Assembly (NCBI GenBank): GCA_903884005.1
Contig: CAISDA010000083.1
Span: 62,001 to 126,000 of the forward strand
Length of the DNA stretch: 64,000 nt
Source of the DNA: an uncultured Ignavibacteriota bacterium
Lineage (GTDB): Bacteria; Bacteroidota; Ignavibacteria; UBA10030; UBA8401
Reading direction: 5' to 3'
Below, one piece after another: positions 1-64,000 of the stretch. The translations under genes were made by a program, and so were the position numbers. Below the pieces are notes generated by a model that made no database searches, was not told the DNA's origin, and saw only the letters and a program-made list of their open reading frames with translations. Within the stretch, counting starts at the first letter, position 1. Every line of letters begins with the position of its first letter.

Positions 1-80
1 ATCTCAGTTGCGCGCGCCGCAACTGCAGAGAACGCGAGATACGCTGCGATTGAGAGAATTTTTTTAACTTGAATGCTCAT
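1..80 (-). CDS. Secreted protein, N-terminus only (cut by window edge)
   Basis: Twenty-six codons are open to the left edge of the window, starting at an ATG at 80 (two further in-frame ATGs sit at 83 and 86). The translation is a textbook signal peptide: basic MSIQVKK, then a hydrophobic core ILSIAAYLAFSAVA and an AARA cleavage region. It lies about 100 nt downstream of the MFS transporter on the same strand, so it is probably the next gene of the same operon. A secreted glycan-active or binding protein would fit the locus, but nothing beyond the signal peptide is visible, so no function is assigned. Confidence 0.5.
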   Translation of the reverse strand, partial: MSIQVKKILSIAAYLAFSAVAARATE

Positions 81-181
81 CATCATATCCGTGTATTTGT
101 AATTGCTCAGCATAATCGATAAAATATAAAAAAACAGTAAAACTAAAGTGATAAAATCGCAAATGAATAAATTGCTTTTTT

Positions 182-1687
182 TTAATGTCCACCGGATGGA
201 GCCGTTAGTTTCGTGCCTGACGACTCGGGTTCTTTTACAAACATCCAAAAAATAACAGAAGTAGTGACCAACAAGCCACAGAAAATGTACAACAACTGAT
301 GATTGCCTGTAGCTTTAATCACATTGGCCACACCGTTGCTCATCATTTGTGGCAACACAACTGCCAGGTTGAAAACGCCCATATACAATCCCATTTTCGC
401 AGGATTAACACGTTCACTCATGATGGCAAAAACGATAGAGATAACTGCAGACCAACCAATTCCGACAAGAAACATCCCAATGTAAAAATCTATCTCCACC
501 CGACTGAAAAAGGCAATATAGAAATAACCAATTGCAGAAAAAGTTAATGCAGCAATATAGGTCTTCACCCGTCCGATATGTTTAGCGATAGATTGCAGAA
601 TAAGAGGAAAAATGGCACCAATCAGGTTCAGGATAAAGAAACCAAGCGAAACCATATTTCCAACAGACGAAGCTGACGTTTGAGGCACGCCAGTCAATTT
701 TTCGGCAAACCAGTTGGCAGTAATGTTTAATATATTGACATTGGGCAAAATCTGATTTTCGATAAAAAAACCTGAAAGGATAAACATACTCTGAAAAGCA
801 ACCCACGTAAACGAGTGCGCCAACATTATTTTTTGGAACTCATTACGATTCGATTGTTGCTTTATCCCCTTGATAATTATCATTACACCCACAATTACCG
901 AATAAGCCAACGCGGCAATCAGAACGGGATTGTGCCATGCGGCCAAAGCATTCGTAAAAAAATGATAGAAAAGACTGAAGAGACCAAAGACAAGAAATCC
1001 ATATAGCGGGAAAATTTCCATTACTATCTGTCCAACACCATACGCTTCCTGATTTTCAGCCTTTTCCTGCTCTACATCCTTTCTTTCCTGAATAAACAGA
1101 ATAGGGAAAACGGCAGTAACAAAAACGATTATCGCGGCAATATAAAGCAACAATTCATTCCCGAAAACCATGGACAAAAAATAGGCAAACACACCGAAGA
1201 AGCCTGAGATGATCTGCATCCATACATAGCCTGATGTCCGAATCTTGCCCTCAGGAGTGAGATCAGCAATAATGGAACGCGCCGGATTAAAAGTTACGTT
1301 CACCGACAAATCGAGGAGCAGCGCAATAGTAGAAGCGACAAGAATAATGTCGGTAATGCCAGTTACACGCGAAATGCCATTCATATTGGGCAACGCCAGA
1401 AAAGCGATGGTGCTAACCATGCCGCCTATCATGATAAACGGACGGCGTCGCCCCCCCATAAACCAGACATTATCACTCAATAAGCCGACGATAACCTGCC
1501 CGAAAATACCGGCGATAGGCCCGGCCAACCACACAAAGGCAACGTCGTGAATGTCTAAATGATATTTATTGGAGAGTATCCAACTCAGAGCGGCAATTTG
1601 AGTAGAAAGTGCAAATCCAACCGCTGTGGCAGGCAATCCGAGCAACGCAAGAAACGCATTACTCATTTTCTTTTGAATGTTCAGCAT
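182..1687 (-). CDS. MFS sugar transporter (SLC45/maltose-type)
   Basis: A 501-residue polytopic membrane protein with about 12 hydrophobic segments. After the second segment it has the major facilitator loop motif in the form GLLSDNVWFMGGRRRPFIM, as in the GPH/SLC45-like disaccharide transporters that accompany starch and maltose loci in Bacteroidota. Inferred role: inner-membrane uptake of maltose or short maltodextrins released by the neighbouring amylases. It follows the GH57 gene on the same strand. Base composition falls clearly below that of the neighbours (some 60-nt lines are near 37% GC) and A/T-rich codons are common, suggesting recent acquisition. No clear Shine-Dalgarno precedes ATG 1687; an internal ATG at codon 8 is an alternative start. 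Substrate specificity is not provable from sequence. Confidence 0.82.
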   Translation of the reverse strand: MLNIQKKMSNAFLALLGLPATAVGFALSTQIAALSWILSNKYHLDIHDVAFVWLAGPIAGIFGQVIVGLLSDNVWFMGGRRRPFIMIGGMVSTIAFLALPNMNGISRVTGITDIILVASTIALLLDLSVNVTFNPARSIIADLTPEGKIRTSGYVWMQIISGFFGVFAYFLSMVFGNELLLYIAAIIVFVTAVFPILFIQERKDVEQEKAENQEAYGVGQIVMEIFPLYGFLVFGLFSLFYHFFTNALAAWHNPVLIAALAYSVIVGVMIIIKGIKQQSNRNEFQKIMLAHSFTWVAFQSMFILSGFFIENQILPNVNILNITANWFAEKLTGVPQTSASSVGNMVSLGFFILNLIGAIFPLILQSIAKHIGRVKTYIAALTFSAIGYFYIAFFSRVEIDFYIGMFLVGIGWSAVISIVFAIMSERVNPAKMGLYMGVFNLAVVLPQMMSNGVANVIKATGNHQLLYIFCGLLVTTSVIFWMFVKEPESSGTKLTAPSGGH

Positions 1688-1809
1688 AGTATTTTTAAGA
1701 GTTTAGGACCCCGAACACCAAATCAGGGTTTTAATTAAAAAAAGGTTACAGTGGTATCCACAATGGACATTTTTTGCGATTGATTTCACTGAGCAGTGCA
1801 TACTGCCGA

Positions 1810-4119
1810 TTATTTTTTTCCGAACGTATCCAGCAGCACGACCCGTTCATGCGACCCGTCGAGGGTAACGCGCCGGTTGCTGGTCGAAAATTCTTCGCCC
1901 GGGTTCCACTGACCATGCGCGCCAGAATTCGTGTATTTGTATTCGATCACCGTGCCGACTGGAAATTGAAATTCAACGGACCAAATGCCGTCGTTCGCCG
2001 TTTGATCGCCGTGCGTTCCGTCGTCCGAGAGCTTGATCACGTTCGGCGTCCAGAGCCCCAGGGCATCCTGGTTGCCGGCGATGAAGATACCCTTTCGCAC
2101 GTAGATGCCCGTGGCATCGCATTGGAACACGACGGACACCATGTTCTTTGCGCTTTGCGCCATCGTGCCCTGTGAAGCCGCCGGCGCCGCCCGGGTTTCG
2201 AGTATGATCGGCCGGTAGTCGCGTTCGGGGAACGTTCCGCCTGCCAGGCGGCCGAACGTGTATAAATTTTTCAGGTGCGTGATGTACGCGATATCGAAGG
2301 GTTTATCCCCGGCGGGCGCATTCTGGTCCGTGCCATACCACCAGAACCAGTCCGATCCTTCCGCCGCATACATCGCCTCCCAGGCCTTATACCCGTACCA
2401 TTTTTTTGTGTGCTGCCTCGGTTCTTTGGCTGCGGGGTCGGGCTGCGCCACGCCCGAGACGTCGAGATCCTGTCGTGCCGTGAGCAGATACGCCCACGCC
2501 CTGTTCTCTTCGTCCTCGCCTATCCATGTGTCGAAATTTGCATTGATCCATGATCCGGGATAGAGCCAATCCAGCTTCTTCATCAGATCGACCGGATGCA
2601 CCGCGACGCCGCGCGAAGGATTCCCGTGTATATACTCGGACATTGTCACCGTCACGACCTGGCGTGTCTCGTACAGCGCGCTCAATTTTCTGTAGAGTGC
2701 GTTGAGGAAATCCTTCCCGTCATTGTCCTTCTCATACCATTCCCATGCGTTCTCGCCGTCGAGGATCACGGTCAGGAGCTGTTCCGGATCATTTTTTTGC
2801 GGCGCATATTTCAGTATGCTCCTGATAAAATCGTCGGCTGCATCTTCGCCGAGGAATTGCTTATAGGTGAAACCGATCTTGTCCGAGAGTTCCGTTTCAC
2901 GGAAACAGATCGCCACCGGCTGCGCCTTGCCTCCGTCAACGTCGACGGCGTACGGATATAATTTGCTCTGTCCGTACGGCTTCGAGCGGGCAAGAATTTT
3001 TTCGTCCGTCGCGATCCATTGAATGCCGTTTGCCGCGAAGATCGGCACGACTTCATGGGACACGGAGCCTTCTCCCGGCCACATCCCCAGCGGCGCCTGA
3101 CCGAATGCGTCGGTGTAAAATTTCACCGCCATCGCCACCTGTGCGTTGGCATCCTGCGGATAGTGGTAACGCGGAGGTTTGGGATCGTTCGGCTGGCAGA
3201 TGCCCATCACGTCGCTGTCGTAGACCAGCGGCAGAATGGGATGGAAGAACGGCGTCGTCGCCACTTCGATCTGCCCCTGGCGCGTGAGATGGTTGTACAT
3301 GAGTTTCTTGTGTATCGGAATCACATTCGCGCAGACCTTGTACATTTCAGCGATGATGCGGTTGCAGTCGTCTTCGGTGATCTCCTTCTTCAGGTGATAC
3401 GTGCCGTCGCTGTGTTTTCCGACCAGGTCCGTCAGATCGATTGTCTTGCCGTCGGCCAGCCAGACCCTATTCTCGAGAAAATCCGGATCGAAGTGCGCGA
3501 GGTAGAACCAAAATTTTATCTCGCGCAGTTCCTGTTCCGTAAAAATGTAGCGGCCCGTATTCTTCGTTTTCAGCGCCAGGTATTCCGGGAACCGACGTAT
3601 CTGCACATCGCCAATGCCGAATGCATTCCACGTGTTGCGCACAAGAAATGCCATATCTGAAGAATCGAATGCGGCCGTGTGTTTGAGCGCCAGGTCTATC
3701 CACGGATCGGTCTTCCCTTTCCACCTGGCGAAGAATTTTTTCGCGTCCACGCGGTTCTTCTTCAGGTCCACGAAGGGCTTCAGCCGTTCGACATAATATT
3801 TTTCGAGCTGAAACAAAAGCGACGATGTGAGATTCACGTTGTAGTGCACATTCGGGTATTTTTCCAGAATGGACGCCATGTCGTAATAATCCTTCGTGGC
3901 ATGCGTGCGCACCCACGGCCCCTGGAGCTGATCGCTGCCCGGATCGAGATACAGCGGCTGATGCTGATGCCAAATGAGATTGACATACAGTGTGCCGCCC
4001 GATGCTTCGTATGTGTCGTTCATAGCGTTCCGTGCCGTTTGTTGGGCGGAGTGAGAGGCCGCGCCAAATAATATGAAAAGAAATAGTGGCATGAACAGAC
4101 CGCGGGTTGCGGCCGTCAT
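1810..4119 (-). CDS. Secreted GH57 alpha-amylase with C-terminal starch-binding domain
   Basis: A 769-residue protein with an N-terminal signal peptide (hydrophobic stretch about residues 8-22). GH57 hallmarks are visible in order: HQHQP at 51-55, GMWPGE with the likely nucleophile E350, IATDE with the likely acid/base D372, and LDGENAW near 450. GH57 enzymes hydrolyse or transfer alpha-1,4 glucans. The last ~110 residues (GIYVRKGIFIAGNQDALGLW onwards) look like a CBM20-type starch-binding domain, including a WNPG segment. There is no T9SS tail, so it is probably periplasmic or surface-exposed by another route. It lies 76 nt downstream of the T9SS GH13 amylase and was probably cotranscribed with it. 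Start at ATG 4119 because the signal peptide follows directly. Confidence 0.88.
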   Translation of the reverse strand: MTAATRGLFMPLFLFILFGAASHSAQQTARNAMNDTYEASGGTLYVNLIWHQHQPLYLDPGSDQLQGPWVRTHATKDYYDMASILEKYPNVHYNVNLTSSLLFQLEKYYVERLKPFVDLKKNRVDAKKFFARWKGKTDPWIDLALKHTAAFDSSDMAFLVRNTWNAFGIGDVQIRRFPEYLALKTKNTGRYIFTEQELREIKFWFYLAHFDPDFLENRVWLADGKTIDLTDLVGKHSDGTYHLKKEITEDDCNRIIAEMYKVCANVIPIHKKLMYNHLTRQGQIEVATTPFFHPILPLVYDSDVMGICQPNDPKPPRYHYPQDANAQVAMAVKFYTDAFGQAPLGMWPGEGSVSHEVVPIFAANGIQWIATDEKILARSKPYGQSKLYPYAVDVDGGKAQPVAICFRETELSDKIGFTYKQFLGEDAADDFIRSILKYAPQKNDPEQLLTVILDGENAWEWYEKDNDGKDFLNALYRKLSALYETRQVVTVTMSEYIHGNPSRGVAVHPVDLMKKLDWLYPGSWINANFDTWIGEDEENRAWAYLLTARQDLDVSGVAQPDPAAKEPRQHTKKWYGYKAWEAMYAAEGSDWFWWYGTDQNAPAGDKPFDIAYITHLKNLYTFGRLAGGTFPERDYRPIILETRAAPAASQGTMAQSAKNMVSVVFQCDATGIYVRKGIFIAGNQDALGLWTPNVIKLSDDGTHGDQTANDGIWSVEFQFPVGTVIEYKYTNSGAHGQWNPGEEFSTSNRRVTLDGSHERVVLLDTFGKK

Positions 4120-4195
4120 GTCATCACCAGAATTCGTGTTAAGGTGTGCACATCATCATGCCTGGATGCATGCTGTGCGTATCGGTGAACCGTCG

Positions 4196-7100
4196 TCATT
4201 TCACCACCATCATCCGTTTCACATTCGTGTAGCTGCCGGCCGTCAGTGCATAGACATACATTCCGCTTGGCATGCCCGCGGCATTCCACTGTATGCGGTG
4301 CGCTCCGGCGGTCAGCACGCCGTTCACCAACACTGCCACTTCCCTGCCAAGAATGTCGTAGATCTTCAACGTTACGGCGCCTGCCGAGGCGAGGCTGAAC
4401 CCGATCGTCGTGGACGGATTGAACGGGTTGGGATAATTTTGATCCAGTGTGTATGTCAGTGGCGGCGCAGCCGCACCGTGCTGCGGTTCAACATCCGTCA
4501 CCGCGGGCACCGTCAGCCGTTTCAGCGAATCGGACAGTATATACACCGCAGACCCGTACGCCGGCAGCATTATCGTGAGTTGGGCTGCACCGCCGGAGAA
4601 TGTAACGGTCGATGACGTATCGTTGTACACGTCGTTCATGAAATATTTTTTGCCGTCCACGACGCCCAGCACATTCGCACCGGAACCCGATGCCGCCAAT
4701 GGGATCACGGCAGCGAAGGGAACATTGGCAAAATTTTCGAGCACGATGGCATTTTCATTCGCGTAGGGACGCGTATACCCGTACACATATCCGTTCGCCG
4801 TGCTGATCGGAGTGATGGATTGCGTCGCGAACGCCGGGAACGTGCCGCGTATCCACGCCAGACGCTGATAGTGAGGCATAAGCACCGGCCCGCCCTGATA
4901 CGTCCAATCGATCACCGTGCGCGTCCGGTTCTCCTTCGTGCCGCTCATGCCGTAGCCGTAGCCGATCTCCTGCCCGTTCCATAGCATCGGGAAGCCTGGC
5001 ACCGTGAAGATCATTGTCGCCATCGGCTTCGTGCGCAGGAACGATGTCTGCGCGTCGAAATTGAACGCACCCGGCGAAGAATACGCATAGGCGATCCGGT
5101 CTTCATCCTGCGATTCCATGAAGCGCATATATAGCGCATTGGGACCGGGATAATACCCGCCGTTGAGCATCTCGACATTGAGAGCGGCAACCGCTGTGCT
5201 GCTGAATCCGAAGCCGCGGATCTGATTGAAGAATAATTTGAAATCGTACGCCGCATCCACGCCGCCGTTAACGCCGCCTGTGACGACGTCGGCGTAGATC
5301 GTTTGCGTTCCGCTTCCGGTGCCGTCATCTTCGGCCAACAGCAGTATATCCGGCTTGATGTGCTTCAGCGCGTCGCGCACCGGTTTGCCCATATACTGTT
5401 CGCCGTATTTGCGATGCGGCCCCCAATACACGTCGAACCGGTATCCGTCGATGCCGAATTCCTTGATCCAGTATTTATACACGTTGATCATCTCGGCCTG
5501 CATGTCCACATCGGTCCAGTTCAGATTCAGAAGCTGACTGCTGAAACCGCTATAGTAGTAAAAGGTGCCGGCGTCGACCGATTGACCCAGGCCATTGTCA
5601 TTGTGCGTAATAAATTGATGCTGATACCAATTCCAATACGGCGATGCGGTCTTGTTGGCATGAGCATCCACCGACCAGGGATGCAAATAACTTGAGTGGT
5701 TCGGCGTTACATCGAGTATCACTTTGAGTCCGAGCGAGTGCGCTTGCGTCATGAAATTCTTGAAATCCTGATTGGTGCCGTACTCGGGCGCCACATTGTA
5801 AAAATCCGTGATGTTGTATCCCGGCCCCGTGTTGTTGTTGATGGGAGAGGCGTTCTTCATGACGGGCATGAGCCAGATCACATTGAATCCCATGTTCTTC
5901 ACGTACTGAAGCTTGAGCGCCGCGGCGCTTAATGTGCCTGCCTGCGTGATGCCCTTGGGGAACATGAAATACACGCGCGCCTGTTTCGCCCACGACGGAT
6001 TGCTCGCGATAGTCGGATTGGTGTACGACCCATCCGGATTGATGACAACATAGGTACGCGTCGTATCGGCATTGCCTGTCGTGTCTTCGGCGATGAGCGT
6101 GTAATAATATTCTCCGGCATTCTTCGGCTTCGGAACCGTCGCCGTCGCTCCTTTTTTTCCGGAGAGCCCCAGCGGCGTTGCGGCATCGTCGAGCCATGTA
6201 TATTTCCACAGCGTCTCGCCGTCGGGATCCGTGCTGCCTGACGCGCTCAGCATCAAATTCGACCCGCCTGAAAACACGGCGGCGCGCGCGACCGGTGTGT
6301 GATTCACGACGCGCGTCACCACGATGCTGTCAACACCTCCCCCTCCCGAAACCTTAATGGTATTTTTTCCTTCAGCAAGCACCGTGCTATCCATAAACGC
6401 ACTGTTGGTTACGCGGATATTGCGTACGGTCCCATTAACGGCAATGGTGACCGAATCGAGTCCGCCGAGCGCGGCTCCAGCAGTCACGAACACATTCTTC
6501 CGCGTCGTGAACGACGGCGATTGCAGTTGAATTGCCCTTCCCCGCGTTTCGAAGGAGGCCGAATCTGTTTTCATCATGGTGCCGGCAGACACGGTGATCT
6601 TCATCGTGTGCACGCCGTCGATAAGAGGTGTTGCGGGCGTGTATCTGAGTATTCCCTGGGATGGATCATAATACGACGACGCGCCGCTCACCGCTGTGCC
6701 GTCGACCCATAACAGGATGGTCGGCGCGGGTGCTCCCGAGGGCTGAAAAATGCCGGCACTGAGCGTAGGCAGCGCCGACTTGACGACAAATCTGGTATTG
6801 ATATCTCCGGTGGATGGATATGCAAGGAGCTGAAAAAGCACGAGGCTGTCCACCACGATCTGAGAATTCTGATCGCTGCTCACAGTGACGCGGTTCAACG
6901 GGTCGGCGATCCAGCTGTAGCCAGAGGATAGCTGACGATAAATTTTATATTGATAGGTGCCCAACGCCAGCGGCATCGTCTTGACCCAGAAACCGGTGGC
7001 GGTTTCCATGCTATCTGCCTGCGAAACGGTACCGGATACGATCGTTCCACTTGAATTCGGTCCCCACCCGTTGAATGTACCGGGGAAATTGACTCTCGGA

Positions 7101-7219
7101 TACACGGCATCCGGCTGGTAACGAAATTTGACAGAAACTGTCTGCGCCTGCACGCATAACTGAGGAACCACCAATGACAGCAAAAGCGTCATACCAACGA
7201 CAAGAGTTCGATTTTTCAT
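4196..7219 (-). CDS. Secreted multidomain GH13 alpha-amylase with T9SS sorting domain
   Basis: A 1007-residue exoenzyme. Layout: signal peptide 1-26; CBM48/E-set-like domain about 28-125 (FPGTFNGWGP); beta-rich linker domains; PKD-like domain about 305-395 (DPDG...YTW); GH13 barrel about 410-800; T9SS type A tail about 925-1007 with NYPNPFNPSTTIGFSL. Catalytic regions: region I DVTPNH (503-508), region II YRFD with nucleophile D596, region III LLAED with acid/base E630, region IV ESQDED with D705. Region IV carries Gln704 where His is normal. Inferred role: cell-surface or secreted attack on starch or glycogen, producing oligosaccharides for the SusC-like receptor. It belongs to the block GH13_20, this gene, GH57, MFS. 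The start chosen gives a clean signal peptide; no strong Shine-Dalgarno is seen. Confidence 0.9.
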   Translation of the reverse strand: MKNRTLVVGMTLLLSLVVPQLCVQAQTVSVKFRYQPDAVYPRVNFPGTFNGWGPNSSGTIVSGTVSQADSMETATGFWVKTMPLALGTYQYKIYRQLSSGYSWIADPLNRVTVSSDQNSQIVVDSLVLFQLLAYPSTGDINTRFVVKSALPTLSAGIFQPSGAPAPTILLWVDGTAVSGASSYYDPSQGILRYTPATPLIDGVHTMKITVSAGTMMKTDSASFETRGRAIQLQSPSFTTRKNVFVTAGAALGGLDSVTIAVNGTVRNIRVTNSAFMDSTVLAEGKNTIKVSGGGGVDSIVVTRVVNHTPVARAAVFSGGSNLMLSASGSTDPDGETLWKYTWLDDAATPLGLSGKKGATATVPKPKNAGEYYYTLIAEDTTGNADTTRTYVVINPDGSYTNPTIASNPSWAKQARVYFMFPKGITQAGTLSAAALKLQYVKNMGFNVIWLMPVMKNASPINNNTGPGYNITDFYNVAPEYGTNQDFKNFMTQAHSLGLKVILDVTPNHSSYLHPWSVDAHANKTASPYWNWYQHQFITHNDNGLGQSVDAGTFYYYSGFSSQLLNLNWTDVDMQAEMINVYKYWIKEFGIDGYRFDVYWGPHRKYGEQYMGKPVRDALKHIKPDILLLAEDDGTGSGTQTIYADVVTGGVNGGVDAAYDFKLFFNQIRGFGFSSTAVAALNVEMLNGGYYPGPNALYMRFMESQDEDRIAYAYSSPGAFNFDAQTSFLRTKPMATMIFTVPGFPMLWNGQEIGYGYGMSGTKENRTRTVIDWTYQGGPVLMPHYQRLAWIRGTFPAFATQSITPISTANGYVYGYTRPYANENAIVLENFANVPFAAVIPLAASGSGANVLGVVDGKKYFMNDVYNDTSSTVTFSGGAAQLTIMLPAYGSAVYILSDSLKRLTVPAVTDVEPQHGAAAPPLTYTLDQNYPNPFNPSTTIGFSLASAGAVTLKIYDILGREVAVLVNGVLTAGAHRIQWNAAGMPSGMYVYALTAGSYTNVKRMMVVK

Positions 7220-7297
7220 GAGAGCAATAGATCAGATTGGAGCATTCAGTTAACACCTTTTAATGCAATTAGTTATATCATTCATTCAATGTCATTT

Positions 7298-8677
7298 CTA
7301 ACATGCGATCATCATTCCGCTCATTGCCGGCAGGTCGAATTCAACGTGCCCCTTCCGGATGTGCAACGCGGCCCCTGTCAGTGCATCCTTCACGGTAGTT
7401 TTTTTTCCTTCAACTTCGAACGAGAGCGATACATCCTTCTTCGTATTATTGAGAACCACGATCATTCGGTCGTCCCCGTCGATGCGCTCGAATGCAACGA
7501 TGTTCTTAAATCGAGCCGCCAGCAGGATGGGACCAATTTTTCCCCTGCGGAGCGTGGCGTATTTTTTTCTGGTTTCAATCAGCTTCACATAATGCCGGCG
7601 CAGATCCTTGTTCCACAGTGCTTCGTCCCAGATCATCGTCCTGCGGCAATCGGGATCCTTGTCCCCTTCCATGCCGATCTCGTCGCCGTAGTAGATCATG
7701 GGAGCGCCGAGGTATGCCATTTGAAAGAAGGCGGTGAGTTTCATTTTTTCAATGTCGCCGCCACACAGGGTCAAATAGCGTTCCGTGTCGTGGCTGTCGA
7801 TGAGATTCTGCATGGCATAATTCGATTCCTCGGCGTACAGCGCGCGCGTATCCGCAAGGCTCTTGTGGAAGGCGTCTCCCGAGATTTTCGTGCGACAGAA
7901 AAAGTCGAGGCAGGCGTCGCGGAACCGGTAGTTCATCGTCGCATCGAACTCGTCCCCTTTCAACCAGGGACTGGCATCCTGCCAGAGCTCACCGACGATG
8001 TAGCAGTCGGGATTGACCGAGCGCACGATTTTCCGCCACTCCTTCCAGAACGCATGCGGCACTTCATTGGGAACATCGAGGCGCCAGCCGTCGATGCCCA
8101 TGCCGGTCCAATACCGGGCGACATCGAACAAATATTTTTGAACATCCGGATTCGCGACCATGAGTTTTGGGAGAGACCCGTATCCCCACCATCCTTCGTA
8201 ATTAGGTTGCTGCGGTTCGCTCACCGGGTAGCTGAAGATGTTGAACCACGCGGCGTACTGAGACGCTGCGCCTTTTTCCTTCACATCGACGAACGCAAAA
8301 TGCGATGTACCGACATGATTGAAGACGCCGTCTATGACAACGCGGATCGAACGGGCGTGACACTCGTCGACAAATTTTTTGAACAGGTCATTCGTGCCGA
8401 ACGACGGATCGATAAGGAGATAATCTGTAGCGTTATATTTATGATTGGACGCTGCGGCAAAAACTGGATTTAAATAGAGTGCAGTGATTCCCAGATCGGT
8501 CAGATACGGCAGACGATTGATGATCCCCTGCAGATCGCCGCCGAAAACTCCGCCGCCGGTCGGGCGATCGCCCCACACTTGCGTTGCGGCCGGATCATTC
8601 GAGCGGTCGCCGTTGTCGAATCGGTCGGGGAATATCTGATAGAAGATCGCGTCTGTGACCCATGCGGGAGTAAACAT
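7298..8677 (-). CDS. Cytoplasmic neopullulanase/cyclomaltodextrinase-type GH13
   Basis: A 459-residue GH13 enzyme with no signal peptide, so probably cytoplasmic. All catalytic residues are present: DGVFNH (116-121), WRLD with nucleophile D201, GELW with acid/base E230, and SHD (H296, D297). The LPKL segment near 169-172 resembles the MPKL region V signature of subfamily GH13_20 (neopullulanase, cyclomaltodextrinase, maltogenic amylase). The protein starts at the catalytic barrel (FTPAWVTDAIFYQIFPDRF), so the N-terminal CBM34 domain that drives dimerisation in classical members is missing. Inferred role: intracellular cleavage of imported maltodextrins. It is the first gene after a double terminator and probably opens the GH13-GH13-GH57 unit. 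Confidence 0.88.
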   Translation of the reverse strand: MFTPAWVTDAIFYQIFPDRFDNGDRSNDPAATQVWGDRPTGGGVFGGDLQGIINRLPYLTDLGITALYLNPVFAAASNHKYNATDYLLIDPSFGTNDLFKKFVDECHARSIRVVIDGVFNHVGTSHFAFVDVKEKGAASQYAAWFNIFSYPVSEPQQPNYEGWWGYGSLPKLMVANPDVQKYLFDVARYWTGMGIDGWRLDVPNEVPHAFWKEWRKIVRSVNPDCYIVGELWQDASPWLKGDEFDATMNYRFRDACLDFFCRTKISGDAFHKSLADTRALYAEESNYAMQNLIDSHDTERYLTLCGGDIEKMKLTAFFQMAYLGAPMIYYGDEIGMEGDKDPDCRRTMIWDEALWNKDLRRHYVKLIETRKKYATLRRGKIGPILLAARFKNIVAFERIDGDDRMIVVLNNTKKDVSLSFEVEGKKTTVKDALTGAALHIRKGHVEFDLPAMSGMMIAC

Positions 8678-8709
8678 AGTATATTGGATAAGTGTGTATC
8701 AGCTATTAT

Positions 8710-8750
8710 AAAAAAAAGGCAAGACGGAATCGATTCATCACGTCTTGCCT
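8710..8750 (-). terminator. Intrinsic terminator (distal hairpin) after the FG-GAP/T9SS gene
   Basis: A perfect 10-bp stem, AGGCAAGACG (8717-8726) with CGTCTTGCCT (8741-8750), is followed on the minus strand by the run of seven to eight T given by the A tract 8710-8717. It ends transcription arriving from the gene at 8810-12112 and separates it from the GH13_20 gene that starts at 8677. Confidence 0.85.
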
Positions 8751-8760
8751 TTGAATAACC

Positions 8761-8794
8761 GAAGGCGGCATGCCTCACAGGCCATACCGCCTTC
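8761..8794 (-). terminator. Proximal hairpin of the tandem terminator
   Basis: GAAGGCGG (8761-8768) pairs with CCGCCTTC (8787-8794), with a further internal GGC/GCC pairing. It lies 16 nt after the stop codon of the FG-GAP/T9SS gene. It has no T tract of its own and works, if at all, in tandem with the stronger hairpin just downstream. Confidence 0.55.
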
Positions 8795-8809
8795 CGAGAA
8801 AACGACGTG

Positions 8810-11800
8810 TTATTTCACCAGCATCATCTTCTTGACTGCATTGAACGAACCGGCTTCAATGCGGTAGATGTACATGCCGCTTGCGAGACGCGACGCGTCG
8901 AATGTGGCTGTATACACGCCTGCATTCTGCGTTCCGTTCACGAGCGTCAGTACTTCCTGACCCAGCACGTTATACACCGTCAGCATCACTTTGCCTGCGT
9001 TCGGCAGCGAATACTTGATGGTGGTTGTCGGGTTGAACGGGTTCGGATAATTCTGTTCCAATGAATACACCATCGGAATTAATCCATCCGCTGTTGCAAC
9101 GCCTGTAACGGCTGTCTTTGTGTCGTAGTTCCAGTTCTTGTAGAAGTTCGGATTGATCGAACCGAACTGGTTGTCCAGTGTTGCGGTCGGGCTCGAATCG
9201 TCGATATTCTCGACGTGGTTGTTGCCGTAACCGCCCTTGCCGCCTTCATTGTCACCGCCGCGGATACCGAATTTGAATTCCTGTCCCACGGTGTTGTTCC
9301 CTAATTGGAGCGAGTCCTTATAGAGATTGACGATGCGCGTGTAGATATGATCGCCCGAGACTTTGTCGCCGTGCGTGCCATTATCATACATGGTACGGTT
9401 TGTATCGGCGCCCAACGTTGTGCCCCATGTGGCCCAACCGGTGGTCATCGGACCGTTGATGTTCACTCCCCACACCCAGATGTTGGCGCGGTCGGCCTTG
9501 GTGATGCTGAATGCACCCTGGATGTCGGTCAATGTATCGCCTGTCGAAACCTGCCAGTACGCGGGACGCAGATCGCACGTCACGGTCACAGCAACATTGC
9601 GGGCAAGCTGTTTCTGGTTGCGCCAGAACGGCATGCGACGTGAGTTCGTCAGGTTGGTCGACGTATCGTTGACAACAAGAGTCTTGGACGTCACTGCTAC
9701 GCTGCGGCGTTCGGCCTGAGTATTGTCCGAGCCTGCGAAGTTGAAGTCGTAGTAGATTTCTTTCTGAGCGTTTCCGCTGGTCACACGATAATACGAATAA
9801 TACAGCGGCGTCTTGCCGGTGGCATCGATCTTCGTACCGATGACCTTCATGCCCGTCTTCGATTTATACGTGTAGCCGCTCACGCCCTGGCGGATCATTG
9901 TATCGGTGGTGATCGATGTCGCTGTGTTCGACCAACCGAATTGCACCATGACCGTGTCGCCGAGTTTGAATGAATTCCGGTTCACTGCAGACAGCAAATT
10001 GGCGGTGAATGAAACTGCTGATGTATCCGTGCCAGTAGGCGGTTTCGTCGTGACATTGTTCCAGAATTTCCAGTACAGTGTCGAATCGCCAACCGGACGT
10101 GGTAATATGCGGTTGTCAACACTTTCCCAGCTCAATGGACCATTTGCAGGGTCGGTGATGTAGTATTTATATTGAATGGTATCCCTTACCGCCGATTTCG
10201 GGAATTTCAACCAGCCGGAATAAAACTTCGTTCCGTTATACAAACTGGCGCTGCCGCTTTCGCCGTGCATTGATTCCTGTGTGAGCTGGAAGGTTTTACC
10301 CCAGTCCAAAGGAGCCGTGCCGCCGCGAACACCGATTTGCATGGTTGCCGGGTTGAAATTTTCTTCGTTCTGAACGTTCACTCTGAAGAGCACCGCAACT
10401 GAATCGGTCGACGGTGTGTATGGTTTCCAGTACTGGAGCGGCTGTTTGATCGGGCTGCCGTTCACAAACTGAAGCGGAAGTGTCGTGTCGCTTGCACCGA
10501 CGATCAACTGACGGTTGCCATTTCCCCATTGCGTGATGTCATTTTCCCATCCGAGGTTATCGATAGCAGGTTTGGCCGCATTCGTTGTAAACTTATAGGC
10601 GATTGTTTCACCCTGAACGAAGAGTCCAGTGAATTGCCAGTAGTCACCCGATTTGTTCGTCATTTTCGCAGGCGTATCGCTGCCCCATGTCAGCTGAGCC
10701 GCGCTGCCGCGAATCTGAACCGACGAATTCGATTTCAACGTATCGGGCACGGTCGCAACGTTCGCAATGAATGTCACGTTCGATGCCGCTTTGCCGCCGC
10801 TCAAAATCGAGAGTGGTATTGCAGCCGCTGCCGGATAATCGTCTGTCCAGATGGGTTCGTCGCCGGCTTTGCCGTCAACATTGGCAAGCGCCGTCACGCC
10901 GAAACGGCCTGCGGCAAAACCGCGGTCGATCGAGCTCTTGGCATAGCTTGCGGGCAATGTCGCGTCGCCGCCTTTATAACTAAGACGAACAACCTGTCCC
11001 GTCGGGACGCCCGCGCGTGATCCGTAGATAAAGTCCGGCTTGCCGTCGCCGTCGATATCGCCAACCGCACCGCCGTACAAACGACCGGTCGCTGTCATGA
11101 GGTTGGTGAAGTCGGCTATCAAGCTGCTGGTCAATGTAGAGTCGTTGGTCTTCTGGAGCAAATAGACTTTTGGAGGAGCAGTGAAAGCTGCCACAACGAT
11201 CTCTTTCTTGCCGTCGTTGTTTATGTCAATGGTCTGTGACGATTTCCATGAACCGCCCGGAACAAGACTTGCAATCGGTGTGCGCTCTGTGAACACTCCG
11301 TTTGCATACGTTATAGGATAGATAGTTCCCAGCGCATCGCTGTTGATTGCGAAGATCGTGCTGTCGACCACTGCGATATCATAGATCGTCGCTGCGGCGG
11401 CTTTCTTGCCTTTGCCCGAGGTCATAAGCGTCCACACTGTTCCTGCCGTATCGGCAGCGGTGTTGCCGATCTTGTTCACCGAGATCACGCCATAATGATA
11501 ACTGGCCTGACGATCCGCGAACACGATGCAATTTTTTCCGCCGAATTTCGCCATCACGAAGCGGAAGGGACGAATTTCTTCGCCGAGACCGGCTGTCACG
11601 ATGTCTGAAATTTTGAATGTGGCATTGGCGACATATCCGCCCTTGCCGTCGGAAATACCAAGGTATGATTGTCCCGGCACCGATTCAAATACGAACACGC
11701 GCGGCGGGTTCGGATTCGATGCGGCATCCATATTATTGACCGGTCCCCAGATGATTTCCTGGCGTCCATCGCCGTCCAAATCGCCGACGGTCAATGCAGG

Positions 11801-12112
11801 CCATGTGTTCTGAAGCGGAATCGGAAGCGTGGCACTCCATACGGAATCCCATGTGCTCTTCGTCGCATTCCATTCATACTTATAAAGGATGGGCACGAGT
11901 TCGTCCGGTGTATCATTGACATCGCTGTTGATCATGTAGATTTCGGTCTTGCCGTTGCCGTCAAGATCGACACCGGCGATAACGCCGCCAATGGCCCCGG
12001 AAAATCCGGTTTTCGGCAGAGGAATCACCGTGCGTGTGTATAATTCCTGCTGGGCGTAAGCATAGGCTCCGGCCAGTATCAAGAGTGCTAACAACAGAAG
12101 CGTTCGTTTCAT
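8810..12112 (-). CDS. Secreted FG-GAP/carbohydrate-binding protein with T9SS tail
   Basis: A 1100-residue secreted protein. The start is ATG 12112: a GAGGAG Shine-Dalgarno lies 7 nt upstream and the signal peptide MKRTLLLLALLILAGAYAYA follows. The first ~450 residues contain FG-GAP/VCBS repeats with Asp-rich loops (VDLDGNGKTEI, GDLDGDGRQEI, IDINNDGKKEI, GDIDGDGKPDF), typical of beta-propellers that bind calcium. The middle has several beta-sandwich segments that resemble starch-binding modules (QIRGSAAQLTWG, IAYKFTTNAA, QIGVRGGTAPLDWG), and the end is a near-canonical type A sorting domain (SLEQNYPNPFNPTTTIKYSL). No catalytic motif is seen. Inferred role: surface starch-binding partner of the amylases, filling a SusE/SusF-like niche. 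The exact ligand is unknown. Confidence 0.8.
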   Translation of the reverse strand: MKRTLLLLALLILAGAYAYAQQELYTRTVIPLPKTGFSGAIGGVIAGVDLDGNGKTEIYMINSDVNDTPDELVPILYKYEWNATKSTWDSVWSATLPIPLQNTWPALTVGDLDGDGRQEIIWGPVNNMDAASNPNPPRVFVFESVPGQSYLGISDGKGGYVANATFKISDIVTAGLGEEIRPFRFVMAKFGGKNCIVFADRQASYHYGVISVNKIGNTAADTAGTVWTLMTSGKGKKAAAATIYDIAVVDSTIFAINSDALGTIYPITYANGVFTERTPIASLVPGGSWKSSQTIDINNDGKKEIVVAAFTAPPKVYLLQKTNDSTLTSSLIADFTNLMTATGRLYGGAVGDIDGDGKPDFIYGSRAGVPTGQVVRLSYKGGDATLPASYAKSSIDRGFAAGRFGVTALANVDGKAGDEPIWTDDYPAAAAIPLSILSGGKAASNVTFIANVATVPDTLKSNSSVQIRGSAAQLTWGSDTPAKMTNKSGDYWQFTGLFVQGETIAYKFTTNAAKPAIDNLGWENDITQWGNGNRQLIVGASDTTLPLQFVNGSPIKQPLQYWKPYTPSTDSVAVLFRVNVQNEENFNPATMQIGVRGGTAPLDWGKTFQLTQESMHGESGSASLYNGTKFYSGWLKFPKSAVRDTIQYKYYITDPANGPLSWESVDNRILPRPVGDSTLYWKFWNNVTTKPPTGTDTSAVSFTANLLSAVNRNSFKLGDTVMVQFGWSNTATSITTDTMIRQGVSGYTYKSKTGMKVIGTKIDATGKTPLYYSYYRVTSGNAQKEIYYDFNFAGSDNTQAERRSVAVTSKTLVVNDTSTNLTNSRRMPFWRNQKQLARNVAVTVTCDLRPAYWQVSTGDTLTDIQGAFSITKADRANIWVWGVNINGPMTTGWATWGTTLGADTNRTMYDNGTHGDKVSGDHIYTRIVNLYKDSLQLGNNTVGQEFKFGIRGGDNEGGKGGYGNNHVENIDDSSPTATLDNQFGSINPNFYKNWNYDTKTAVTGVATADGLIPMVYSLEQNYPNPFNPTTTIKYSLPNAGKVMLTVYNVLGQEVLTLVNGTQNAGVYTATFDASRLASGMYIYRIEAGSFNAVKKMMLVK

Positions 12113-12284
12113 ACAATTGCTCCTCATTATGATGAGTGGTTGTGGTGGTGAATGGTACTGCATACTGAAAACTACACTAGGTGCTATACTCTGTTGTTGT
12201 GATCTCAGCTCCTTCTGAGTCGAATCGGTTGTAATGAAATAACATATAACATCTTTTATCTCTCCTTGTTAACCCATGCATTGC

Positions 12285-12298
12285 TGCAAACCCTTACA
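12285..12298 (-). promoter_or_regulatory. Degenerate candidate LacI-type operator
   Basis: On the minus strand this reads TGTAAGGGTTTGCA, matching 12 of 14 positions of the site TGGAAGGGTTTCCA found twice upstream of lacI. The two mismatches are at symmetric positions, so the dyad ends are preserved. It lies about 170 nt upstream of the FG-GAP/T9SS gene. A chance match cannot be excluded. Confidence 0.3.
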
Positions 12299-12340
12299 CA
12301 TCAGGGATGAGCCATTTTCACTAACAATTACATAAAAGTA

Positions 12341-13363
12341 TCAAAACGTAATGCCAAGTGCAAGCGATTGGACGCCCGCAAAGAGCCTCATGTGCTGGTA
12401 TGAATAATCGAACGATACGGCGGTCGCCGCATTCAATTCGTACTTTGCTCCGGCACCGAATGTATAGGTTTCGAGGGCGTCGGGGAGTCCCAGTGAACGG
12501 CGTCCGCCGCGCAAAAAGATTGTTTCCTTGAATGCGAATTCGCCGCCGAGATTCACGCTTTCCCCGTTGTCGCTCGGGCGGAGCGCATCGGCCATGACGG
12601 TCATGCGAATGTTGTCGTTTTTATATGCGTCCATGGACACGCCCGCGCGGAACAGAAGCGGAAGCGGCCACGAATCCGTTTTTAAGACTGACACCAGCGT
12701 TTTGTTCGTACCTTGCGCGGTCGGGTCCAGATCGATCCTGTGGTAGAGGTCCTTGCCGTCCATCTGCATATCGCCGCCGAAGTTAGAGATGCTCATGCCG
12801 ATCTTCAAGCCGTTGAAATCTGTGATGTACAGCAGCCCGATGTCCAGTCCCGCCGACGTCGCGGAGCTGTTCCAGATTCGCTGCTGAATGTATTTGATCG
12901 TGCCGCCGATCGAAAACCTGTCGGTCAGATTTCGCGAGTACGACAATCCGATGGCCAGATCGCTTGCAGACCAGGTCTCTCCCGTTCCCGACTGCTGAAG
13001 ATCGGTCGTGACGGGTTCCTCTCCATAATCGAGCTGGGTGTAGCTGATGCCGATGGCGTTCGTGCCGTCCAGATTGAGCACCACTCCGGCCCAGTTCAGT
13101 TTCGTATCCACGAGCCAGTTCGTTCTCGAGACGAGCACCTGCGATGTGCCCATACGGGAAAATGCGCCGGGATTATAATAGAGGCTCGATGCGTCGTACG
13201 ACGTTGCCACATTGGCCCCGCCAACGGCAATCCCCCGTGGACCGACCGGCATGCCCAGGAACACAGCGGCGGACGTTCCCACCTTCGACTGTGCGCCTGC
13301 ACTGCCCATCATTCCCGCCGTCAGAAGCGCAAGCAGCAATAATTTTTTACCGAAAAAATTCAT
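12341..13363 (-). CDS. PorV/PorQ-family outer membrane beta-barrel protein
   Basis: A 340-residue protein with signal peptide MNFFGKKLLLLALLTAGMMG and the N-terminal pattern of the PorV/PorQ family (SAAVFLGMPVGPRGIAVGG, then SLYYNPGAFS), followed by alternating beta strands ending in an aromatic-rich C-terminus. Start at ATG 13363: GGAG lies 5 nt upstream, and the longer in-frame extension has no ribosome site. PorV proteins shuttle or anchor T9SS substrates at the outer membrane, and the FadL-like fold also permits ligand transport. Its place directly after a large T9SS-like protein and the TonB-dependent receptor suggests a dedicated partner for that protein rather than the general secretion component. 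That specific role is inference. Confidence 0.82.
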   Translation of the reverse strand: MNFFGKKLLLLALLTAGMMGSAGAQSKVGTSAAVFLGMPVGPRGIAVGGANVATSYDASSLYYNPGAFSRMGTSQVLVSRTNWLVDTKLNWAGVVLNLDGTNAIGISYTQLDYGEEPVTTDLQQSGTGETWSASDLAIGLSYSRNLTDRFSIGGTIKYIQQRIWNSSATSAGLDIGLLYITDFNGLKIGMSISNFGGDMQMDGKDLYHRIDLDPTAQGTNKTLVSVLKTDSWPLPLLFRAGVSMDAYKNDNIRMTVMADALRPSDNGESVNLGGEFAFKETIFLRGGRRSLGLPDALETYTFGAGAKYELNAATAVSFDYSYQHMRLFAGVQSLALGITF

Positions 13364-13398
13364 ACGTGCTCCATTGAAATTTTGATCATTCATGACAG

Positions 13399-13431
13399 GA
13401 ACCACCGGGTCCTGAATCCGCCCGATGGTTC
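13399..13431. other. Intercistronic hairpin between the 1263-aa gene and porV-like gene
   Basis: GAACCACCGGG (13399-13409) and CCCGATGGTTC (13421-13431) form an 11-bp inverted repeat with a single mismatch and an 11-nt loop. No T tract follows on the minus strand, so it is more likely an mRNA processing or stability element than a terminator. Confidence 0.5.
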
Positions 13432-13446
13432 ACACAATTCTTTTTT

Positions 13447-16400
13447 TTACTTGATGATGCCCAGTTTGCCGGTTTTCGTTCCGGCAGACGACTCCACGAT
13501 GTAAAAATACACGCCGTATGCGACATCGAGATTTTCTTTCGATTTCACATCCCAGGGGATCACTCCGTTGGCGATGTTGCCGTCGGCAACAAGCGTGCGC
13601 ACCAGTTCGCCGCGCGCCGTGAAAATAGACACCTTGGCGTCTGACGGCACGTTCTGGAATTCGATGCGCCGCTCGCCGCGGCCGTACGTGCCGGGTGTCA
13701 CGGGCTGTTCACGCATCGATGCCACGACATACGGGTTAGGCACAACGCGTATAGTGCTCATGGACACATCGCGTACCGCCGTGTTGACGACGGGCTTCTG
13801 CGTGCTGAAGCTGTACACATCGCCCGAACGGAACGGCTTGGTCGTGCGGATGAAGAGCGTGTCGCCTGAGCCGAACTTATACACGGTATCCCGCTGGCCG
13901 CTCGGTGTGACGATATCGATGAACCACGTATAGATCGGTTTATTATGCGTGTCATAGTCGAAGAAGTAGATCTGGTCGTTCGGCGTCAAACCGCCCGATG
14001 CGTCGTTGTCTGCGTAAAAGAATTGAATGAAGCGCTTGTCTGTCACGTTATACAAACGGAATTTCACCGGTGCCGTCACATCTCCCACCAGATCGCCTCT
14101 CGAGGTATCCACGTTGCTATTCGAAAAAATGATATTATAATCGGCCGGATAGCGTGTCGGTGTGATGTGGGTTTGTGTGCTTCCAATGAATACATCCAGG
14201 GGTATGGTCGACAGCGACGGCGCGTATGCCGGTTTGTACGTATTGAACCGTACAAGCGTATCGATCGGGCCGATGCCCCAGTAATTATTGAAGTAGAGCT
14301 GCACGCCGTCGAATATGTCCGTGTCCTTGGTTTCCGTTACGAACGGACTGCCGTTGATGTTCTTGCTCTTGTATACCGGATAGTACTGGTATCTCACCTG
14401 CAGCTTCTGCGGATTGACCGTGTCGGACTGCAATGCGAAGAGCCTCTGCGCCTTCACCGTGCCGCGATCGTAGTTCAATGTGTAGTTCGACGCCGGTATG
14501 ACGGTGCCATCCAGCTTCGAAATCGTCACCGACCCGGGCACTAAGCCCGCCCGCGGAAGCGCCGAAAGGATCGTGTCCACCTTATTTACGCTGAATGTTC
14601 CAGTGTAGAATTCAATGTCGCGCACATTGTATGCCGTCGTGATCGGAGCAACTTTCCCGCTGTCGCGCGTATCCATGAACGATACTTCATACGTGTGAGC
14701 AGTGATCTTCGAATCGTCCATCACTTTATACCCGAGCGATCCGGTCGCCACCGAGGCAACCGGCGCGATCTTCACGGATCCGGCAGGTGCCTGATACCCG
14801 ATCGCTTTGACGCCGGGCACAACGATCGCCACGTTCTGCGAATGTCCGGTGATGCGCCCCGACTGGTCGAGATCGATCTTCCAGTTATTTTGCGATGGAA
14901 GGATGCCGGCGTTTTCGTCGCCGTTGTCGTACGCAACGATCGCATAATAATACGTGCGGCCGTTGATCACATTCCTGTCGGTCGTGTCGTGAACAAGCCC
15001 CGTATTGGAGCCGAGATAGTACGTGAATCCTTCCGTCGAATTGAACAGATCGATCGGAGCCCGGTAATATCCCTGCACCGAATCATTCTTATCCACCTGG
15101 AACGTGGGCTGATAGCCTTTCTTCACGCCGTTAGCGTTCGTGACGTCGAAGGCGTCGTTGAAATTCTGGTCCGTCGCTTTGAATATTTTGTATCCCTGGA
15201 AATCCTTGTAGCGCAGCACGGGATCGATCGCATCTTCCGATTTGCGGTCCCAGTACAGATGCACCAGACTGTCGCCCGCCACCGCGCTCAGTGTCGGCGC
15301 CGGCTGCGGAGGAATCGGGAACTGATAATTCGCATTGTAAATTTTTTGGACCGATTGTTTGTGTTTCAACAGGTCAGCCACATCGTCATCGCGCGAGCCT
15401 CCGTTACCGCCGCCATAGACGAGCGCCATCGAGAAGCGTTCTGTATGTTTGGCGCGAAGCGGGAAATACCCAGACCCGTAGAGAAAATCGCCGTCCTCTC
15501 CATACTGCGGTTCGTTGTTCACAATCGATTTCGGCACGGCAAAGAATCCCGGAGCGAAGCGTTTCCACAGTCCCTCTTTATCGCCGAAGGAAATATCGTT
15601 CGAGGGCGTGAAGTATTGGAAACTCGTCAAGCCGATCTGATCGGATTCCTTCACGTCCGTCTTGTCCACGTGCGGTTCGCCCGGAAGGCCGGTATCGTAC
15701 CCGCTGGCAAGATATCCCGAGGTGGGGGTTCCGTCCAATTCGCCGTAATCGCCGGTGCCGGCGATACCGTCGCGGCCCACGTCGTCGAAGTTGATGTCCC
15801 AGTCATGATCGTTATCGATGAGGTCGTCGCGCCGCTCGTCGATCATCGAGAACGGATCGACCTGCTGGTTGAGCACGTAATTTCTGTGACGCACGGGCCG
15901 AAGGACATCGATAAGAACCAGGGGCGGCACATCGGTTGTTTTTTTGATCTGGTGAAAATGCAGATAAAAATTTTCGTCGATCAGTCCGTCGAGATCGTTG
16001 TCCGCGCCGTCGTACGCGTTCGGATTCACCGTTTCCAAACCGTTGATGGTGACGAGTCCGCCTTCACCCAATTTTGTGATGCCCGGCCGCAGGAGCATCG
16101 GCGCGAGGCCGTGCGTCGTGACCGTGGTATCCTTGTTCGGCATGATGAACGCATGGCGCACGTAATTATCGTCGATGAGAATGTAGGTTGCGCCCGCCTT
16201 GATCGAGACGGAATCGAAATCCGCCGTAATGAAGAACGGAGAGGCGGCGCCCGTCAGGGAATTATCCGCATCGCCGTCATTGTCAATGCCGTCGTACGGG
16301 TTGCCCGGAGATTCGAGAAATGCATACCCGACCATGCCCACGGGGCCCACCCAGAACGGGTTGCGCGTATTGTTTTGGGGAAAATCGCCCGTGTACGTGA

Positions 16401-17238
16401 TATTCTCTTTCACATTGTAGAACGACCAGTCGTCATCGTATTCGTGAAAATCGGCAGTTCCCGTCACGCCCACGTATGTGCCGACGAGCATGCCGAAGAA
16501 CGACCGATCGTACGATGTCGTGCCCTGATTGGTGATCTCATAGAGCCAGAAAATATTGTCCTGTGCCAGCAGCTGCGCCCACTGCATGCCGCGCACCGTC
16601 ATTTGAAGAGCCAACCCGTTGCGGCTCGGATTCAATGAATCGGGTTTGAGCGCGATGCCAAGCGTGTTGTTGTTCGCGTAGTTGAAGCGCATATCGTTAT
16701 TATCGTCCATCACGTAATAACTTTCCTGATCGGCGGACGCGTGCTTGCCGAAATACCCGTTCCACGATCCAGGCCAACCCGGATCGTTGAGGTCGTTCAT
16801 CTTGTCCGGCCATTGTGCAGGCCACGTCGTGTTGTCGTCGCTCATGGCAATGCTCTGATTGTTCGGATTAAAATATCCGCCGACAGGCATGAACGACCAT
16901 GGCGCACCCGAAATGGGATCGACGTCCCGCGGATTTGCCTGCGGGCGGCCAACGGGTGTCGTGATGATCTGATGGAACGTAAATCCACTCTTCTTCACTT
17001 CGGCACCCACCATCGGAGACACATCGCCGATATAGCCGTTGCTGGGATAGATCCACGCGCCGCGCGGCCGCGTATCGGCCGGTTGCCCAATGACGCCCCA
17101 GTTTCCAAAAACGGTTTTCACGCGATTGGCGTTATGCACTGCTGACCGGTAATACTGCGGACCCGAATCCGCCACGCCGCGCTCGCTCACGCCGAATGCC
17201 ATGAGCACCGGCAGTAAGATTGAAAGATATTTTTTCAT
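13447..17238 (-). CDS. Large secreted protein with Asp-rich loops, FN3-like region and T9SS-like tail
   Basis: A 1263-residue protein of unassigned function. Start at ATG 17238 because AAGGA lies 9 nt upstream; an in-frame TTG three codons earlier is less likely. A signal peptide follows (residues 1-23). Asp/Asn-rich loops resembling calcium-binding sites occur near residues 315-327 (YDGIDNDGDAD), 408-424 (YDGADNDLDGLIDENFY) and 470-500 (DDLIDNDHDWDIN). An FN3-like domain begins near 645 (APTLSAVAGDSLVHLYWDR). The C-terminus (VVPNPYV, then GVYFYIVESSAGTKTGKLGI) is a variant T9SS/FlgD-type beta domain. It sits between the SusC-like receptor and a PorV-like protein where a classical locus has SusD, so a surface glycan-capture role is proposed. 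No enzyme motif is recognisable. Confidence 0.72.
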   Translation of the reverse strand: MKKYLSILLPVLMAFGVSERGVADSGPQYYRSAVHNANRVKTVFGNWGVIGQPADTRPRGAWIYPSNGYIGDVSPMVGAEVKKSGFTFHQIITTPVGRPQANPRDVDPISGAPWSFMPVGGYFNPNNQSIAMSDDNTTWPAQWPDKMNDLNDPGWPGSWNGYFGKHASADQESYYVMDDNNDMRFNYANNNTLGIALKPDSLNPSRNGLALQMTVRGMQWAQLLAQDNIFWLYEITNQGTTSYDRSFFGMLVGTYVGVTGTADFHEYDDDWSFYNVKENITYTGDFPQNNTRNPFWVGPVGMVGYAFLESPGNPYDGIDNDGDADNSLTGAASPFFITADFDSVSIKAGATYILIDDNYVRHAFIMPNKDTTVTTHGLAPMLLRPGITKLGEGGLVTINGLETVNPNAYDGADNDLDGLIDENFYLHFHQIKKTTDVPPLVLIDVLRPVRHRNYVLNQQVDPFSMIDERRDDLIDNDHDWDINFDDVGRDGIAGTGDYGELDGTPTSGYLASGYDTGLPGEPHVDKTDVKESDQIGLTSFQYFTPSNDISFGDKEGLWKRFAPGFFAVPKSIVNNEPQYGEDGDFLYGSGYFPLRAKHTERFSMALVYGGGNGGSRDDDVADLLKHKQSVQKIYNANYQFPIPPQPAPTLSAVAGDSLVHLYWDRKSEDAIDPVLRYKDFQGYKIFKATDQNFNDAFDVTNANGVKKGYQPTFQVDKNDSVQGYYRAPIDLFNSTEGFTYYLGSNTGLVHDTTDRNVINGRTYYYAIVAYDNGDENAGILPSQNNWKIDLDQSGRITGHSQNVAIVVPGVKAIGYQAPAGSVKIAPVASVATGSLGYKVMDDSKITAHTYEVSFMDTRDSGKVAPITTAYNVRDIEFYTGTFSVNKVDTILSALPRAGLVPGSVTISKLDGTVIPASNYTLNYDRGTVKAQRLFALQSDTVNPQKLQVRYQYYPVYKSKNINGSPFVTETKDTDIFDGVQLYFNNYWGIGPIDTLVRFNTYKPAYAPSLSTIPLDVFIGSTQTHITPTRYPADYNIIFSNSNVDTSRGDLVGDVTAPVKFRLYNVTDKRFIQFFYADNDASGGLTPNDQIYFFDYDTHNKPIYTWFIDIVTPSGQRDTVYKFGSGDTLFIRTTKPFRSGDVYSFSTQKPVVNTAVRDVSMSTIRVVPNPYVVASMREQPVTPGTYGRGERRIEFQNVPSDAKVSIFTARGELVRTLVADGNIANGVIPWDVKSKENLDVAYGVYFYIVESSAGTKTGKLGIIK

Positions 17239-17295
17239 GAAGAACAATCCTTTTTTATATAATCGTTGCCCTTAAAAGTCGCGGATGATTTCACA

Positions 17296-20196
17296 TTAAA
17301 ACTCGACGGTCGCCCCGAACTCGATGCGGCGGGGTTCGGAATACTGCGTTGCATCGATAAAATAATCATGAATGCTGTTGACATATTCCAACGAGCCCGA
17401 TCCCAGTGCGCGGCTCTCGCCATAGGTCTTCCCTGCGCGTCCGGTGTCTGTATAAACGCCTGTCTCGTTCAAGGTGTCGAATATGTTGGTGATCCGCAGG
17501 AACAACAGCAGCTTGATCGGATCGAACCGGAATGACTTGAACAGACGCATGTCCGTGTTGAAAAATTGCGGCTTCGTCTGGCTGTTGGTCAGGAACACCG
17601 TGACATCGCTGGAGACCTCGGGCGTATACGGTTGTCCCGAGCCATACATGGAGATGACGCTGCCGCCCCACGTGTCGGCGGAATAATTCAGGACCGCATT
17701 GAGCGTGTGGCGCTGATCCCACGACAACGGCGAGAGCTGCACTTCGGGAAGGCGTCCGCCGGCGACATCGTTGCGCGCCTGATTCGGATCGGATGCCGAA
17801 CCGCGTGCGATCTGGAATGTGTAATCGACGTTCAGCGACAATCCCTGCGAGAAGCGTTTCGAGAGCGACACGATGAAGCCGCGGATGAAGCCGAAATCGC
17901 TGTTCACGTACTTCGTATAGGTGCGCGAGGCGAACCCTCCACCGATCGGAATAGCATCGGCGCGTGAGCCGATGAGATTACGGACATCGCGAAGGTATGC
18001 CGTCACATCCACACCGAGATCCTCGGTCAATTGCTGCTGCAATCCGATCTCGCCGTTGATTGTCTGCTGTGGTGTCAGATCTGCGTTGCCCGTGGGCGAA
18101 CCGTTATGGTCGACGTTGCCGGTGCCCTGCCCCACCTTGAACTGCGGATTGGCATAGAGGCGCTCGAAGCTCGGAGCCTGAAAAAAGTGCCCGTATGAAA
18201 AATGGACCACGCCGCGATCGGTGATCGGGAACGATGCGCCGAAACGGGGACTGAGTTGTATCTTGACCGGCGCTTTCTTGAACCAGTACGCCCGCCGATC
18301 GGCAACGGTCTTCAACGGTTCGTTCGCGTCTTGAACGCCATTGCCATTGAGGTCGAAAAATTTATTGCTCTCCTTGGCGGGGTTGAAAATGTCTGGATCC
18401 TCGTCATCGGCCAGCACAACGCCATCCGGATCGAAATAATCGATGCGCACGCCGAGGTTGATGATCAGGTCCTTGAATTCCATCTTGTCCTGAATATAGG
18501 CCGACAATTCGAGAGGCTTGTGCTCGTAGCGGTCATGCTGTATCGAACTGTCCGGCAGAACCTGCGTCATGATGTACGGACTCGAACCCGGCGCTGTAAA
18601 TGCCGCCTGCGAACTGATGGGAACCAGATTAATATCCTCAAGGAACACCCGATGGTACCGCGATTCGAGGCCCACCTTAACGAAGTGTTCGTTCGTGACC
18701 TGGCTCGAGAGATCGAATTTTCCGAGCATCGTCGCCGTCGAACGGTAGAACCGGTTCAGATCCGTTCCCCCCGTCTTAAAGCTGTAGGGTGTCAGTGTGA
18801 TGTCTTTGATGTTCGGGTGGACATACCGCGGATCATTGGCGTCCTCATACAGATAATGCTTGAACGATTTGGCGAACATGGAACCGCCGAGCGTGTAGAA
18901 TGTTGAATTGCTGAGCGTGTGCGTGAACTGGAAAATTCCCGTATAGCTGCGCGTGTAATCCGTGCCTTTGCCATCGGGGTTATATTGGTATGCCCTGTCG
19001 TACGGCTGCTGGTCGAAATCTTCCTTGATGCCGGTGATGTTCAACTTCATCGTGGGGCTGATACGGAGGGACAATTTGCCCTGGAGGTAGAGTTTGCGGT
19101 TCCAGTTCATTGGCACCGTTTTGCCGTCCCCGGTGCCATGGTTATACATGGCTGTGTACGCCTTGTACGTAGAGTCGAAATTATGATTGCTCGCTGTCAA
19201 TAAACTCCTGACGACCAGCGAATCGATGCCGGGGTTTGAGCCAAGCACGTACGCCGTGGGTGTGCCGTTGATCACGGCGGCGGCCGCCACCGCATTCGGA
19301 TTGTATGTGCGTATGCCGTTGAAATATCCGCCGTAGTAAATGTCCCGGGCGTTCAGGAAGAACGATACGTCCTTGCCGCTCAACGGACCGCTGATGCTTG
19401 CCTCAAGGTCGCGGATGTTCGTGGGATTGAACGTCTTCAGGCCATTGATGCCCTTGAAAATTTCGTTGTGCGTGCTTAAAAAATCGCCCAGGTACGACGT
19501 GATGCTGCCGGAATATTTTTCCGCGCCTTCGCGCGTCGCGATATTGACAATGCCGGACATCGCCTGTCCGTATTCGGCATTGAACGCCCCGGAGAGCACC
19601 TGCAGTTCCTGCACCATGTTCGGGTTCACATCCACAACGCTCCCGCCGTCGTACGCATCGGTGACAGGGACGCCGTCTATCCAATAGGCGACTTCACCCT
19701 TGCGGCCGCCGCGAATGTTACCGCCCACGTTGCCCGCCTGGAGGTTGATCACCTGCTGGATTTCGGTAACCGGCAGCTGTTTGATATCGTCGCCACCCAC
19801 AACTGCGGTCGTGGAGGTGAGATCCTTCTGTATCATCGCGCGCTCTGCGGTGATGACGACCTCTTTGCCGATATCGATGACCGCTTCGGACAGTTTCATA
19901 TCCATGCGCGTCGTCAGATCGATATTGACTTTGATCTTGTCGTAGGTCACACTATTATATCCGACCGCCGACGCCCTCAGTGTATAGGAACCGGGAGGCA
20001 GATTATTGATAAAATAATTTCCGTCAAAATCCGTCGCCGCGCCATACGACGTTCCCACCAGCACGATTGTCACGCCGGGAAGCGCATCGCCTGACTTTGT
20101 CTCTGTTATTTTGCCGGCGATTTTTCCAGTCGTCCCGCCATAGAGCGCGGTCATCCCGAACGCTGCAAGAAGCAAGACTGTGTAGAGCTGTCTCAT
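17296..20196 (-). CDS. SusC/CirA-like TonB-dependent receptor
   Basis: A 966-residue outer membrane receptor. It has a signal peptide (1-20), a carboxypeptidase-regulatory-like domain about 22-105 (GKIAGKITETKSGDALPGVT, then DFDGNYFINNLPPGSYTL), a plug domain about 125-240 (IQQVINLQAGNV, EYGQAMSGIVNIATREG) and a beta-barrel ending in Phe (FGATVEF). The N-terminal regulatory-like domain is typical of SusC/RagA-type importers that bring oligosaccharides to the periplasm using TonB/ExbBD energy. GGAG lies 8 nt before ATG 20196. It is downstream of lacI (60-nt gap) and upstream of the 1263-residue gene. No SusD gene is present in the window, which is unusual for a glycan importer of this type. 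The substrate is inferred to be starch oligosaccharides from context only. Confidence 0.9.
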   Translation of the reverse strand: MRQLYTVLLLAAFGMTALYGGTTGKIAGKITETKSGDALPGVTIVLVGTSYGAATDFDGNYFINNLPPGSYTLRASAVGYNSVTYDKIKVNIDLTTRMDMKLSEAVIDIGKEVVITAERAMIQKDLTSTTAVVGGDDIKQLPVTEIQQVINLQAGNVGGNIRGGRKGEVAYWIDGVPVTDAYDGGSVVDVNPNMVQELQVLSGAFNAEYGQAMSGIVNIATREGAEKYSGSITSYLGDFLSTHNEIFKGINGLKTFNPTNIRDLEASISGPLSGKDVSFFLNARDIYYGGYFNGIRTYNPNAVAAAAVINGTPTAYVLGSNPGIDSLVVRSLLTASNHNFDSTYKAYTAMYNHGTGDGKTVPMNWNRKLYLQGKLSLRISPTMKLNITGIKEDFDQQPYDRAYQYNPDGKGTDYTRSYTGIFQFTHTLSNSTFYTLGGSMFAKSFKHYLYEDANDPRYVHPNIKDITLTPYSFKTGGTDLNRFYRSTATMLGKFDLSSQVTNEHFVKVGLESRYHRVFLEDINLVPISSQAAFTAPGSSPYIMTQVLPDSSIQHDRYEHKPLELSAYIQDKMEFKDLIINLGVRIDYFDPDGVVLADDEDPDIFNPAKESNKFFDLNGNGVQDANEPLKTVADRRAYWFKKAPVKIQLSPRFGASFPITDRGVVHFSYGHFFQAPSFERLYANPQFKVGQGTGNVDHNGSPTGNADLTPQQTINGEIGLQQQLTEDLGVDVTAYLRDVRNLIGSRADAIPIGGGFASRTYTKYVNSDFGFIRGFIVSLSKRFSQGLSLNVDYTFQIARGSASDPNQARNDVAGGRLPEVQLSPLSWDQRHTLNAVLNYSADTWGGSVISMYGSGQPYTPEVSSDVTVFLTNSQTKPQFFNTDMRLFKSFRFDPIKLLLFLRITNIFDTLNETGVYTDTGRAGKTYGESRALGSGSLEYVNSIHDYFIDATQYSEPRRIEFGATVEF

Positions 20197-20256
20197 AAAA
20201 TGTACTCCAATGGATGAGTAGTGTGTGTAATCATGTGTGCAAAACCGTGCGTACCG

Positions 20257-21309
20257 TTATGTCGTTTGTACTTGTGCGTCGTCAAATTGTGAATATTCTT
20301 TATTGCCGCCGCAGGTCTCGCGGATCACGAGCGCCGGCGTAAAACTTTCGAGCGCCGGCGGTTCGGCAGGAAACTGTATGCGGTGTATGATCTTGCGTAT
20401 GGCGAGCTCGCCCATTTCATACATCGGCTGATGCATCGTCGTGAGGTGAAAATGTTTCGCCAGTTCAATATCGTCGTAGCTGACAACGGCGATGTCGCCG
20501 GGAGCACGCAGTCCGCGCTCTTCCATCGCGCTTAAGACGCCGATCGCCTGCACGTCGCTCGAAACGAAAACGGCAGTCGGCCGCGGCATTCCCCGTTCGA
20601 GCAACTCCTTCATTGCATTGTATCCGGCATTTTTATTGAACCCGTCCTGTTTGTCGTTATCGCTGGACACAATGCAGCGGTCGGAAAATTCATGGCCGCT
20701 CTCTTGCAGTGCGTCTTTGAATCCCCTGCACCGCTCCTGCGCCGGAAAGCTCCGCATGCTGGCGTTGATCATGCCGATCCGTGTGTGCCCAAGGCGGATG
20801 AGGTGTTGTGTGGCATGGAAAGCGCCCTCGTAATTCTTGACGCGGATGGAATCGAATTCGGGACGGTAGGTATCGAGCAGGACAACGGGTATTTTGTGTT
20901 CGAGAATTTGCCTGGTGTGTTTATCGGACAATGCCATCGAGACGAAGATCATGCCGTCGACGCGTCCCTTTTTCATTCCGCGCAGCAAAAAATCGTCGAC
21001 TTGTTCCGTGTTATTGACGCCGTGAAGCAGAATATCATATCCTGTTTCAGCGAGCGTATCCTGCATGCCCTTGAGCACTTCGATTGAAAAATAATTTGTA
21101 AAAAATGGCATGACGACCGAGAGCGTATACGCGTGCTTCCGCGCAAGCGCCTGGGCCGAGGCGTGCGGCTGGTAATGCATCTTTTCTGCGATAGCCAGGA
21201 TCCGGATGCGTGTGTCGTCTGAGACGTTCGGACGATTATTGAAAACACGGGAAACGGTTCCAATGCCTACATGTGCTTCGCGTGCTATGTCGTAAATGGT
21301 AACCGGCAA
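20257..21309 (-). CDS. LacI-family transcriptional regulator of the starch locus
   Basis: A 350-residue LacI/GalR regulator. The N-terminal helix-turn-helix is complete (TIYDIAREAHVGIGTVSRVF, then NNRPNVSDDTRIRI and the hinge helix region ASAQALARK), followed by a periplasmic-binding-protein-type sugar domain with the family's usual length. It starts at TTG 21309 with no good Shine-Dalgarno. Two copies of TGGAAGGGTTTCCA, the palindromic type bound by LacI-family proteins, lie 32-45 and 119-132 nt upstream of the start, so autoregulation is likely. Inferred role: maltodextrin-responsive control of the downstream receptor operon. The effector cannot be read from sequence. Confidence 0.9.
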   Translation of the reverse strand: MPVTIYDIAREAHVGIGTVSRVFNNRPNVSDDTRIRILAIAEKMHYQPHASAQALARKHAYTLSVVMPFFTNYFSIEVLKGMQDTLAETGYDILLHGVNNTEQVDDFLLRGMKKGRVDGMIFVSMALSDKHTRQILEHKIPVVLLDTYRPEFDSIRVKNYEGAFHATQHLIRLGHTRIGMINASMRSFPAQERCRGFKDALQESGHEFSDRCIVSSDNDKQDGFNKNAGYNAMKELLERGMPRPTAVFVSSDVQAIGVLSAMEERGLRAPGDIAVVSYDDIELAKHFHLTTMHQPMYEMGELAIRKIIHRIQFPAEPPALESFTPALVIRETCGGNKEYSQFDDAQVQTT

Positions 21310-21340
21310 TTTAAAATAGAGTCAATAATAAATAATCGCT

Positions 21341-21354
21341 TGGAAGGGTTTCCA
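21341..21354. promoter_or_regulatory. LacI-type operator, copy 1
   Basis: TGGAAGGGTTTCCA, inside the longer near-palindrome TTGGAAGGGTTTCCAA. The outer five base pairs are perfectly symmetric; the centre is degenerate, as in many LacI/CcpA/MalR-type sites. It is 32 nt upstream of the lacI start, where bound protein would block lacI transcription. Confidence 0.65.
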
Positions 21355-21427
21355 AACAAACGGCACATTGTCTACCACAATGTTGCGATACTGGTGTAAC
21401 TGCCAAGCGTAAGTAGAGTTTCAGGCG

Positions 21428-21441
21428 TGGAAGGGTTTCCA
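21428..21441. promoter_or_regulatory. LacI-type operator, copy 2
   Basis: An exact repeat of the same 14-mer TGGAAGGGTTTCCA, 87 bp from the first copy. Paired sites at this spacing are compatible with looping or with control of both divergent promoters, lacI to the left and serA-like to the right. Confidence 0.65.
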
Positions 21442-21515
21442 TGAAAATAGACGAAATTGTGCTCAGAGTCAAGTTTAAAATGTATCATATTTTTTTCCCT
21501 TTATTCCGGTGCTTA

Positions 21516-21546
21516 TTGACACTCTCCTCTTTCATGCTTACTTTTG
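21516..21546 (+). promoter_or_regulatory. Putative promoter of the SerA-like gene
   Basis: TTGACA (21516-21521) followed after 17 nt by TACTTTTG (21539-21546). The second element matches the Bacteroidota -7 consensus TAnnTTTG exactly, and TTG lies 20 nt before it as that consensus requires. The site is 29 nt upstream of the ATG at 21575. Confidence 0.6.
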
Positions 21547-21574
21547 TGCTACACATTTTTTCCAGGAGCGTAGT

Positions 21575-22780
21575 ATGAAAGTGTTTATTGCAGATTCTCT
21601 TCCACAACACTACATCGATGCGATCGGTTCCCTCGGCGTCAGCGTCCAGTACGCTCCCCAGGTGAAGTCCGAAGATCTGGCCTCGGCAATCGGCGACACC
21701 GGGATCCTCGTTGTTCGGTCAACAGAGGTCCCTGCCGACTGCATTGCAACGGCAACGAATCTTTCACTCATCATCAGGGCCGGCGCCGGAGTCAACACCA
21801 TAGACATGAAGGCGGCAAACTCCCGCGGCATCTATGTGTCCAATTGTCCCGGAAAGAATTCGATCGCCGTTGCCGAACTGACGCTGGGCCTCCTCCTGGC
21901 GATGGACAGGCGCATTGTCGAAAATGTGACCGACCTCCGTGCCGGCACATGGAACAAAACAGAATATTCCAAATCCGACGGACTGTTCGGAAAAACAATG
22001 GGCGTCATCGGCGTGGGACAGATCGGCAAGGAAGTCATTGCCCGGGCGCATGCGTTCGGACTCCGTGTGATCGCCTGGAGCCGCTCGCTCACTCCCGAAA
22101 AAGCGGATGTGCTTGAAGCGGATTTCGCTCCGTCGATCGCAACGCTTGTTCCCCAATGCGACATTCTCTCGATCCATCTCGCGCTGACACCCGAAACAAC
22201 CTCGATCATCAGCCGGGACGTCATCACAACGATGAAGCGTGGCGCCATCGTGCTCAATACGTCGCGATGGGAAACCGTCGATGAAGATGCGCTCTATGAA
22301 GCGGCTGCCGCAGGAAAGATCCGCGTCGGCACCGACGTGTTTTCAGGCGAACCCGAAGGCGCATCCTCGGTCTTCGCCAACAAGCTCTGCATGCTCCCGA
22401 ATGTGTACGGCACTCATCATATCGGCGCATCGACCGAACAGGCGCAGAACGCGGTCGCCGCGGAGGTCGTCGCCATCATCAAGGAGTACAAAGAACTCGG
22501 CACCGTGCGCAACTGGGTCAACCGCGCCAAGACGACTGCGGCGAAATGGCAGCTGCTCGTCCGGCATTACGATAAGCCCGGCGTGCTCGCCAACGTGCTC
22601 GAAGAATTAAAGTCGGCCCATATCAATGTGCAAGAGATCGAAAATGTGATCTTCGAAGGCCAGCAGACTGCCTGCTGCACACTGCGCCTCGATGCCGAAC
22701 CGTCTGCCGATGTCGTGACCCGCATTCAAAACAAAAACGATGAAGTGATCCAGGTATCGCTGGTGGCGCTCAAACGGTAA
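21575..22780 (+). CDS. serA: D-3-phosphoglycerate dehydrogenase-like protein with ACT domain
   Basis: A 401-residue D-isomer-specific 2-hydroxyacid dehydrogenase. Rossmann motif GVIGVGQIGKEV; catalytic Arg in NTSRWETVDE, Glu in VFSGEPEG and His in GTHHIGAS; C-terminal ACT domain (LLVRHYDKPGVLANVLEEL). This matches short SerA, which oxidises 3-phosphoglycerate to 3-phosphohydroxypyruvate at the start of serine synthesis, with the ACT domain as possible serine sensor. Start at ATG 21575: AGGAG lies 6 nt upstream, and the longer frame from 21509 lacks a site. After the catalytic Arg the usual Gly is Trp, so another 2-hydroxyacid substrate is possible. It is divergent from lacI. Confidence 0.82.
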   Translation: MKVFIADSLPQHYIDAIGSLGVSVQYAPQVKSEDLASAIGDTGILVVRSTEVPADCIATATNLSLIIRAGAGVNTIDMKAANSRGIYVSNCPGKNSIAVAELTLGLLLAMDRRIVENVTDLRAGTWNKTEYSKSDGLFGKTMGVIGVGQIGKEVIARAHAFGLRVIAWSRSLTPEKADVLEADFAPSIATLVPQCDILSIHLALTPETTSIISRDVITTMKRGAIVLNTSRWETVDEDALYEAAAAGKIRVGTDVFSGEPEGASSVFANKLCMLPNVYGTHHIGASTEQAQNAVAAEVVAIIKEYKELGTVRNWVNRAKTTAAKWQLLVRHYDKPGVLANVLEELKSAHINVQEIENVIFEGQQTACCTLRLDAEPSADVVTRIQNKNDEVIQVSLVALKR

Positions 22781-22788
22781 TTATTTGT

Positions 22789-22990
22789 AACTCAGCGTAC
22801 TCTATCCTCCAAGTCATTCTGAAGGAGCTCGAGCGACTGAAGAATCTAGCCGGATGCCAACACGATGCAAGATTCTTCGCTTGCGCTCAGAATGACAGAG
22901 TGCGTATGTCATATGCAGGAAGATTCTTGACCTTGGTCAAGATGCCTTACCTCAGGATGACGATGATGTTGGTGCAATCTGAGTAGTAAC
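22789..22990. repeat. Hairpin-forming dispersed repeat, copy 1
   Basis: The core inverted arms are 22813-22847 (starting GTCATTCTGAAGGAGCTCG) and 22870-22897 (ending CTCAGAATGACA). They belong to the GTCATTCTGAG...GAAGAATCT class of REP-like repeats seen scattered in many bacterial genomes. A second half-arm (AAGATTCTTGACC...CAGGATGAC) follows at about 22920-22962. The ends GTAACTCAG and CTGAGTAGTAAC are roughly inverted. It fills the gap between serA and the GWxTD gene. Confidence 0.7.
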
Positions 22991-23014
22991 GTTTTTTTAA
23001 CGAAGGGATTTTCT

Positions 23015-24346
23015 ATGACGGCACAGAAAAGAATTGCGGTGACACTCTATTTTATTACCGCTCTTCTGACAGTCTCCGCCTCTGCACAACCCGCCGATCG
23101 CAGGCCGGAGTCCCGCGTGCAGGACGACATTGTCTCTTTTGAGGCGTTCTTTCGCTCAGTCCAACCGGATTCCGCCACCGTCGACATACTCTTCCGATTC
23201 CGGCGCGATTTTTTTGTCTTTGCACGCGAACCCGGCGCTCTCACATTTAGCGCAACGGGCGAGGTCACTGTTGAAATCCTGGATTCGACAGACAATTCCA
23301 TCTCGCGTCACATCGAGTCGATCACGCTTTCTTCGAACGATAATTCACCGGTGTTCCTGCGGCAGCAATCGTGGCAAGGCTTGGCAACATTTCGCCTGCC
23401 CCGGGGCCGCATGACGGCCCTCTGTGTGCTGACGGACAAGGAATCGGCGCAAAAACAATTCCAAGTCCGCCTGCCGCTCATCGCGCACCGCCTGATCGCA
23501 GCGGCGTCGTCACCGCTTCTGGTTCGATCGTTCGATTCGGCAACCGGCCTTATTCCCTGCAATGTGGGAGGCAGCGCGTTGTTCAACAGCCCCCTCTACC
23601 TCGTCACTGCCGTCAGGCCAATTACTCGGCGGGCAACGGCCACGTATTCGCTGACGCGGAACCTCTATGACGGAGAGGAACACTCGGTGTTCCAGAAAGA
23701 TACGACCGTGTCTGTGACCGTGCTGCGCGGCAGGAGGCTCGTTCCCGGGCTCGATTCGAATCACGCGGTGGTCTATGCATTCGCCCCCGATTCGCTCCAA
23801 AGCATTGCCGTGCTGAAACTGCCGGGTGAACAATTGCCGCAGGGGCGCTATGACCTCCGCCTTCGGTTCGATGACGCAGACACCAACTCGCTCCGCTTAA
23901 GTTTTGGCGTGCGCTGGATTGATATGCCTCAGTCGCTGCGCGACCTGGATTTTGCCACTGCCGCCATGAAATGCATCACAACCGACGACGAGTTCGACCG
24001 GCTCAGAAGCGGCCGGCACGCGTTGCGCGTCCAGGCATTCGACGATTTTTGGAAGAACCAGGATCCGACACCCGCGACCGCCTACAATGAACGGCTCGCC
24101 GAATACTTCCGCCGGGTCGATTATGCATACGTGACGTTCCGGACTTTAAAAGAAGAAAACGGCATCGTCACGGACAGAGGACGTATCTATATCCTCTACG
24201 GCGCTCCATCGGCAAAAGACCGTCTCTTGTCGCCGGACAACGGCCCACGGGAAGTATGGCAGTACGCATCGCTGAAGAAAATATTCACGTTCGAAGATAC
24301 AAGCAGACAAGGGAATTACAAACTCATTCAAACGGACACTCAATGA
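23015..24346 (+). CDS. GWxTD domain-containing secreted protein
   Basis: A 443-residue protein with an N-terminal signal peptide (about 1-24, ending SASA). The C-terminal part has the GWxTD domain, here with the sequence NGIVTDRGRIYILYG near residues 385-400, followed by REVWQY; Trp of the name-giving motif is replaced. Such proteins are common in FCB and Acidobacteria genomes, often exported, and have no established function. AAGGGA lies upstream of ATG 23015. Its stop codon overlaps the pdxA start by four bases (ATGA at 24343-24346), so translation of the two is probably coupled. Confidence 0.82.
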   Translation: MTAQKRIAVTLYFITALLTVSASAQPADRRPESRVQDDIVSFEAFFRSVQPDSATVDILFRFRRDFFVFAREPGALTFSATGEVTVEILDSTDNSISRHIESITLSSNDNSPVFLRQQSWQGLATFRLPRGRMTALCVLTDKESAQKQFQVRLPLIAHRLIAAASSPLLVRSFDSATGLIPCNVGGSALFNSPLYLVTAVRPITRRATATYSLTRNLYDGEEHSVFQKDTTVSVTVLRGRRLVPGLDSNHAVVYAFAPDSLQSIAVLKLPGEQLPQGRYDLRLRFDDADTNSLRLSFGVRWIDMPQSLRDLDFATAAMKCITTDDEFDRLRSGRHALRVQAFDDFWKNQDPTPATAYNERLAEYFRRVDYAYVTFRTLKEENGIVTDRGRIYILYGAPSAKDRLLSPDNGPREVWQYASLKKIFTFEDTSRQGNYKLIQTDTQ

Positions 24347-25338
24347 AATCCACTTTAGCCCTCACGATCGGAGATTTTAACGGTATCGGTCCCGAGATCA
24401 TTCTGAAAAGCATCACACATTCATCATTCGACAAAAACATCCAACCCATTCTCATCGGCTCCATTGAGGTCTTCGAGTACTATGCGCGGCGTCTGAAACT
24501 TCCGCTCACATTTGAACCGGTCCAGGCAGTTCCCTCCAAGTTTTCATCGTCCGCCATTCCGGTCATCGACACATTTCCCGTCACCGCGAAAAATATTCAG
24601 GCCGGTAAAATAGCGCCCGATGCCGGCAAGTGCGCCGGCACGGCGATAGAACGCGCGGCGCAGCTCTGTTCGAAGAACAGCGTCGATGCGATGGTGACCG
24701 CCCCGATTTCGAAAGAAGCGCTCCACTATGCCGGCTATAATTTTCCCGGACAAACAGAGATGCTCGCATTGCTCAGCCGCTCGCAAAAAGTGACGATGAT
24801 GCTCGTCGCAAAATCGTTCCGCGTCGGACTGGCAACGATCCATCTGCCGATCTCTGAAGTCGCACAGAATATTTTCCAGGAACGCATCACCGAAAAAATC
24901 GAAACACTCGACGAATCGCTCAAGCGCGATTTCGGCATTGAATCGCCGTCGATCGCGGTGCTCGGGTTGAATCCCCATGCTGGCGAAAACGGTTCCATCG
25001 GCAAGGAAGAAAAGGAGATCATCGCACCGGCTATCGCCAAGATGCGCCTCAAAGGCATCACTGTCGAGGGGCCCTTTGCGGCGGACGGATTCTTCGGAAC
25101 GAAGCGCGAAAAAAAATTCGACGCGGTGCTCGCCATGTATCACGACCAGGGACTCATCCCATTGAAGATGAGCGGATTCCATGACGGCGTGAATTTTTCG
25201 GCCGGACTGAAGATCGTCCGCACCTCGCCCGATCACGGCACGGCGTTCGACTTGGCGGGAAAAGGGAAAGCAAATCCGCAGAGCATGCTTGCCGCCATCA
25301 ACCTGGCATGCGCCATCAGCCTCAACAGAAAGAAATAA
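24343..25338 (+). CDS. pdxA: 4-hydroxythreonine-4-phosphate dehydrogenase
   Basis: A 331-residue PdxA, which makes the substrate for PdxJ in pyridoxal phosphate synthesis. Family motifs: TIGDFNGIGPEI, MVTAPISKEAL, LGLNPHAGENG, MYHDQGLIPLK and RTSPDHGTAFD. Two metal-ligand His are present (ATIHLPI and MYHDQG), but the first ligand position, His in PGHTE of the E. coli enzyme, is Gln here (PGQTEM). Start at ATG 24343, where homologues begin and where it overlaps the GWxTD stop; the longer frame runs inside the upstream gene. It is followed by ftsE after 4 nt. Confidence 0.93.
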   Translation: MKSTLALTIGDFNGIGPEIILKSITHSSFDKNIQPILIGSIEVFEYYARRLKLPLTFEPVQAVPSKFSSSAIPVIDTFPVTAKNIQAGKIAPDAGKCAGTAIERAAQLCSKNSVDAMVTAPISKEALHYAGYNFPGQTEMLALLSRSQKVTMMLVAKSFRVGLATIHLPISEVAQNIFQERITEKIETLDESLKRDFGIESPSIAVLGLNPHAGENGSIGKEEKEIIAPAIAKMRLKGITVEGPFAADGFFGTKREKKFDAVLAMYHDQGLIPLKMSGFHDGVNFSAGLKIVRTSPDHGTAFDLAGKGKANPQSMLAAINLACAISLNRKK

Positions 25339-25342
25339 TCGC

Positions 25343-26008
25343 ATGGTCCAACTTTATAATGTCGGCATTTCGTTCGACAAGCACAGTGTCTTGGAGGGTG
25401 TGTCGCTGGATGTCGCTCCGGGAGAATTTGTCTCGATCGTGGGGGCATCGGGCACGGGGAAAAGCACGCTGCTGCGGCTGCTCTATATGGATCTGATGCC
25501 GGGCAAGGGACTGGTCCGCGTCGGATCGTTTTCGTCCGACACGATCCGGAAAAAACAAGTTCCCCTGCTGCGGAGACGATTGGGTATCGTGTTCCAGGAT
25601 TTTAAATTGTTGGAGGATCGATCGGCATTCGAGAATGTTGCATTCGCACTGCAGGTGACCGGAGCCAAGAGTGCCGACATCACAAAAAAAGTGATGACGG
25701 TGATGGGACGTGTAGGACTCAACCATCGGCGCAATGCGATGCCCCATCAGCTCTCGGGCGGCGAACAACAGCGCGTGGCCATTGCGCGCGCGCTGGTGAA
25801 CGAGCCCTTCCTGCTCTTGGCCGACGAACCGACCGGCAACCTGGATCCGGTGACCGCACACGACATCCTGCAGCTCCTGATAAACATCAATACACAGGGG
25901 ACTGCCGTGATTATGACCACGCATAATTATGATCTGGTACGGAAGGCGCCGGGCAGGATCATTCAATTGAAGGACAGAACGGCAGCGGAAGTGCAGCTGA
26001 AATCGTGA
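25343..26008 (+). CDS. ftsE: Cell division ABC ATPase FtsE
   Basis: A 221-residue ABC ATPase. Walker [10 protein letters not shown], signature [15 protein letters not shown], Walker [14 protein letters not shown]-loop MTTHN. Length and the [14 protein letters not shown] segment fit FtsE, the ATPase that with FtsX regulates peptidoglycan hydrolases at the divisome. No ftsX follows; the plus-strand run ends here at a palindrome facing the nfu gene. A lipoprotein-export type (LolD) ATPase is the main alternative. Start at ATG 25343, 4 nt after pdxA. Confidence 0.82.
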
Positions 26009-26009
26009 A

Positions 26010-26045
26010 CCGCCTGTGTCGCACACGCGTGTGCGACACAGGCGG
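26010..26045. terminator. 36-bp perfect palindrome between convergent genes
   Basis: The half-site CCGCCTGTGTCGCACACG is followed immediately by its exact reverse complement, with no spacer. It starts 1 nt after the ftsE stop and ends 7 nt before the stop of the convergent nfu gene. A second small hairpin, GGAGT with ACTCC, overlaps the nfu stop. No T tract follows on either strand, so a bidirectional transcription barrier is plausible but not certain. Confidence 0.55.
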
Positions 26046-26052
26046 AGTCATC

Positions 26053-26295
26053 TTACTCCGTAACAGCCTCCACCCTCAACACCTCAACACTGTCACGCAT
26101 CAACGCACGTTCTATTCCGGCACGCAGCGTCAACACGGACATTGGGCATTGAGCACAGGCGCCCGTCAATTTCACGTTCACGATCCCGTCGTCTCGGACC
26201 CGCACAAGTTCCACATCCCCCCCGTCTTCCTGAAGAAAATGCCGGACCCCGTCGAGCGAACGGCGCACCTGCTCTGTTACCACTTCGATATTCAT
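26053..26295 (-). CDS. NifU-like Fe-S scaffold (Nfu domain)
   Basis: An 80-residue single-domain Nfu protein. The conserved start EVVTEQVRRSLDGVRHFLQE leads to the cluster-binding Cys pair in GACAQCPMS (C47 and C50). Nfu proteins carry [4Fe-4S] clusters to apoproteins. The adjacent Mrp/NBP35 ATPase gene, upstream on the same strand, is also an Fe-S carrier, which supports the call. The 204 bp between them contain a hairpin repeat. Confidence 0.92.
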   Translation of the reverse strand: MNIEVVTEQVRRSLDGVRHFLQEDGGDVELVRVRDDGIVNVKLTGACAQCPMSVLTLRAGIERALMRDSVEVLRVEAVTE

Positions 26296-26330
26296 ACTAT
26301 TCGGTTTAATGAGTGACGCTTATGAATGAG

Positions 26331-26507
26331 TGAGTAACTCACCGTAATCAATAGTCCCTGTCATTCTGAGGGAGCTAGCGACCGAAGAATCTAAAATTCA
26401 TACGACAACAGGCAGCGTCGATTATGTGCTGCGACGGGCGACTAACATTTTAGATCCTTCGCTTCGCTCAGGATGACAATGATTTTGGTGCACACTGAGT
26501 TACTGTA
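26331..26507. repeat. Hairpin-forming dispersed repeat, copy 2
   Basis: Arms 26359-26392 (TGTCATTCTGAGGGAGCTAG onwards) and 26452-26478 (ending GCTCAGGATGACA) are inverted and extend through CTAAAAT/ATTTTAG into a long imperfect hairpin. The flanks GTAACTCAC and TGAGTTAC are inverted, as in copy 1, and the outer text is also shared (GATGTTGGTGCA in copy 1, GATTTTGGTGCA here). The right end runs into the mrp stop codon. Confidence 0.7.
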
Positions 26508-27582
26508 GTGAAATTTCCAAATCGGGCGAGGATGCCTGCGTCAGATTGCTGATACTGACCTGAGCGGCAAGCTGCCGCGCGATGTCCACGATCACCCTGG
26601 CCTGCGGACTCTCGGGATCCGAATCCACCAGCGGGCGTCCGATGTCGCCGCCAATGCGCAATTTGATGTCGATGGGGATCTCGCCGAGGAACGGAATATT
26701 CATCTCCGCGGCAGCACGGCGTCCGCCGCCAGCGTCGAAAATATTTTCCCGTTCTCCGCAATGCGAGCACAGGAAGTAGCTCATATTTTCGATGATGCCG
26801 AGCAGGGGCACGTTGACCTTCTGGAACATGGCCATGCCTTTGCGCGCATCGGCCAGGGAAATCTCCTGCGGCGTCGTCACAATGACGGCGCCGGTGAGCG
26901 GGATCTGCTGCACCAGTGTCAATTGGATGTCGCCCGTTCCCGGAGGAAGGTCGAAGATGAGATAATCGAGCTCTCCCCAATCGACATCCGAAATGAATTG
27001 CTTCACAGCGCCGCTCGCCATCGGCCCCCTCCAGATCACCGCCTGACTCGGATCGACGAGGAATCCGATGGACATCACCTTCACACCGAATTTTTCAAGG
27101 GGTATGAGGTGCTGGTTGTGAAGCTTCGGCTTATCCGTGATGTTCATCATCATCGGAATACTGGGACCGTAGATGTCGCAGTCGATGAGTCCGACGCGAG
27201 CGCCTTCCTTGGCCAGTGCAACCGACAGGTTCACGGCAACGGTCGATTTGCCCACGCCTCCCTTGCCGCTCGCCACGGCGATCGTGTTCCGGACGCCATA
27301 CAGCACTTTGGGCGTCGGCACTGCCAGGCGCGAAGCAACGTTGGAGGTCATGGTGACCGCGATCGTACCCGCGGTGAGCGACCGGATGGCGTCCTCGGCC
27401 TGCTGCTTGAGGTCGTCCTTCACCGGACATGCCGGCGTGGTAAGTTCGATATTCAGGGCAACATTCGCGCCATCGATGACGATGTTTTTCACGAATCCGA
27501 GCGAGACGATATTTTTGTGAAGATCCGGATCTTGAACTGCTTTGAGCGCTTCCAGTACTGTGTCATGTGTCAGTGTTTTCAT
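26500..27582 (-). CDS. Mrp/NBP35-family Fe-S carrier ATPase
   Basis: A 360-residue protein. The N-terminal DUF59/MIP18-type domain (about 1-90) includes the PACPVKDD Cys; the deviant Walker A is SGKGGVGKSTVAVNL (about 110), with GLIDCDIYGPS and DLPPGTGD following; the Cys pair CSHC near 265 is used for the bridging cluster in the family. Role: ATP-dependent [4Fe-4S] delivery. Start at ATG 27582, where the DUF59 domain begins (MKTLTHDTVLEALK). It is only 8 nt downstream of the PPIase stop. Confidence 0.93.
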   Translation of the reverse strand: MKTLTHDTVLEALKAVQDPDLHKNIVSLGFVKNIVIDGANVALNIELTTPACPVKDDLKQQAEDAIRSLTAGTIAVTMTSNVASRLAVPTPKVLYGVRNTIAVASGKGGVGKSTVAVNLSVALAKEGARVGLIDCDIYGPSIPMMMNITDKPKLHNQHLIPLEKFGVKVMSIGFLVDPSQAVIWRGPMASGAVKQFISDVDWGELDYLIFDLPPGTGDIQLTLVQQIPLTGAVIVTTPQEISLADARKGMAMFQKVNVPLLGIIENMSYFLCSHCGERENIFDAGGGRRAAAEMNIPFLGEIPIDIKLRIGGDIGRPLVDSDPESPQARVIVDIARQLAAQVSISNLTQASSPDLEISLQ

Positions 27583-27590
27583 ACTGCTTT

Positions 27591-29444
27591 CTATTGGTTG
27601 AGAATTTTTGCGGGCCGCACTTCGCGCACCCAGTCCGATTGCAGGGACACCATGGGCACTGCCATAATGCGGCCGCCAAACCCGATCGTGCGCCACGTGA
27701 ACATGCTCGACGTCGTTGTCCTGATGTTCCGGAGCCGTTCAGTATTTATCGACACGGTATATTTGTTCGCCAGTCCGCCGATATAGGCATCAAGCGTCTT
27801 CTTCTTCTTCTGCTCTAACAACATTGTGCGGATCTTAAGTTTCACTGCGGCGAATTTTTGTCTGACCGAATCGTCGTGGATGCGGCGATCGAGTACCTTG
27901 AATATCGTCAGGCCCCCGGAAATTTTTAGCGGCCCTATCACTTTTCCGCTGTCTGCCGATTCCGCATATCCGCCGAGTTCGGGGTATTGCGTCGTGAAAA
28001 AATAATCCGACACGCCGCCGTGAGAGGCCCACTTCTTCCTCGTTGAATACCGCGAGGCAAGTGCGGCGAAATTTTCGCCGGCCGTGATCCGCTTGCGGAG
28101 CTCGAGAGCCGTCGCTACGCTGTCCACCAGAATTTCCTGCAGCTTCAGTTCGACAGCGGCGCCGAACGCGGCGGCATTATTGTTATAGTACGCCTCAATC
28201 GCCTCTTCTCCCACGCTCACGGTATCGGTGACCGCCTGCATCAGCAGCCGGCTCCGGCGGTTATCCATCCACACCGCAAGATCATGACGGACATTCTCGG
28301 ACTGTTGATAATTCCGTTTCACACCCTCGCGCGCCAGCAGTTCATTCTGAATGACCGTCTTGATGTTGTTGTTCACGATCGCCTGCACGACCGAGAGCTT
28401 GAGCGACGGGAACACGATCTGGTTGTATTTCAAACCGTTAATGACCATGCCGAGTGTAAGGTCGCCGGAGGGCATCATGACAAATTTCTTCGCGCACATC
28501 GGGCCGAATGTGCGCTCGAGGCGATCGCAGTCCGGGCCGGTGAATGTGAATAAATTTTTGGCAACATGATTTACCGAATCGCTCTTCATCACAAACAGGA
28601 TGCTGTCGGCAAGTGCAGCGAAAATATCCGGATCTGCCTCGGCCCGCTGGGGACTCAGCAACGAAGTGAATACGCGCGCGGCGAGTGAATCTTCGTGCCG
28701 TTTGCTTACGATCGTACGGACGGAGAAGGCCTGGTCGGGCAGGGATTGTTTCTCATATTTCGGATTGGCGTACTTGTCTATGACCTTCACCATCAGCCAG
28801 CGCGATCGGTCTGCAAAAATCGGCCGCGACAGTGCGCCCGGCACAAGCGCATACGCCGCGTTCTCGATGAGCGGCTCGGTGTCGCCGAAATTCACCGTCA
28901 GCGTGTCCAGGGGCGTATAGAGCGAATCGCGGAATGCCTCGAACGTTTTCGCCTTATTCCTGCTGAGCGCCATTTTTTTGATGAGCAGGTCGCCTTCTTT
29001 TTTCGAGACCAGGCCGTAGACGATCATGCGCAATTCCCATGGATACTTGCGAAGGCCGTCGCGCACTTCCTCGTTGGTCACGTGTATGTTCCGGAGAACG
29101 TCCCGTTTATAGACTTCGTCGCGCGTGAACATGCGGCGGAGCGAATATTGCAGCTCGCCCGACGCAGTATCTTCTCCGAGCCCAAGCCTCTGGGCTTCCA
29201 GCGCGAGCACTTTCTCCGCCACGAGCGACTGTAAAAATTCCTGCTTCGTATATTCGATGCGCGCCTTATTGTCCTTTTGCAGCCACGGCATCAATTCGAA
29301 CCGTTCCAAAAAATCCTGCCCCGTGATGATGTGCGAACCGTATCGTGCAACCGTATCGGAAATCGGGCCCGATTGTTGTTGGGCGAGCATGGTGATGTTG
29401 AGCGCCGCGGCACAGACACAGATGCCGATGATATTTTTTTTCAT
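27591..29444 (-). CDS. Periplasmic PPIC-type peptidyl-prolyl isomerase (SurA/PrsA-like)
   Basis: A 617-residue exported protein with signal peptide MKKNIIGICVCAAALNITML. It has a SurA-N-like helical region (FLQSLVAEKVLALEAQRLGL), a long middle, and a C-terminal parvulin/PPIC domain at about 430-540 (ELKLQEILVDS, FAALASRYSTRK, GGVSDYFFT, GPLKISGGLTIFKV). Role: folding of outer membrane or secreted proteins. Start at ATG 29444, 1 nt after the purC stop; a TTG three codons upstream overlaps purC and is less likely. Confidence 0.85.
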   Translation of the reverse strand: MKKNIIGICVCAAALNITMLAQQQSGPISDTVARYGSHIITGQDFLERFELMPWLQKDNKARIEYTKQEFLQSLVAEKVLALEAQRLGLGEDTASGELQYSLRRMFTRDEVYKRDVLRNIHVTNEEVRDGLRKYPWELRMIVYGLVSKKEGDLLIKKMALSRNKAKTFEAFRDSLYTPLDTLTVNFGDTEPLIENAAYALVPGALSRPIFADRSRWLMVKVIDKYANPKYEKQSLPDQAFSVRTIVSKRHEDSLAARVFTSLLSPQRAEADPDIFAALADSILFVMKSDSVNHVAKNLFTFTGPDCDRLERTFGPMCAKKFVMMPSGDLTLGMVINGLKYNQIVFPSLKLSVVQAIVNNNIKTVIQNELLAREGVKRNYQQSENVRHDLAVWMDNRRSRLLMQAVTDTVSVGEEAIEAYYNNNAAAFGAAVELKLQEILVDSVATALELRKRITAGENFAALASRYSTRKKWASHGGVSDYFFTTQYPELGGYAESADSGKVIGPLKISGGLTIFKVLDRRIHDDSVRQKFAAVKLKIRTMLLEQKKKKTLDAYIGGLANKYTVSINTERLRNIRTTTSSMFTWRTIGFGGRIMAVPMVSLQSDWVREVRPAKILNQ

Positions 29445-29445
29445 A

Positions 29446-30336
29446 TTACTCAAGTGATGTTCCAGTTAAGATCTGCAGGGCGGACCGGTACAGAGCGGCC
29501 GTCTTTTCGATCACGTCATCGGGCATGATAGGGCCGGGAGGCTGTTTGGTGAATCCGATGGAAAGGAGATAATCGCGCACATACTGCTTGTCAAAACTCG
29601 CCTGGCTTCGGCCCGGTTCGTAGCCGTTGCGGGGCCAGAATCTCGACGAATCGGGGGTGAGCACTTCGTCGATCAAAATGAGTTCGCCGTTGAACATGCC
29701 GAATTCCATTTTGGTGTCGGCAATGATGATCCCCTTCGCTTCCGCGATGCGTGAGGCATGAGCATAGATGCTCAGCACCGCCTCTTTCACCTTCAGGCTG
29801 ATCTCCTCCCCTTCGAGCCCGAGCATGTCTTCGAATGTGATATTCTCATCATGCACGCCGAGTTCAGCCTTGGTCGAGGGTGTAAAGATCGGTTCGGGAA
29901 GCCGCGCGCTTTCAGTGAGTCCCTGCGGAAGTGCGATACCGCAGATGGCGCCCGTCTTCTTGTATTCTTCCCATCCTGACCCCGAGAGATATCCGCGGAC
30001 GATGCATTCCACCGATAGCGGAGCGGATTTTTTCACCACCATGCTCCTATCCCTGAGCGCCTCTGCATACGGCGCACAGACGGTGGGAAAATCGTCGACG
30101 TTCGTGGAGATGAGATGATTGGAAATAATGTGCCTGGTCTGTTCGAACCAGAATGCCGAGATCTGCGTGAGCACTTTTCCCTTGTCGGGAATGCCCTGCG
30201 GCATCACGACATCGAATGCGGACAAGCGGTCGGTGGCCACGATGAGCAGCGTGTCGCCGAGATCATACATGTCCCGCACCTTGCCGCGCTTCACGAAGTG
30301 AAGGCCGGGAAAATTTGTTTCAAGCACAATAGCCAT
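29446..30336 (-). CDS. purC: SAICAR synthase
   Basis: A 296-residue phosphoribosylaminoimidazole-succinocarboxamide synthase of de novo purine synthesis. Family motifs: [56 protein letters not shown], and [10 protein letters not shown]...[14 protein letters not shown]. The length suits the longer eukaryote-like or Bacteroidota form. A strong AAGGAAGGA lies just upstream of ATG 30336. It follows aat by 12 nt. Confidence 0.96.
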
Positions 30337-30348
30337 CGTCGTCCTTCC

Positions 30349-30942
30349 TTATACGAACGTGCATTTTTTGGTGAGCGCCGCGCGCAGACGTTCAAGGTAC
30401 GCGACGCGGGAAATTTCAACTCCGCCCATGGTTGTCAAATGGGGTGTGATGTACTGTGTGTCCAGCAAGACGTAGCCTCGTTCCTTGAGCCGTTCTACGA
30501 GCCCTGCGAGCGCAACTTTCGATGCATCCGTCGCCGCACTGAACATCGATTCTCCGAAGAATGCTCCCCCGATCGCCACACCGTAGAGTCCGCCTGCGAG
30601 TGCGCCGTCGATGCGCGTCTCCACCGAATGCGCGTAGCCCAATTCGAAGAGCGCCATGTAGCTTCGCACGATTGTTTCGGAGATCCACGTATTCTCACGT
30701 TCGGCGCAATGGCGCATCACCTCTTCAAAGGCTGTGTCCATGGTGACGGAAAATTTCTTCCGCGCAATGGTGCGCCTGAGACTCCGCGATATGATCATGC
30801 CGTCGAGCGGAAGGATGCCGCGGTTCTCGGGGTCGTACCACGAGACATCCCCTTCCTTTCCATCGGCCATCGGAAAATAGCCGTTGCAATACGCATTCAG
30901 CAGATCGAAGGGTGAGATCACCTCACTCGCATGTGTTATCAT
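30349..30942 (-). CDS. aat: Leucyl/phenylalanyl-tRNA--protein transferase
   Basis: A 197-residue Aat enzyme, which adds Leu or Phe to N-terminal Lys/Arg of proteins for degradation by ClpAP/ClpS. Motifs: NAYCNGYFPMAD, VSWYDPENRGILPLD, WISETIVRSYMALFELGYAHS, LYGVAIGGAFFGESMFS and LLDTQYITPHLTTMGG. Complete length for the family. Upstream of and probably cotranscribed with purC. Confidence 0.95.
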   Translation of the reverse strand: MITHASEVISPFDLLNAYCNGYFPMADGKEGDVSWYDPENRGILPLDGMIISRSLRRTIARKKFSVTMDTAFEEVMRHCAERENTWISETIVRSYMALFELGYAHSVETRIDGALAGGLYGVAIGGAFFGESMFSAATDASKVALAGLVERLKERGYVLLDTQYITPHLTTMGGVEISRVAYLERLRAALTKKCTFV

Positions 30943-31001
30943 TCGTCAGTGTGTCAGTCTATGAGCCGGCCGATCCGAAATCGCACTCGGCGGCAGGCTC
31001 G

Positions 31002-31973
31002 TTATGCTCCGTAAAAATTCCTGGGCCACGCATGCAATTTCAACTCGGCGCGCAATGCAGCAGACAGCAATCTGCCGTCCGAAGCCGCAGTATTGAGGGC
31101 GACATGTGCCGGCTTTCTCATGCCCGGGATCACTGTGGACACGGCCGGATGCGACAGGATGAAGCGCAACGCCAATTCGGGCATCGACACGGCTTCGGTG
31201 CCCATGACGGCCTTGATTTTTTCCACGCGCTCAAAGACCTCGCGTTTCCGGTCGCCCCTGAAATAATGGTTGCGCCAATCGCTCGCCGGAAACGTCGTGT
31301 CCGGTGTGATCGAGCCCGTCAATCCGCCTTCGTCGAATGGAACGCGGACAATCACGGCGATGCCGCGCTCGATGCACAAGGGTAACAATTCGGTTTCCGG
31401 AGACTGGTCGAAGATATTATAGATCACCTGGAATGAATCGATCATTCCCGTTGAGGCCGCCCGCACAACCGACTCGGGCTGATGGTCGTTCACCGAAATG
31501 CCGAACGCCTTGATCTTCCCGTCGCGCTTCAGTCGCTCGGCCGCAGACCAGATCTCGTCGGCATCCGCCCAATCATCAGACCAGACATGCAGCTGCTGGA
31601 CGTCGATCTGTTCGACGTCGAGATGCCTCAGGCTTCGTTCGGTGCATCCGATGATATAGTCTTTCGGAAATGCCTCGTGGAACGGGATGCCGTGAGGGGC
31701 GGGCCATTTCTGGTTCTTCGGCGGCACCTTGGTCGCGATGACGATCGGAGCGGTGACTTCCTTCCGAAGCCTGCCGATGAGCTGCTCCGAATGTCCGTCG
31801 CCATAGGCGAGCGCGGTATCGAAAAATGTGACTCCGTTGTCCACTGCCGTATGCAGCGCGATCATGGATTCGGCATCGTCGGATTCCTTCCACATGGCGC
31901 CGCCAATACCCCATGCGCCGTATCCGATCTCGGAAACGGACGGAATAATGTTGCCTAATGGTCGTGTTTGCAT
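31002..31973 (-). CDS. Aldo/keto reductase
   Basis: A 323-residue AKR of the YajO/YhdN-like type. The tetrad is readable: Asp and Tyr in FFDTALAYGDGHSE, Lys in IATKVPPKN, and His in QLHVWSDD. The C-terminal NADPH-binding part includes LRFILSHPAVSTVIPGM. Substrate unknown. Start at ATG 31973 (MQTRPLG), which is where homologues begin; the longer frame runs back toward the terminator at 31995-32041. Confidence 0.88.
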   Translation of the reverse strand: MQTRPLGNIIPSVSEIGYGAWGIGGAMWKESDDAESMIALHTAVDNGVTFFDTALAYGDGHSEQLIGRLRKEVTAPIVIATKVPPKNQKWPAPHGIPFHEAFPKDYIIGCTERSLRHLDVEQIDVQQLHVWSDDWADADEIWSAAERLKRDGKIKAFGISVNDHQPESVVRAASTGMIDSFQVIYNIFDQSPETELLPLCIERGIAVIVRVPFDEGGLTGSITPDTTFPASDWRNHYFRGDRKREVFERVEKIKAVMGTEAVSMPELALRFILSHPAVSTVIPGMRKPAHVALNTAASDGRLLSAALRAELKLHAWPRNFYGA

Positions 31974-31994
31974 GATCAATATATTAAGTACATA

Positions 31995-32041
31995 GAAAAA
32001 CTTTCCAACGCACAGCATTGCGCGCGTGCATTGAAAAGTTT
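31995..32041 (-). terminator. Terminator downstream of phosphofructokinase
   Basis: Arms 31998-32013 (AAACTTTCCAACGCAC) and 32026-32041 (GTGCATTGAAAAGTTT) pair at 14 of 16 positions, with G-U filling the rest. On the minus strand the stem is followed by TTTTTCT. It lies about 60 nt after the pfkA stop and just upstream of the aldo/keto reductase start. Confidence 0.7.
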
Positions 32042-32102
32042 ATTGGTTGCATGATGTGTGTAGTGTCTCTCGGGAACATGTCGTGCCGCATCGAGGCGCG
32101 GA

Positions 32103-33206
32103 TTAATCTTCGTCGCCGAATCCCATGCCGACGGCGCGCGCCGAACGGATGATCTCTCCGTCGCGTGACACGAGCCGCTGCTTGGCGACAGCCTCTGCGA
32201 TCGGAACGCTCGAGACATGCGTGCCGCGAAGGCTCACCATGTGTCCGAATTTTCCTTCGATCGCAAGTTCAACCGCCTTGGTGCCGAACCGGGTTGCAAG
32301 CACGCGGTCGTATGCAGTGGGGCTTCCGCCGCGCTGCAAGTGGCCGAGCACCGTGCACCGTGTTTCCAATCCTGTCTCTTCGGAGATGCGCTGCGCAACA
32401 TGCTCGCCGATCCCGCCGAAGCGGATCGGGTCCGTGCGCTTGATGTCCGTTTCTTTGATGACCACTTCTTCGTCGGCGGCCTTTGCGCCCTCGGCGACAC
32501 AGACGATGCTGAACCGGTTGCCGCGCGTGCTGCGTTCGATGACGCGCTGGAACACCGCACTCCATTTGAACGGGATTTCCGGGATCAAAATAATGTCCGC
32601 TCCGCCTGCGATACCGGCCATAAGGGCGATCCATCCGGCGTAGCGTCCCATCACCTCGATCACCATGACGCGGTGATGCGATGAGCCGGTGGTGTGGAGC
32701 CGGTCGATAGCTTCGGATGCGATTGAGCATGCGGTGTCGAAACCGAACGTCTGGTCCGTGGCGTCGAGATCGTTGTCGATCGTCTTGGGCACGCCGATGA
32801 TGTTCATACCCAGCTCGCCCAACTTTTTGGAAATGTGCATTGTACCGTCGCCACCGGTGGCGATCAAACAATCGAGTCCCCAGCCTTTGTAGTGTTTCAT
32901 GAGTTTTTGCGACGCATCGACTATTTCAATGCCGTTGATCCCTTCGATCGGGTAATGGAACGGGTCGCCCTTGTTGGAGGTGCCGAGTATCGTGCCGCCG
33001 AGGCCGATGATACCGGACACATCCGTTCGTGAGAGTTCCCGCATCCGTCCTTCAACAAAGCCTTCAAAACCGTCTTCAATACCGACCACGGTAATGCCAT
33101 GATCCTGTATGGCCGGCTTCGCGACACCGCGGATGACTGCGTTCAAACCGGGACAGTCGCCGCCGCCGGTGAGCAGGCCGATTCGTTTTAATCTTTTTTC
33201 TGTCAA
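32103..33206 (-). CDS. pfkA: 6-phosphofructokinase
   Basis: A 367-residue PFK. Motifs: IGLLTGGGDCPGLNAVIRG, ATGGDGT, GVPKTIDNDLDATD with the catalytic Asp, MGRYAGWIALM and GHLQRGGSPTAYDR. By E. coli numbering Gly104 (GGDG) indicates ATP rather than pyrophosphate, whereas Lys124 (PKTIDND) is found in PPi-type enzymes; the pair Gly104/Lys124 is the group III pattern. Start at TTG 33206: AAGGA lies 8 nt upstream, and the alternative TTG at 33224 has no site. It follows trpB and ends at a terminator. Confidence 0.93.
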   Translation of the reverse strand: MTEKRLKRIGLLTGGGDCPGLNAVIRGVAKPAIQDHGITVVGIEDGFEGFVEGRMRELSRTDVSGIIGLGGTILGTSNKGDPFHYPIEGINGIEIVDASQKLMKHYKGWGLDCLIATGGDGTMHISKKLGELGMNIIGVPKTIDNDLDATDQTFGFDTACSIASEAIDRLHTTGSSHHRVMVIEVMGRYAGWIALMAGIAGGADIILIPEIPFKWSAVFQRVIERSTRGNRFSIVCVAEGAKAADEEVVIKETDIKRTDPIRFGGIGEHVAQRISEETGLETRCTVLGHLQRGGSPTAYDRVLATRFGTKAVELAIEGKFGHMVSLRGTHVSSVPIAEAVAKQRLVSRDGEIIRSARAVGMGFGDED

Positions 33207-33281
33207 TGGTAAATTCCTTTTCAATGATGAAAACTGCAGGCATAATGTACGAAATAATATTTCGAAATGAAACTTAAGGAG

Positions 33282-34499
33282 CTATTTCTCGAGGGCCTTC
33301 ATCACGGTGGCGAGGTCCTTGTCGCCCCGTCCCGAGAGACAGACCACGATGAGCTCCTCTTTTTTCATGAGCGGCGCGAGCTTCATCGCGTATGCAACGG
33401 CATGCGACGATTCGAGCGCGGCAATGATGCCTTCGCGGCGCGCCAACAGCTGCAGCGCGTCGAGGGCCTCGGTGTCTGTTACCGACACATACGTCGCCAG
33501 GTCATGGTCTTTGAGATAACAATGTTCGGGACCCACACCGGGATAGTCCAGTCCGGCCGAGATCGAATGCGCCAATTGCACCTGCCCCTGCTCGTCCTGC
33601 AGAAGATACTGCATCGAGCCATGCAGAACGCCGGGCGTTCCCATGGCGAGTGCTGCCGAATGCTTTCCTGTTTCGAGTCCGTAGCCGGCCGCTTCAACGC
33701 CGATCAGCTGCACTCCCGGCACGTCGGGCAGGAACGGATAAAACATGCCCATCGCATTGCTGCCGCCGCCGACGCAGGCAACGACCGCGTCGGGAAGCCT
33801 GCCTTCCTGCTCCAGGATCTGCGCCCTGGTCTCTGTGCCGATGACGGATTGAAAGTCGCGGACCATCATCGGGTACGGATGCATGCCCACGACGGAGCCG
33901 ATGATATAGAATGTGTCGCGGACGTTCGCCACCCAGTCGCGGATGGCTTCGCTCGTGGCATCCTTGAGCGTCCGGCTGCCGGCTGTCACGCATCGCACTT
34001 CCGCGCCGAGCAGTTTCATCCGGTAGACGTTGGGCGCCTGGCGCTCCATGTCCTCCTCGCCCATGTAGACGATGCACTGCAGTCCGAACAGTGCGCACAC
34101 CGTTGCCGTGGCAACACCGTGCTGCCCCGCCCCGGTTTCGGCGATGATGCGTTTCTTACCCATGCGCACGGCGATGAGAATCTGGCCGATCGTGTTGTTG
34201 ATCTTATGGGCGCCGGTATGGCACAGGTCCTCTCTCTTCAAATAGATCGATGCCCCGTGTGCCTCGTCGGTCAGCCGCTGCGCCTTGTATAGCGGCGTTT
34301 CCCTGCCGACAAAATATTTCAGGTAGTAGCGGAATTCGCGTTGGAATTCTTCGTCGTTCTTCACGGCTTCGTACCACCGTGTGAGTTCTTCGACAGCCGG
34401 CACCAGCGTTTCGGGAATATAGCGCCCTCCGTAGATGCCGAAATGTCCCTTCGCATCGGGGACGGCGTTCCTGCGCGCGTGATCGTCGTGTGTTTTCAC
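33282..34499 (-). CDS. trpB: Tryptophan synthase beta chain
   Basis: A 405-residue TrpB, which condenses indole with serine using PLP. The PLP lysine is in [13 protein letters not shown]; the phosphate-binding GGGSNAMG and the typical [15 protein letters not shown] start are present. The start overlaps the trpF stop by four bases. No trpA follows; the next gene is pfkA. Confidence 0.97.
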
Positions 34500-35134
34500 T
34501 GTTGTGCCCCGGCAGTCGGTTCAATTTTTGCGCTGTGCGCACGAGCAATAAATTCCTTCACTTTCGCATGGTCTTTGTGGCCCGGAGAAGATTCAACGCC
34601 GCTGGCGACATCGACGCCGAACGGATTGGCGGCGCGTATGGCGTCCTGAACGTTCTCGGGCGTCAATCCACCCGCCAGAATGATCTTGCCGAATTCACCT
34701 GCGCGGCGAGCCGTGGCCCAGTCTGTAGTAATGCCGGTGCCGCCGTACGCGTCCGAATCGAATGCGTCGATGAGCGAAAGCGACGTCCCGTAGGCGAGGA
34801 TCTGCGCCGGATCGAACCCGTCGCCAAGACGGAACACTTTGATCGCCTGCGCGCCGAAGGTCTTTGTATAGTCCGCAGTCTCATCGCCGTGGAACTGGAC
34901 GAAATCCAGCAGCAGCTGCGCCGCGGTCTTCTTCACGAATTCGGGGTCGGCGTTCACGAAGACTCCGATTTTCCGAACGGTGTCAGGCAGTTCCCGAATG
35001 ATCGAGTATGCCGTCTCCGGCGAGAGATAGCGCTTGCTCTCTCGGTAGAAATTGAACCCTACCGCGCTCGCTCCATACTCGGCCGCGCTGAGCGCATCGT
35101 CGATGTTTGTGATGCCGCAAATTTTTACGAACAT
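34496..35134 (-). CDS. trpF: Phosphoribosylanthranilate isomerase
   Basis: A 212-residue TrpF, third step of tryptophan synthesis from anthranilate. It has the catalytic Cys in VKICGITN, the QFHGDE motif, and [15 protein letters not shown] at the phosphate-binding end. It is 3 nt downstream of trpC and overlaps trpB. Confidence 0.96.
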
Positions 35135-35137
35135 GCT

Positions 35138-35959
35138 CTATCGTTTCCTCTTAAATGACGTAGGGAATGCTCCCAATAATTCTTCGACCGCCTTTGTTCT
35201 GTCGGCCTGGATCATTAATTGTTCTCCCACAAGGAATGCATCGAAGCTAGCTTCGCGCAAGAGCCCCACATGGTGAGCATTGCGTATGCCGCTTTCGCTG
35301 ACCGAAATGCACCGGTTGGGAATAAAATTCTTGAGATTCAGAGACGTGTTCAGGTCCACCTCGAACGATTGCAGGTCGCGATTGTTGATGCCGATGATGT
35401 CCGCCCCGCAATCGACAGCCCGGTCTATTTCATCCTTCGTATGGCACTCGACGAGAACGGCCATTCCCAGGTCGCGTGCGGCAGCGAGATAGGCGTGGAT
35501 CTGATTCTGCGTGAGCACTGCCATAATGAGCAGGATCGCATCGGCCCCCAGAAGGCGCGATTCGTACACCTGGTATTCATCCACGATGAAATCTTTGCGA
35601 AGCACGGGCACCATGCCGCTCTGCTTGCATTCCGATACGTACATCGGATCGCCCTTGAAAAATTTCTTGTCCGTCAGAACGGAGAGCGCACTGGCCCCGC
35701 CCTTTGCATACTCATGTGCGATCCGTGCCGGATCGAAATCTTTGGTGAGCACGCCCTTCGTCGGAGACGCTTTCTTGATTTCGGCGATGCAGGCTATTTC
35801 GCCCATATCCGCCTTGCTGATCGCCTCTGCAAAGTCCAGCGTGACGGGCGCCTCGCACAGAAGATCCACGATCTCTGCAAACGGCAGCGTCAGCTTCGAC
35901 TGTTCAACTTCGTATTTTTTATAATCGATGATCTCGTCCAGCTTTTTAATGCTCATCAT
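35138..35959 (-). CDS. trpC: Indole-3-glycerol phosphate synthase
   Basis: A 273-residue monofunctional TrpC. Motifs: CIAEIKKASPTKGVL, SVLTDKKFFKGD, VLRKDFIVDEYQVYESRLLGAD, GINNRDLQSFEVDLNTS and SESGIRN. The first two codons are both ATG (35959 and 35956); GAGGA spacing favours the second. Between it and trpD lies an unrelated CBS-domain gene. Confidence 0.96.
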   Translation of the reverse strand: MMSIKKLDEIIDYKKYEVEQSKLTLPFAEIVDLLCEAPVTLDFAEAISKADMGEIACIAEIKKASPTKGVLTKDFDPARIAHEYAKGGASALSVLTDKKFFKGDPMYVSECKQSGMVPVLRKDFIVDEYQVYESRLLGADAILLIMAVLTQNQIHAYLAAARDLGMAVLVECHTKDEIDRAVDCGADIIGINNRDLQSFEVDLNTSLNLKNFIPNRCISVSESGIRNAHHVGLLREASFDAFLVGEQLMIQADRTKAVEELLGAFPTSFKRKR

Positions 35960-36048
35960 TCCTCATTCACGTGTCGCGTTGATGTGGTCATCGTGCACCG
36001 GCCATTGGCACTTCCAGCCAGTCGCCGCTGCCTTCTGTTCCTTCGTGC

Positions 36049-36882
36049 TTATTCTTCGGCTCCGGCTGCATCCTCTTCGAGCAGCGGCATGATCTTCACT
36101 TTGATTTGCTGCAGGCGCCGTTCATTTTTTTTGACGATCGTAAACAGGAGCGTGTTGTACCGGATCTCCTCGTGAAGATCCGGAATGCGCCCCGTATGCT
36201 TATGGAGGAAGCCGCTGAGCGTCTCGTAATCGTCGTCTTCGGGCAGCGTATCGGCAAACCTGCTGTTGAAGTCGGAGATGTTCATGCCGGCATTCACCAT
36301 AATGGAACCGTCGCTGGCGGTGACAACGTCGCCCTGTTCCTCGTCGTATTCGTCGCGGATCTCGCCGACGAGTTCCTCGATAATGTCCTCCATCGTGATC
36401 AGGCCTTCGGTCCCGCCGAACTCGTCCACGACGATCGCCATATGCTGCCGCTGTGCCTGCAGCTCGCGCAGCAACGAGCTGATCTTCTTCGTCTCGGGAA
36501 CGAAATATGCGGGACGAATGATGTCCTGCAGTATGATCAGGTCCCGGTATTCCAGCATGCTCAGGAGGTCTTTCGTGTAGATGATCCCCACGATGTTATC
36601 GGTGCTTCCCTCATACACGGGAATGCGCGAGAATCCCTCCTCAATGAGCATGTTGATGAGCGTGTCGCGGGGCGTGGAGAGTTCCACCGCGACGATATCC
36701 GTGCGCGGCACCATGATCTCTTTCACCGTCGTGTCGGTAAACTCGAAGATGCTTTTAATCAGTTCATGCTCTGCGGTATCGATGGCGCCGCTGCGAGTCC
36801 CTTCCTCAAGCAGCTGTTTTACTTCTTCTTCCGATATCGATTTCCTTCGTTTCCATTGAAATACCTGCAGCACCTTTTTCAT
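36049..36882 (-). CDS. CorC/HlyC-type CBS-domain protein
   Basis: A 277-residue soluble protein without the DUF21 membrane domain. A tandem CBS pair spans about 50-180 (VKEIMVPRTDIVAV, GFSRIPVYEG, IVGIIYTKDLLS, MAIVVDEFGGTEGLITMEDI), and the C-terminal CorC_HlyC domain follows (YETLSGFLHKHTGRIPD). Such proteins associate with CNNM/CorA-type Mg2+ or Co2+ export. Start at ATG 36882 because AGGA lies 8 nt upstream; ATG 36930 (16 codons earlier) lacks a site. Its position between trpD and trpC has no evident metabolic logic. Confidence 0.86.
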   Translation of the reverse strand: MKKVLQVFQWKRRKSISEEEVKQLLEEGTRSGAIDTAEHELIKSIFEFTDTTVKEIMVPRTDIVAVELSTPRDTLINMLIEEGFSRIPVYEGSTDNIVGIIYTKDLLSMLEYRDLIILQDIIRPAYFVPETKKISSLLRELQAQRQHMAIVVDEFGGTEGLITMEDIIEELVGEIRDEYDEEQGDVVTASDGSIMVNAGMNISDFNSRFADTLPEDDDYETLSGFLHKHTGRIPDLHEEIRYNTLLFTIVKKNERRLQQIKVKIMPLLEEDAAGAEE

Positions 36883-37005
36883 GAACGGTTCCTGATGAGG
36901 GCCGGAAGTATCGTATCCGTCGTTATCCATAGGTAAACATACTTGTGTTAGTGCCGCTCAATGCGCCCCCCGTGATCGGTGTGTTGAGCCATGGACTGTA
37001 GTGCG

Positions 37006-38013
37006 TCAGCGGGTGTACTCCGATAATTGACGTAATTTTCGTTCTGCGTTTCCCGAATCGATGCTCTCTTGAGCAGCGCGAACACCGCCTTCGATCGACT
37101 CGCTGATGCCGGCGACATACAGCGCCGCTCCCGCATTGAGAACGGCGATGTCGCGGCAGGCGCTTTTTTCACCGCCCAGAATGCGCCGGATGATCCCGGC
37201 GTTCACCGTGGCATCGCCTCCCAGAAGTCCATCGATGCGGGCCCTTCCGATCCCGGCCGTGTCGTGATGAAACTGATACGTGCGCACACTGCCGTTGTTC
37301 AATTCGCTGATGCTGGTTTCACCCAGCGTCGAAATTTCGTCGAGCCCGCCCGCGCCATGCACGACCAGCGCTCGTTCCGATCCCAGCGTTCCCAGCACAC
37401 GCGCAAGCGTTTCGGTCAGCGCGGGATTGAACACGCCGAGCAGCTGGCGCTGCGCGCCTGCCGGATTTGTGAGCGGTCCAAGCACGTTGAACACGGTGCG
37501 CATGCCGAGCTCTCGCCGCACCGGTGCCGCAAACCGCATTGCCCCGTGCATCATGGGCGCAAACAAAAACGCGATGCCGACGTCGTTCAAACACGCCTCC
37601 ACCTTCTCTTTCAGCACGTCGATATTCACGCCGAGCGCTGTGAGCACATCGGCGCTCCCTGCCTTGCTTGAGACCGCCCGATTGCCGTGCTTCGCAACGA
37701 TGGCTCCGGCTCCCGAGGCGATCAACGCTGCAGCCGTCGAGATATTGAATGTGCCGAGCCCGTCTCCGCCGGTGCCGCATGTGTCGATGACAGCCTGATG
37801 CCGCGATCTGATCTTCACCGCCTTCTCGCGCATTGCCTGCGCGCATCCCGAGATCTCTTCGACCGTCTCGCCTTTCATACGCAGAGCGGTCAGAAACGCA
37901 GCGATCAACGCATCCGTCACGTTGCCGGACATGATCGCCAGCATCGTATCATACGCCTCGTCCTGCGTCAGATCCTGCCTATTGACGAGCTTATGGATGG
38001 TTTTCTGTATCAT
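37006..38013 (-). CDS. trpD: Anthranilate phosphoribosyltransferase
   Basis: A 335-residue TrpD. The PRPP-binding CGTGGDGLGTFNIST is intact, along with KHGNRAVSSKAGSADVLTALG, NVLGPLTNPAGA and VVHGAGGLDEIS. It is the first trp gene in transcription order; no trpE or trpG is next to it (truA lies upstream). Confidence 0.97.
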   Translation of the reverse strand: MIQKTIHKLVNRQDLTQDEAYDTMLAIMSGNVTDALIAAFLTALRMKGETVEEISGCAQAMREKAVKIRSRHQAVIDTCGTGGDGLGTFNISTAAALIASGAGAIVAKHGNRAVSSKAGSADVLTALGVNIDVLKEKVEACLNDVGIAFLFAPMMHGAMRFAAPVRRELGMRTVFNVLGPLTNPAGAQRQLLGVFNPALTETLARVLGTLGSERALVVHGAGGLDEISTLGETSISELNNGSVRTYQFHHDTAGIGRARIDGLLGGDATVNAGIIRRILGGEKSACRDIAVLNAGAALYVAGISESIEGGVRAAQESIDSGNAERKLRQLSEYTR

Positions 38014-38076
38014 AGGCGTTGAAGGCGCATGCGAACCGTGGATGAGTAGATAATGTACTCTAAAGGCTGTTGAGAA

Positions 38077-38808
38077 TCAATAAATCACGCGCTCGAGACA
38101 TAATCCCCTCGCCGGCGCTGCCTGCCCGGCCCTGCCCCGGTCGCGCGAACGTATGATCTCCGAAAACTCTTCCATGGCGGTGAATCCCCTGCCCACATTC
38201 ACCATGGTGCCGACCAGCGCACGCACCATGCCGTGGAGGAACCGGTTCGCAGTGATCGAGAACACGAGAAATCCATCGTCGTCCGCCTTCCACGACGCTT
38301 CCTGAACGATGCACCGGTAGTGCTTCACATCCGATCCAACCTTGCAGAACGCCTGAAAATCATCCGTGGCACGGACGATGTGTGCGGCATATTCCAGTGC
38401 GGCGATGTCGAGATCGTACGACAATTGCCAGCTGTAGCGGCGCATCAGCGCGCTCGGCCTCCGCGCGATCGTATACTGGTAGCAGCGTGCGATGGCGCTG
38501 TAGCGCGCCGAAAAATCGTCGGCGGCTTCTGTGACATCAGTCACAGCAATATCGTCCGGCAGCATGCCGTTGAGGGCGCGAAAGTATTCGTTCGGTGTCA
38601 GTTGCGATGACGTCGTAAAATTCGCGACTTGCCCGCGCGCGTGCACTCCCGCATCGGTGCGGCCGGCTCCGGTCAGAGTGACGTTCCCCTGCGTGACCAG
38701 CATGAGCGCTCGTTCAATGGCTTCCTGCACGGAACGGCCGTTGTTCTGCCTCTGCCATCCCACGAAGTCCGTGCCGTCGTACTCTATTGTCAATGAAAAG
38801 TTCGGCAT
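38077..38808 (-). CDS. truA: tRNA pseudouridine(38-40) synthase
   Basis: A 243-residue TruA. The start MPNFSLTIEYDGTDFVGWQR is typical, the catalytic Asp is in GAGRTDAGVHARGQVANF, and FLHGMVRALVGTMVNVGRG marks the C-terminus. Start at ATG 38808 by alignment with the family; there is no Shine-Dalgarno and the codon directly follows the T tract of the upstream terminator. TTG 38841 lies inside that hairpin and is unlikely. Confidence 0.95.
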   Translation of the reverse strand: MPNFSLTIEYDGTDFVGWQRQNNGRSVQEAIERALMLVTQGNVTLTGAGRTDAGVHARGQVANFTTSSQLTPNEYFRALNGMLPDDIAVTDVTEAADDFSARYSAIARCYQYTIARRPSALMRRYSWQLSYDLDIAALEYAAHIVRATDDFQAFCKVGSDVKHYRCIVQEASWKADDDGFLVFSITANRFLHGMVRALVGTMVNVGRGFTAMEEFSEIIRSRDRGRAGQAAPARGLCLERVIY

Positions 38809-38837
38809 AAAAAAACGCCCCGCTTGTGTTCGGGGCG
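38809..38837 (-). terminator. Intrinsic terminator abutting truA
   Basis: CGCCCCG (38816-38822) and CGGGGCG (38831-38837) form a perfect 7-bp stem with an 8-nt loop. On the minus strand it is followed by seven T that end directly at the truA ATG. It terminates the 38865-39614 gene. Confidence 0.85.
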
Positions 38838-38864
38838 CCAAGTGTGATCACATTGTCCGGTTGA

Positions 38865-39614
38865 TTAAAAGGTCCGCACCAGGGCCACTTGCACTCCGTC
38901 TCTCCCGAGCATCGACGATTCCAGATGCCAAGCGCCGAGTCCGGAGCCGTCCGGGGAAAGCGCGCGGTTGAATTGACGCGCCAGGCGCGCGGCGTTGATG
39001 GCGCTGACGATACGATTGACGAGCATGCCTCCAATGACAAAGCGCGCATTGTTGTACACGCGTTCGCTCGAAATGCGCTGTTCCCTGAATTGCTGCCTGT
39101 TGGCGTCGCTGTCCCACTGCCATACTGTTTCCGGCGATGAATAGAGCAGGTCCGGCGATCTGTCGCGTAATTTTTTATCGTTGTAATCGTATGTGTTCGA
39201 GAAGTTGCTGACGTTCACATAGAACAGATCATCGGCGGTGGTTGTTGCAACGCCGGCATGGACAACAGCGAAGCGCCGTGCGTCGTCCTGAAGCCACCTG
39301 CCATAATATTCCATCGTGCCCCATGTCAGCCATAGGGCTCCTTCGGCGATGAGAGGATATTTGCCGGCTTCGATGCCGCTGACGTATGTTTCTCCTGCTC
39401 CGGGCAGCACGAGCGAATACACGGCGGCAAGGCCCGCGGATTTTTTCTGAGCGGGTGCGGCATCGTCGAACACGGCGGCGGCTTGACGGAGACCGGCCTG
39501 TCCTGGCTGCGCGGCGGTCAGGTCCCTCTGTAATGATCCCGACAGCGGGTCCTGTGCACGGACCGGCACAACTGCAGCACCGGCCAACAGTGCGAACACA
39601 ATGACTTTATACAT
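38865..39614 (-). CDS. DUF5683-like exported/membrane protein
   Basis: A 249-residue protein of unknown function with a signal peptide (MYKVIVFALLAGAAVVPVRA). The hydrophobic segment AGLAAVYSLVLPGAGETYVSG, then GKYPLIAEGALWLTWGTMEYY, resembles the 'LPGAGQ' start of DUF5683 and related small membrane proteins. The rest is soluble with no recognisable motif. Start at ATG 39614: GAGGG lies 6 nt upstream, whereas the earlier in-frame ATG at 39626 has none. Confidence 0.7.
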   Translation of the reverse strand: MYKVIVFALLAGAAVVPVRAQDPLSGSLQRDLTAAQPGQAGLRQAAAVFDDAAPAQKKSAGLAAVYSLVLPGAGETYVSGIEAGKYPLIAEGALWLTWGTMEYYGRWLQDDARRFAVVHAGVATTTADDLFYVNVSNFSNTYDYNDKKLRDRSPDLLYSSPETVWQWDSDANRQQFREQRISSERVYNNARFVIGGMLVNRIVSAINAARLARQFNRALSPDGSGLGAWHLESSMLGRDGVQVALVRTF

Positions 39615-39675
39615 GGCTACCCTCATGGTTATGATGAGTGAAGAGTACGGCAACGTGAATGAGTGGTAGCAACGA

Positions 39676-41028
39676 TCAAGAGGCTTCCTTCATGATGGGA
39701 AGATGAATTGAAACAGGCACGCGTCCGTTGTCGATGTGTTCCACCGTGCCACTGCATGCATCGGCACGGTGCCCCGTCAGACGCACGCGGGCGATCGCAT
39801 TTTCAAGCTGCGGATGGTATGGCACCTGCACGCGTATATAATTATCCGTATATCCCGAGAGCATATTGTCCTGCACTTCGGTTTCACACAGCATCGTCTG
39901 CTGCGAGCCCACATGCGCCTCGTAGAAGGCCGATTTTTTCATCTGCCCCAGCATCCTGAGCCGCCGGCTGTATCCGGAACGCAGCCGGGGTTCGATGCGC
40001 TCAGGCAGATCGAGAGACGGCGTGTTCGGCCGTTCTGAATAGGTGAACACATGCAGATAGCTGACCGGGAGCGCGTGAAGAAAATCATGCGTCTCTTCAA
40101 AGATGCCGTCCGTCTCTCCCGGAAATCCCACGATCACATCCACACCAATGCCCGCATGCGGCGCCCGGGTTCGTATCTCCGTAATCAATCGCTCATAGTC
40201 GCCTACGGTATAGCGCCGGCGCATGAGCTTTAAGATCTTATCGGATCCGCTCTGAAGCGGAATGTGGAAATGCTTGCATATCCTGTCCGACGAGAGCCAA
40301 TGATCCAGCAGTTCACCGGTCAGTAAATTCGGCTCGATGGAACTGATGCGTATCCGTGTGAGCCCGTCCACCCGTTCGAGCGCGCGCAGCAGATCCAGCA
40401 GGCTCGACTCGTCCTTCTTCCCGTAATCGCCCACGTTGACGCCCGTCAGGACGATCTCTTTGTATCCCTGGGCGACGAGCACGCGGGCCTGTGCCGTTGT
40501 CGCGTCGATCAACTGGCTGCGCGACTTCCCCCTGGCGAGCGGAATCGTACAATACGAACAGGTGAAATCGCATCCGTCCTGCACTTTCAGGAACGCTCTT
40601 GTTCTGTCGTCCGCACTCGACGAATAGGCGAGGCCAAAGTCATTCGCCTCGGCGATCGGCGATACGTAGATCTTCGGCGCGTCAAATTTCGTGAACCCGC
40701 CGGCATACTTCATCACGTTGAATTTTTCACTCGTGCCCAGCACCAGGTCCACGCCCTCGATCGAGGCGATCATTTCGGGATTCAACTGGGCATAGCACCC
40801 CAGCACGACCACGAACGCGTGCGGAGAGGTTCTGAGGGCCCGGCGCACGATCTGCCGCGCTTCCCGGTCTGCTCTCTCGGTGACACTGCAGGTGTTGATG
40901 ACGCAGACGTCCATCGAACGGTCGAGACCGATGATCTCGAATCCTTCGTCTTTAAACTGCCGTTCGAGGCTCGCGGTCTCGGCGTAATTCAATTTGCAGC
41001 CCAGGGTATAAAATGCAGCACGCTTCAT
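39676..41028 (-). CDS. mtaB: tRNA ms2t6A37 methylthiotransferase
   Basis: A 450-residue MiaB-family radical SAM enzyme. The N-terminal cluster domain has TLGCKLNYAE, VCVINTCSVT and LGCYAQ; the radical SAM cluster is CDFTCSYC; a C-terminal TRAM domain follows. The LGCKLNYAET start and length point to MtaB, which methylthiolates t6A37, rather than MiaB or RimO. Start at ATG 41028 (MKRAAFYTLGCK); the upstream extension reaches into a terminator. Confidence 0.92.
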   Translation of the reverse strand: MKRAAFYTLGCKLNYAETASLERQFKDEGFEIIGLDRSMDVCVINTCSVTERADREARQIVRRALRTSPHAFVVVLGCYAQLNPEMIASIEGVDLVLGTSEKFNVMKYAGGFTKFDAPKIYVSPIAEANDFGLAYSSSADDRTRAFLKVQDGCDFTCSYCTIPLARGKSRSQLIDATTAQARVLVAQGYKEIVLTGVNVGDYGKKDESSLLDLLRALERVDGLTRIRISSIEPNLLTGELLDHWLSSDRICKHFHIPLQSGSDKILKLMRRRYTVGDYERLITEIRTRAPHAGIGVDVIVGFPGETDGIFEETHDFLHALPVSYLHVFTYSERPNTPSLDLPERIEPRLRSGYSRRLRMLGQMKKSAFYEAHVGSQQTMLCETEVQDNMLSGYTDNYIRVQVPYHPQLENAIARVRLTGHRADACSGTVEHIDNGRVPVSIHLPIMKEAS

Positions 41029-41059
41029 AAGCGTATAATATAAAAAAGATTCACTCAAA

Positions 41060-41100
41060 AAAAAAGACCCCGCTCGAACGAACTGGGCCTTTTTCGGGGC
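41060..41100 (-). terminator. Terminator upstream of mtaB
   Basis: CCCCG (41068-41072) and CGGGG (41095-41099), with an inner GGGCC-containing loop, followed on the minus strand by a T-rich run (11 A on plus, 41057-41065 region). It probably ends transcription from the M28 peptidase gene, whose stop is 130 nt upstream. Confidence 0.65.
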
Positions 41101-41229
41101 ATACACACCGGATCGATTTTTTGTATCACGTGCCGAAGTCCGTGGAAGCGTCGGAGTATTCGGCAGTCACAGCCGACTGTGAGCCGGTCCCCGCTGCCCC
41201 CTGCACCGCCTGATCAACCTCTCGCGTCC

Positions 41230-43464
41230 TCATTCACCCTTTAAGATCTTGGCCGCCGCTGTCACGTTTGCCGAGAATGCATCGAGCGCCGAGGACACTA
41301 CTGCGATTTGTTGTTCGGCTTCCTTCCAATTCCGTTCTTCAACGGCCTCTCGTATTCCTGGAAGTGTCTTAACTCCGTATCCGGTATAGAATCCGGGAGC
41401 GTATATTGCGTGGGTATACCATGGCCGCCGGGGCAAGCCTGATTTGACAGTCAGCACGCGCTCGCTGTTGATCAGCATGTGGTTCAGTGTCGTTGTCTTC
41501 TCCTTCGACAGTGTTCTGCCGCTCTCTTTGAATCCGTCGAGCGCAGACGCATAGGCGGAGGCGCTGCTTTGAACCCTGGCAACAGCATTCTGTAACATGG
41601 AAAAATCAAGGTACGGAACGAGATCATCCTTCGCGGGAGTATAGAGAAATTTTTTCGGATCCGATGCCTGGAAATAAATATGGTCATCGATCATTCTGTT
41701 GCGTGCCGACGATTGTTCCCGCATCTCATCCGTCGTTGCGGCGATTTCATTCATATACCGTTTCACCGCGTCCGAGAAATCCGTAAATCGGAACGGAATA
41801 TAGTCGGCATCGCTCACATGGATCATGGCGTGTCCGCCGATCTCCGCCAGTGCTTTTCCATAGCTGAAATCGGAATCGGAGAAACGCAGATAATGATCGA
41901 ACGAATCGTAGATCGAATGATAGGAGCCGCCGTTGTCCTCGCCGCCGAAACCGATATCCAAGGATGCAATGCCAAGATGCTGAAGGAACGGAGTGAAATC
42001 GGATCCTGAACCAAGAGGACTTATCTGGAATTCCTGCTTCTCCAACGCCGCTTTCTTCTGATCCGGCGATCCTCCAAGCAGCAATTTCGCCCTCAGACGC
42101 TCGTAGACAGTGACATTTTTTTCAGGATCAAGCACTTCCTTTGAAATTTCATTGACGAAATGCCGCAGTGATTGCGATCCCCCCGCCGATAAAAATCCTC
42201 TTCCGTTGGCGTCCGAATTGATATAGACGACCGCTTTCGCTGTCAATTCATCGGCATGCGCTTCAACCCATTCGGATGATCCCAACAGGCCGGGTTCCTC
42301 TCCATCCCATGCGCAATAGACTACAGTGCGTTTCGGCTTCCATCCTTTTTTGACAAGTTCGCCGATCGATCTGGCTTCTTCCATCATCGCCACCTGGCCG
42401 CTTACGGGATCGGAAGCGCCGTTGACCCATGCATCGTGATGGTTGCCCCGAATGACCCATTCATCCGGGAATACCGATCCCTGTATTTCAGCAATCACGT
42501 CGTAGATCGGTTTGATGTCCCAGTTAAATTCCAGTTTCAGATGCACAATACTTTTACCCGGTCCCAGATGGTACGTAAACGGAAGCGCACCTCGCCAGGT
42601 TTCCGGCGCTACCGGTCCGCCGAGACTTTTTAACAGTGGAATGGCGTCGGCATATGAAATCGGCAATACTGGAATTTTCATGATTGTGGGAGCGTCTTTA
42701 ATGGAAAGACGGCGGGCGTCCTTGGTCGCAGCGATAAAGGGTGTCAATGGATCTCCTGAATACACCGGTGTATCGGCAACCGACCCGCGCTGCGCCCCTT
42801 CTTCACTTCTGAAGGCTCCTTCCGGATAGGCATCGCCCTGATAGTACCCGTCTTCTTTCGGATCCGAATAAATTACACATCCCACCGCCCCATGTTCAAA
42901 CGCCACCTTGGGTTTTATTCCGCGCCACGAGCCGCCGTATCGGGCAATGACTATTTTACCTTTGACGTCAATGCCATATTCAGCCAGAATTTCATAATCT
43001 TTCGGTACTCCGTAGTTCACATACACGAGCTCCGCGGTCACATCGCCATCGGCTGAATATGCATTATACGTCGGAAGCTGCTCATCGATCTGATTCGAGG
43101 TGGCATCCTCCGGCAGGACCGGCTCCGTCAAGCGTGCCGTAAATTTCTGCGGAGACGTCATCTCAAGGAGGCGGGTTTTCGGCGTCGGGAATAAGACATA
43201 GAATTCTTCTATCCGGCTCTTGTATCCCCACGACGCAAATTGCGAAGAGATGAACTCCGCATTTTTTTTATCCCAGGGAGACCCCACATGGTGAGGATGG
43301 CTGCTGAGCAGCTTCATCCATTCTTTCAGATTGGAAGGATTTACCTGGGCATCGAATTCTTTTTCTCTGGTGAGTTGTTCCTTCAACTCCTGCGCATTGG
43401 AAGAGACGGCGAATCCCGTTACGAGGATGATCAAGAAGAGTCTCATGAAATGGCGATGGTTCAT
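41230..43464 (-). CDS. Secreted M28 metallopeptidase (glutamate carboxypeptidase II-like)
   Basis: A 744-residue exported peptidase: signal peptide (about 1-24), PA domain about 125-255, and M28 catalytic domain about 320-560. Two-zinc ligands are visible: H343 in GNHHDAW, D352 in GASDPVSG, the catalytic E389 with E390 in DGEEPGLLG, Asp in INSDANGRG near 419, and His in SYHSIYD near 518. A dimerisation-like helical domain follows. The order matches PSMA/NAALADase-type enzymes that cleave acidic or C-terminal residues. Base composition is somewhat lower in GC than the neighbours. ATG 43464 chosen because the signal peptide is complete from there. Confidence 0.92.
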   Translation of the reverse strand: MNHRHFMRLFLIILVTGFAVSSNAQELKEQLTREKEFDAQVNPSNLKEWMKLLSSHPHHVGSPWDKKNAEFISSQFASWGYKSRIEEFYVLFPTPKTRLLEMTSPQKFTARLTEPVLPEDATSNQIDEQLPTYNAYSADGDVTAELVYVNYGVPKDYEILAEYGIDVKGKIVIARYGGSWRGIKPKVAFEHGAVGCVIYSDPKEDGYYQGDAYPEGAFRSEEGAQRGSVADTPVYSGDPLTPFIAATKDARRLSIKDAPTIMKIPVLPISYADAIPLLKSLGGPVAPETWRGALPFTYHLGPGKSIVHLKLEFNWDIKPIYDVIAEIQGSVFPDEWVIRGNHHDAWVNGASDPVSGQVAMMEEARSIGELVKKGWKPKRTVVYCAWDGEEPGLLGSSEWVEAHADELTAKAVVYINSDANGRGFLSAGGSQSLRHFVNEISKEVLDPEKNVTVYERLRAKLLLGGSPDQKKAALEKQEFQISPLGSGSDFTPFLQHLGIASLDIGFGGEDNGGSYHSIYDSFDHYLRFSDSDFSYGKALAEIGGHAMIHVSDADYIPFRFTDFSDAVKRYMNEIAATTDEMREQSSARNRMIDDHIYFQASDPKKFLYTPAKDDLVPYLDFSMLQNAVARVQSSASAYASALDGFKESGRTLSKEKTTTLNHMLINSERVLTVKSGLPRRPWYTHAIYAPGFYTGYGVKTLPGIREAVEERNWKEAEQQIAVVSSALDAFSANVTAAAKILKGE

Positions 43465-43596
43465 AGTTCTGCTCGATTATTGATGGGTGATGTGGAGGAT
43501 CATGGCTTTGACGAGATCATTGCGGGCAAATAAAATTTCAGATTATTTTTGGGGACACGCATATTCCATCGGTCGCTCCTCGTTCGATATTCCCGA

Positions 43597-44712
43597 TTAA
43601 AATTTTGACAATATGAGCTCGTTGGTCGGATATTGTTCGACGAGCTTGAGCACCGATAGCATTGCCTCTCTCGGGGCCATCCGTGCGATGGACCGTCGTA
43701 AGGCCTGGTGGCGTGCAACGGCCGGACCGAAGAGCAGCTCTTCCCTTCGGGTGCCCGAGAGTATGATATTGACGGACGGAAAGATCCTCTCATTGGAGAG
43801 AGTGCGGTCAAGAATGAGCTCCATGTTGCCGGTACCCTTGAATTCCTGGAAGATAAGCTCGTCCATCCGCGATCCGGTTTCGACGAGCGCCGTTGCGATG
43901 ATGGTAAGCGAACCGCCGCCCTCGCATTTGCGCGCCGCGCCGAAAATGCGTTTGGGTATCTCCAGCGCGCGTGCATCGACGCCGCCGGACATGGTCCTGC
44001 CGCTGCTTTGCTGATGGATATTGAACGCGCGGCCGAGCCGCGTGATGGAATCCAGCAGTATCACCACATCCTTTCCCGCTTCCACCTTTCGCTTTGCATA
44101 TTCAAGCACGAGTTGGGCAAGCCGGACATGTTCGCCCCGTTCGCTGTCGCTCGAGCTCGCGAAGACTTCGCCCTTGATCGTCCGGCGCATGTCCGTGACC
44201 TCTTCGGGCCGTTCATCGATCAAGAGCACGAGCAGATCGATTTCGGGGTTGGTGAAGCTGATCGCATGCGCCATCTGCTGCATGAGCATTGTTTTTCCCG
44301 CCTTCGGCGGAGACACGACGAGCGCCCGCTGCCCTTTGCCGACCGGGCAAAAAAGGTCGACGATGCGCATCGAGTTCGCCCCGTACCGGTCCGTTACATC
44401 CTCCGGTTTCATTTCAAGTTTGATGAGCTCGTGCGGAGAAATAACCGTATGCTCGGAAAATTCACGCAGGCTTTTCCATTTCTCGACAGTGAGTCCGTTG
44501 ACAGTGGCAATGGCATCCACTTCCGGATTTCGGCCGTTCTTACGCGAGGTTGTCCCTTCCATCAAAACGCCTGGACGAAGGTTGCACTTGGTGATCAATG
44601 AAGCGGAAATATACGGATCGCCGTCTGTGTGCTTGAATTGCGTTGAGCGCGATCTGATGAAGCCGCCGCGCCGCGCATCAAGTTCGAGCATTCCTGTGAA
44701 TGGAGTGGACAC
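43597..44712 (-). CDS. rho: Transcription termination factor Rho (short form)
   Basis: A 371-residue Rho ATPase/helicase. It contains the RNA-binding cold-shock-like domain (GMLELDARRGGFIRS), the P-loop PPKAGKTM (135-142), IDERPEEVTDMRR, the Q-loop region LDSITRLGRAFN and the R-loop GGVDARALEIPKR. The usual N-terminal Rho_N helical domain is missing: the only start is GTG 44712, and an in-frame TGA lies 14 codons upstream. The core is complete, so the protein should be functional. A promoter-like site lies about 200 nt upstream, leaving a long leader. Confidence 0.92.
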   Translation of the reverse strand: MSTPFTGMLELDARRGGFIRSRSTQFKHTDGDPYISASLITKCNLRPGVLMEGTTSRKNGRNPEVDAIATVNGLTVEKWKSLREFSEHTVISPHELIKLEMKPEDVTDRYGANSMRIVDLFCPVGKGQRALVVSPPKAGKTMLMQQMAHAISFTNPEIDLLVLLIDERPEEVTDMRRTIKGEVFASSSDSERGEHVRLAQLVLEYAKRKVEAGKDVVILLDSITRLGRAFNIHQQSSGRTMSGGVDARALEIPKRIFGAARKCEGGGSLTIIATALVETGSRMDELIFQEFKGTGNMELILDRTLSNERIFPSVNIILSGTRREELLFGPAVARHQALRRSIARMAPREAMLSVLKLVEQYPTNELILSKF

Positions 44713-44914
44713 TAGTCTTGGCTGTATTTTAGTTGGGAAGAGGCCGGAGCATCATATGAAGCTGCAGCACCTTCGAACGTTGATGCAACGCCGGCGAAGC
44801 AGATGCGTGTGGATTGTTGCGAGCGCTTCTTGTAGAGTAAGTTGTTGACTCACCCCGACGTCGCACGAGTGCGAGTGCGAGTGACGTATGCATGGATGAC
44901 GTATCGCCATTGTG
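44713..44914 (-). other. Long leader region of rho (no gene)
   Basis: The 383-nt gap between rho and rpsA holds three things: the terminator of rpsA (45031-45070), a promoter-like element (44915-44946), and this stretch of about 200 nt which would be the rho 5' leader. It has a small hairpin (CGCAC-GA-GTGCG) and GAGTGC repeats but no ORF. Rho leaders in other bacteria mediate autoregulation; the same here is inference. Confidence 0.4.
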
Positions 44915-44946
44915 TTAATATACGATGAAAACGACAGAGAATCAAA
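44915..44946 (-). promoter_or_regulatory. Putative rho promoter
   Basis: On the minus strand TTTG is followed after 20 nt by TATATTAA, matching TTTG-N20-TAnnTTTG except at the last two bases. It is upstream of the GTG start of rho and downstream of the rpsA terminator. Confidence 0.4.
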
Positions 44947-45030
44947 GACCGGCCGACTTCATTTTTTTCCACATGAATCGATCAAAACACGATTCCACGC
45001 TGGGGCGGTGAGCCAACCTTATCTTTACCC

Positions 45031-45070
45031 AAAAAAAAAGTCCCGCCGGTTCACTGGCGGGACTCTTTTT
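45031..45070. terminator. Bidirectional terminator between rpsA and rho
   Basis: GTCCCGCC (45040-45047) pairs perfectly with GGCGGGAC (45056-45063) around an 8-nt loop, with nine A on one side and TCTTTTT on the other. It ends the cmk-ispH-rpsA unit on the minus strand. Confidence 0.9.
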
Positions 45071-45095
45071 ACTGTACCGATGTGTTCCGAACTGC

Positions 45096-46835
45096 CTAGT
45101 TCAAAGCTGCTTCAGATGCTGCGGCTTTTTCTTCGGCGGTCGGAGGCACGGGAACGGCATCCTTCAGCGTGATCGGCGGAAGTTTGTGTTTCGACACGTA
45201 GTCGTCCACAACCGTCTGCTCCTTGCCGCGCAAGTATTCAACGACCGACAGCACGATCTTCTTGCTTTCGCCGTCGAATTCGATGACCGTCATCGGCAAT
45301 TCATCGTCCACATGGAACGCATCGGCGATGTTCTTCACCGGTGTGAGGCTCAACTGTGACAGCGGAACGAAACCATCCACGCTCATCGGCAATTCGACGA
45401 TGACGCCTTTTTCGATGATGCGGACGACTTTGCCTTCAACTTCGGTACCGACTTTGTACGCGTAGCTGAATGTGTTCCACGGATTGTCCGTGAGTTGTTT
45501 GTGGCCGAGCGAAATGCGGCGCTGGTCCACGTCGACGCCCAAAATCACGACATCGATCGGATCGCCTTTTTTCACGACTTCCCCGGGGTGGCGGATCTTC
45601 TTTGTCCACGACAGGTCCGAAATGTGGATCAAGCCGTCGATACCCTGCTCCAGTTCCACGAACACGCCGAAGTTCGTCAGGTTGCGGACGATACCGGTGT
45701 GATGCGAACCGACGGGATATTTCACGAGCAATGATGACCACGGATCCGGTTCAAGCTGCTTGATGCCGAGCGAGATTTTCTTCGCGTCTTTGTCCAGCGA
45801 CAGGATCACCGCATCGATCATCTGTCCCATGGAAACGACCTGCGACGGATGTTTGATGTGCTGTGTCCAGCTCATTTCCGAAATGTGGATCAGGCCTTCA
45901 ATGCCCTTTTCAATTTCGATGAATGCGCCGTAATCGGTGAGCGAGACGACTTTGCCGTTGACCTTGGTGCCCACGGGATATTTCGTTTCGATATTTTCCC
46001 ACGGATGCGGCTGGAGTTGTTTGTAGCCAAGCGAGATGCGTTTCTTTTCCTGATCGAAGTCCAACACCACGACGTTGATCGTCTGATCGAGCTTGACGAT
46101 TTCTGAGGGGTGATTGACGCGGCCCCACGAGAGATCCGTGATATGCACAAGACCGTCCACGCCGCCCAAATCGACGAACACGCCGAAATCGGAGATCGCT
46201 TTGACGGAGCCTTCGAGGATCTGGCCCTTTTCGAGGCTGGCCAGGATCGCCTTGCGCTGATCGGCCATCGATTCCTCAACGAGGATCTTGTGGCTGACGA
46301 CGACATTTTCCGACGGATGATTGATCTTCACCACGCGGAAATCCATTTCCTTGCCGATGAGTGCATCGAAATCGCGCACCGGACGAACGTCGATCTGCGA
46401 TCCCGGAAGGAAGGCGTCGATGCCCGCGAGGTCCACAACGATACCGCCCTTGATGCGGCGTATGCATTTTCCTCTGATGATTTCGCCCGTCGTGAACGCT
46501 GTGGTAACGCGTTCCCACATGCGCATGAAGTCTGCGCGCTTGCGCGAGAGCACGAGCTGGCCGTCTTTGTCTTCAATGCTTTCCAGATAGACTTCGACGT
46601 CGTCGCCGACCTTAAAGTTCGCTATGTCGGGAAACTCATTGAGAGACACGATGCCGTCGGACTTAAAACCGATGTCCAACGCGACATCGTTGTCGCCGAT
46701 GTGCACGATCTTGCCCTTGACGATTGTGCCCTGTGTGATTTTACCGAGCGTTCCTTCGTACATCGACGATAAAAACGCGTATTCCTCCTGGGAATAGCGA
46801 AGATCGTCGACATCGTTTGCAAATAAATTTGCCAT
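45096..46835 (-). CDS. rpsA: 30S ribosomal protein S1
   Basis: A 579-residue S1 protein with about six consecutive S1 RNA-binding domains, recognisable by repeats of GxxVxGKVVxxxxxGAFIE, GIEGLIHISEMSW and HPSQVV. It brings mRNAs lacking strong Shine-Dalgarno sites to the 30S subunit. Start at ATG 46835, where AAGGAG lies 5 nt upstream; the frame extends eight codons further without a site. It is the last gene of the cmk-ispH-rpsA cluster, an arrangement known in other phyla. Confidence 0.96.
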   Translation of the reverse strand: MANLFANDVDDLRYSQEEYAFLSSMYEGTLGKITQGTIVKGKIVHIGDNDVALDIGFKSDGIVSLNEFPDIANFKVGDDVEVYLESIEDKDGQLVLSRKRADFMRMWERVTTAFTTGEIIRGKCIRRIKGGIVVDLAGIDAFLPGSQIDVRPVRDFDALIGKEMDFRVVKINHPSENVVVSHKILVEESMADQRKAILASLEKGQILEGSVKAISDFGVFVDLGGVDGLVHITDLSWGRVNHPSEIVKLDQTINVVVLDFDQEKKRISLGYKQLQPHPWENIETKYPVGTKVNGKVVSLTDYGAFIEIEKGIEGLIHISEMSWTQHIKHPSQVVSMGQMIDAVILSLDKDAKKISLGIKQLEPDPWSSLLVKYPVGSHHTGIVRNLTNFGVFVELEQGIDGLIHISDLSWTKKIRHPGEVVKKGDPIDVVILGVDVDQRRISLGHKQLTDNPWNTFSYAYKVGTEVEGKVVRIIEKGVIVELPMSVDGFVPLSQLSLTPVKNIADAFHVDDELPMTVIEFDGESKKIVLSVVEYLRGKEQTVVDDYVSKHKLPPITLKDAVPVPPTAEEKAAASEAALN

Positions 46836-47030
46836 ACATCTCCTTGGTGTCTTCATCATTCTGAAGACGATGAATTACTGATGCGCGCTTCGTGGACAGC
46901 CGTCCGATCCATTCCGCATTCGCCCGTAATTCCGTGCCTGATTAGTGAGTTGCTGTAGTTAGTTTGTGACGGCCTGGTGAAAATATATTTTTGTATGTAT
47001 TGCAGGGCGGATGTGATAGCGCCCGGGTAA

Positions 47031-47906
47031 CTAAATTTTTTCGATCACTGTCTTGATCTGCTCCATGAGCCATTGCGGCGTGGAGGTCGCCCCGCTGATG
47101 CCGACGGTCTCGGCCCCTTCGAACCACTCGCGCTTCAGTTCGTCGCCGCTTTCGATGAAGAACGTGCGGGGATTCTCGGACTGCGCAATGTCGAACAGCA
47201 CTTTTCCGTTCGAACTCATCTTCCCTGCCACGAAGATCATCACATCGTTGCCCCGCGAAAATTCCCTGAGACGTGTTTCGCGTCCCGATACCTGGCCGCA
47301 GATGGTCTCTTTGGCGTGAAAATCGACCGCCATCTCCTCGAATGTCCCTACGTCAAACTCAGCCTTGATCCTCTTTTGTATTTCGTCGCGGATCGAGTAG
47401 AACGTGCCCTTGTCCATCGTCGACTGCGCGAACAGCACGGTGTTTTTTGCGAGATCCAACTTCTCGATCTCGTCCACCGATTTGATGACGATCGCCGTAT
47501 TGGCAGTGTGACCAACGAGGCCGATGACTTCGGCATGGTCTTTTTTGCCGAAGATCGCGATCTGAAATCCCTTGTCGTAATACTTGCGTATCCGCTCCTG
47601 CACCTTTGTCACCACCGGGCAGGTTGCATCGATCAACTCGATGCCCAGTTCTTTTGCCCGCCTGTATGTTTCGGGAGGCTCGCCGTGGGCGCGTATCAAT
47701 ACCTTTGCATCCCTGATCGTTTCCAAATCGCTGTGGCGGATCGTGCGCAGGCCCTTCGCCTCGAGCCGCTCGATCTCGACCGGATTATGGATGATCTCGC
47801 CGAGCGAATATAATTTCTGCGATGCGGCCAGTTCCTCTTCCGCTATGTCCACGGTGCGAACGACACCCCAGCAGAATCCTGAAAATTTATCAACGTGTAC
47901 AATCAC
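47031..47906 (-). CDS. ispH: 4-hydroxy-3-methylbut-2-enyl diphosphate reductase
   Basis: A 291-residue IspH, last enzyme of the MEP isoprenoid pathway, with a [4Fe-4S] cluster. The three cluster Cys are in GFCWGV, DATCPVV and ETICGQ; substrate-binding GEIIHNP, IRAHGEP and GKMSSNG are present. The start overlaps the cmk stop by four bases. A 195-nt gap separates it from rpsA. Confidence 0.96.
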   Translation of the reverse strand: MIVHVDKFSGFCWGVVRTVDIAEEELAASQKLYSLGEIIHNPVEIERLEAKGLRTIRHSDLETIRDAKVLIRAHGEPPETYRRAKELGIELIDATCPVVTKVQERIRKYYDKGFQIAIFGKKDHAEVIGLVGHTANTAIVIKSVDEIEKLDLAKNTVLFAQSTMDKGTFYSIRDEIQKRIKAEFDVGTFEEMAVDFHAKETICGQVSGRETRLREFSRGNDVMIFVAGKMSSNGKVLFDIAQSENPRTFFIESGDELKREWFEGAETVGISGATSTPQWLMEQIKTVIEKI

Positions 47907-48577
47907 GCCAACAGCTCCTTCGCTCTCGAGAGAATGAATGCGGTCTGTTCTTCGATCGTCAACCGTGTGGTGTCGATCACATACGCATCGTCCGCTTTCT
48001 TCAGCGGACTGTGGGCGCGGGTCGAATCATTCCTGTCGCGCTCCATGATTTCTCTCTCTAACGCCAACACGTCGGCGTAAATTCCCTTTTCTTCCAGTTC
48101 CATCGCCCGGCGCACCGCGCGTTCATACGCATCGGCGATCATAAAAATTTTCAATTCCGCATTCGGAAATACCACGGTACCGATATCCCGGCCGTCGAGC
48201 ACGATGCCTCCCTGTGCGCCCATGGCGCGCTGTTCGCGCACCAGGAGATCTCTCACCGCCGGCACGGCGCTGATATCGCTCGCGGCCTTCGATACCTCAG
48301 GCATCCTGATCGCGTCGGTCACATCCGCACCGTCGAGCATCACATGGACCTTTTGCGCATCGTCGTACTCGAGGCGGACGGTTGTCGTTTTCGCCATCCG
48401 TTCGATCGCATCCCGATCACCGGATTCAACGCCAAGTTGCATCGCCTTCAGCGCCACAGCCCGATACATCGCCCCCGTGTCCACGTGGACGTATCCGAGC
48501 TGCTGCGCGACACGTTTCGCCGTGCTGCTTTTCCCCGATGCGGCGGGCCCATCTATGGCAATGATGATATTTTTCAA
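47903..48577 (-). CDS. cmk: Cytidylate kinase
   Basis: A 224-residue CMP/dCMP kinase. P-loop GPAASGKSSTAKRVA, CMP-binding VDTGAMYRAVALKAM, VLDGRDIGTVVFPNA and the lid region MERDRNDSTRAHSPLKKAD. It starts at TTG 48577 with TGGAA upstream. It heads the cmk-ispH-rpsA unit and is divergent from the SpoU methyltransferase. Confidence 0.95.
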   Translation of the reverse strand: MKNIIIAIDGPAASGKSSTAKRVAQQLGYVHVDTGAMYRAVALKAMQLGVESGDRDAIERMAKTTTVRLEYDDAQKVHVMLDGADVTDAIRMPEVSKAASDISAVPAVRDLLVREQRAMGAQGGIVLDGRDIGTVVFPNAELKIFMIADAYERAVRRAMELEEKGIYADVLALEREIMERDRNDSTRAHSPLKKADDAYVIDTTRLTIEEQTAFILSRAKELLA

Positions 48578-48782
48578 CGATTCCAGAATAAGTAAATGGA
48601 TTTTAATATAAGGTTTTTTCCGCTTTAAAACAACAGTCTGCCGCGTTGCGGATTCGGGATTGTGGAGTACGGGCCGTATTGTGTCGATAATGGTTCAACT
48701 GAGGTGCGCTTGTTGACCGTAGCGCCCTGCAGGCGCACTACGTGCGCTTTCTATCGTTTCATTTTTTTCGTATGTTATGTGC

Positions 48783-49316
48783 ATGAAAAAATTATCACAC
48801 GATGAAATTGCGGCCAACCGAACGCCCCTTGCGGCGATAGAGACCGCCCCCCGTTTCCCCATCTACGCCTTGGCGGACAACATCAGAAGCCTGTATAATG
48901 TCGGATCCATATTCCGCAGTTCCGACGGTGCGATGATACAAAAGCTGTTCCTCACAGGCTACACGCCCTACCCTCCCCGTAAAGAGATCGACAAGACCGC
49001 GCTCGGCGCCACGAACTTTGTTGCGTGGGAATATCATAAGGATCCAATGGATGCGGTCGCACAGATCAAAGCGCTGGGCATCAAACTCTGCGTGCTCGAA
49101 TTGACCACGACGAGCCGCCCATATTACGATCTCACGCCGGCCGATTTTCCACTCTGTGTTGTGGTGGGAAATGAAATCACGGGTGTATCGAAGGAGATCA
49201 TTGATGCGGCGGATTTTGCGATCGATATTCCGATGTTCGGGCATAAGCAGTCGCTTAATGTCGCCGTCGCATACGGGATCGTGCTCTACGATTTTCTGCG
49301 CATCTTGCGTAAATGA
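48783..49316 (+). CDS. TrmH/SpoU-family RNA 2'-O-methyltransferase
   Basis: A 177-residue SPOUT methyltransferase. Family motifs: ADNIRSLYNVGSIFRSSDGA (motif 1), CVVVGNEITGVSKEII (motif 2) and IPMFGHKQSLNVAVAYGIVLYD (motif 3), which form the SAM-binding knot. The short form without an N-terminal extension resembles TrmL or minimal TrmH proteins; the RNA target is unknown. ATG 48783 is preferred; ATG 48777 is two codons earlier and neither has a clear ribosome site. Confidence 0.9.
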   Translation: MKKLSHDEIAANRTPLAAIETAPRFPIYALADNIRSLYNVGSIFRSSDGAMIQKLFLTGYTPYPPRKEIDKTALGATNFVAWEYHKDPMDAVAQIKALGIKLCVLELTTTSRPYYDLTPADFPLCVVVGNEITGVSKEIIDAADFAIDIPMFGHKQSLNVAVAYGIVLYDFLRILRK

Positions 49317-49378
49317 ATGATTCGAACGAACGGCGATATGCATCAGGCCGGGCGGAATGCGCGCGTGTCGCGACGGAA

Positions 49379-50077
49379 TTATTTGTGCGGATGTTTCTGC
49401 GGGTGCTGACGGATCGATGGAGTATGCGGGATCTCAACAGATGCGAGCGTGAAATAATCGCTCTTTTCGATGGAATGGATGCGTATCACTCCCGCACGCA
49501 CGAGCGTTGTGAGTATGCGCGAGGCGCGGCGGCGCGACACGTTGATCGCCGCCGAATATTCTAGCACGGTGACCCGCTCATTTTTTTCGAGATACTCGAA
49601 GAGCCTGCGTTCGTTCTCGCCGATGGCGAACGTCAGCGGCGGACGGTCCTTGCGTTCATCGCGCAGCACCTTGATCACTTCTTTGCTTGCGGGCACCGTC
49701 TTATCGTTCACGCGTATGAATATTTTGGCCTCTTCCGTGTCGTCATTGACCAGCGCGTGCGGCTTGTCGTCGCTTTCTGAGACGCTCGCGATGATCACGT
49801 CGCGCTGCTTATAGGCGACGATCTCGATGTCCGGCACAATGGGCGGGTCGCAGAAAAATTCTCCCGCGTGGTAGATGAGGTCCAGTTCCTCCTTCTCGCT
49901 CACCACGCCGACGATCGAGCCGTCGTCATCGACACCGAAGAGCATGATGCCGCCGCGCGTGTTGGCGAAGGCGATGAGCGTTCGTGCGATCTTCTCGGGC
50001 GTCGACACCTTCCGCTTGAATTCCAGCTCGAAGCCTTCGCCTTCTTCCACAAGATTTTTTATGTCGTGTATGGTCAC
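49379..50077 (-). CDS. AlbA_2 (Schlafen-like) domain protein with winged-helix tail
   Basis: A 232-residue protein. The N-terminal AlbA_2 domain (about 1-130) has LEFKRKV, TLIAFANTRGGIMLFGVDDDGSIVG and IFIRVNDKTVPAS. The C-terminal ~80 residues look like a winged helix (ENERRLFEYLEKNERVTVLEYSAAINVSRRRASRILTTL is the stretch 150-188). Proteins of this type are predicted nucleic-acid-binding regulators, some with RNase-like activity; the role here is unknown. It is 10 nt downstream of the ABC-F gene and probably cotranscribed. Confidence 0.85.
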   Translation of the reverse strand: MTIHDIKNLVEEGEGFELEFKRKVSTPEKIARTLIAFANTRGGIMLFGVDDDGSIVGVVSEKEELDLIYHAGEFFCDPPIVPDIEIVAYKQRDVIIASVSESDDKPHALVNDDTEEAKIFIRVNDKTVPASKEVIKVLRDERKDRPPLTFAIGENERRLFEYLEKNERVTVLEYSAAINVSRRRASRILTTLVRAGVIRIHSIEKSDYFTLASVEIPHTPSIRQHPQKHPHK

Positions 50078-50087
50078 TGGCCGATCC

Positions 50088-51977
50088 TCACTCGCCTGGG
50101 CCGGTTCTCATCAATTCCAGTTCGTCCCACCGTGCATAGAGCTTGCGCACTTTTTCTTTTGCCGCTGCGAGTTCTTCCGTCAGCGCGATGGTCCGCTCGC
50201 CGTGCTTTTCGTAAAAGTCATCCGCCGAAAAAATGGACTCGATGCGATGGACGTCCGTTTCGGCGCGCATGATATCGTCTTCCATCGTCGACAATTCCTT
50301 TGCATCTTTCCATTTCAATTTATTCAGCTGCGGTTTCGTGCGTGTGTCCTGTTTTTTTGCCTCTTCGGCAAAGGCCGCCGCCTCGGCGATCCGTGCCTTC
50401 CGCTTTTCGAGATAATAGTCGTAGTCGCCTTCGCTGAAATGGACGTAGCCGTCGCCTTCGAACGCCATGATCCCGTTGCACACACGGTTCAGAAAGTACC
50501 TGTCGTGGCTCACCGCAATGACGACCCCGCCAAACGACACCAGCGCCTCTTCCAGCACGCGAAGCGTGGCCAAGTCGAGATCGTTCGTCGGCTCATCGAG
50601 TATGAGGAAGTTGCCGCCGTTCTTCAGGATCTTCGCCAGAAGCAGTCGGCTCCGTTCGCCGCCCGAGAGTTTCTCCACTTTCGTGTTCATCCTGTCGTCT
50701 GTGAACAGGAACTTGCGCATGTATTTCCACACGGTCATCCGCTCTTCGCCGAAGATGATCCATTCCCTGCCCTCGCCGATCTCCTGCATCACCGTATTAT
50801 TGTCGTCCAACGCCACACGCGACTGGTCGATATAATTGAAGATCGTTCGGTCGCCCGTTTCCACATTTCCCTGGCTGGCTTCGAGCTCCCCGAGAATGAT
50901 CTTCAGGAGCGTCGTCTTTCCCAGCCCGTTGCGGCCGATGATCCCCAGTTTCCGTTTCTTATCGAAATTGAAGTCGAGGCCCTCGAACAACTGCCTCCCG
51001 CCGAGTTCCATGCCGATATTTTTTAGGTTCACAATTTTCGACCCAAGACCGGTGGCCGGCGGAATGAGCAGTTCGACCTCTTCTTCCGCCTTGAATCCCT
51101 GCTTGTCCACCATCTCGAAATAATTTTTCAGCCTGCTCTTCGACTTGGTGCGGCGCGCGCGGGGGCCCTTGCGCACCCACTCCAGCTCGCGCTTGAGAAA
51201 ACTGTTCCGCTTGCCCTCTTCGATCTCCATCTGGGCCTCACGCTCGGCCTTGTCGATAAGGAAGTCGGTATAATTGCCGTTGTGCGAGTAGCACATGCCG
51301 TCGGCGAGTTCCACGATGCGGTTCGCGATCGAATCCAGAAAGTACCTGTCATGGGTGACGAACAGACATGCGCCCGAATAGTTTTTCAGGAATTCTTCGG
51401 TCCATTCGATCGATTCGGTATCGAGATGGTTCGTCGGCTCGTCGAGTATCAGCAGGTCGGGACGCGAGATGATGGCCTTGCAGAGCGCCACGCGACGCTT
51501 CTCGCCGCCCGAGAGCGTGGTGATGTCGCGCGTCCGTTCCGGCACATTGAGTGAATGCATGGCCGCTTCGATGCGGTTCTCGAGGTTCCACCCGTCCAAA
51601 TGATGGATCTGCTCCTCAAGCACATGGCGGCGGTCCGAGGTGTACGGAAGCGATTCATACTCGGCTAAAATATCGACGATGTCGTGCGCGCCCTCATGTA
51701 TGTTCTCGAATACCGTCTTCGAGTCGTCGAGCCGGAAATCCTGCGACAAATATCCGATGATGATGTCTCGCCGGCGAGACAGGATTCCCCCGTCAGGCTC
51801 CATAATGCCCGCGATGATCTTCAGGAGCGTCGATTTTCCCGAACCGTTCCTTCCAATGAGCCCGATGCGGTCGGTCTGATGAATATTCAGTGTCGCATTA
51901 TTCAGGACAACCTGTTCTCCGAATCGAATGACTATTTCCTGTGCGTTCAGTATTACCGGGCTTATCGCTTTTGCCAT
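50088..51977 (-). CDS. ABC-F ATPase (Uup-like)
   Basis: A 629-residue duplicated ABC ATPase without membrane domains. First half: GRNGSGKSTLL, LSGGEKRRVAL, LLILDEPTNHLD. Second half: GRNGLGKTTLL, LSGGERSRLLLAKI, LILDEPTNDLD. A linker of charged residues separates them, and the last ~90 residues are a coiled coil as in Uup. ABC-F proteins act on ribosomes to relieve stalled or hindered translation; Uup-type members also affect transposon excision. Antibiotic resistance function cannot be inferred. Confidence 0.93.
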   Translation of the reverse strand: MAKAISPVILNAQEIVIRFGEQVVLNNATLNIHQTDRIGLIGRNGSGKSTLLKIIAGIMEPDGGILSRRRDIIIGYLSQDFRLDDSKTVFENIHEGAHDIVDILAEYESLPYTSDRRHVLEEQIHHLDGWNLENRIEAAMHSLNVPERTRDITTLSGGEKRRVALCKAIISRPDLLILDEPTNHLDTESIEWTEEFLKNYSGACLFVTHDRYFLDSIANRIVELADGMCYSHNGNYTDFLIDKAEREAQMEIEEGKRNSFLKRELEWVRKGPRARRTKSKSRLKNYFEMVDKQGFKAEEEVELLIPPATGLGSKIVNLKNIGMELGGRQLFEGLDFNFDKKRKLGIIGRNGLGKTTLLKIILGELEASQGNVETGDRTIFNYIDQSRVALDDNNTVMQEIGEGREWIIFGEERMTVWKYMRKFLFTDDRMNTKVEKLSGGERSRLLLAKILKNGGNFLILDEPTNDLDLATLRVLEEALVSFGGVVIAVSHDRYFLNRVCNGIMAFEGDGYVHFSEGDYDYYLEKRKARIAEAAAFAEEAKKQDTRTKPQLNKLKWKDAKELSTMEDDIMRAETDVHRIESIFSADDFYEKHGERTIALTEELAAAKEKVRKLYARWDELELMRTGPGE

Positions 51978-52071
51978 GTGTCTCTCTGAGTAAAAAAAAA
52001 CAATATATTCGCTGACTATATAATACGAATTTTCCGGGGAAGTACAAGCGCCTGCCCACTGGGTCGTGAAT

Positions 52072-52104
52072 AAAAAAAGAAGCGCGTTCCATACCGGAAC
52101 GCGC
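52072..52104 (-). terminator. Terminator at the end of the ccm operon
   Basis: GCGCGTTCC (52082-52090) and GGAACGCGC (52096-52104) form a perfect 9-bp stem with a 5-nt loop, followed on the minus strand by seven T (A tract 52072-52078). It lies about 90 nt after the ccmF stop. The remainder of the 51978-52191 gap has no gene. Confidence 0.88.
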
Positions 52105-52191
52105 GTCTCGTACGAAGAGGATGGTGTTCTTAAAGGCGAGACTATGCCCTGCCCAGCATAGAATAAACATGAATAACGAAGCGTGAAAAAT

Positions 52192-54489
52192 CTATTTTTT
52201 TGTTTCCTGGTAGCGCCGGAAGATCGTTATCAAAAACCCGCCGATCATGGCGAACGTGCCCAACCAGACAAGATTGATGAACGGCTTGATCGTCGCTTCG
52301 ACGATGAGCACGTCGCGCTTTTTTGGCGCGCCCGGATCCGGCGGCGTCCGAACGGTCAACGACAGCGTCGCTTTGCTTTCATCCGTTTTGTTCGGGTTCA
52401 CGCTTTTAATGGCCAGCGAAACGGCCGTTCCCGGAATGACCGCCGGTATAAACTGCAACTGGCCTCTCTTGTTCAGCATCAGCACCTGCACCCGGATGAC
52501 CTTCCCGTCGCGAAGCACGTCGATGTTGGCCGCGACACGGTTTCCCGTCTCGGCCGACTGGCTGAATTCATAGCCGCGGTAGGTGACCTTCTCGCCGCCG
52601 GCATCAGCCGTCTCGTTCACATGGAGGGTGATCTCCCGTTCGTTCGATTCTTCGGGCGACTCCAGCGATACCGGGGCAAGATAAAAATCTTTCGTGATCA
52701 GATTCTTCACATCGGGACTCCGCATCAGCCCCATATCTTCGGCCTGGAACATCACCGGTTCAACGATGAATGACCTGCCATTGCCTTCCACTTCCACGGT
52801 GAAGGCGAACCTTCCCCGTTCGGCCGCGTGGTACCCCACATACGTCATCGTGTATCCCATCGACGTCACCTTCCGGCCCTCTTCAAGGGACAGCGTCTGC
52901 TTTTCATCATATTTCGCGGACGACACAAACCCGAGAAACATGAGTGCGATGCCGACATGCGCAAGAGACCCTCCGGCAAGCTTCGGATTGCCTTTCATGA
53001 TCTTGAAACCGATGATGATATTGGCAAACAGCGCGAATGATGACGCGAGGATGAAGATGATCATCGGTAGATGATGGGCGCCGATGACGATGGCTGCAAT
53101 GGTCAGGAGCGCTGCAAGCACGAACGGAAGCAGCAGGCCGTTGAGCACCTCTTTCGCATTCGACCGTTTCCACCAGAGCAATTGCCCGGCGCCCATCAGA
53201 ATCGCGATGAAGATCCCCAGCGGCAGCGTGGTCGTCACATAGAACGACGGATCGACGGCCGAGGGCTTTCCCTGCGTGATGCCCGTGATCAACGGGGCGG
53301 AGGTGCCGATCGCGACAAAGACCGAAATGCAAACGAGCGCCGAGGCTCCGAGGAAGAGCGCGAACTCGCGCGAGAAGAACGAGTGTTCCACCGGCACGAC
53401 CGGCATCTCTTTCCATCGCGTGAAGAACAACCCGAAGCCGAATGCGGCATAGGCAACGATCACGGCGAACAGCATCCAATAGACCCACATGCCCGCATCG
53501 ACGAACGAATGCACCGACGTATCGCCAAGCACACCGCTTCTGGTCAGGAACGTCGCATAGAGCACCATGATGAAGCAGAGCATGCTCAGCACAAAATTCG
53601 TTTTGATAAACGCGCCGCTCCTCCGCTGCGACAGCATCGTGTGGACGGACGCGACACAGACGAGCCATGGCACGAGAGATGAATTTTCAACCGGATCCCA
53701 GCCCCAGAATCCGCCCCACCCGAGCGTTTCGTACGCCCAGTACCCGCCCATGATGATGCCGGTGCCGAGGATCATCGCCCCGAAAATCGTCCATGGCGCC
53801 GCCGCCCGTATCCAGCTCACATAATCGCGCTTCAACATGCCGGCGGCCGCGTAGGAGAACGGCACGGACATGGAGGTGAAGCCGATGAAGAGTATCTGAG
53901 GATGGATGACCATCCAGTAGTTTTGCAATAACGGGTTCAGCCCTTTTCCTTCAACGGGCACCTGGCCCCAGAGGCCCTTGGCCTGATCGATCCAGAGAAA
54001 GGCGCCGTTGGCCGGAAGCGCACCGGCATGGATCAGCTCGTTCGGAAAAACATCCCAGACCATTGCGAACGGGTCTTTCACAATGAGCATGAGCAGAAGG
54101 AACGAAAAGATGGATCCGAACACCATCATCAGTTCGGATTCATAGTTGCGCTTCATTGCATAGCGGGAAAGAAAAATGCCGAGAATGCCTGTGTAGAACG
54201 CCCACAGCATGAAGCTGCCTTCCTGCCCCGCATACGACGTCGAGACAAGCAGCGACAGGGGGAGATCGGTCGAACTGTGGTTCCAGACGTAATAATACTG
54301 AAACTGATGGGTGACAATGTGTTCGATGTGCACGCCCGCAGCGCCGACAATGCCGGCCGCTGCGAGGAAGTAGAGATATCTGCCAATCACCTGAAAACGC
54401 GGGGCATAATTCCGATAGTGTGCAGCATAACAAAGAACGGAGAACAGCGATGCAGCAAAAGCAAGCTTCACGATTACGGCTCCAACCAT
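52192..54489 (-). CDS. ccmF: Cytochrome c heme lyase CcmF
   Basis: A 765-residue polytopic membrane protein with many hydrophobic segments and the tryptophan-rich heme-binding motif WGGFWGWDPVENSSLVPW. CcmF attaches heme from CcmE to apocytochrome c and reduces it. Conserved His residues flank the WWD region (for example HPQILFIGF and HTMLSQRR). A periplasmic region of about 180 residues precedes the last membrane span. GAGGAG sits 5 nt before ATG 54489. Last gene of the ccm operon; two hairpins lie in the 118-nt gap after ccmE. Confidence 0.96.
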   Translation of the reverse strand: MVGAVIVKLAFAASLFSVLCYAAHYRNYAPRFQVIGRYLYFLAAAGIVGAAGVHIEHIVTHQFQYYYVWNHSSTDLPLSLLVSTSYAGQEGSFMLWAFYTGILGIFLSRYAMKRNYESELMMVFGSIFSFLLLMLIVKDPFAMVWDVFPNELIHAGALPANGAFLWIDQAKGLWGQVPVEGKGLNPLLQNYWMVIHPQILFIGFTSMSVPFSYAAAGMLKRDYVSWIRAAAPWTIFGAMILGTGIIMGGYWAYETLGWGGFWGWDPVENSSLVPWLVCVASVHTMLSQRRSGAFIKTNFVLSMLCFIMVLYATFLTRSGVLGDTSVHSFVDAGMWVYWMLFAVIVAYAAFGFGLFFTRWKEMPVVPVEHSFFSREFALFLGASALVCISVFVAIGTSAPLITGITQGKPSAVDPSFYVTTTLPLGIFIAILMGAGQLLWWKRSNAKEVLNGLLLPFVLAALLTIAAIVIGAHHLPMIIFILASSFALFANIIIGFKIMKGNPKLAGGSLAHVGIALMFLGFVSSAKYDEKQTLSLEEGRKVTSMGYTMTYVGYHAAERGRFAFTVEVEGNGRSFIVEPVMFQAEDMGLMRSPDVKNLITKDFYLAPVSLESPEESNEREITLHVNETADAGGEKVTYRGYEFSQSAETGNRVAANIDVLRDGKVIRVQVLMLNKRGQLQFIPAVIPGTAVSLAIKSVNPNKTDESKATLSLTVRTPPDPGAPKKRDVLIVEATIKPFINLVWLGTFAMIGGFLITIFRRYQETKK

Positions 54490-54526
54490 ACAAACTCCTC
54501 GGTCTTACGTAATGGACACTGTCGCA

Positions 54527-54596
54527 GCGGCCTTCCCTGGCCGCAACGTGTCCTTGCACCCCGAGCATGCCTGCAGTGAGCATGCCTCGGCGGGGC
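54527..54596. other. Two hairpins in the ccmE-ccmF gap
   Basis: First: GCGGCC (54527-54532) with GGCCGC (54539-54544). Second: CCCC...GAG.CATGC (from 54559) with GCATGCCTCGGCGGGG (to 54595), an imperfect stem. Neither has a T tract, so they may act on mRNA stability or relative expression of ccmF. Confidence 0.4.
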
Positions 54597-54607
54597 CGTT
54601 AATGTTG

Positions 54608-54997
54608 CTAGAGCGATTTTTTAACTGCGGTGGAATCGCCATTGTACTTGGAAGGACACTTCGTTAAAATTTCGGTCGCGTGAAATGCGCCGTCGTGGTA
54701 GCGTCCCTTCGCGACGATGCTTGTCGCAATGTCGAAATTATTCGGCTTGGCGCCTTCCAGCACGACCGTTGCTTCCTTTGCGTTATCGTCCTTCATGATG
54801 AAGGTGAACTGGCTTTTTGACGCATCGAACGACGCCTCTTTCTCCTTCATCCATACGCCTTTGACCTGCACTTTTTTTGCGACCGTTTCGGCGCGCGCAA
54901 AGTCCGTATACTCCACGTTGCTTTCAACAAACGACATCGCGCCGAAGATGAGCGCGGCGACGATGACCACCACAGCGATAACGATCTTTAAATTCAT
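54608..54997 (-). CDS. ccmE: Heme chaperone CcmE (Cys variant)
   Basis: A 129-residue protein with one N-terminal membrane anchor (about 3-22) and a periplasmic OB-fold (VQVKGVW, FIMKDDNAKEATVVLEG, VAKGRYHDGAFHATEILTKC). The heme-binding site reads C114-P-S-K-Y118, that is Cys-x3-Tyr in place of His-x3-Tyr of E. coli CcmE. Cys-type CcmE proteins are known from Desulfovibrio and some archaea (system I*). It receives heme from CcmABCD and passes it to CcmF. ATG 54997; 16 nt after ccmD. Confidence 0.93.
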   Translation of the reverse strand: MNLKIVIAVVVIVAALIFGAMSFVESNVEYTDFARAETVAKKVQVKGVWMKEKEASFDASKSQFTFIMKDDNAKEATVVLEGAKPNNFDIATSIVAKGRYHDGAFHATEILTKCPSKYNGDSTAVKKSL

Positions 54998-55013
54998 TGC
55001 TATTCCTTTTTAA

Positions 55014-55148
55014 TTACCGCATTGATTTTTCAAGTTTCGATATTTTCGAATCGAGCCGGAACAGATAGAACAAAATTCCGCTCCAGTTAATGAGCACGAC
55101 AAGCATTGCAATATAGAGCTGATTCTTTTCAAAAAAGTCCATGATCAT
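55014..55148 (-). CDS. ccmD: Small membrane protein CcmD-like
   Basis: A 44-codon ORF between ccmC and ccmE. The product has one hydrophobic segment (LYIAMLVVLINWSGILFYLF) followed by a basic, helical tail (RLDSKISKLEKSMR), which is the CcmD pattern: a single-span protein that helps release heme-loaded CcmE from CcmABC. GAGG lies 5 nt upstream of ATG 55148; a second ATG at 55142 is also possible. Assigned mainly from position and topology since CcmD sequence is poorly conserved. Confidence 0.82.
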   Translation of the reverse strand: MIMDFFEKNQLYIAMLVVLINWSGILFYLFRLDSKISKLEKSMR

Positions 55149-55177
55149 AAAAGCCTCTTCATGTGAGTGACTGAAAA

Positions 55178-55888
55178 TTAATGGCGTGATGCCTGGTGTG
55201 TATGTTCAAGCAGCAGCGAACGCACTTTCAAATTGTAGATCCAATAAAAGAACATCGTGAATCCGAAAATGGACGCCAAAAACAGGATCAGCATGTTGGG
55301 CGGCATATGAAGCTGCGCCACGGGAGCCGATCCCATTTCATCGCCTTTCGATCCCGGATGCAATCCCTTCATCACGCGGGGCATCACAAAGATGAAGAAC
55401 GGCGTTGTTGCGCCGGCAATAATGGCATACGCCGATGAGAGTGTCGCTTTCTTTTCCTCATTGTCGATGGCCGAACGCAGTGCAAAGTACGCACTATATA
55501 TTAACAGCAGAATGAAAATGGAAGTTTCACGCGGATCCCAGTTCCAGAACGACCCCCAGTTAAATTTTGCCCACAGCGATCCGGTCAATGTGGCAAGGAT
55601 ACAGAACATGGTGCCCAGCCCTGCGGCGGCCACGGTCCGGATCTCGTCAACATAATTTTTCGTCTTCAAGTACCGGATGCTGAATACGACGCTGACGGCG
55701 AATGCGACCATGGTGGTCCATGCCATCGGCACGTGAAAAATGATATTGCGCGCCTTCTCTTCGAGGCCCGGGATGAGCGGGAGCTCGTACCAATGCTGGG
55801 GAACGGGCACCATCGGCATCGCGAAGCCGAGTATCAGGACAACCGTGATCCAGACAGAGAGAATGATTTTGCTTAACGGTGAAAACAT
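55178..55888 (-). CDS. ccmC: Heme transporter CcmC
   Basis: A 236-residue membrane protein with six hydrophobic segments and the tryptophan-rich motif WGSFWNWDPRETSIFILL; His residues sit in IIFHVPMAW and in the last periplasmic loop. CcmC presents heme to CcmE. It lies 18 nt after ccmB and 29 nt before ccmD. Confidence 0.95.
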   Translation of the reverse strand: MFSPLSKIILSVWITVVLILGFAMPMVPVPQHWYELPLIPGLEEKARNIIFHVPMAWTTMVAFAVSVVFSIRYLKTKNYVDEIRTVAAAGLGTMFCILATLTGSLWAKFNWGSFWNWDPRETSIFILLLIYSAYFALRSAIDNEEKKATLSSAYAIIAGATTPFFIFVMPRVMKGLHPGSKGDEMGSAPVAQLHMPPNMLILFLASIFGFTMFFYWIYNLKVRSLLLEHTHQASRH

Positions 55889-55906
55889 GAGATACCCTTT
55901 ATGTTG

Positions 55907-56590
55907 TTAATCTTTCCATACATGTTCGAACAAGAGCAGCGACAGCGTGATGATGACTACGGAAAACGACACGAGTATCTGAAATTCCTTCACCGATTCT
56001 CCAAAATACGCACCGTCCGCCGCCATTTTAGTCGCGTTGATCGCGGTCAACAAGAGCGGCAGCAATATAGGGAATGCTAATACGGGGAAAAGAGTTCCCT
56101 TCGTATTGGCTTTGGCGATGATCGCGGCAAGAATTGTGGATGCGCTCGCCAGGCCGATGCTACCCAGGATGATCGCGGTCCAGAAAATGGATTGTGTCCG
56201 CACGACAAAATCCGCCACAACAACCTGATACGCAAGCCCGATAAAAATGTTGAGCGCCAGCGCCAGCAGGCAGTTATAGATCAATTTCCCGACAAAGACA
56301 CTCGTCGAATGCGTCATCAATTGCAGCGTCATCACCGTGCCGCGCTCCTCTTCGGCCACGAAGGAGCGGGACAAACCGGACATGGCGCTGAAAAAAATGA
56401 CGATCCACAGCAGTCCAGAGAGCACGTCCGCAGGCACCGTCTCGCCGCCGAGCGAGAAGAGGATGATGGACAGCGTTGTCACGACAAACATCATCAGCGC
56501 ATTCAACGCATAGCGCGTGCGGAACTCGGAAAGAATTTCTTTTTCGACAAGATAATATGTCGTGGTGATGCTTCGTTTCATGCTCGTCAT
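55907..56590 (-). CDS. ccmB: Heme exporter permease CcmB
   Basis: A 227-residue protein with six hydrophobic segments. The start YYLVEKEILSEFRTRYALNAL and the GLSRSFVAEEERGTVMTLQL segment are typical. It forms the ABC complex with CcmA that releases holo-CcmE. Its start overlaps the ccmA stop by four bases. Confidence 0.94.
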   Translation of the reverse strand: MTSMKRSITTTYYLVEKEILSEFRTRYALNALMMFVVTTLSIILFSLGGETVPADVLSGLLWIVIFFSAMSGLSRSFVAEEERGTVMTLQLMTHSTSVFVGKLIYNCLLALALNIFIGLAYQVVVADFVVRTQSIFWTAIILGSIGLASASTILAAIIAKANTKGTLFPVLAFPILLPLLLTAINATKMAADGAYFGESVKEFQILVSFSVVIITLSLLLFEHVWKD

Positions 56591-57228
56591 GGCCGTTTCA
56601 TCCGTTCCACGGTGACAATGGATCCCGCATAGTCGAGGTCATCCTTGTCGTTCGTTGCAATAATGAGTATGCCGGTCCCCTGCTGCTCACGCATCACGGC
56701 GCGGACGACCGCGATGCCTTCCTCGTCCAGGTTGGCGCATGGCTCGTCCAGCACCAGGAGCGGCGGCTCATGGAGAAGGGCCGCGCAATATTTAAGCCGC
56801 TGCTTCATGCCCGATGAATACGTGCGCAGTTCGTCGTTGCGTTTATCAAACAGACTGAACCGGCGAAGCAAGTCCTCGATCCGGTCGCCGGGAGCCGCAG
56901 AATGATTGCGTATGCGCGCGCACAGGCTGAGATTTTCAATGCCCGTAAATTCGTCGTAAAGATTGATGTACGGTGCCACGAATCCGATATGCGGATACAT
57001 GCGGCCGGGGTATTCGACCGGAGTTCCGTCGATCGTCAGCCCCACGCTGCCCCGCGACGGAGACAGGAGCCCGCACAATATTTTAGCAAGGGTCGATTTC
57101 CCCGCGCCGTTTTTTCCGACGAGCGCCAGAGAGTCTCCGTTGCCGAGCGCGAACGAGATATTCTCGACGATGAGTTTGCGGTTGAACTCCTTGGAGATGC
57201 CCTGTGCGCTGAAGTGTATGGTTGTCAT
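56587..57228 (-). CDS. ccmA: Heme exporter ATPase CcmA
   Basis: A 213-residue ABC ATPase. Walker A GKNGAGKSTLAKIL, signature YSSGMKQRLKYCAALLHEPP, Walker B LLVLDEPCANLD. Its position directly upstream of ccmB and overlapping it identifies it as CcmA. Its start overlaps the stop of the upstream metalloprotease gene by four bases. Confidence 0.93.
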   Translation of the reverse strand: MTTIHFSAQGISKEFNRKLIVENISFALGNGDSLALVGKNGAGKSTLAKILCGLLSPSRGSVGLTIDGTPVEYPGRMYPHIGFVAPYINLYDEFTGIENLSLCARIRNHSAAPGDRIEDLLRRFSLFDKRNDELRTYSSGMKQRLKYCAALLHEPPLLVLDEPCANLDEEGIAVVRAVMREQQGTGILIIATNDKDDLDYAGSIVTVERMKRP

Positions 57229-58823
57229 CGGACCACTGCAAACTTTCCCTTCACGACCGAATCGCCGGCTGTGAGCATGTACAGATACACGCCCGAAGCG
57301 GCAAGATCGCCGTGCGAATTTTTACCGTCCCACACGGCGTACGTGCCGCCGCTGAATGACCGAACCGGGACTGCCCCGGAGTAAATGCCATCATAGCTCG
57401 CCGAGTACACGGTGAGCTGCGGCGCCTCTTTGGCCGACGCGAGCACGATCGGGCCGATATACAGCGGCGATGTTGCGGGATGAAATGGATTGGGGTAACA
57501 GACAACCGCCGGGGTCGCCGCCATTGCCGATGGGAGCACAAAAGTGGATATCCAATTCACCGGGTCGGGCACCGAAAAATTCGTCGACCATCCGTTTGCC
57601 AATTGCGTGCCGCCATCGATCGCCGAGAGCGATGCGCGCAATTGGTAGGTGTACAGATTCGATTGGCTCCCGAGCGCATCGTCCATATTCACGTTGGCAA
57701 CGATGAATGCGGCGGTATCCGCTCCCTTCAGCACCTGCAGATAATTGACGCCGAACCCCTTGCATGAATACTGAAACACCGAGGCGGCGTTTCCGAGCGT
57801 CTGCTGTTCCCGTATGTTCACCGATGGAAACAATCGCGCATCGGCATAGTATCGCACTGAATCGGCCCTCCGCCCTGTGAAATAATTCCAGTAACAGAAT
57901 TCGGAAAATTCTTTCGCCAGCGACGTGTTGTTTTTTTCGAGCACTGTCTTTTCCGCGAGGATCGGTTTCATCGCCGCGATCGATTCCCATGTCTGACGCA
58001 TGATGCCCACGCCGTAGCGCTTCATGAGGAAGATGCTCCAAATCGCGCGTTCATACCCGGCGTACGCACCCAGCGCTGTGTACAGCGAAATATTTTCGAT
58101 ATTCCTGAAATACGTGCCGATATCCTTGACGTAATCTTTTGAGTACGGAAACACCGTGGGCTCCATCGATTCGGCGCTGAGCTCATAAAAATAGAGATCG
58201 TCATACCATACGCCGTACCCGCCGATCTGGATTGCATGGTGGAATTCATGCGCCGCCGTGCTCATCAATGCCGCGAGGCCGATCGTCCGGTATCCCGCCG
58301 CGTAGTCGTTATCGATGTCGATGTACGACGCATACTTCGGTGCTGCAGTCGTGCCGGGCAGAGGCGCCGCGTTATCCCACACCGTTTCGCCGAAATCGTT
58401 CACCACGCGGTCCTGGATGTAAACGTCATACTCATTGCCGCCGCCGTCTCCCTGGTCCGATGGCGGGGCGGCAAAACCGAACGTCGTCACTTCCGCTGTC
58501 CAGACGGAATCGAAGATCCTGGCGACTGTGTCGACATACTGCGCCGCCGTTCCCGAAATTCTCACGCCCGCCGCTGTGACCATCGCAGGCGTGTTGATGC
58601 CAGCGGTGTCAAAATGGATCCGGAATTTTTTTGACGGACTCAGAATGCTCTGCTGCAGTACAGGCCTGACGGACGCTGCCGTCACTTTTCCCTGCACGCC
58701 GAAGGGAGCTGCGGTCAAAAACCGGTCGAACGTAGCGCACTTCTTCCCTTCCGTGAGCTGAGCATCGGCAACGGCCGGAACAACGATGATGGCCCACAGA
58801 CAAATGTTAATGATGCTTCGCAT
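57225..58823 (-). CDS. Secreted HExxH metalloprotease (MXAN_6640-like) with T9SS-like tail
   Basis: A 532-residue exported protein: signal peptide 1-21, then a region with YVDTVARIFDSVW and NEYDVYIQD, then the zinc motif HEFHH (192-196) within AHEFHHAIQ, followed by YDDLYFYELSAESME, which may supply the third ligand. This pattern resembles the MXAN_6640 family of putative metalloproteases. The end (VVCYPNPFHPATSPLYIG, then NSHGDLAASGVYLYMLT) is a T9SS type A-like sorting domain. Substrate unknown. It overlaps the FG-GAP gene upstream by 17 nt and ccmA downstream by 4, so it belongs to the ccm transcript. Confidence 0.82.
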   Translation of the reverse strand: MRSIINICLWAIIVVPAVADAQLTEGKKCATFDRFLTAAPFGVQGKVTAASVRPVLQQSILSPSKKFRIHFDTAGINTPAMVTAAGVRISGTAAQYVDTVARIFDSVWTAEVTTFGFAAPPSDQGDGGGNEYDVYIQDRVVNDFGETVWDNAAPLPGTTAAPKYASYIDIDNDYAAGYRTIGLAALMSTAAHEFHHAIQIGGYGVWYDDLYFYELSAESMEPTVFPYSKDYVKDIGTYFRNIENISLYTALGAYAGYERAIWSIFLMKRYGVGIMRQTWESIAAMKPILAEKTVLEKNNTSLAKEFSEFCYWNYFTGRRADSVRYYADARLFPSVNIREQQTLGNAASVFQYSCKGFGVNYLQVLKGADTAAFIVANVNMDDALGSQSNLYTYQLRASLSAIDGGTQLANGWSTNFSVPDPVNWISTFVLPSAMAATPAVVCYPNPFHPATSPLYIGPIVLASAKEAPQLTVYSASYDGIYSGAVPVRSFSGGTYAVWDGKNSHGDLAASGVYLYMLTAGDSVVKGKFAVVR

Positions 58824-61077
58824 AGTGCAGTGTGATTAGGTTCCGTTTCGGATCTGTGACGATGATGTCCATCGCGCCGTCGCCGTCGATGTCGGCGCAG
58901 CGAAACGCCCCATCGAGGGGGACGTCGAGGATATATTGTTTGTCGAAAAATGTGCCGTTCCCTCTGCCGCGAAGAAAAAAGAGCTCGGAGGTGAGGGCGT
59001 TCATATAGACGATGTCGATCACTCCATCTCCGTCGAAATCCAGGAGCTGCACCTGATCGGCGGCGGCGATGGGGACGGATGCGGCGATCGTTTTCAATTC
59101 ACGGAACTTTCCCTTGCCCGCACCCAATGCCACCCCCAGCGTGTTCGCCGGAGACTGGAAAAAAAGGCAGTCGGTGTACGTATCGCCGTCGAAATCGTCG
59201 AAGTACAGGAAGCATCGCGTGATCACGCTGTCGGGAAACACGTACGACTGCGTGTTCGACCGATAGGAGCCCGTCGAATCGCTGAAGGTAATGCCCAGCA
59301 CGTATTTTCCCGTCAATTGATCGGCATAGACATATGCCAGGTCGGGACGTCCGTCGCAATTGAAATCGTTCACGGCGCCTGCGAGAATTTTTGCGGGAAT
59401 GATCGGCTTGAAACTTCGTTCGATGAATCGCGTGCCGCGCACCTGCTGATAGTACGACAGCGACGATTGAGGCGCGCCGGACGAGACAAAAAATTCTATC
59501 GTTTTATTCTGCACGGCAAGATCGGAAACGATCACCGAGGGATGTTCAGCGGTCGGTATCGTGTAGACCTGCGTTTCAATCTCTCCCTCAGAACCGCCAT
59601 GCCAACCCTCGTTCAGGGAGAGCACTGAGACGCGTGATTTCGCTGCGTGTGCAAAAATAAACGTTAAGGTTGAATCGCTCTTGGCATAGAGGCGCACGGA
59701 CGTCGGCGACGGCACGGTCTCGAACGACATCTGCCCGGTGAACGACGGCGCCGTTCCCGACAGCATCAATGAGAGTGTGGAACTGCCGGCATTGATCACG
59801 GCGATGTCTTCCCTGCCATCCTTGTTGAAATCGCCCGTGGCGAGTGCCAGCGGCACCTTTCCAACAGCGTACGACACGGATGAATGAGCGCCCCTATAGG
59901 CGGTGTCCGCCTTCGCACCGTTATAATAGACCTGTGCTGTGCGTCCTTTTACCGGCACCATGAGCAGATCATCCCTCCCGTCGCCGTCGATGTCGCCATG
60001 CAGCAGCGTTCCCTCACCGCCGCCAAATTGGACCTCTTCATCGTATGAACCGTCTCCCCGGTTGAGATAGAGCGAGATCGAGCCGTTCTCCGAATTCCAC
60101 GCGAGCACGTCATCGAACTGCTTCGACCTGATATGCACCGCTTCAAGGCTCGTCGGTTTGACGTTCATATCCAGCGTCTGTGCAGTATGATATCCTCCCA
60201 GACCGTCGCCGTTACAGAACTGCAGAATTTTTTTTTCGGGGACTCCCATGGCAAAGCCGGTCACGGCCTCGTTGGTGCTGTGCAGGAACACGATCTGCAC
60301 CGAATCCTTTTGGAGCGGCATCACCGTCTGTTCTGCGAATTGCAGATTGCCCATGCCGATCTCGAACAGCATTTCGGCGGAAAGCCAGTTGTAGAGGATG
60401 AGATCGGCAAACGCGTCGCCGTTGAGGCGCCGCACGACAAGATCGCTCACCGGAATGCCCGTAAATAATTCCCTGGGCTCTGTGAATGTGCCGTTGCCCG
60501 CTCCGTGCAACAGCGTCACGCCCGACGACACCTTGCCGTACGTGAGGATGTCGGGAATATTGTCGTTATCGACATCGGCGATCGCCGCATGGTCCGGATA
60601 ATACTTCACGGGATAGCGGACGTCGGCATAGAGCGAATCGGTGTTCGTGCTGAGCAGGAGCTCGAGCTGCCGCTGGTCGCGGCGCACAATGACGATGTCG
60701 TCGATGCCGTCGTTGTTCAGGTCGCCGACGGTCAGCGACGTTGCATCCGTAATTTTAGCGATGGGGATGACCTCGGAAAAAATGCCTTCACCGTTATTTT
60801 TCACGATGACGACCTGTGATGTCGCCGCATCGATGCAGACGATATCGACGTACTGCCGACTGGTATAATGGAGAAAAGCGGGAAGCGTTGGTGTGATCGG
60901 AAACTCGAACGAGCAGGTGATGCCGAGTGATGCAGAACTGCGAATGCCGCCGAACGCAGGCACGGCGCACAGGAGCACCAGCATAAGTGCCGCCGTCCCG
61001 GTGTGGAGCGTGAACGCCGGGCGATCGTGATAAACCGAAATGTCGTTCGGCGTCGGTTCGGCGTCGGTTCTTCTCAT
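58807..61077 (-). CDS. Secreted FG-GAP/VCBS repeat protein
   Basis: A 756-residue protein with a hydrophobic export segment near residues 28-46 (LHTGTAALMLVLLCAVPAFG) and at least seven FG-GAP/VCBS Asp loops: GDLNNDGIDD, ADVDNDNIPD, GDIDGDGRDD, GDFNKDGRED, NDFNCDGRPD, LDFDGDGVID and ADIDGDGAMD. These form an integrin-like beta-propeller. No T9SS tail is apparent; the protein ends with an FG-GAP unit. Start at ATG 61077, 1 nt after the thioesterase stop; the longer frame from 61209 runs inside that gene. Function unknown. Confidence 0.8.
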   Translation of the reverse strand: MRRTDAEPTPNDISVYHDRPAFTLHTGTAALMLVLLCAVPAFGGIRSSASLGITCSFEFPITPTLPAFLHYTSRQYVDIVCIDAATSQVVIVKNNGEGIFSEVIPIAKITDATSLTVGDLNNDGIDDIVIVRRDQRQLELLLSTNTDSLYADVRYPVKYYPDHAAIADVDNDNIPDILTYGKVSSGVTLLHGAGNGTFTEPRELFTGIPVSDLVVRRLNGDAFADLILYNWLSAEMLFEIGMGNLQFAEQTVMPLQKDSVQIVFLHSTNEAVTGFAMGVPEKKILQFCNGDGLGGYHTAQTLDMNVKPTSLEAVHIRSKQFDDVLAWNSENGSISLYLNRGDGSYDEEVQFGGGEGTLLHGDIDGDGRDDLLMVPVKGRTAQVYYNGAKADTAYRGAHSSVSYAVGKVPLALATGDFNKDGREDIAVINAGSSTLSLMLSGTAPSFTGQMSFETVPSPTSVRLYAKSDSTLTFIFAHAAKSRVSVLSLNEGWHGGSEGEIETQVYTIPTAEHPSVIVSDLAVQNKTIEFFVSSGAPQSSLSYYQQVRGTRFIERSFKPIIPAKILAGAVNDFNCDGRPDLAYVYADQLTGKYVLGITFSDSTGSYRSNTQSYVFPDSVITRCFLYFDDFDGDTYTDCLFFQSPANTLGVALGAGKGKFRELKTIAASVPIAAADQVQLLDFDGDGVIDIVYMNALTSELFFLRGRGNGTFFDKQYILDVPLDGAFRCADIDGDGAMDIIVTDPKRNLITLHYAKHH

Positions 61078-61078
61078 G

Positions 61079-61549
61079 TTATCGTGTCCGCCGCTGAAGT
61101 CGCAATTCGCGCCGACGCAGGGCTTCCTTATACCGGCGTACTTCGGTGTCATCCTCGCATGCGATCGGATCCACACGCACGGGTGTCCCTGCGTCGTCGA
61201 TCGCCACAAATGTAAAATAGGCCGAATTGGTGTCGTGCGTTTCGCCAGTCAGCAGGTTCTCGGCCGACACTTTCACGCCAACTTCCATCGACGATGAGAA
61301 GACACGGTTCACAGACGCCAGCAGCGTCACCACTTCGCCCTGTTTCACGGGGTGTATGAAATTGATCTCATCGACCGATGCCGTCACGCAGACGTGCTTC
61401 GAATGCCGCATTGCCGCGATGGCGGCAACCAGATCCATCCAATGCATCAACTGCCCGCCGAGCAGGTTGCCGAGCATGTTCGTTTCGTCCGGCAGCACCA
61501 ATTGCGTCATATTGGCCTGCGACGTCTTGACGGTTCTTAATCCGTTCAT
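61079..61549 (-). CDS. Acyl-CoA thioesterase (YciA/BACH-type hotdog)
   Basis: A 156-residue hotdog-fold protein. LPDETNMLGNLLGGQLMHWM with catalytic Asn/Asp positions, then FIHPVKQGEVVTLLASVNRV and DTNSAYFTFVAID, match the YciA/acyl-CoA hydrolase family, which releases CoA from medium- or long-chain acyl-CoAs. It overlaps bamD by four bases and is 1 nt from the FG-GAP gene, so all are probably cotranscribed. Confidence 0.9.
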   Translation of the reverse strand: MNGLRTVKTSQANMTQLVLPDETNMLGNLLGGQLMHWMDLVAAIAAMRHSKHVCVTASVDEINFIHPVKQGEVVTLLASVNRVFSSSMEVGVKVSAENLLTGETHDTNSAYFTFVAIDDAGTPVRVDPIACEDDTEVRRYKEALRRRELRLQRRTR

Positions 61550-62367
61550 AGTGTTCCGCTCGGTTTCCGGTTGTCGTCGGTTTTCGGCAGCAGCCTGAGT
61601 TTTACAACGAGCGCGCGCAGTTCAAGCGCATCATCCCGAAGCGGCGTGGCCGGGAATTTCTCGAACAAGTCATCGATTGCCGCGAGCGCGCCGTCGAAGT
61701 CCCTGCGTTCGCGAAGGGAGCGGGCTTTCCAGTACATGGCCGCGTCGGCAAAAGGCGTGTCGTGGTATTGGTCGATCACATTGTCGAAATAGACGATTGC
61801 TGCCTTGAAAAATTCGCGGCGGAAGTAGAGCATGCCGCTCTCGAAGATCTTCTCGGCAAGTTTGTTCGTCATTTCGCCGATCTTCGCTTCGGCGTCCTTC
61901 GCCAGCGTGTCGCCGGGTGCGAATTCGAGGAATGTCTGAAAATCGTCGATCGCCAGTTTTGTGTATTTTTGATCGAGTTGCGGCTTCGGCGACATCATAT
62001 AATACGACATGGCGCGTTTATACCGGGCGCGTGCAATATACTTCGACAAGGGCATGGAGCGGATGAGCATATCGTATTCGGCAGCGGCAAGGATATATTC
62101 GCTGCGCTGAAACCTCGACTCGCCGATATAGAATTGCGCGCCGTCGGCGACCGTGCTGCCTTGATATTGAACGGTGATCGTCTTAAATGCTTCTATCGCA
62201 TCCAAATAATTTTCAGCGTCGTATTCGTGCATCGCTTTGGCGAACTGCATTTCGGAGGTGAGCACCTCTTCGCCCTTCGTGGCACTGCAGGATGAGACGG
62301 CCAATGCCGCGCCTATGGTGATGATGACGACCGCTGCGAGAGTATAAATTCGATGTACTGCTGTCAT
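61546..62367 (-). CDS. bamD: Outer membrane assembly lipoprotein BamD
   Basis: A 273-residue lipoprotein. The lipobox is AVSSC with Cys at 27, and five TPR-like units follow (EYDAENYLDAIEAFKTI, QFYIGESRFQRSEYILAAAE, RRDFDGALAAIDDLFEKFP). BamD is the essential lipoprotein partner of BamA in inserting beta-barrels. Its place next to envelope genes fits. No clear ribosome site before ATG 62367. Confidence 0.88.
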   Translation of the reverse strand: MTAVHRIYTLAAVVIITIGAALAVSSCSATKGEEVLTSEMQFAKAMHEYDAENYLDAIEAFKTITVQYQGSTVADGAQFYIGESRFQRSEYILAAAEYDMLIRSMPLSKYIARARYKRAMSYYMMSPKPQLDQKYTKLAIDDFQTFLEFAPGDTLAKDAEAKIGEMTNKLAEKIFESGMLYFRREFFKAAIVYFDNVIDQYHDTPFADAAMYWKARSLRERRDFDGALAAIDDLFEKFPATPLRDDALELRALVVKLRLLPKTDDNRKPSGTL

Positions 62368-62382
62368 AAGGGATAGTCTTTT

Positions 62383-63426
62383 TTATTGGAACTGCGTCAA
62401 TGAAATGGTTGAATACCGCCGCATACGCGACAGGAGTTTCCCGCGCACACTCGCGTTGCTGATGTGTGCGGGCTGAAAACCGACTGCGACCGGAATGACC
62501 CGGATCAGCGAGACCGTTGTTGCTCTGCCTATTTTTGAAAATTGAAATTCGACCCCGAAACTCACTTGCGTCCACTCGTTCTGGGGCTGATGGAATACAA
62601 AGTTTCCCAGCGACGACACAATGTAGCGCCCACCGTACTCCTCGATGCCGTACGGAACGTGCGGATGATGTCCGAGCACGACCGCAGCTCCCTGCGCGAC
62701 GCATGCATGCATGAATTGTTCCATGCGGTGCGAGGGGATATCCGCATACTCATCGCCGCCATGGACGCTCACAACGACGGCATCTGCTGCGGCGGCGGCT
62801 TCCCGTATCTTCGGGAAGAGCCCTGCTGTATCGGTGGATGCAACATGCGCGCGCCACATCCGGCCGTTATTCATGATATCCGTTACGGCAAAGAACGCGA
62901 AGTGTATCCCGTTTTTTTCGATCCACAGCGGCTCAAACACATGCTCCGGCGCCCTCGAGCTTCCGATATGGGCGATATTGGCCTCGTCGAGGTTGTCGAT
63001 CGTTTCCAACACCGCTCGTTCGCCGTAATCGTACGCATGATTGTTCGCCGTTGCAACGCACGTTATGCCCGCGCCGGACAACGTCGCCGCACCGAGCGGC
63101 GGGCCGGTGAAAATGTAATTGCTTGCCGGCGACTCGGTCTCGCCATGCTGCTCGGATAATGTGCTTTCCAGATTGACAAAAAAAATATCGGCGCTGTCTT
63201 CGCAAAATTTTTCGAACGGATACTGCACCGCGTCGTGCAGGATCTTTTGTCCGAGCGCGCGCCCCAAATTCACATCGCCGAATGCGAGAAGCGATGCCTG
63301 CAGGCTCGGCGCAGGCCTGGTGCGGCGCCTGACGACGCGGTCGGCCGAATTTGTTGTCGCATAAAAATATGACGCTGCACAGACCATGCCGCCGAACATC
63401 AGCAGCGCCGCGTTGTGTGTGCGCAT
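62383..63426 (-). CDS. CapA-family poly-gamma-glutamate-type protein
   Basis: A 347-residue protein with an N-terminal hydrophobic anchor (NAALLMFGGMVCAASYFYA) and the PGA_cap metallophosphatase-like domain: FGDVNLGR, FVNLESTLSE, ATANNHAYDYG, VVSVHGGDEY and LGHHPHVPYGIEEY with GRYIVSSLGNFVFHQ. CapA proteins participate in poly-gamma-glutamate or related envelope polymer handling; the specific reaction is not established. Start at ATG 63426, just after the stop of the upstream gene; the longer frame overlaps that gene. Confidence 0.88.
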   Translation of the reverse strand: MRTHNAALLMFGGMVCAASYFYATTNSADRVVRRRTRPAPSLQASLLAFGDVNLGRALGQKILHDAVQYPFEKFCEDSADIFFVNLESTLSEQHGETESPASNYIFTGPPLGAATLSGAGITCVATANNHAYDYGERAVLETIDNLDEANIAHIGSSRAPEHVFEPLWIEKNGIHFAFFAVTDIMNNGRMWRAHVASTDTAGLFPKIREAAAAADAVVVSVHGGDEYADIPSHRMEQFMHACVAQGAAVVLGHHPHVPYGIEEYGGRYIVSSLGNFVFHQPQNEWTQVSFGVEFQFSKIGRATTVSLIRVIPVAVGFQPAHISNASVRGKLLSRMRRYSTISLTQFQ

Positions 63427-63431
63427 CAGCC

Positions 63432-64000
63432 TCAGCTCCGCACGGTAAAAAAGAGATAGATGGCGATGCCCGACGAGACCGTCAGTATCGCCGGCTCCAT
63501 GATCTTCTCCCACAACGACGGCCGGGGAGGTTCTCCTGAGGCCACGTGCTGCGCCGAAACGCTGAGCCTCGCGATCTGGTCGACGCTCACCGTATCGACG
63601 ACCGCACTGCGAACCGTGCGGACGAACACTATTTTTCCCGACGATTGCTGCTGCATTTCCAAACGCAGGGCAATACGCACGGTTCGTTCAGTTTTTTTTT
63701 CACCAAACCATCCGTCCCTGAATGCGGGACCGTAGCACACATTCACATCCTCGATGCCGAAGGTGATGGCCGTATCGGCAGCCGTTCCTTCTGCGTAGAC
63801 GGCGCCGCTGCGAGCCGCAGCCGCATCCATCAGGACGGAGCGAAAAAATACGGTCCGCTCGCCGCTGCTGAACGCGACGCGCACGCTCGATGCCCGTGTG
63901 ATGCCGCCGGCGCCGATGAGTGAATCTGCCGCCGTGCGGCATGCCTCGTCGAATACGCTCTTGTTGGGCCGCGCGCCGGTGTCTGATGTCTGCGCAATCG
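63432..64000 (-). CDS. Membrane-anchored protein of unknown function (cut by window edge)
   Basis: The frame is open from the stop at 63432 to the right edge (189 codons), so the N-terminus is outside the window. The visible part is largely soluble and ends in a single hydrophobic segment (EPAILTVSSGIAIYLFFTV) followed by RS, the topology of a tail-anchored or C-terminally anchored protein. Preceding text has paired GEKKTERTVRIALRLEM and QQSSGKIVFVRTV strands. No family recognised. It is 5 nt upstream of the CapA gene and appears to share its transcript. Confidence 0.6.
   Translation of the reverse strand, partial: IAQTSDTGARPNKSVFDEACRTAADSLIGAGGITRASSVRVAFSSGERTVFFRSVLMDAAAARSGAVYAEGTAADTAITFGIEDVNVCYGPAFRDGWFGEKKTERTVRIALRLEMQQQSSGKIVFVRTVRSAVVDTVSVDQIARLSVSAQHVASGEPPRPSLWEKIMEPAILTVSSGIAIYLFFTVRS

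Follow-up and report, generated by a model that had tools for sequence, protein, structure and literature searches.

The ccm operon of the window, the 64,000-nucleotide stretch of contig CAISDA010000083.1 analysed here, most likely encodes a System I* pathway for cytochrome c maturation in an Ignavibacteria-class bacterium (probability about 0.87). ORF reading together with Pfam and NCBIfam profiles placed the genes in the order ccmA-B-C-D-E-F, with the whole operon on the minus strand. The gene for the periplasmic heme chaperone, ccmE (54608-54997), encodes a 129-aa protein that matched Pfam PF03100 with 53.9 bits (cut-off 24.6). Direct reading of its residues 114-118 (54644-54658, context TKCPSKY) gave CPSKY, with C114 and Y118, in agreement with the earlier note's description of a CcmE carrying Cys in place of His. 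The 765-aa heme lyase / holocytochrome c synthase is encoded by ccmF (52192-54489; Pfam Cytochrom_C_asm and CcmF_C). The small membrane protein CcmD (44 aa, 55014-55148) exceeded the cut-offs of both Pfam CcmD_alt (26.6 bits, cut-off 23.5) and TIGR04391 (26.7 bits, cut-off 24), as did the permease gene ccmB (55907-56590) that of Pfam CcmB (58.2 bits, cut-off 24.9). For ccmC (55178-55888), assigned to heme delivery to CcmE, Pfam Cytochrom_C_asm matched and the best NCBIfam score, 104.5 bits with TIGR01191, was below the cut-off of 186. The ATPase gene ccmA (56587-57228), which overlaps ccmB by 4 bases, matched Pfam ABC_tran and was named by its neighbourhood because its TIGR01189 score (99.2 bits) was below the cut-off of 131.6. 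No thioredoxin-like gene was found within ccmABCDEF among the ORFs and Pfam matches of the locus. Directly upstream of ccmA, with a 4-base overlap, is a gene for an MXAN_6640-type putative metalloprotease (57225-58823; 159.7 bits, cut-off 140), which is itself preceded by an 800-residue FG-GAP repeat ORF (58807-61209).

CPSKY stands where E. coli CcmE has HDENY. Of 296 phylum genomes sampled evenly, 193 have CcmE, and the motif was read in 108 distinct genomes (30 loci from the CcmE search, 80 regions across genera and the source genome, minus three duplicates). This reading sample favoured higher-scoring matches, spread over genera, and left out 85 of the 193, among which a rare His-type could occur. 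CPSKY or CPSRY was present in all 108 and His in none. C114 and Y118 were invariant in the same 108 genomes, against a mean commonest-residue frequency of 0.52 per column, indicating that Cys114 is neither a chance substitution nor a sequencing error. One relative (L028) reads TQCPSKY. A separate set in which CPSKY occurred at 80 of 80 loci says nothing about how frequent the motif is, since these loci were retrieved by searching for LTKCPSKY. Among the named relatives, those with the closest CcmE were Ignavibacteria and unplaced Bacteroidetes metagenome assemblies, which makes Ignavibacteria the most likely class of the source organism; these names are also the basis on which the phylum is labelled Bacteroidota here.

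In the AlphaFold2 model of CcmE (pLDDT 87.7), the N-terminus forms a helix and an OB-like barrel is present. Its best match in a search of solved structures was CcmE 8ce8_E, and the CcmE entries 1lm0, 1j6q, 1sr3 and 2kct were also recovered. Residues 1587-1650 of PDB 9hcj_R0 (Dictyostelium Nup160) gave a weak CcmE profile match (E = 0.0034) and were also recovered when the CcmE model was compared with solved folds (E = 0.0043); this resemblance may be only the common OB-type fold. The CcmE phylogeny suggested in the earlier note was run crudely, on a small set of short sequences without Desulfovibrio. Two Cys-type Bacillota sequences grouped with the His-type and the Halobacterium sequence, apart from most phylum sequences, in a tree whose deep nodes had low support and which says little.

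The source genome (4.53 Mb in 89 contigs, rated 100% complete) contained a single CcmE, of the Cys-type, and neither CcmH (PF03918, E threshold 0.001), CcmI nor ResB (PF05140) was matched anywhere in it. The absence of ccmH and ccmI that had been claimed for the neighbourhood of the operon thus extends to the genome at the thresholds used, and a second CcmE with HxxxY accompanied by ccmH elsewhere, named beforehand as the contrary observation, was not found. In other words, the genome has neither the HxxxY CcmE plus CcmH of classical System I nor the ResB of System II (ResBC / CcsBA). The CcmH search matched 4 of 14 control genomes, including E. coli, and did not match Methanosarcina, which has CcmE and is reported to be CcmH-less in PMC9084895; the search therefore separates both states, and it is a CcmH diverged beyond PF03918 that could escape detection. 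The absence of CcmI is weaker evidence, because the CcmI model matched only 2 of the 14 control genomes and missed E. coli, and hence misses fused or divergent forms. The source genome does encode CXXCH proteins to mature: it had six Cytochrome_CBB3 matches, four of them above cut-off, with a CXXCH ORF at each of the six loci. Two DsbD_TM (CcdA-like) genes were also found.

The pairing of a Cys-type CcmE with the lack of CcmH, which the earlier note had drawn, is true of the source genome, but the two features are separable. Two Bacillota plasmid operons combine a CPSKY CcmE with CcmH and a 660-residue CcmF, indicating that Cys-type and CcmH-lessness are not mechanistically coupled per se. According to section 8 of PMC3601427, about a third of Cys-type bacteria retain CcmH.

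We then compared CcmF sequences, for which 57 of 80 loci yielded a frame of at least 650 residues. The four His residues aligned to E. coli H173, H261, H303 and H491 were kept in 58 of 58 CcmFs (the window and these 57 relatives), and the WWD motif of the window CcmF reads WGGFWGWD. The AlphaFold2 model of the window CcmF (pLDDT 86.2) aligned with CcmF 6zmq over 560 residues (Z 37.1, rmsd 2.8). In this model an enlarged periplasmic beta domain, at about residues 529-736 (52282-52905, minus strand), consisted entirely of strands, and solved-structure searches with the whole CcmF model found no relative of this distal domain beyond CcmF itself. When domain length was taken as the number of residues from the H491 column to the last helix, the window CcmF had 223, compared with 115 in E. 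coli, 116 in Metabacillus and 114 in Pseudonocardia, all three of which are CcmH-bearing. The Halobacterium CcmF had 235, with no CcmH annotated within its 17-kb locus. Among the 57 phylum CcmFs, 53 measured 208-293, three 371-375 and one 120. ResB matched within the distal part of the beta domain in 8 of the 16 phylum CcmFs for which the match was positioned (sets of 6 and 10), one of them, L112, above the Pfam cut-off, and in none of four CcmH-bearing CcmFs, two of which matched ResB only further upstream. Matches to ResB at any position were found in 15 of 46 members of the CcmF alignment, the window CcmF not being among them.

PMC10663686 reports that CcsBA has a periplasmic beta cap and that CcmF has a beta-stranded domain. 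The enlarged, partly ResB-like beta domain of the phylum CcmF might make CcmH dispensable, the apocytochrome being bound and presented by one protein as in CcsBA; the small classical domain would then be a reduced form, with CcmH having assumed the lost part. In line with this idea, a Cys-type Bacillota operon that retains CcmH has a CcmF with the small domain. We regard this substitution as conceivable but doubtful and did not adopt it, because intact small domains were present in the CcmFs of L044, whose genome (G014) has no CcmH match, and of L157 (of these two genomes, the CcmH search covered G014), leaving the replacement of CcmH by the CcmF domain unproven. We offer the correlation between the size of this domain and CcmH as a hypothesis, a testable lead with known exceptions.

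A different explanation is that the usual CcmH function is carried out by a diverged CcmH that went unrecognised, in which case the operon would belong to an ordinary System I whose CcmE happens to be of the Cys-type. The classic CcmH motif is LRCxxC, and the annotated CcmH in the Cys-type ccm operon of a Metabacillus plasmid (L217, 10304-10804) has GCTDSMTADYC instead, indicating that CcmH can diverge. Across the 296 phylum genomes, PF03918 matched in seven, two of them above cut-off. As candidates for a hidden CcmH these weak matches were rejected on reading, none being an ordinary CcmH: one was sensor-kinase-like (L037) and six were zinc-ribbon proteins of the class (L032 1216-2004; L033 1258-2016; L034 1210-1971; L035 1111-2022; L036 1162-2130; L038 1168-2130). 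The presence in six class genomes of these proteins, which have two tandem CcmH-like cysteine domains (CxCGxC...CxC), speaks for a diverged CcmH. However, a profile built from the six found full-length copies in only 8 of the 296 genomes and none in the source genome; most of the weaker matches among those listed covered the zinc ribbon, with which the model begins. In addition, no ccm gene was recognised in the 3.2-kb loci of the zinc-ribbon genes, and in L033, the one copy inspected, the neighbouring gene is FtrD-like. Taken together, these results make a diverged CcmH improbable as the explanation for the source system. Small proteins with a VFQDxMDWNVISD-like motif were seen near the zinc-ribbon genes.

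The distribution of ResB bears on a further possibility, that CcmABCE serves heme export or trafficking unrelated to cytochrome c maturation, and that a different system matures the c-type cytochromes. ResB, which marks System II, matched in 119 of the 296 phylum genomes, yet the source genome had no such match, the catalytic residues of its CcmF are kept and only 3 of the 296 genomes lacked both CcmE and ResB, so that this explanation is very hard to credit. In the same tabulation 174 genomes had CcmE only, 100 had ResB only and 19 had both, the last being an upper figure because at least two of the ResB matches (G128 and G223) lie in ccmF itself when coordinates are compared. These results support the assignment to System I* and show that the Cys-type set-up is the standard version of Ccm in the phylum. 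The source organism is ordinary for its group, because the relatives that were read also have a Cys-type CcmE and no CcmH; the variant proposed in the earlier note was supported as a reading of the operon but is no special case.

In the System I* reading, CcmABCD would load heme onto Cys114 of CcmE, and CcmF would pass it from CcmE to the CXXCH of the apocytochrome without CcmH or CcmI. Both the covalent attachment of heme to the CcmE cysteine and the action of CcmF without CcmH are inferred by analogy with the Desulfovibrio and Methanosarcina systems; we found no biochemistry on cytochrome c maturation in the phylum. A search of the open-access literature, with subscription papers outside its range, found no statement of a Cys-type CcmE for Bacteroidota or Ignavibacteria. 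In section 8 of PMC3601427, Cys-type CcmE is named for delta-proteobacteria, Chloroflexi, Firmicutes and archaea. Because the Cys-type was the only CcmE type in this phylum sample, many more organisms become available for study, and the phylum offers an opportunity to examine how heme is released from a cysteine-linked carrier and how CcmF acts without CcmH.

Classical System I of E. coli resembles the source system in having CcmA-F and in the His residues and WWD motif of CcmF. It differs in the HDENY of its CcmE, in having CcmG and CcmH beside ccmF, and in a CcmF of 647 aa with a small beta domain. The Ccm systems of Desulfovibrio and Methanosarcina are further close counterparts, and the window operon has the same parts. 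Section 8 of PMC3601427 describes a Desulfovibrio CcmE that binds heme covalently via Cys and an operon that needs neither CcmH nor CcmG to make holocytochrome in E. coli. Desulfovibrio belongs to another phylum, and CcmI, for which the source genome gave no match, is said in the same source to raise cytochrome c production in System I*. PMC9084895 reports that Methanosarcina CcmE requires its Cys for heme attachment and that M. acetivorans, like the source organism, combines a Cys-type CcmE with the lack of CcmH and CcmI. In M. acetivorans, however, the ccm genes lie scattered, with ccmF divided into two and ccmD reportedly missing, whereas the source organism has a single ccmF and a ccmD in one operon. 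According to the same paper, CXXXY is universal in the CcmE of archaea, and archaea have no ccmD. On a Halobacterium noricense plasmid (L220, 12937-13311 and 4135-4254), CcmE ends in VRAHEGEERPDDV, a stretch that contains no HxxxY and no CxxxY, and the gene beside ccmC is annotated as encoding a CcmD family protein; both observations sit badly with these archaeal statements. Section 8 of PMC3601427 gives CPSKY as the most frequent Cys-type motif of bacteria, with 25 of 36 genomes. System I* with CPSKY is already known, and the source operon adds a member to it.
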